Source: an uncultured Lachnospiraceae bacterium
GTDB taxonomy: Bacteria; Bacillota; Clostridia; Lachnospirales; Lachnospiraceae
Direction: 5' to 3'
DNA: 11,688 nucleotides
NCBI GenBank assembly: GCA_902783305.1
Contig: CACZQU010000211.1
Span: forward strand, 1-11,688
Below the pieces are notes generated by a model, which saw only the letters and a program-made list of their open reading frames with translations, had not been told where the DNA came from and made no database searches. Shown here piece after piece: positions 1-11,688 of this stretch. Position numbers and translations under genes: made by a program. The stretch's first letter is position 1. Each line of letters begins with the position of its first letter.

Positions 1-183
1 AAGGATACTGCGCTGGCCAGAGTCATCGGTGTCGCCGAAATCATCATGGTTGCCGAGCGGTATACGAAACAGGGACTGATCGGCCCGCTTTTCTCTACCG
101 GGCTTTATTTCCTGTTTTTCAACGGGATGCTGACCCTGCTGCTTGGCTGGATCGAGCGTAAGATGGATTATTTCAGGGTTTGA
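1..183 (+). CDS. Amino acid ABC transporter permease, C-terminal fragment
   Basis: This is the 3' end of a gene that starts outside the window: frame 1 is open from base 1 to the TGA at 181-183 and gives 60 residues. The fragment opens with KDTALARVIGVAE, which resembles the cytoplasmic coupling loop of HisM/GlnP-type polar amino acid permeases (usually KxTxLxxxIxxxE). It then has one hydrophobic segment at about residues 26-51 and a short charged tail ending WIERKMDYFRV, the usual C-terminal layout of that family. The next gene is an ATPase of the matching polar amino acid type, 19 bp downstream, so the two very likely form one importer in the inner membrane. The substrate cannot be told from this piece, and no solute-binding protein is visible. 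Confidence 0.8.
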   Translation, partial: KDTALARVIGVAEIIMVAERYTKQGLIGPLFSTGLYFLFFNGMLTLLLGWIERKMDYFRV

Positions 184-202
184 GAGGAGGAGAGGCAAAG
201 AT

Positions 203-994
203 ATGGCGATACTGGAAGTCAGGAACCTCGGCAAAAGCTTTGGCAATGTGGAGGTGATCAAGGATATCAGCTTCTTCCTCGAAAAGGGAGAAACCCTGGC
301 CGTGATCGGTTCCTCCGGGAGCGGCAAGACCACTCTTCTTCGATGCCTGAATTATCTGGAGACTCCGGACCGGGGCACTATCCGCGTGAAAGATGAAATC
401 ATCTTCGACGCGGACAACCGGATGAAAATGGGAAGCGCACAGCTCAGAAGAAACCGTCTTCATTTCGGACTGGTATTTCAGTCCTTCAACCTGTTTCCCC
501 AGTATACAGCACTGGAAAACGTGATCCTTGCCAGCAAGCTGCTCGCGAAGGAGAGGAAGGACTATAAAGAAAATAAGAAAGCGATCATTGAAGAGATCAC
601 GGAAAACGGAAAGGCGATCCTGGATTCTGTCGGACTTTCCGCAAAGGTGAATAATTATCCCCATCAGCTCTCGGGCGGCCAGCAGCAAAGGGTAGCCATA
701 GCAAGGGCTCTGGCCCTGAACCCGGATATCCTTTGCTTTGACGAACCGACCTCCGCCCTGGATCCGGAGCTGACAGGGGAGGTTCTGGGGGTTATCCGTT
801 CTCTGGCGGACCGGCAGACGACAATGATCGTGGTCACCCATGAAATGCAGTTTGCGCGCCAGGTTGCAGACAATGTCCTTTTTATGGACAAGGGCGTGAT
901 CATGGAATATGGAAAGCCTGAGGAAGTCATCGGAAATCCTTCTCAGGAGAGGACCAGACGTTTCCTCGAGAATTATTACAATATCGGACAGTAA
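203..994 (+). CDS. Polar amino acid ABC transporter ATP-binding protein
   Basis: This 263-residue protein is the ATPase that would power the importer encoded just upstream. All ABC motifs are present in order: Walker A GSSGSGKTT (36-44), Q-loop Q93 in LVFQSFNLFP, signature LSGGQ (156-160), Walker B ILCFDEP with catalytic E181, D-loop SALD (184-187) and switch H213. The FQSFNLFP stretch and the order of motifs are those of the HisP/GlnQ subfamily. A charged stretch at about 115-137 (KERKDYKENKK...) makes it slightly longer than the usual 240-250 residues. ATG 203 was chosen because a purine-rich GAGGAGGAGAGG-like ribosome site lies just upstream. An in-frame TTG at 143 lies inside the permease gene and adds residues unlike the family start. 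The amino acid carried is unknown. Confidence 0.93.
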   Translation: MAILEVRNLGKSFGNVEVIKDISFFLEKGETLAVIGSSGSGKTTLLRCLNYLETPDRGTIRVKDEIIFDADNRMKMGSAQLRRNRLHFGLVFQSFNLFPQYTALENVILASKLLAKERKDYKENKKAIIEEITENGKAILDSVGLSAKVNNYPHQLSGGQQQRVAIARALALNPDILCFDEPTSALDPELTGEVLGVIRSLADRQTTMIVVTHEMQFARQVADNVLFMDKGVIMEYGKPEEVIGNPSQERTRRFLENYYNIGQ

Positions 995-1051
995 GAATCT
1001 GTAAATCATTACTTGGAATAAACGAAGTAAATGCCTGCATTTTATCCTTTA

Positions 1052-1153
1052 CCAGAGCCGGCTGTACGCCGCCAAAGCGGCGCACGGCCGTGTGCATCGT
1101 TATCGTAATGCGCATTTTTAATGCGCTTACTATAACGTCTGGATCCGGTTCTG
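1052..1153. repeat. Cluster of nested inverted repeats between convergent genes
   Basis: The spacer between the convergent ABC ATPase and aminotransferase genes contains several stems. CGCCGC (1067-1072) pairs with GCGGCG (1077-1082) over a CAAA loop. A 10-bp palindrome CACGGCCGTG lies at 1083-1092. GCGCATT (1110-1116) pairs with AATGCGC (1120-1126) over a TTT loop, and this stem extends outward through GTAA/TTAC (1105-1108/1127-1130) and CGTTAT/ATAACG (1098-1103/1132-1137). CAGAGCCGG (1053-1061) can pair with CCGGTTCTG (1145-1153) with one G-T pair, enclosing all the rest. The layout suggests a small palindromic repeat element or a bidirectional end-of-transcript structure. No clear U-tract follows the stems, so simple terminator function is unproven. 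Confidence 0.55.
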
Positions 1154-1208
1154 CTGCGTCGTTGTCAACGGGCGGCACCAGGTCTGGCTGCTGTGGCTTC
1201 TGCCTGCT

Positions 1209-2480
1209 TCAGGGACGAAGCAGGGATTCCCGGTATGCGATCTTGACAGCCAGAGGAAAGAGCTCCATGACCTTCACCAGCTCCTCCATCGGAGGATAGG
1301 TGGGCGCGATCCGGATGACACTGTCCTCCGGGTCATGACCGCCGGGGAAAGGAGAGCCAGCGGGAGTAAGCGTCACCCCTGCCTGGCGGCAGAGCTGAAC
1401 GATCCTTCTCGCGCAGCCCCTGGGAGCGCGGAAACAGATGAAATATCCTCCGAGAGGTTCATTCCAGGAAGCGATACCCTCCAGCTCCTGTTTCAGTCTG
1501 GCGAGGACAAATTCAAATTTCGGACGGATGATGTCAGCCTGCCGGGCCATATGCGCTTCAACGGCGGCGAGATCCGGCAGGAACTTAATGTGACGGAGCT
1601 GGTTTACTTTGTCGTAGCAGACGAGCTGATAGGTCATCAGCTCCATATGCCGGCAGATGTTGGCCGGGCTTGCTCCGATTGCGCTGATTCCTCCTCCGGC
1701 GAAGGTGATTTTCGAGGTGGAGGTAAACATCAGTACACGGTCGGGATTCCCTGCTGCCAGGCAGGCATCATAGATATTTTTGAGATGATGCCTCCTGGCG
1801 GGATCCGGATAAAGGTGATGGACACAGTAGGCGTTATCCCAGAAAATCCGGAAATCCGCAGCAGCTGTTTTCATGGAGGCCAGCCGGTCTACCGTCTGAT
1901 CAGAGTAGGTAATGCCGGAAGGATTTGCGTACATCGGGTTGCAGATCATCCCTTTGACGCAAGGGTCACGGACCAGACGCTCTACCATATCCATATCCGG
2001 TCCGGTTTCGCTGGTGGGGACAGGCACGACGGTAAGGCCAAGGGTCCGGCACATTTCAAAATGCCAGTCGTAACCGGGGACGGGGCAGAGGATTCTGACA
2101 TCAGGAATCCGGCACCAGGGAGTATCTCCCTTCGACGGGCCGTTGATGATCGCCCTGGTAAGGGCATCATGAAGCAGATTGATGCTGGAATTGCCGCCGA
2201 CGATGACCTGCTCCGGCGCGATCCCCAGAAGCTGGCCAAAAAGCCGGCGGGCTTCCGGAATCCCGGCGGGATCTCCGTAGTTGCGGGTATCTGTCCCGTC
2301 CTCGGACAGGAAACCGCTTTTCATTTCCAGCATGGGTATGGAAAGATCCAGCTGTCTGGATTCCGGCTTGCCCCGGGACATGTCAAGCTTCAGTCCCAAT
2401 GACTGGAAATCCCGATAGCGTTTCATAAGAAGCTCGAACTCGTCTGGTCTGATCTGGGTGACTGGATGTATTATAGACAT
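1209..2480 (-). CDS. PLP-dependent aminotransferase, subgroup Ic aspartate aminotransferase-like
   Basis: This 423-residue class I fold enzyme should move an amino group between an amino acid and a 2-oxo acid, most likely aspartate or glutamate and their oxo acids. Family signs are MSRGKPE (34-40), LDLS (44-47), NYGDPAG (67-73), GGNSSINLLHDA (95-106), LCPVPGYDWHF (131-141), NPMYANPSG (181-189) with N186, FWDNAY (213-218) with D215 and Y218 for the pyridine ring, and STSKITFAGGG (254-264) with K257 as the Schiff-base lysine. R390 is the likely carboxylate-binding arginine. These blocks match the subgroup Ic aspartate aminotransferases known from actinobacteria, and the length fits. The start is supported by AAAGGAA about 9 bases upstream. 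The gene diverges from the dehydrogenase operon and converges on the ABC genes. Substrate choice is inferred from family only. Confidence 0.85.
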   Translation of the reverse strand: MSIIHPVTQIRPDEFELLMKRYRDFQSLGLKLDMSRGKPESRQLDLSIPMLEMKSGFLSEDGTDTRNYGDPAGIPEARRLFGQLLGIAPEQVIVGGNSSINLLHDALTRAIINGPSKGDTPWCRIPDVRILCPVPGYDWHFEMCRTLGLTVVPVPTSETGPDMDMVERLVRDPCVKGMICNPMYANPSGITYSDQTVDRLASMKTAAADFRIFWDNAYCVHHLYPDPARRHHLKNIYDACLAAGNPDRVLMFTSTSKITFAGGGISAIGASPANICRHMELMTYQLVCYDKVNQLRHIKFLPDLAAVEAHMARQADIIRPKFEFVLARLKQELEGIASWNEPLGGYFICFRAPRGCARRIVQLCRQAGVTLTPAGSPFPGGHDPEDSVIRIAPTYPPMEELVKVMELFPLAVKIAYRESLLRP

Positions 2481-2501
2481 TGTATGGTTCCTTTCGTGTT
2501 C

Positions 2502-2522
2502 TGATTTCTTTTTTCGAAATCA
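2502..2522. promoter_or_regulatory. Inverted repeat, possible operator in divergent spacer
   Basis: TGATTTC (2502-2508) and GAAATCA (2516-2522) form a perfect 7-bp inverted repeat around a 7-base spacer. It overlaps the -10 and the expected start point of the minus-strand promoter for the aminotransferase, and it sits upstream of the rightward dehydrogenase gene. That position suits a repressor site serving one or both operons. The assignment is inference, because no regulator gene is in the window. Confidence 0.3.
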
Positions 2523-2547
2523 TAGCACGGATCGGGAGCTGCCGCAA
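2519..2547 (-). promoter_or_regulatory. Candidate promoter of the aminotransferase gene
   Basis: Reading the minus strand, TTGCGG (2547-2542) and TATGAT (2524-2519) are separated by exactly 17 bases. The -10 matches the vegetative consensus TATAAT at five of six positions and the -35 at three of six. The expected start is near 2512, leaving a short leader of about 30 bases before the ATG at 2480. No equally good promoter was found for the rightward operon. Confidence 0.45.
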
Positions 2548-2579
2548 GAATGGATACTGTTGAAAAGGAGAGGAGTCAA

Positions 2580-4193
2580 GTGGATCTCATTCGCCAAATG
2601 ACAGAAGAATACAAGGACTATCTGTTTGATGAATCCCGCACGATGGGACAGGCAGATTATATCGCTTTTCCCGACAGCGAGGAGGAACTGGTTCAGGTCG
2701 TCCGGTGGTGCGCGAGGCAAGGTGTTCCTCTGACTGCCCAGGGAGGGATGACAGGTCTCGCGGGAGGCGCGAGTCCACTCAAAGGGCTTGCTCTGAACCT
2801 GTCGAGAATGAACCGGATTCTCGGAATGCGCCGTGCGCAGAATGGTTCTGTATATCTCAGGGTACAGCCCGGTGTATTGCTGACCCAGGTCAGGAAAGCC
2901 CTGGCAGAGAAAAACTTTGATGTCTCGCAGTGGGATGAAGAGTCCATCCGCACTCTTCAATCCATTACACCCGGGGAGCTCTTTTTTCCTCCGGATCCTA
3001 CGGAACCGACAGCCAGCCTTGGAGGGATGGCTTCATGCAACGCCTGCGGGGCAAGATCCTTTCTGTATGGCTGCACCCGTGCGCATGTTCACGGACTGAG
3101 GGTGGTGCTGGCAGACGGTAGAGCAGCCGAGGTCTGCCGGGGCAGGGATAAAGCGCAGGGGAGGAGGATTCTGCTTCGGACGCTGGACGGCAGCACGCTT
3201 CAAAGTGAACTTCCTTCCTTTGACACCCCGGATATCAAGGACGCAGGATACTATATCCGGGAGAATATGGACCTGGCCGATCTTTTTATGGGCAGTCAGG
3301 GAACTCTGGCCATCATCAGCGAACTGGAGCTGATTCTCAAAAAGGCACCTGAGCATCTTTGGGGTCTGACAGCTTTTTTTCCCGATGACGACAGTGCGCT
3401 CTCCTATGTACGGGCGGTCAAGGGACATCCGGATCCCGGGGTTCCCCGGCTGAGCAGCCCGGCCGCATCGATCGAATTTTTCGGCAGGAACGCCCTTGAC
3501 ATGGTGATGGATCTGAAAGAAAAAAATCCGGCCTTCCGCCAGCTTCAAAAGCTTCCGGATCATTACCACTGCGGAGTTTATGTGGAATTCAACGCAGATG
3601 ATCCTTCCCGGATGCCCGTTCTTCTTACAGAACTGGAGAAGGTGATCATAGCGGCAGGCGGGGATCCGGAACGCACCTGGGTGGCAAGAGATGCCCAGGA
3701 GCTGGAGCAGCTTCTTTTTTTCCGGCACTCGGTTCCGGAGGCGATTGACCTGATTGTGGAAGAAAACAAAAGAAGAGAGCCTTGCATTACGATTCTGTCG
3801 ACCGATATGGCGGTGGACGATGCACATTTCGAGGAGCTGTTTCGTATCTACAATGAAGATCTGAAGAAGACGGATCTGCATTGGGTAATTTTCGGACATA
3901 TCGGTGAAAATCATGTTCATCCGAATATCCTGGCCAGGACGAAGGAAGAATATGAGAGAGGACACGCGATTTTTGAAAAATGGGCCAAAGACGTCTATCG
4001 GATGGGAGGCAGTATCTCTGCAGAGCATGGTGCGGGTAAAATCAAGAAAAAGCTGGCGATGATCATGTATGGTCCGCAGAAAATGAAGGAACTGGTCCGC
4101 CTGAAAGCTGATTTCGATCCCCAGGGAATTCTGGGGCCGGGAAATGTTCTGACCGACGAGGCGAAAGCCGCAAAGACGGAGGTGGAACAATGA
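2580..4193 (+). CDS. FAD-binding 2-hydroxyacid dehydrogenase (GlcD/D-lactate dehydrogenase family)
   Basis: This flavoenzyme probably oxidises a D-2-hydroxy acid (D-lactate, glycolate or D-2-hydroxyglutarate are the family choices) and passes electrons to the ETF encoded next. GTG 2580 is preferred as start (537 residues). AAGGAG at 2565-2570 is spaced 9 bases from it, whereas the in-frame ATG at 2550 has only a weak site and would translate the ribosome site itself. Numbering from GTG 2580, the N-terminal FAD domain carries QGGMTGLAGGA (54-64), FFPPDP and LGGMASCNACG (135-157) and MGSQGTLAII (237-246). The C-terminal cap domain carries the metal-binding-type HIGENHVH (440-447) and AEHGAGK (481-487). 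HIGENHVH departs from the usual HxGDGNxH, but its three histidines are kept. It is longer than the usual 460-500 residues. The gene overlaps the ETF gene by ATGA, so the two products are likely made together. Substrate is not identified. Confidence 0.85.
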   Translation: MDLIRQMTEEYKDYLFDESRTMGQADYIAFPDSEEELVQVVRWCARQGVPLTAQGGMTGLAGGASPLKGLALNLSRMNRILGMRRAQNGSVYLRVQPGVLLTQVRKALAEKNFDVSQWDEESIRTLQSITPGELFFPPDPTEPTASLGGMASCNACGARSFLYGCTRAHVHGLRVVLADGRAAEVCRGRDKAQGRRILLRTLDGSTLQSELPSFDTPDIKDAGYYIRENMDLADLFMGSQGTLAIISELELILKKAPEHLWGLTAFFPDDDSALSYVRAVKGHPDPGVPRLSSPAASIEFFGRNALDMVMDLKEKNPAFRQLQKLPDHYHCGVYVEFNADDPSRMPVLLTELEKVIIAAGGDPERTWVARDAQELEQLLFFRHSVPEAIDLIVEENKRREPCITILSTDMAVDDAHFEELFRIYNEDLKKTDLHWVIFGHIGENHVHPNILARTKEEYERGHAIFEKWAKDVYRMGGSISAEHGAGKIKKKLAMIMYGPQKMKELVRLKADFDPQGILGPGNVLTDEAKAAKTEVEQ

Positions 4194-6100
4194 AGATCGG
4201 GGTATGCGTCAAACAGGTTCCCGCAACCAGCGAAACCAGGCTGGATCCGGTTACCCATACCATCATCAGGGAGTCCGGCCGCAACATCCTCAATCCTTTT
4301 GACGCTTTCGCCGTGGAGGAGGGGATACGGCTCAAGGAACGCTTCGGAGGTCAGGTCACGGTCCTGAGTATGGGGATTCCTCAGGCGCAGGAGACGCTTC
4401 GCCGGACGATAGCGACAGGGGCGGATGAAGCAGTGCTGCTTACAGACCGGGCATTTGCCGGTTCGGATACTCTTTCGACAGCCTGCACCTTGTCGGAAGG
4501 GATCCGGAAGCTGGGAGGATTTGACCTCATTGTTTGCGGGCACATGGCGACAGATGGAGATACCGCTCAGGTCGGTCCGATGCTGGCAGAATATCTGGGG
4601 ATTCCGCACGTCACAGGCGTGTCTGCGGTCGAGTCGGTCCGGCAGGGAATGATTACGCTCCGAAAGCTGACGGACGATGGCTATCTGAGACTCCAGGTGC
4701 CGATGCCGGCTTTGATCACGGTGCTGAAGGAAATCAATATTCCGCGGCTTCCCTCCCTGGCCGGCGTGCTCCGGGGAGAAAGAGCCCGGATCAGGCAGCT
4801 TGACGCTGCCATGCTGGGCATACCTCCGGAAAAAACAGGCCTGAAGGGATCACCTACCCGTGTGATCGGGACAAGCCGGCCGCAGATCCGGACAGAGCGC
4901 GTCCGGATAGAGGGAAGCCCGGGAGAGCAGGCGGGAAAGGTCGTTTCTTTGCTGAAGGAATGGGGACTGCTCCGAAAGGGAGCCGATGCAGAGAAAACGA
5001 ATGCTGTGCCGGACGGACAGGATATCGGAATACCGGGCAAAGGACTTGTCCTGCCGGACAACCTGATCCCGGAAAAGATGGAGCCTGCCCAGGGCTCGAT
5101 ATGGGTTTATTGTGAACAGGGTCCGGGAGGACTGCGGGAGGTATCCGGCGAACTCCTGGGCAAAGCGAGAGAACTGGCCCTGGAGCTGAAGTGCAGGGTG
5201 AGCGCGGTTGTGCCTGTGTCCTTTCGTTCCTTTGATGCCGGGAAGGCGATATGGCTGGCGGGATGCGGAGCGGATGAGATTCTGCTGATGGAAGAAAACC
5301 CGGAACCGGCAGGGGATGAAAAGGACATAAAAATTCTTGCGGAAGCTCCGGAGGATGAAATGGGGCAGACAGACCGGATCTGCGAGCTGGCAGACCGATA
5401 TCATCCTCAGGTTTTACTGATCGGTGCAACTGCCTATGGCAGGTCTCTCGCTCCCCGTATAGCGGCAAGGCTGCGGACCGGACTTACCGCGGACTGTACG
5501 GGACTGGGGATTGATCCCGGGACAAAGCTTCTGGTACAGACCAGACCCGCTTTTGGAGGCAGCCTGATGGCCCGGATTATCTGTCCGCAGAGAAGACCGC
5601 AGATGTCTACGGTGCGGCCAAAGGTATTCCCGGCAACGTATCAGGAGCCGGCAAAGCTCCCGGCTGTTTTCCGGTTTGCAACGGACAGGAAAAGCAGTCC
5701 GTTTACCATACTTGAGTTTCTGCCCTCCCGGGAAGGAGAAAACATATCGGAAGCGAAGCTGCTGGTATCCGTCGGGCAGGGCGCAGGAGGAGACGAACAG
5801 ATCGCTATGGCAAGGCAGCTGGCCGGACGGCTGGGAGGAGCTCTTTGCGGCAGCCGTCCTATGGTAGACAGCGGGAAGCTTCCCTATGTTCTCCAGGTAG
5901 GACAGACCGGCAAGACCGTTTCGCCCGCTCTTTATCTGTCACTGGGTATTTCAGGCGCTGTACAGCATATGGCGGGAGTGGCGGCACAGAAAATCATAGC
6001 GGTCAATACGGATCCGGACGCGCCGATTTTCCAATATGCCCACTACATTGTGCAGTGTGACAGCGGAGCATTTCTCCGCGGGATGCTGGAGATGATCTGA
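4190..6100 (+). CDS. Fused electron transfer flavoprotein, beta-alpha in one chain
   Basis: A single 636-residue protein carries both ETF subunits. EtfB occupies about residues 1-258 (VKQVPAT at 7-13, DGDTAQVGP at 122-130). A variable linker spans about 259-300. EtfA fills about 302-636, with an N-terminal domain (TGLTADCT 430-437, TRPAFGG 451-457, STVRPKVF 473-480) and a C-terminal FAD domain with R556, GQTGKTV (571-577), GISGAVQH (586-593) and DPDAPIF (608-614). DGDTAQVGP in EtfB is the form seen in bifurcating-type ETFs that bind a second FAD in place of AMP, so NAD-linked electron confurcation like the Acetobacterium LctBCD complex is possible. No ferredoxin domain is present. A GGAGGTGG ribosome site and the ATGA overlap couple it to the dehydrogenase gene. 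The Arg normally seen in the EtfA GGRG motif is Gln530. Confidence 0.92.
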   Translation: MKIGVCVKQVPATSETRLDPVTHTIIRESGRNILNPFDAFAVEEGIRLKERFGGQVTVLSMGIPQAQETLRRTIATGADEAVLLTDRAFAGSDTLSTACTLSEGIRKLGGFDLIVCGHMATDGDTAQVGPMLAEYLGIPHVTGVSAVESVRQGMITLRKLTDDGYLRLQVPMPALITVLKEINIPRLPSLAGVLRGERARIRQLDAAMLGIPPEKTGLKGSPTRVIGTSRPQIRTERVRIEGSPGEQAGKVVSLLKEWGLLRKGADAEKTNAVPDGQDIGIPGKGLVLPDNLIPEKMEPAQGSIWVYCEQGPGGLREVSGELLGKARELALELKCRVSAVVPVSFRSFDAGKAIWLAGCGADEILLMEENPEPAGDEKDIKILAEAPEDEMGQTDRICELADRYHPQVLLIGATAYGRSLAPRIAARLRTGLTADCTGLGIDPGTKLLVQTRPAFGGSLMARIICPQRRPQMSTVRPKVFPATYQEPAKLPAVFRFATDRKSSPFTILEFLPSREGENISEAKLLVSVGQGAGGDEQIAMARQLAGRLGGALCGSRPMVDSGKLPYVLQVGQTGKTVSPALYLSLGISGAVQHMAGVAAQKIIAVNTDPDAPIFQYAHYIVQCDSGAFLRGMLEMI

Positions 6101-6157
6101 GGGAATCATGGGTGAGTCAAGGGAAAGAAAATGAGGCAGCCAGGGAAAGGAGAAGAA

Positions 6158-7264
6158 ATGAAGAAAAAGAAACCGGAAGGCCGGAACAGAAAAAACCAAA
6201 GATGGTGGACGATTCCTCTGTGGATCCTTCTCATCGCCTGTGCGGTCGTCATCGTTTATGTCGCTTATGTCTTCCTGACCTATGACAGAATCGAGGATAA
6301 TCAGGTGCTTGGTGTGGAGGGGAGTGCCGGAGCTGCGCCCGAAACAGGGACAGAATATACGGCGGTTGCCTATAATGTCGGATTCGGAGCATATACCCCT
6401 GATTTTACGTTTTTCATGGACGGCGGAAAGCAGAGCCGGGCTCAGTCTGCAGAAAGCGTCGTCTCCTGTATCGAAGGATCAGCGCAGACGGCTCTTTCCT
6501 TCGACCCGGATATCGTCCTGTTTCAGGAAGTGGATACGGATTCCACCAGGAGCTGGCATATCAATGAAAAAGAGATGATCGATACTCTTTTTGAAGGCTT
6601 TGGACACGTGGCAGCGGTAAATTATCATTCTGCTTATCTGATGTATCCTCTTACAGAGCCTCATGGAGCCTCCAACTCCTGCCTTCTGACCCAGAGCCGC
6701 TTTCCTGTTGCCTCTGCTCTGCGCAGAAGCCTCCCGATTGCCTCGGGAGTGAAAAAAATACTGGATCTGGACCGCTGCTACAGTATTTCCAGAATTCCTG
6801 TTCTGGACGGAAAGGAGCTGGTCCTGATCAATACCCATCTTTCGGCTTATGGAACTGACGTATCGCAGGGAAACGCTCAGCTTCAGATGCTGTTTGAGGA
6901 CATGGCAAGAGAGTATGAACAGGGCAATTATGTGATCTGCGGAGGAGATTTCAATCATGATTTCACCGGGGATTCCAGAACCGTGCTCAACCCCGGAACC
7001 CAGGAAGTCTACAGCTGGTGCCAGCCCTTCCCCGGGGAAATCATTCCCGAAGGCTTCACGAGATGCCTGGACTATGACGAGGGACTGGTTTCCACTTCAC
7101 GATATACCAATCAGCCTTATGGTCCGGACAGCTTTACCGTGGTACTGGACGGCTTCATTATTTCACCGAATGTAAACTGCACCTATGTCCAGAACATTGA
7201 CACAGGATATCAGTATACGGATCACAATCCTGTGGTGATGAAATTTGTGCTTTCGCCGTCCTGA
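6158..7264 (+). CDS. Membrane-anchored endonuclease/exonuclease/phosphatase-family protein
   Basis: This 368-residue protein has a very basic start (MKKKKPEGRNRKNQR), one membrane segment at about 18-41, and then an exported domain of the EEP fold, which cleaves phosphodiesters or phosphomonoesters with a metal. Visible active-site motifs, numbered from ATG 6158, are YNVG (N73), FQEVD (E124), NTHLSAYG (N225, H227), GGDFNHD (D264, N266), LDG (D331) and the terminal TDHNPV (D355, H356), so the catalytic set looks complete. The substrate could be nucleic acid, a phospholipid or a sugar phosphate and is not identified. ATG 6158 has AAAGGAG five bases upstream and is preferred to the in-frame ATG at 6131. 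It follows the ETF gene by 57 bp and may be in the same operon, although no functional link is evident. Confidence 0.82.
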   Translation: MKKKKPEGRNRKNQRWWTIPLWILLIACAVVIVYVAYVFLTYDRIEDNQVLGVEGSAGAAPETGTEYTAVAYNVGFGAYTPDFTFFMDGGKQSRAQSAESVVSCIEGSAQTALSFDPDIVLFQEVDTDSTRSWHINEKEMIDTLFEGFGHVAAVNYHSAYLMYPLTEPHGASNSCLLTQSRFPVASALRRSLPIASGVKKILDLDRCYSISRIPVLDGKELVLINTHLSAYGTDVSQGNAQLQMLFEDMAREYEQGNYVICGGDFNHDFTGDSRTVLNPGTQEVYSWCQPFPGEIIPEGFTRCLDYDEGLVSTSRYTNQPYGPDSFTVVLDGFIISPNVNCTYVQNIDTGYQYTDHNPVVMKFVLSPS

Positions 7265-7330
7265 GCTTCTGCACAGGCTACAGTGAACGTAAGAAGGTTT
7301 TCTTTCTCTGATGTTTATTTTTTACCGGAA

Positions 7331-7397
7331 AAGCTGTCATCATCGTGAATCCAGGATAAAGAATCTCCATGTCGTTTACCATAATTCGTGACAGCTT
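7331..7397. repeat. Widely spaced 9-bp inverted repeat
   Basis: AAGCTGTCA (7331-7339) and TGACAGCTT (7389-7397) are perfect inverted copies separated by 49 bp, just downstream of the EEP gene. No coding sequence lies between them. They could be the base of a long RNA hairpin or a remnant of a small element. No function can be assigned. Confidence 0.35.
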
Positions 7398-7411
7398 CAG
7401 GTTCAGTTTAC

Positions 7412-7458
7412 AACCGCGGTGTAATCAGTCTCAGAGGGGATGAGAGCGCCGCGGTTTT
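7412..7458 (+). terminator. Candidate terminator downstream of the ETF/EEP genes
   Basis: AACCGCGG (7412-7419) pairs perfectly with CCGCGGTT (7449-7456). An inner stem TCTCA/TGAGA (7429-7433/7441-7445) closes a 7-base loop, with an asymmetric internal loop between the two stems. The 3' arm runs into a short T-run (7455-7458). The position after the EEP stop and before the next promoter fits transcript termination, but the T-run is short and the stem is interrupted. Confidence 0.35.
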
Positions 7459-7484
7459 GCAGTTTGACATAAAATTTTACCATC

Positions 7485-7513
7485 TTGCTTTTTTGTTTCA
7501 CTTATATTATAGT
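7485..7513 (+). promoter_or_regulatory. Candidate promoter for the ribozyme-nagB-glmM transcript
   Basis: The most AT-rich part of the gene-free stretch (about 7470-7520) contains TTGCTT (7485-7490), 17 bases, then TATAGT (7508-7513), embedded in TATATTATAGTAT. A start near 7520 would give a leader of about 130 bases before the ribozyme cleavage site. A perfect TTGACA at 7464-7469 lies nearby, but no -10 sits at the right distance from it. The TAAAATTTTA palindrome (7470-7479) may be a protein site. The exact hexamers are uncertain; a promoter somewhere here is likely. Confidence 0.4.
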
Positions 7514-7648
7514 ATTTTTTGTTTGCGTCTGAATGCCGGTGCTTTTCTGCGACAGGATTCATCGGTGATGTACGCGGATGCCTGACAGACGGAGCCGGAC
7601 AGCTCCGGGAAAACGGCCGTGCAGAAAGGAGACAGGAAAACGGTTGTT

Positions 7649-7780
7649 AGCGCCGGGACCTTAGATGGTTGACGAGGATGGCGGTGATCGAAGGATTCGG
7701 CGGATGCCGCCACGGTTCACCGGTGAGCCGACAGGGAGAAAGCAAAAAGCAGAAACAACACTGTAACAAAGATTCTCCTC
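7649..7780 (+). ncRNA. glmS ribozyme (glucosamine-6-phosphate-activated self-cleaving RNA)
   Basis: The conserved core of the glmS ribozyme is readable directly. The cleavage site is A7649/G7650, followed by AGCGCC (7649-7654). P1 is ACC/GGU (7658-7660/7667-7669) with a small loop, then TGACGAGGATGG (7670-7681). P2 is closed by GGCGG/CCGCC (7680-7684/7707-7711), a compensated change from the GGAGG/CCTCC of Bacillus. The inner part has ATCGAA and TTCGGCGGATG (7696-7706). P3 is the hairpin 7713-7730. P3.1 is GGAGAA/TTCTCC (7735-7740/7773-7778), enclosing a P4-like CAG/CTG stem and AACAAAG. The core therefore looks intact and active. In known cases the RNA uses glucosamine 6-phosphate as cofactor, cuts its own 5' leader and lowers expression of glmS. 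Here the next genes are nagB and glmM, 306 bp downstream. Identification is from recalled family sequence, not a covariance search. Confidence 0.93.
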
Positions 7781-8085
7781 CCACCGGACATACGAGAGAA
7801 ATACTCTTGAGGAAGGTTTTGTGTTCACGTCAGTCTGTTCTTCGACATGTGCGGCGTTTCAGCCAGACGGTGAGCTGCAGCTGAAGGAATCAGACGGACG
7901 TGCCGCATCAGGATCTTCAGAGATGACATAAAACGGGACGTTTCGGTTTTCCGGCCTGGAAGGTGCCGGAGATCAGGACAGGAAACGGCCCCGGAAAAGC
8001 ATTTGTTTTCCGGATCTGAACAGGGAAAACAAATGAGGATTTACCGTTTATCCGAGATTGAAAAAAAGAAACAGGAGAGAATATT
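7781..8085 (+). other. Structured leader between ribozyme and nagB, no gene
   Basis: No credible gene is seen in these 305 bases. They hold several potential hairpins: TGCGGC/GCCGCA (7850-7855/7902-7907), the palindrome AGCTGCAGCT (7873-7882), AAACG/CGTTT (7931-7935/7939-7943), CCGGC/GCCGG (7951-7955/7965-7969) and CCGGAAAA/TTTTCCGG (7991-7998/8006-8013). The octamer TTTTCCGG also occurs at 7947-7954, so CCGGAAAA has two alternative partners. CAGACGG is repeated directly at 7864-7870 and 7891-7897. An ATG TGC GGC GTT start (MCGV) at 7847 recalls the first codons of glmS but stops after eight codons. The nagB ribosome site AGGAG is at 8073-8077. Confidence 0.5.
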
Positions 8086-8877
8086 ATGCGAGTTGTTATT
8101 CAGGATAATTATGAGAAAATGTGCCAGTGGGCTGCAGCTTATATTGCGGAAAAGATCAACAACCACAAAGAGGACCGTCCTTTTGTACTGGGTCTTCCCA
8201 CCGGTTCTTCACCGATCGGCGTATACAAGGAGCTGATCAGGAAAAATCAGGCCGGAGAGCTGTCCTTTGCCAATGTGGTGACCTTCAATATGGATGAGTA
8301 CCTCGGGCTGCCCAGAGAGCATGATCAGAGCTACTGGTATTTCATGCATGATACCTTCTTTGATCATCTGAAGGATATGAAGCCCGAGAATATCAATATT
8401 CTCAACGGGATGACGGATGATCCCGAGGGAGAATGTGCCCGCTATGAAGAGAAAATCGCGTCCTACGGCGGTATCGATCTCTTTATGGGCGGCATCGGTG
8501 TTGACGGACATCTGGCTTTCAATGAGCCGTATACCTCTCTTTCTTCACGCACGGGCGTGAGAGACCTGACCACCGATACCCGGATCGTGAATTCACGATT
8601 CTTTGGCAATGACCCGTCCAAGGTTCCGGCAAAAGCGCTTTCTGTCGGTATAGGAACGGTGACGGATTCCAGGGAAGTTCTTGTTCTGATTAACGGCCAT
8701 AACAAAGCCAGGGCTCTTGCCGCGACAGTCGAGGGTGGTGTCAGCCAGAAATGGACCTGTTCTGCGCTTCAGATGCACAATGCGGCGATTATCGCCTGTG
8801 ATGAGGAAGCCTGCGGCGAACTGACAGTGGATACATATAAGTATTTCCTTGACATTGAGAGGAAGGAGCGTCTTTAA
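8086..8877 (+). CDS. nagB: Glucosamine-6-phosphate deaminase/isomerase
   Basis: NagB interconverts glucosamine 6-phosphate plus water with fructose 6-phosphate plus ammonia in the cytoplasm. It is usually catabolic but reversible. The 263-residue protein matches the NagB family over its whole length: LGLPTGSSP (35-43), VTFNMDEY with D70 and E71 (65-72), GVDGHLAFNEP with D140, H142 and E147 (138-148), SRTGVRDLT (154-162), NSRFF (169-173), K207 and CSALQMH (225-231). The position equivalent to the E. coli allosteric residue R158 is Gly157 by hand alignment, so GlcNAc-6-phosphate activation is probably absent. The ribosome site AGGAG is 8 bases from the ATG. The gene lies 306 bp after a glmS ribozyme and overlaps glmM by one base (TAATG), a context that points toward amino sugar synthesis rather than simple breakdown. 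Confidence 0.95.
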   Translation: MRVVIQDNYEKMCQWAAAYIAEKINNHKEDRPFVLGLPTGSSPIGVYKELIRKNQAGELSFANVVTFNMDEYLGLPREHDQSYWYFMHDTFFDHLKDMKPENINILNGMTDDPEGECARYEEKIASYGGIDLFMGGIGVDGHLAFNEPYTSLSSRTGVRDLTTDTRIVNSRFFGNDPSKVPAKALSVGIGTVTDSREVLVLINGHNKARALAATVEGGVSQKWTCSALQMHNAAIIACDEEACGELTVDTYKYFLDIERKERL

Positions 8878-10226
8878 TGGGTAAATATTTCGGTACGGAT
8901 GGATTCCGTGGTGAGGCGAATAAAGGACTGACCTTTGTTCATGCCGTGCAGATCGGACGGTTTCTCGGATGGTACTATGGCACAAGGCTGAACAGGAAGG
9001 CCAAGATTGTCATCGGAAAGGACACCAGAAGATCCAGTTACATGTTTGAGTACTCTCTGTGCGCCGGCCTTATGGCGAGCGGTGCGGATGCCTATATCAT
9101 GCATGTGACGACGACCCCTTCAGTGGCGTATATCACCAGAGTCGACGATTTTGACTGCGGAATCATGATCTCCGCATCTCACAATCCTTACCAGGATAAC
9201 GGGATCAAGCTGCTCAACGGTTATGGCGAGAAGATGGACGAGGAGACGATTCTCAAGGTCGAGGAGTACATTGACGGAAAGATCGAGGTTCCCACGGCTT
9301 GCGGACATGAGATCGGGCGGACCGTAGACTACGTCGCCGGGCGGAACCGCTATATCGGGTATCTGATTTCCATGTCCAAATACAGCTTCAAGGATGTTAA
9401 AGTCGGACTGGATGTCGCCAACGGAGCTGCATGGCAGATCGCAAAGGGAGTGTTTGATGCCCTGGGCGCAAAGACGTATGTCATGAATGCCGAGCCGGAT
9501 GGATATAATATCAATACCGAATGCGGCAGCACTCATATTGAGCACCTGCAGAAATTTGTGGTAGAGAAAAACCTGGATATCGGCTTTGCCTATGACGGTG
9601 ACGCGGACAGATGCCTTTGTGTGGACGAAAAGGGAAATGTGGTCACCGGAGATCATATCATGTACATTTACAGCCTGTACATGAAGGAAAGAGGAAAGCT
9701 GATCAACAACAAGGTCGTCACGACGGTGATGAGCAATTTCGGTCTGTATAAGGCGCTGGATAAGGTCGGGATCGAGTACGAAAAAACGAAGGTCGGAGAC
9801 AAATACGTCTATGAAAATATGGTACAGAACGGACATCGGATCGGCGGTGAGCAGTCCGGCCATATTATTTTTACAAAGTATGCGACGACCGGAGACGGGA
9901 TCCTCACCAGCCTGAAGATGATGGAGGTTATGCTGGCCAAGGAAAAACCGATGAGTGAGCTGGCGGCACCGGTGGTATTCTATCCCCAGGTGCTGAAAAA
10001 TGTCAGGGTGAAGAGCAAGCCCGAAGCCCAGAATGATCCGGATGTCATTGCCGCAGTGGAGAAGGTGGCCCGGGAGCTGGGAGATGAGGGACGGATTTTA
10101 GTCCGCGAATCCGGGACAGAGCCGGTGATCCGGGTTATGGTTGAAGCCGGAAACGACGAAATCTGCGGGAAATACGTGGATGATGTCATTAAAGTGATTG
10201 AAGCGAAGGGACATGTCGTGCAGTAA
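8877..10226 (+). CDS. glmM: Phosphoglucosamine mutase
   Basis: GlmM converts glucosamine 6-phosphate to glucosamine 1-phosphate, the step before UDP-GlcNAc, peptidoglycan precursors and other envelope sugars. The 449-residue protein has the full alpha-D-phosphohexomutase set: FGTDGFRG (5-12), the phosphoserine loop ISASHNP with S101 (98-104), the metal loop DGDADR (240-245), the sugar-specificity loop GGEQSGH (323-329) and the phosphate-binding loop RESGTEPVIRVM (410-421). GEQSG in the sugar loop is the usual GlmM form and separates it from phosphoglucomutase/phosphomannomutase relatives. AAGGAG lies 8 bases before the ATG, inside the end of nagB, and the TAATG junction implies coupled translation. 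It therefore shares any control that the upstream ribozyme exerts. Confidence 0.93.
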   Translation: MGKYFGTDGFRGEANKGLTFVHAVQIGRFLGWYYGTRLNRKAKIVIGKDTRRSSYMFEYSLCAGLMASGADAYIMHVTTTPSVAYITRVDDFDCGIMISASHNPYQDNGIKLLNGYGEKMDEETILKVEEYIDGKIEVPTACGHEIGRTVDYVAGRNRYIGYLISMSKYSFKDVKVGLDVANGAAWQIAKGVFDALGAKTYVMNAEPDGYNINTECGSTHIEHLQKFVVEKNLDIGFAYDGDADRCLCVDEKGNVVTGDHIMYIYSLYMKERGKLINNKVVTTVMSNFGLYKALDKVGIEYEKTKVGDKYVYENMVQNGHRIGGEQSGHIIFTKYATTGDGILTSLKMMEVMLAKEKPMSELAAPVVFYPQVLKNVRVKSKPEAQNDPDVIAAVEKVARELGDEGRILVRESGTEPVIRVMVEAGNDEICGKYVDDVIKVIEAKGHVVQ

Positions 10227-10248
10227 AGCTTTGCGGCGAGTGTCCTTA

Positions 10249-10287
10249 CACAGGGACTGTGGTTTTCCACAGTCCCTGTGCTTTATA
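10249..10287 (+). terminator. Strong hairpin terminator after glmM
   Basis: CACAGGGACTGTGG (10249-10262) pairs perfectly with CCACAGTCCCTGTG (10267-10280) over a TTTT loop, a 14-bp stem, followed by CTTTATAT. The stem is strong but the T-run is short and mixed, so partial termination is likely. It stands 22 bases after the glmM stop and 41 bases before the kinase start, where no promoter is evident, so the kinase may depend on read-through. Confidence 0.75.
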
Positions 10288-10321
10288 TGCCGGACAGTAC
10301 ACAGAAAGGAAGAAACAGGAG

Positions 10322-11380
10322 ATGGGATGGGATGAAGCTTTTGAAGCAGCAGGACATTTTGCATTCGAGGGAAAGGTATCCGGCTGCGCTCCTTATGGAA
10401 ACGGACACATCAATGAGACCTGGCTGGCAGAGCTTACCGGAGGAGAAAAGGTAATTCTCCAGAAAATCAGCTCTCTGCTGACGAAGGATGTCGATGGACT
10501 TATGGATAATATTTCCGGTGTGACGGCTCATCTTTGCCGGAAGGAGCCGGATCCGAGGAAGGTTTTGCGGCTGATCGGGACAAAGGAGGGAAAGGCCTGC
10601 TGGCACAGTCCGTCCGGAGCATGGAGAGCCTTTGCCTATATCGAGGATTCCATCTGCCTGGAAAAAGCCGGGTGTGATGAAGACCTCCGCCAGAGTGCTC
10701 TGGCATTTGGAGGATTCACGGAAATGCTCAGGGATTTCCCGGCACATATGCTCCGGGATGTGATTCCGGATTTCCACAACACTCCTGTGCGGATGCGGCA
10801 GCTTCACCTTGCGGCAAAGGAAGACCGGGCAGGAAGAAAAAAGGAGGTCGGACAGGAGCTTCATTTCCTGCTGGAAAGGGAGACGGAAATGGGACGGCTC
10901 TGGCAGATGAAGGAGAAAGGTGACCTTCCTGTCCGCGTGACGCATAATGATACCAAGCTGAATAATGTCCTGTTTGACAGAGCTTCCCGTACAGCTCTGT
11001 GTGTCATTGATCTTGACACGGTAATGCCGGGACTGATTCCGTATGATTTTGGAGACGCGGTCCGGTATGGAGCCGCGACTTCGGCTGAGGATGAAAGGGA
11101 TGCCGACAGGATGAAGCTGGATCTTCACCGGTATCAGGTATACCTGGAGGGATTCCTTGAGGCTTGCCCCGGGCTGACCACGCAGGAGGTTGAGGCACTG
11201 CCCCTGGGAGCAAAGACGATCACCCTTGAGCAGGCGGCCCGGTTTCTCACCGACTACCTGAACGGTGATATGTATTACCGGATCAGCCGCCCCGGCCAGA
11301 ACCTGGACCGCTGCCGGACACAGATCCGTCTGGCAGAGGACATGGAAAAGAAATGGAAGGAAATGGGAAGAGGATATTGA
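10322..11380 (+). CDS. Phosphotransferase, N-acetylhexosamine 1-kinase-like
   Basis: This 352-residue protein belongs to the aminoglycoside phosphotransferase/choline kinase fold. Numbered from ATG 10322, the catalytic loop is VTHNDTKLNN (206-215, D210 the base, N215 for metal), followed by IDLDTVMPG with metal-binding D230 (229-237), DFGD (242-245) and a C-terminal RPGQNLDRCRTQ (323-334). HNDTKLNN plus IDLDTVMPG and the final RPGxNLDRxRTQ are shared with bifidobacterial NahK, which phosphorylates GlcNAc or GalNAc at C1. Length also agrees (NahK is about 360 residues). Placement after nagB and glmM supports an amino sugar role: GlcNAc 1-phosphate would enter UDP-GlcNAc synthesis past GlmM. 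ATG 10322 has AAAGGAAG 9 bases upstream; a GTG at 10259 lies inside the terminator stem and is rejected. Another sugar or small-molecule kinase role remains possible. Confidence 0.75.
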   Translation: MGWDEAFEAAGHFAFEGKVSGCAPYGNGHINETWLAELTGGEKVILQKISSLLTKDVDGLMDNISGVTAHLCRKEPDPRKVLRLIGTKEGKACWHSPSGAWRAFAYIEDSICLEKAGCDEDLRQSALAFGGFTEMLRDFPAHMLRDVIPDFHNTPVRMRQLHLAAKEDRAGRKKEVGQELHFLLERETEMGRLWQMKEKGDLPVRVTHNDTKLNNVLFDRASRTALCVIDLDTVMPGLIPYDFGDAVRYGAATSAEDERDADRMKLDLHRYQVYLEGFLEACPGLTTQEVEALPLGAKTITLEQAARFLTDYLNGDMYYRISRPGQNLDRCRTQIRLAEDMEKKWKEMGRGY

Positions 11381-11405
11381 CAGATTCAGGACGATTTACT
11401 ACAAT
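11377..11405 (+). promoter_or_regulatory. Near-consensus vegetative promoter at the kinase stop codon
   Basis: TTGACA (11377-11382) is followed by 17 bases and TACAAT (11400-11405), eleven of twelve consensus positions at ideal spacing. The kinase stop codon TGA (11378-11380) lies inside the -35 box. Transcription would start near 11412 and run rightward into gene-free sequence, for a gene beyond the window or a small RNA. AGGATATTG/CAATATCTT (11371-11379/11402-11410) also forms an inverted repeat across this promoter. Confidence 0.6.
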
Positions 11406-11635
11406 ATCTTTGTCTATATTTTACAAAACCAGTCAGGCATGTCTGCGTCATCTGAGACGTGATAAGATTCAGGCCATAGAGCATACAGATCGCAGTTGTC
11501 CGGTCACAGATTCCTTTACCGTTACGATGCGTCTGCTATGGACTGATCCTTACAGCCTGGACAGGATAAACGCATCAATCGAAAAGTAATCCGCGTGAAG
11601 GGCGCATGGCCTTAGAAATGACCATCCGCAAGCGT
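11406..11635 (+). other. Gene-free transcribed leader or small RNA candidate
   Basis: No gene is supported here. If transcribed from the promoter at 11377-11405, the RNA could form a bulged stem: CCATAG with CTATGG, then CAGA with TCTG and CGC with GCG, all within about 11474-11541. A second pair GATGCGT/ACGCATC (11526-11532/11570-11576) encloses ATCCT/AGGAT (11546-11550/11563-11567) and competes with part of the first. I did not recognise a T-box, SAM, lysine, 6S or RNase P signature. Confidence 0.35.
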
Positions 11636-11684
11636 CGGTACTTAGTGAGCGCAAGCCGTCAGGCGCAGCGCGAGGTTAGTACCG
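11636..11684. repeat. Palindromic repeat-like element at window edge
   Basis: CGGTACT (11636-11642) and AGTACCG (11678-11684) are perfect inverted copies flanking a GC-rich middle that contains a second pair GCGC/GCGC (11649-11652/11663-11666). The element runs to the window end and may extend both ways; the 5' flank from about 11597 (GGGCGCATGGCC) has a similar GC-rich character. It looks like an interspersed palindromic repeat but no second copy is in the window. Confidence 0.35.
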
Positions 11685-11688
11685 CTAC

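Follow-up and report, generated by a model that had tools for sequence, protein, structure and literature searches.

The window considered here, a stretch of 11,688 nt from an uncultured Lachnospiraceae bacterium (contig CACZQU010000211.1), carries a glmS ribozyme of a nagB-operon subtype at positions 7638–7789 on the plus strand, which is also the strand of the nagB and glmM genes that follow it. The element matches the full RF00234 model (model positions 1–167) with 69.1 bits and an E-value of 1.5e-14, against a gathering score of 37 bits, and is the sole match at E ≤ 1 in the window among 4227 Rfam families. A search of the window's assembly gave no second RF00234 match at E ≤ 10. The motifs AGCGCC, GACGAGG, ATCGA and TCGGCGGAT, which make up the double-pseudoknot core and the cleavage site, are all present in the window. 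Judged by its covariance score and conserved core, the element is a member of the glmS ribozyme class (RF00234), and the covariance search thus bears out the ribozyme core that the original prediction had read from the letters alone.

The predicted cut falls between A7649 and G7650. Position 7649 had been taken as the start of the element; it does mark the predicted cleavage site, but the element begins earlier, at about 7610, with a hairpin that we call P0. Downstream of the cut, the P2 helix pairs GGCGG (7680–7684) with CCGCC (7707–7711) and, with its loop and the conserved TCGGCGGAT, spans 7680–7711 on the plus strand. This helix had been proposed to be compensated, and a pair inside it (columns 46/72) indeed covaries among 28 sequences of relatives, being A-U in 19 and G-C in nine. 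The P4 helix, an internal loop and a short P4a hairpin occupy 7734–7779 (plus strand), with compensatory changes in both P4 and P4a and a terminal loop that is not a GNRA tetraloop. A subtype model (R1), built in part from the window sequence itself, gives the window ribozyme 143.5 bits.

Between the ribozyme and nagB lies a long structured leader of 296 nt (7790–8085, plus strand). The region 7784–8100 folds more stably than shuffled versions (z = −3.8 against 100 shuffles), and the leader contains a perfect 12-bp inverted repeat (8000–8011/8024–8035). No terminator-like site was found on the plus strand in the 296 nt from the ribozyme match to nagB. Upstream of P0, sigma-70-like promoters scoring at least 9/12 occur at 25 of 61 loci, compared with 9% of shuffles; none was scored in the window.

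The nagB gene (8086–8877, plus strand) encodes a glucosamine-6-phosphate deaminase of 263 amino acids, identified by TIGR00502 (376.5 bits; cut-off 236.9) and by its solved NagB relatives. It is followed by glmM (8877–10,226, plus strand), which encodes a phosphoglucosamine mutase of 449 amino acids (TIGR01455, 534.7 bits; cut-off 447.55) and is the only glmM over the cut-off in the window's assembly. Both identities had been predicted correctly. The genes are not fused, as had been claimed, but overlap by one base at a TAATG junction, where the nagB stop and the glmM start have a single A in common. The window NagB resembles long-type NagB, such as PDB 1cd5 (which we take to be the Escherichia coli enzyme), in its full-length TIGR00502 match, and scores about 310–333 bits against long-type chains in the PDB. 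It differs in having Gly where the three displayed PDB NagB chains have Arg, presumably the allosteric Arg158 of E. coli. This Gly, within the motif SRTG, is present in 88 of 88 NagB rows. A kinase gene downstream was considered as a further member of the operon and rejected, as no homologue at E ≤ 1e-10 turned up in the 85 loci of relatives that were scanned; many of these loci stop shortly beyond glmM.

The same ribozyme subtype occurs at 53 of 80 loci with a related nagB, always upstream and on the same strand as nagB; 24 of these 53 had contributed to the R1 model and 29 had not. The first gene after the ribozyme is nagB at 42 of the 53 loci and LbH, a stand-alone GlmU-like acetyltransferase gene, at the other 11, and glmM follows in view at 43. 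The clusters behind the ribozyme are made up of nagB, LbH and glmM. The order ribozyme–nagB–glmM also occurs in two genomes of the same genus as the window's (G002 and G076), and a further genome (G053) has a copy of the ribozyme in front of nagB and a second copy in front of LbH–glmM. At one locus (L150), the ribozyme, LbH, nagB, glmM and glmS lie consecutively, and at two loci of a single genus (L210 and L211, genus g59) the subtype directly precedes glmS. The R1-type ribozyme is absent from 23 untruncated loci among the 80. The lower-scoring RF00234 loci in a survey of the order have glmS as the next gene in 20 of 20 cases.

Textbooks present the glmS ribozyme as a riboswitch of a single gene, and a 2011 survey reportedly placed all but two of 463 glmS ribozymes in glmS mRNAs. 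No glmS ribozyme before nagB or glmM was found in titles, in the opening parts of abstracts, or in passages of PMC7125110, PMC11477304, PMC11602151, PMC7967978 and PMC2258182. The suggestion of a new or rare target for this RNA class holds in part: the ribozyme before nagB–glmM is real and conserved, but within one group of Clostridia it is a common arrangement, not a rare one.

The placement before nagB instead of glmS, as originally described, holds where the region upstream of glmS could be inspected. In three genomes (G002, G053 and G057), a search of the 1497 nt upstream of glmS gave no RF00234 match at E ≤ 1; the assembly of the window also has glmS, but its contig includes only 150 nt upstream of the gene. 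In most subtype-carrying genomes, glmS lies at another locus and is not immediately preceded by this ribozyme. Of 40 genomes with a ribozyme locus, 31 have a glmS that scores over the cut-off, so NagB is seldom the only source of glucosamine-6-phosphate (GlcN6P), and this count, together with the glmS of the window's assembly, rules out NagB as a general substitute for a missing glmS. The nine genomes with glmS below the cut-off are possibly incomplete assemblies, and two of these (G106 and G113) have pieces of glmS. The catabolic partner gene nagA is over the cut-off in 18 of 46 genomes, and NagB may therefore serve catabolism there. Bifunctional GlmU of the TIGR01173 kind, the sole kind searched for, is over the cut-off in only two of 46 genomes; LbH is therefore probably the acetyltransferase half of a split GlmU.

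Compared with the ribozyme of the Bacillus subtilis glmS mRNA, the subtype has the same catalytic core, cut site and P2/P4 architecture, and presumably also shares the GlcN6P cofactor and mRNA decay after cutting. It differs in the downstream genes (nagB–glmM, and LbH in relatives, rather than glmS), in its short P1, in a P4a loop that is larger, conserved, A-rich and not GNRA, and in the conserved upstream hairpin P0 with its GGAGG motif. In ribozymes of glmS mRNAs, a GNRA tetraloop on P4 docks into P1 as a peripheral contact, according to a passage of PMC11602151. With nagB and glmM as its next genes and a non-GNRA P4a loop, the window ribozyme lies outside the canonical glmS-mRNA subtype. 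On sequence comparison, the nagB-operon ribozymes are a subtype whose core is that of the glmS-linked ribozymes and whose periphery is different.

The P0 hairpin (7610–7649, plus strand) was recognised from a single-sequence fold and from covariation. Its stem pairs 7612–7620 with 7640–7648, stopping one base short of the cut (A7649 is the base on the 5' side), and its loop contains AGGAG at 7627–7631. An alignment test of 61 relatives replaced an ungapped best-pairing test, which separated P0 weakly (7.1 pairs against 6.4 in swapped controls, highest mean 6.6). In the alignment, 82.6% of cells in the stem are paired, a value reached by none of 500 shuffles; both sides have changed in 124 cells, compared with 46 in shuffles, and covariation is 0.515 against 0.257. 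Shifting the partner by 1–3 columns lowers the paired cells from 83% to 31–48%. Two weaker measures are the count of nine base pairs in which both partners have changed, which 53 of 500 shuffles attain, and an RNAalifold consensus energy of only −1.65 kcal/mol. Pairing of the P1 loop with the strand before the cut was tried as an alternative to P0 and rejected, as at least six Watson–Crick pairs occur in 4 of 61 sequences against 1.5 expected and up to five in controls. A hairpin closing at the cut is predicted for 57 of 63 subtype members versus 6 of 22 glmS-linked ribozymes, and the 40 nt that precede the cut contain GGAGG or AGGAG in 59 of 63 versus 4 of 22. Only 10 of these 59 have a start codon 3–13 nt after the Shine–Dalgarno-like motif. 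This covarying hairpin, which ends next to the cut and holds a Shine–Dalgarno-like GGAGG, is newly found here; like the LbH gene and the puzzle of GlcN6P repressing its own consumers, it went unremarked in the original prediction.

P0 may protect the mRNA. Passages of PMC3997798 describe Bacillota mRNAs stabilised by leaders that combine a Shine–Dalgarno-like motif with a 5' stem-loop, namely STAB-SD of cryIIIA and the aprE leader. P0 is like these in that a stem-loop presents a strong Shine–Dalgarno-like motif, which in most cases has no start codon after it; it differs in that a ribozyme follows immediately and would cut it off, and we infer its stabilising role. P0 might instead bind a protein such as CsrA, or help the ribozyme to fold or to place its cleavage site, which we think unlikely. 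The hairpin adjoins the cut and its loop contains GGA, and a GGA in a hairpin loop is the CsrA motif; most glmS-linked ribozymes, however, lack both the helix and the motif, so P0 is not needed for cleavage generally.

Our favoured reading, held with moderate confidence, is that the ribozyme is an OFF switch in the leader of an operon for UDP-GlcNAc precursors, acting by GlcN6P-triggered loss of P0 and subsequent mRNA decay. Plentiful GlcN6P would act as the cofactor, the RNA would cut itself at A7649/G7650, and the cut would detach P0, presumed to stand at the 5' end, together with the GGAGG to which ribosomes would bind. The leftover mRNA would have a 5'-OH end and no protector, RNase J would degrade it, and nagB–glmM expression would drop. 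This reading builds on the computed ribozyme with its intact core, its conservation before nagB, LbH and glmM, the covarying P0, and the RNase J gene in the genome: of 46 genomes, 43 have a match over the cut-off to TIGR00649, which we take to represent the RNase J family, and the window's genome is one of them. GlcN6P as ligand, cleavage itself and the OFF direction are what we infer from these.

Cleavage could conversely raise expression, so that GlcN6P induces its own consumers, either through a more stable 5'-OH end or through removal of an inhibitory leader. Such an ON switch would suit the metabolic logic, with NagB and GlmM both consuming GlcN6P, and glmS in these genomes mostly has no ribozyme just before it. 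Against it, cutting would remove what resembles a stabiliser, the genome has an RNase J gene, and the subtype directly precedes glmS in genus g59 and heads the glmS-containing operon at L150, where OFF control is expected. We regard this direction as rather improbable.

GlcN6P is named as the trigger because the core is unchanged. The commonest core residues are identical in 67 subtype rows and 22 glmS-linked ribozymes, and the criterion used for fixed differences picked out no position between the two sets. The subtype's position directly before glmS, and in the L150 operon, is in keeping with a GlcN6P signal. The new gene context and changed periphery could suit a different amino-sugar phosphate, such as GlcN1P, matched to the new genes, but the lack of any such fixed difference and the occurrence before glmS make an altered ligand very unlikely. 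We give least credence to the idea that the P0 repeat acts as DNA, serving as an operator for a transcription factor. It does lie in the promoter–leader region, but its arms, though different between species, vary in concert, they often form G-U pairs (two of the pairs, for example, have 13 UG cells each), and the foot of the stem keeps a constant distance of one base from the ribozyme cut.

Under the OFF switch that we prefer, the least certain part is why GlcN6P should repress its own consumers. Because NagB and GlmM consume GlcN6P, plain repression would push its level higher. Repression would be easiest to understand if NagB acts in the direction of GlcN6P synthesis, or if the switch balances flux. 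In the reading that we prefer, low GlcN6P would call for more GlmM to maintain the flux, with NagB then running toward GlcN6P in an ammonia-rich gut. A passage of PMC5902328 reports hardly any amination by Akkermansia NagB under physiological conditions, which counts against NagB as a GlcN6P synthase. A tentative and somewhat doubtful proposal is that a clade of gut Clostridia uses a glmS-ribozyme subtype with a detachable 5' protector (P0 and a start-less Shine–Dalgarno motif), cut off at high GlcN6P, to control the greater part of the UDP-GlcNAc precursor pathway (GlmM and the split GlmU acetyltransferase), and that its presence identifies NagB, in these ammonia-rich habitats, as a GlcN6P synthase that is fed by ammonia and is not allosteric.

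These findings describe a widespread glmS-ribozyme subtype, attached to further genes of the pathway to which glmS belongs, which in dozens of related gut bacteria precedes genes that use GlcN6P for the cell wall. The conserved hairpin before the cut offers a concrete, testable route by which cleavage would destabilise the mRNA, and the arrangement raises the testable question of the direction in which the NagB reaction runs in gut bacteria.

The glmS ribozyme that the original prediction had read by eye upstream of nagB-glmM is significant in a covariance search with RF00234, the Rfam model of this class, with a match at 7638-7789 on the plus strand (69.1 bits, gathering score 37, E 1.5e-14). 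The window's assembly, which comprises 614 contigs and 2.99 Mb (completeness 82%, contamination 5.97%), holds no second RF00234 match. Both predicted genes were borne out 3' of the ribozyme on the same strand: nagB at 8086-8877 (TIGR00502, 376.5 bits) and glmM at 8877-10226 (TIGR01455, 534.7 bits); the two genes share a single base. Between the ribozyme and nagB, no terminator-like site was seen on the plus strand. The leader between them (7784-8100) is long (296 nt, against only 92 nt in the relative G002), structured (z -3.8) and contains a perfect 12-bp inverted repeat (8000-8011/8024-8035). Beyond glmM, a terminator-like hairpin seen by eye at about 10250-10279 precedes a homologue of the N-acetylhexosamine 1-kinase NahK (10259-11380, plus strand; 257.6 bits to 4ocu), which was not found in the 85 scanned loci of relatives. 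Elsewhere in the window, a single 636-aa frame (4190-6100, plus strand), whose first part matches electron transfer flavoprotein beta and whose last part matches alpha, is a fused ETF and adjoins a GlcD-like dehydrogenase (2550-4193).

The abstract of the main survey of glmS ribozymes reportedly places all but two of 463 in glmS mRNAs. The accessible open literature, which did not extend to that survey (McCown 2011), yielded no report that places a ribozyme or riboswitch of the glmS class before nagB (the deaminase gene) or glmM.

Under strict filters, RF00234 matched at E<=0.01 in 6 of 64 same-genus genomes (five over the cut-off), and the remaining 58 gave no match. The order ribozyme-nagB-glmM occurs in the window's assembly (G000), G002 and G076, while in G054 ribozyme and nagB lie close to a contig end. 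G057 has ribozyme-LbH-glmM, and in G053 one ribozyme lies 5' of nagB and a second, some 8 kb away, 5' of LbH-glmM. LbH, a left-handed-beta-helix protein of 220 aa, is similar to the acetyltransferase portion of GlmU, with 140 bits to TIGR03992 across residues 20-198, short of the whole-protein cut-off of that family. All eight genomes tested contain a single glmM over the cut-off. Among the six ribozyme-bearing genomes, five have this sole glmM in the cluster of the ribozyme, on one contig with it; in G054 it is on another contig.

The further claim that the ribozyme stands here instead of at glmS holds for G002, G053 and G057, where 1497 nt upstream of glmS gave no RF00234 match at E<=1. For the one full glmS of the window's assembly (G000:C162), it extends to the 150 nt present upstream, likewise without a match. 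Thirty glmS loci were also drawn from ribozyme-bearing genomes, 29 with at least 461 nt upstream, and searched with R1, a covariance model built from 28 ribozymes of nagB/LbH/glmM context, including that of the window. The single match was the ribozyme of a neighbouring nagB; R1 can detect glmS-linked ribozymes, at 50-57 bits in the same search. Most genomes with a ribozyme locus keep glmS (31 of 40 over the cut-off). Three nearly complete genomes of the same order (G030, G031, G033) have nagB and no full glmS over the cut-off, and may have a different source of GlcN6P.

Searching GTDB species genomes for nagB gave at least 586 matches, of which the best 80 loci were fetched. Judging by record titles, Clostridia (Lachnospiraceae, Oscillospiraceae, Clostridiales) predominate, many of them of ruminant-gut origin. 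A few entries carry the label Erysipelotrichaceae or Spirochaetales, and the set includes two isolates, Ruminococcaceae YRB3002 and P7. R1 matched in 53 of these best 80 at 90 to 150 bits, 24 of them in the model and matching by construction, and 29 outside it. All 53 ribozymes lie upstream of nagB on the same strand. As predicted for the window, nagB is the first gene in 42, with LbH first in 11, and glmM lies further downstream within view in 43. One locus (L150) has the order ribozyme-LbH-nagB-glmM-glmS, and glmS is also found 5' of the ribozyme in L099 and downstream in L098. The 27 R1-negative loci comprise 23 without a ribozyme and four with less than 300 nt upstream. On the NagB tree (84 rows), the ribozyme label requires at least 14 changes against 21.8 with shuffled labels, and is therefore clustered; well-supported branches alone require four. 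Judged from these sequences, the ribozyme probably underwent multiple gains or losses among NagB relatives.

These ribozymes form a subtype. Run over 392 genomes of the order at E<=0.001, R1 matched in 80, with bimodal scores (98-147 bits in 10 genomes, at most 74 bits in 70). Eight of the ten high scorers, the window among them, precede nagB or LbH; the other two, both of genus g59, lie directly 5' of glmS. All 20 loci fetched from the 70 low scorers precede glmS, as do the ribozymes of G025 and G040, outside those 20. In one of the eight (L212/L239, genome G155), the nagB after the ribozyme (L239, 7700-8032) matches over its first 111 codons only, though the contig continues, and is a shortened gene. 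Compared column by column, 67 subtype and 22 glmS-linked ribozymes have identical commonest residues in the catalytic core, whereas the subtype has a short P1 and differs in the P4a hairpin and its loop. Of its 32 predicted pairs, 16 show compensatory changes in support of the helices. The residues of the predicted cut, A7649 and G7650, are kept in 64 and 65 of 67 rows; we attribute the deviations to the model misplacing rows with a long P1. In L068, L156, L161 and L239, the distance from AGCGCC to GACGAGG is 86-113 nt, against 16 in the window, and this long P1 insert depresses the model scores and obscures the cut site.

The subtype also has a conserved order 5' of the cut: TAAAA, the first strand of a stem, GGAGG or AGGAG, the second strand, then an A just before the cut. 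This hairpin, P0, pairs 7612-7620 with 7640-7648 in the window. For the 10 proposed pairs in an alignment of 61 sequences, paired cells (82.6% against 67.8% in shuffles), cells changed on both sides (124 against 46) and the covariation score (0.515 against 0.257) were reached by none of 500 shuffles, and pairing falls to 31-48% when the partner is slid along the alignment. Less telling is the number of pairs with change on both sides (nine, reached by 53 of 500 shuffles), and support at columns 5-7 comes in part from sequence trimming. RNAalifold recovers much the same helix at a weak consensus energy (-1.65 kcal/mol). A predicted helix closes at the cut in 57 of 63 subtype leaders against 6 of 22 glmS-linked ones, and 59 of the 63, against 4 of the 22, carry the GGAGG/AGGAG motif, which precedes a start codon in only 10 of the 59. 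A helix at the cut is likewise predicted in the glmS leader of g59 (a single distinct sequence), with GAGGA replacing the motif.

In the probable mechanism, GlcN6P would drive cleavage, which would sever P0, the putative protector, and leave the operon mRNA exposed, and cleavage would thus lower expression. TIGR00649, which we take to be the RNase J family, is over its cut-off in 43 of 46 genomes. Shutting off GlmM and NagB at high GlcN6P would be odd, because GlmM and a catabolic NagB consume GlcN6P. An anabolic setting is favoured by the clustering with glmM and a split GlmU acetyltransferase; only 2 of 46 genomes have a bifunctional GlmU of the TIGR01173 kind, the sole kind covered, over the cut-off. 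The anabolic setting is also favoured by nagA, over its cut-off in 18 of 46 genomes (many perhaps incomplete assemblies), and by Gly in 88 of 88 NagB rows where three displayed solved NagB chains have Arg, presumably the allosteric Arg158 of E. coli. Against it stand the retention of glmS, the presence of nagA in some genomes and the poor amination by Akkermansia NagB described in PMC5902328. In these genomes, NagB may work in either direction.
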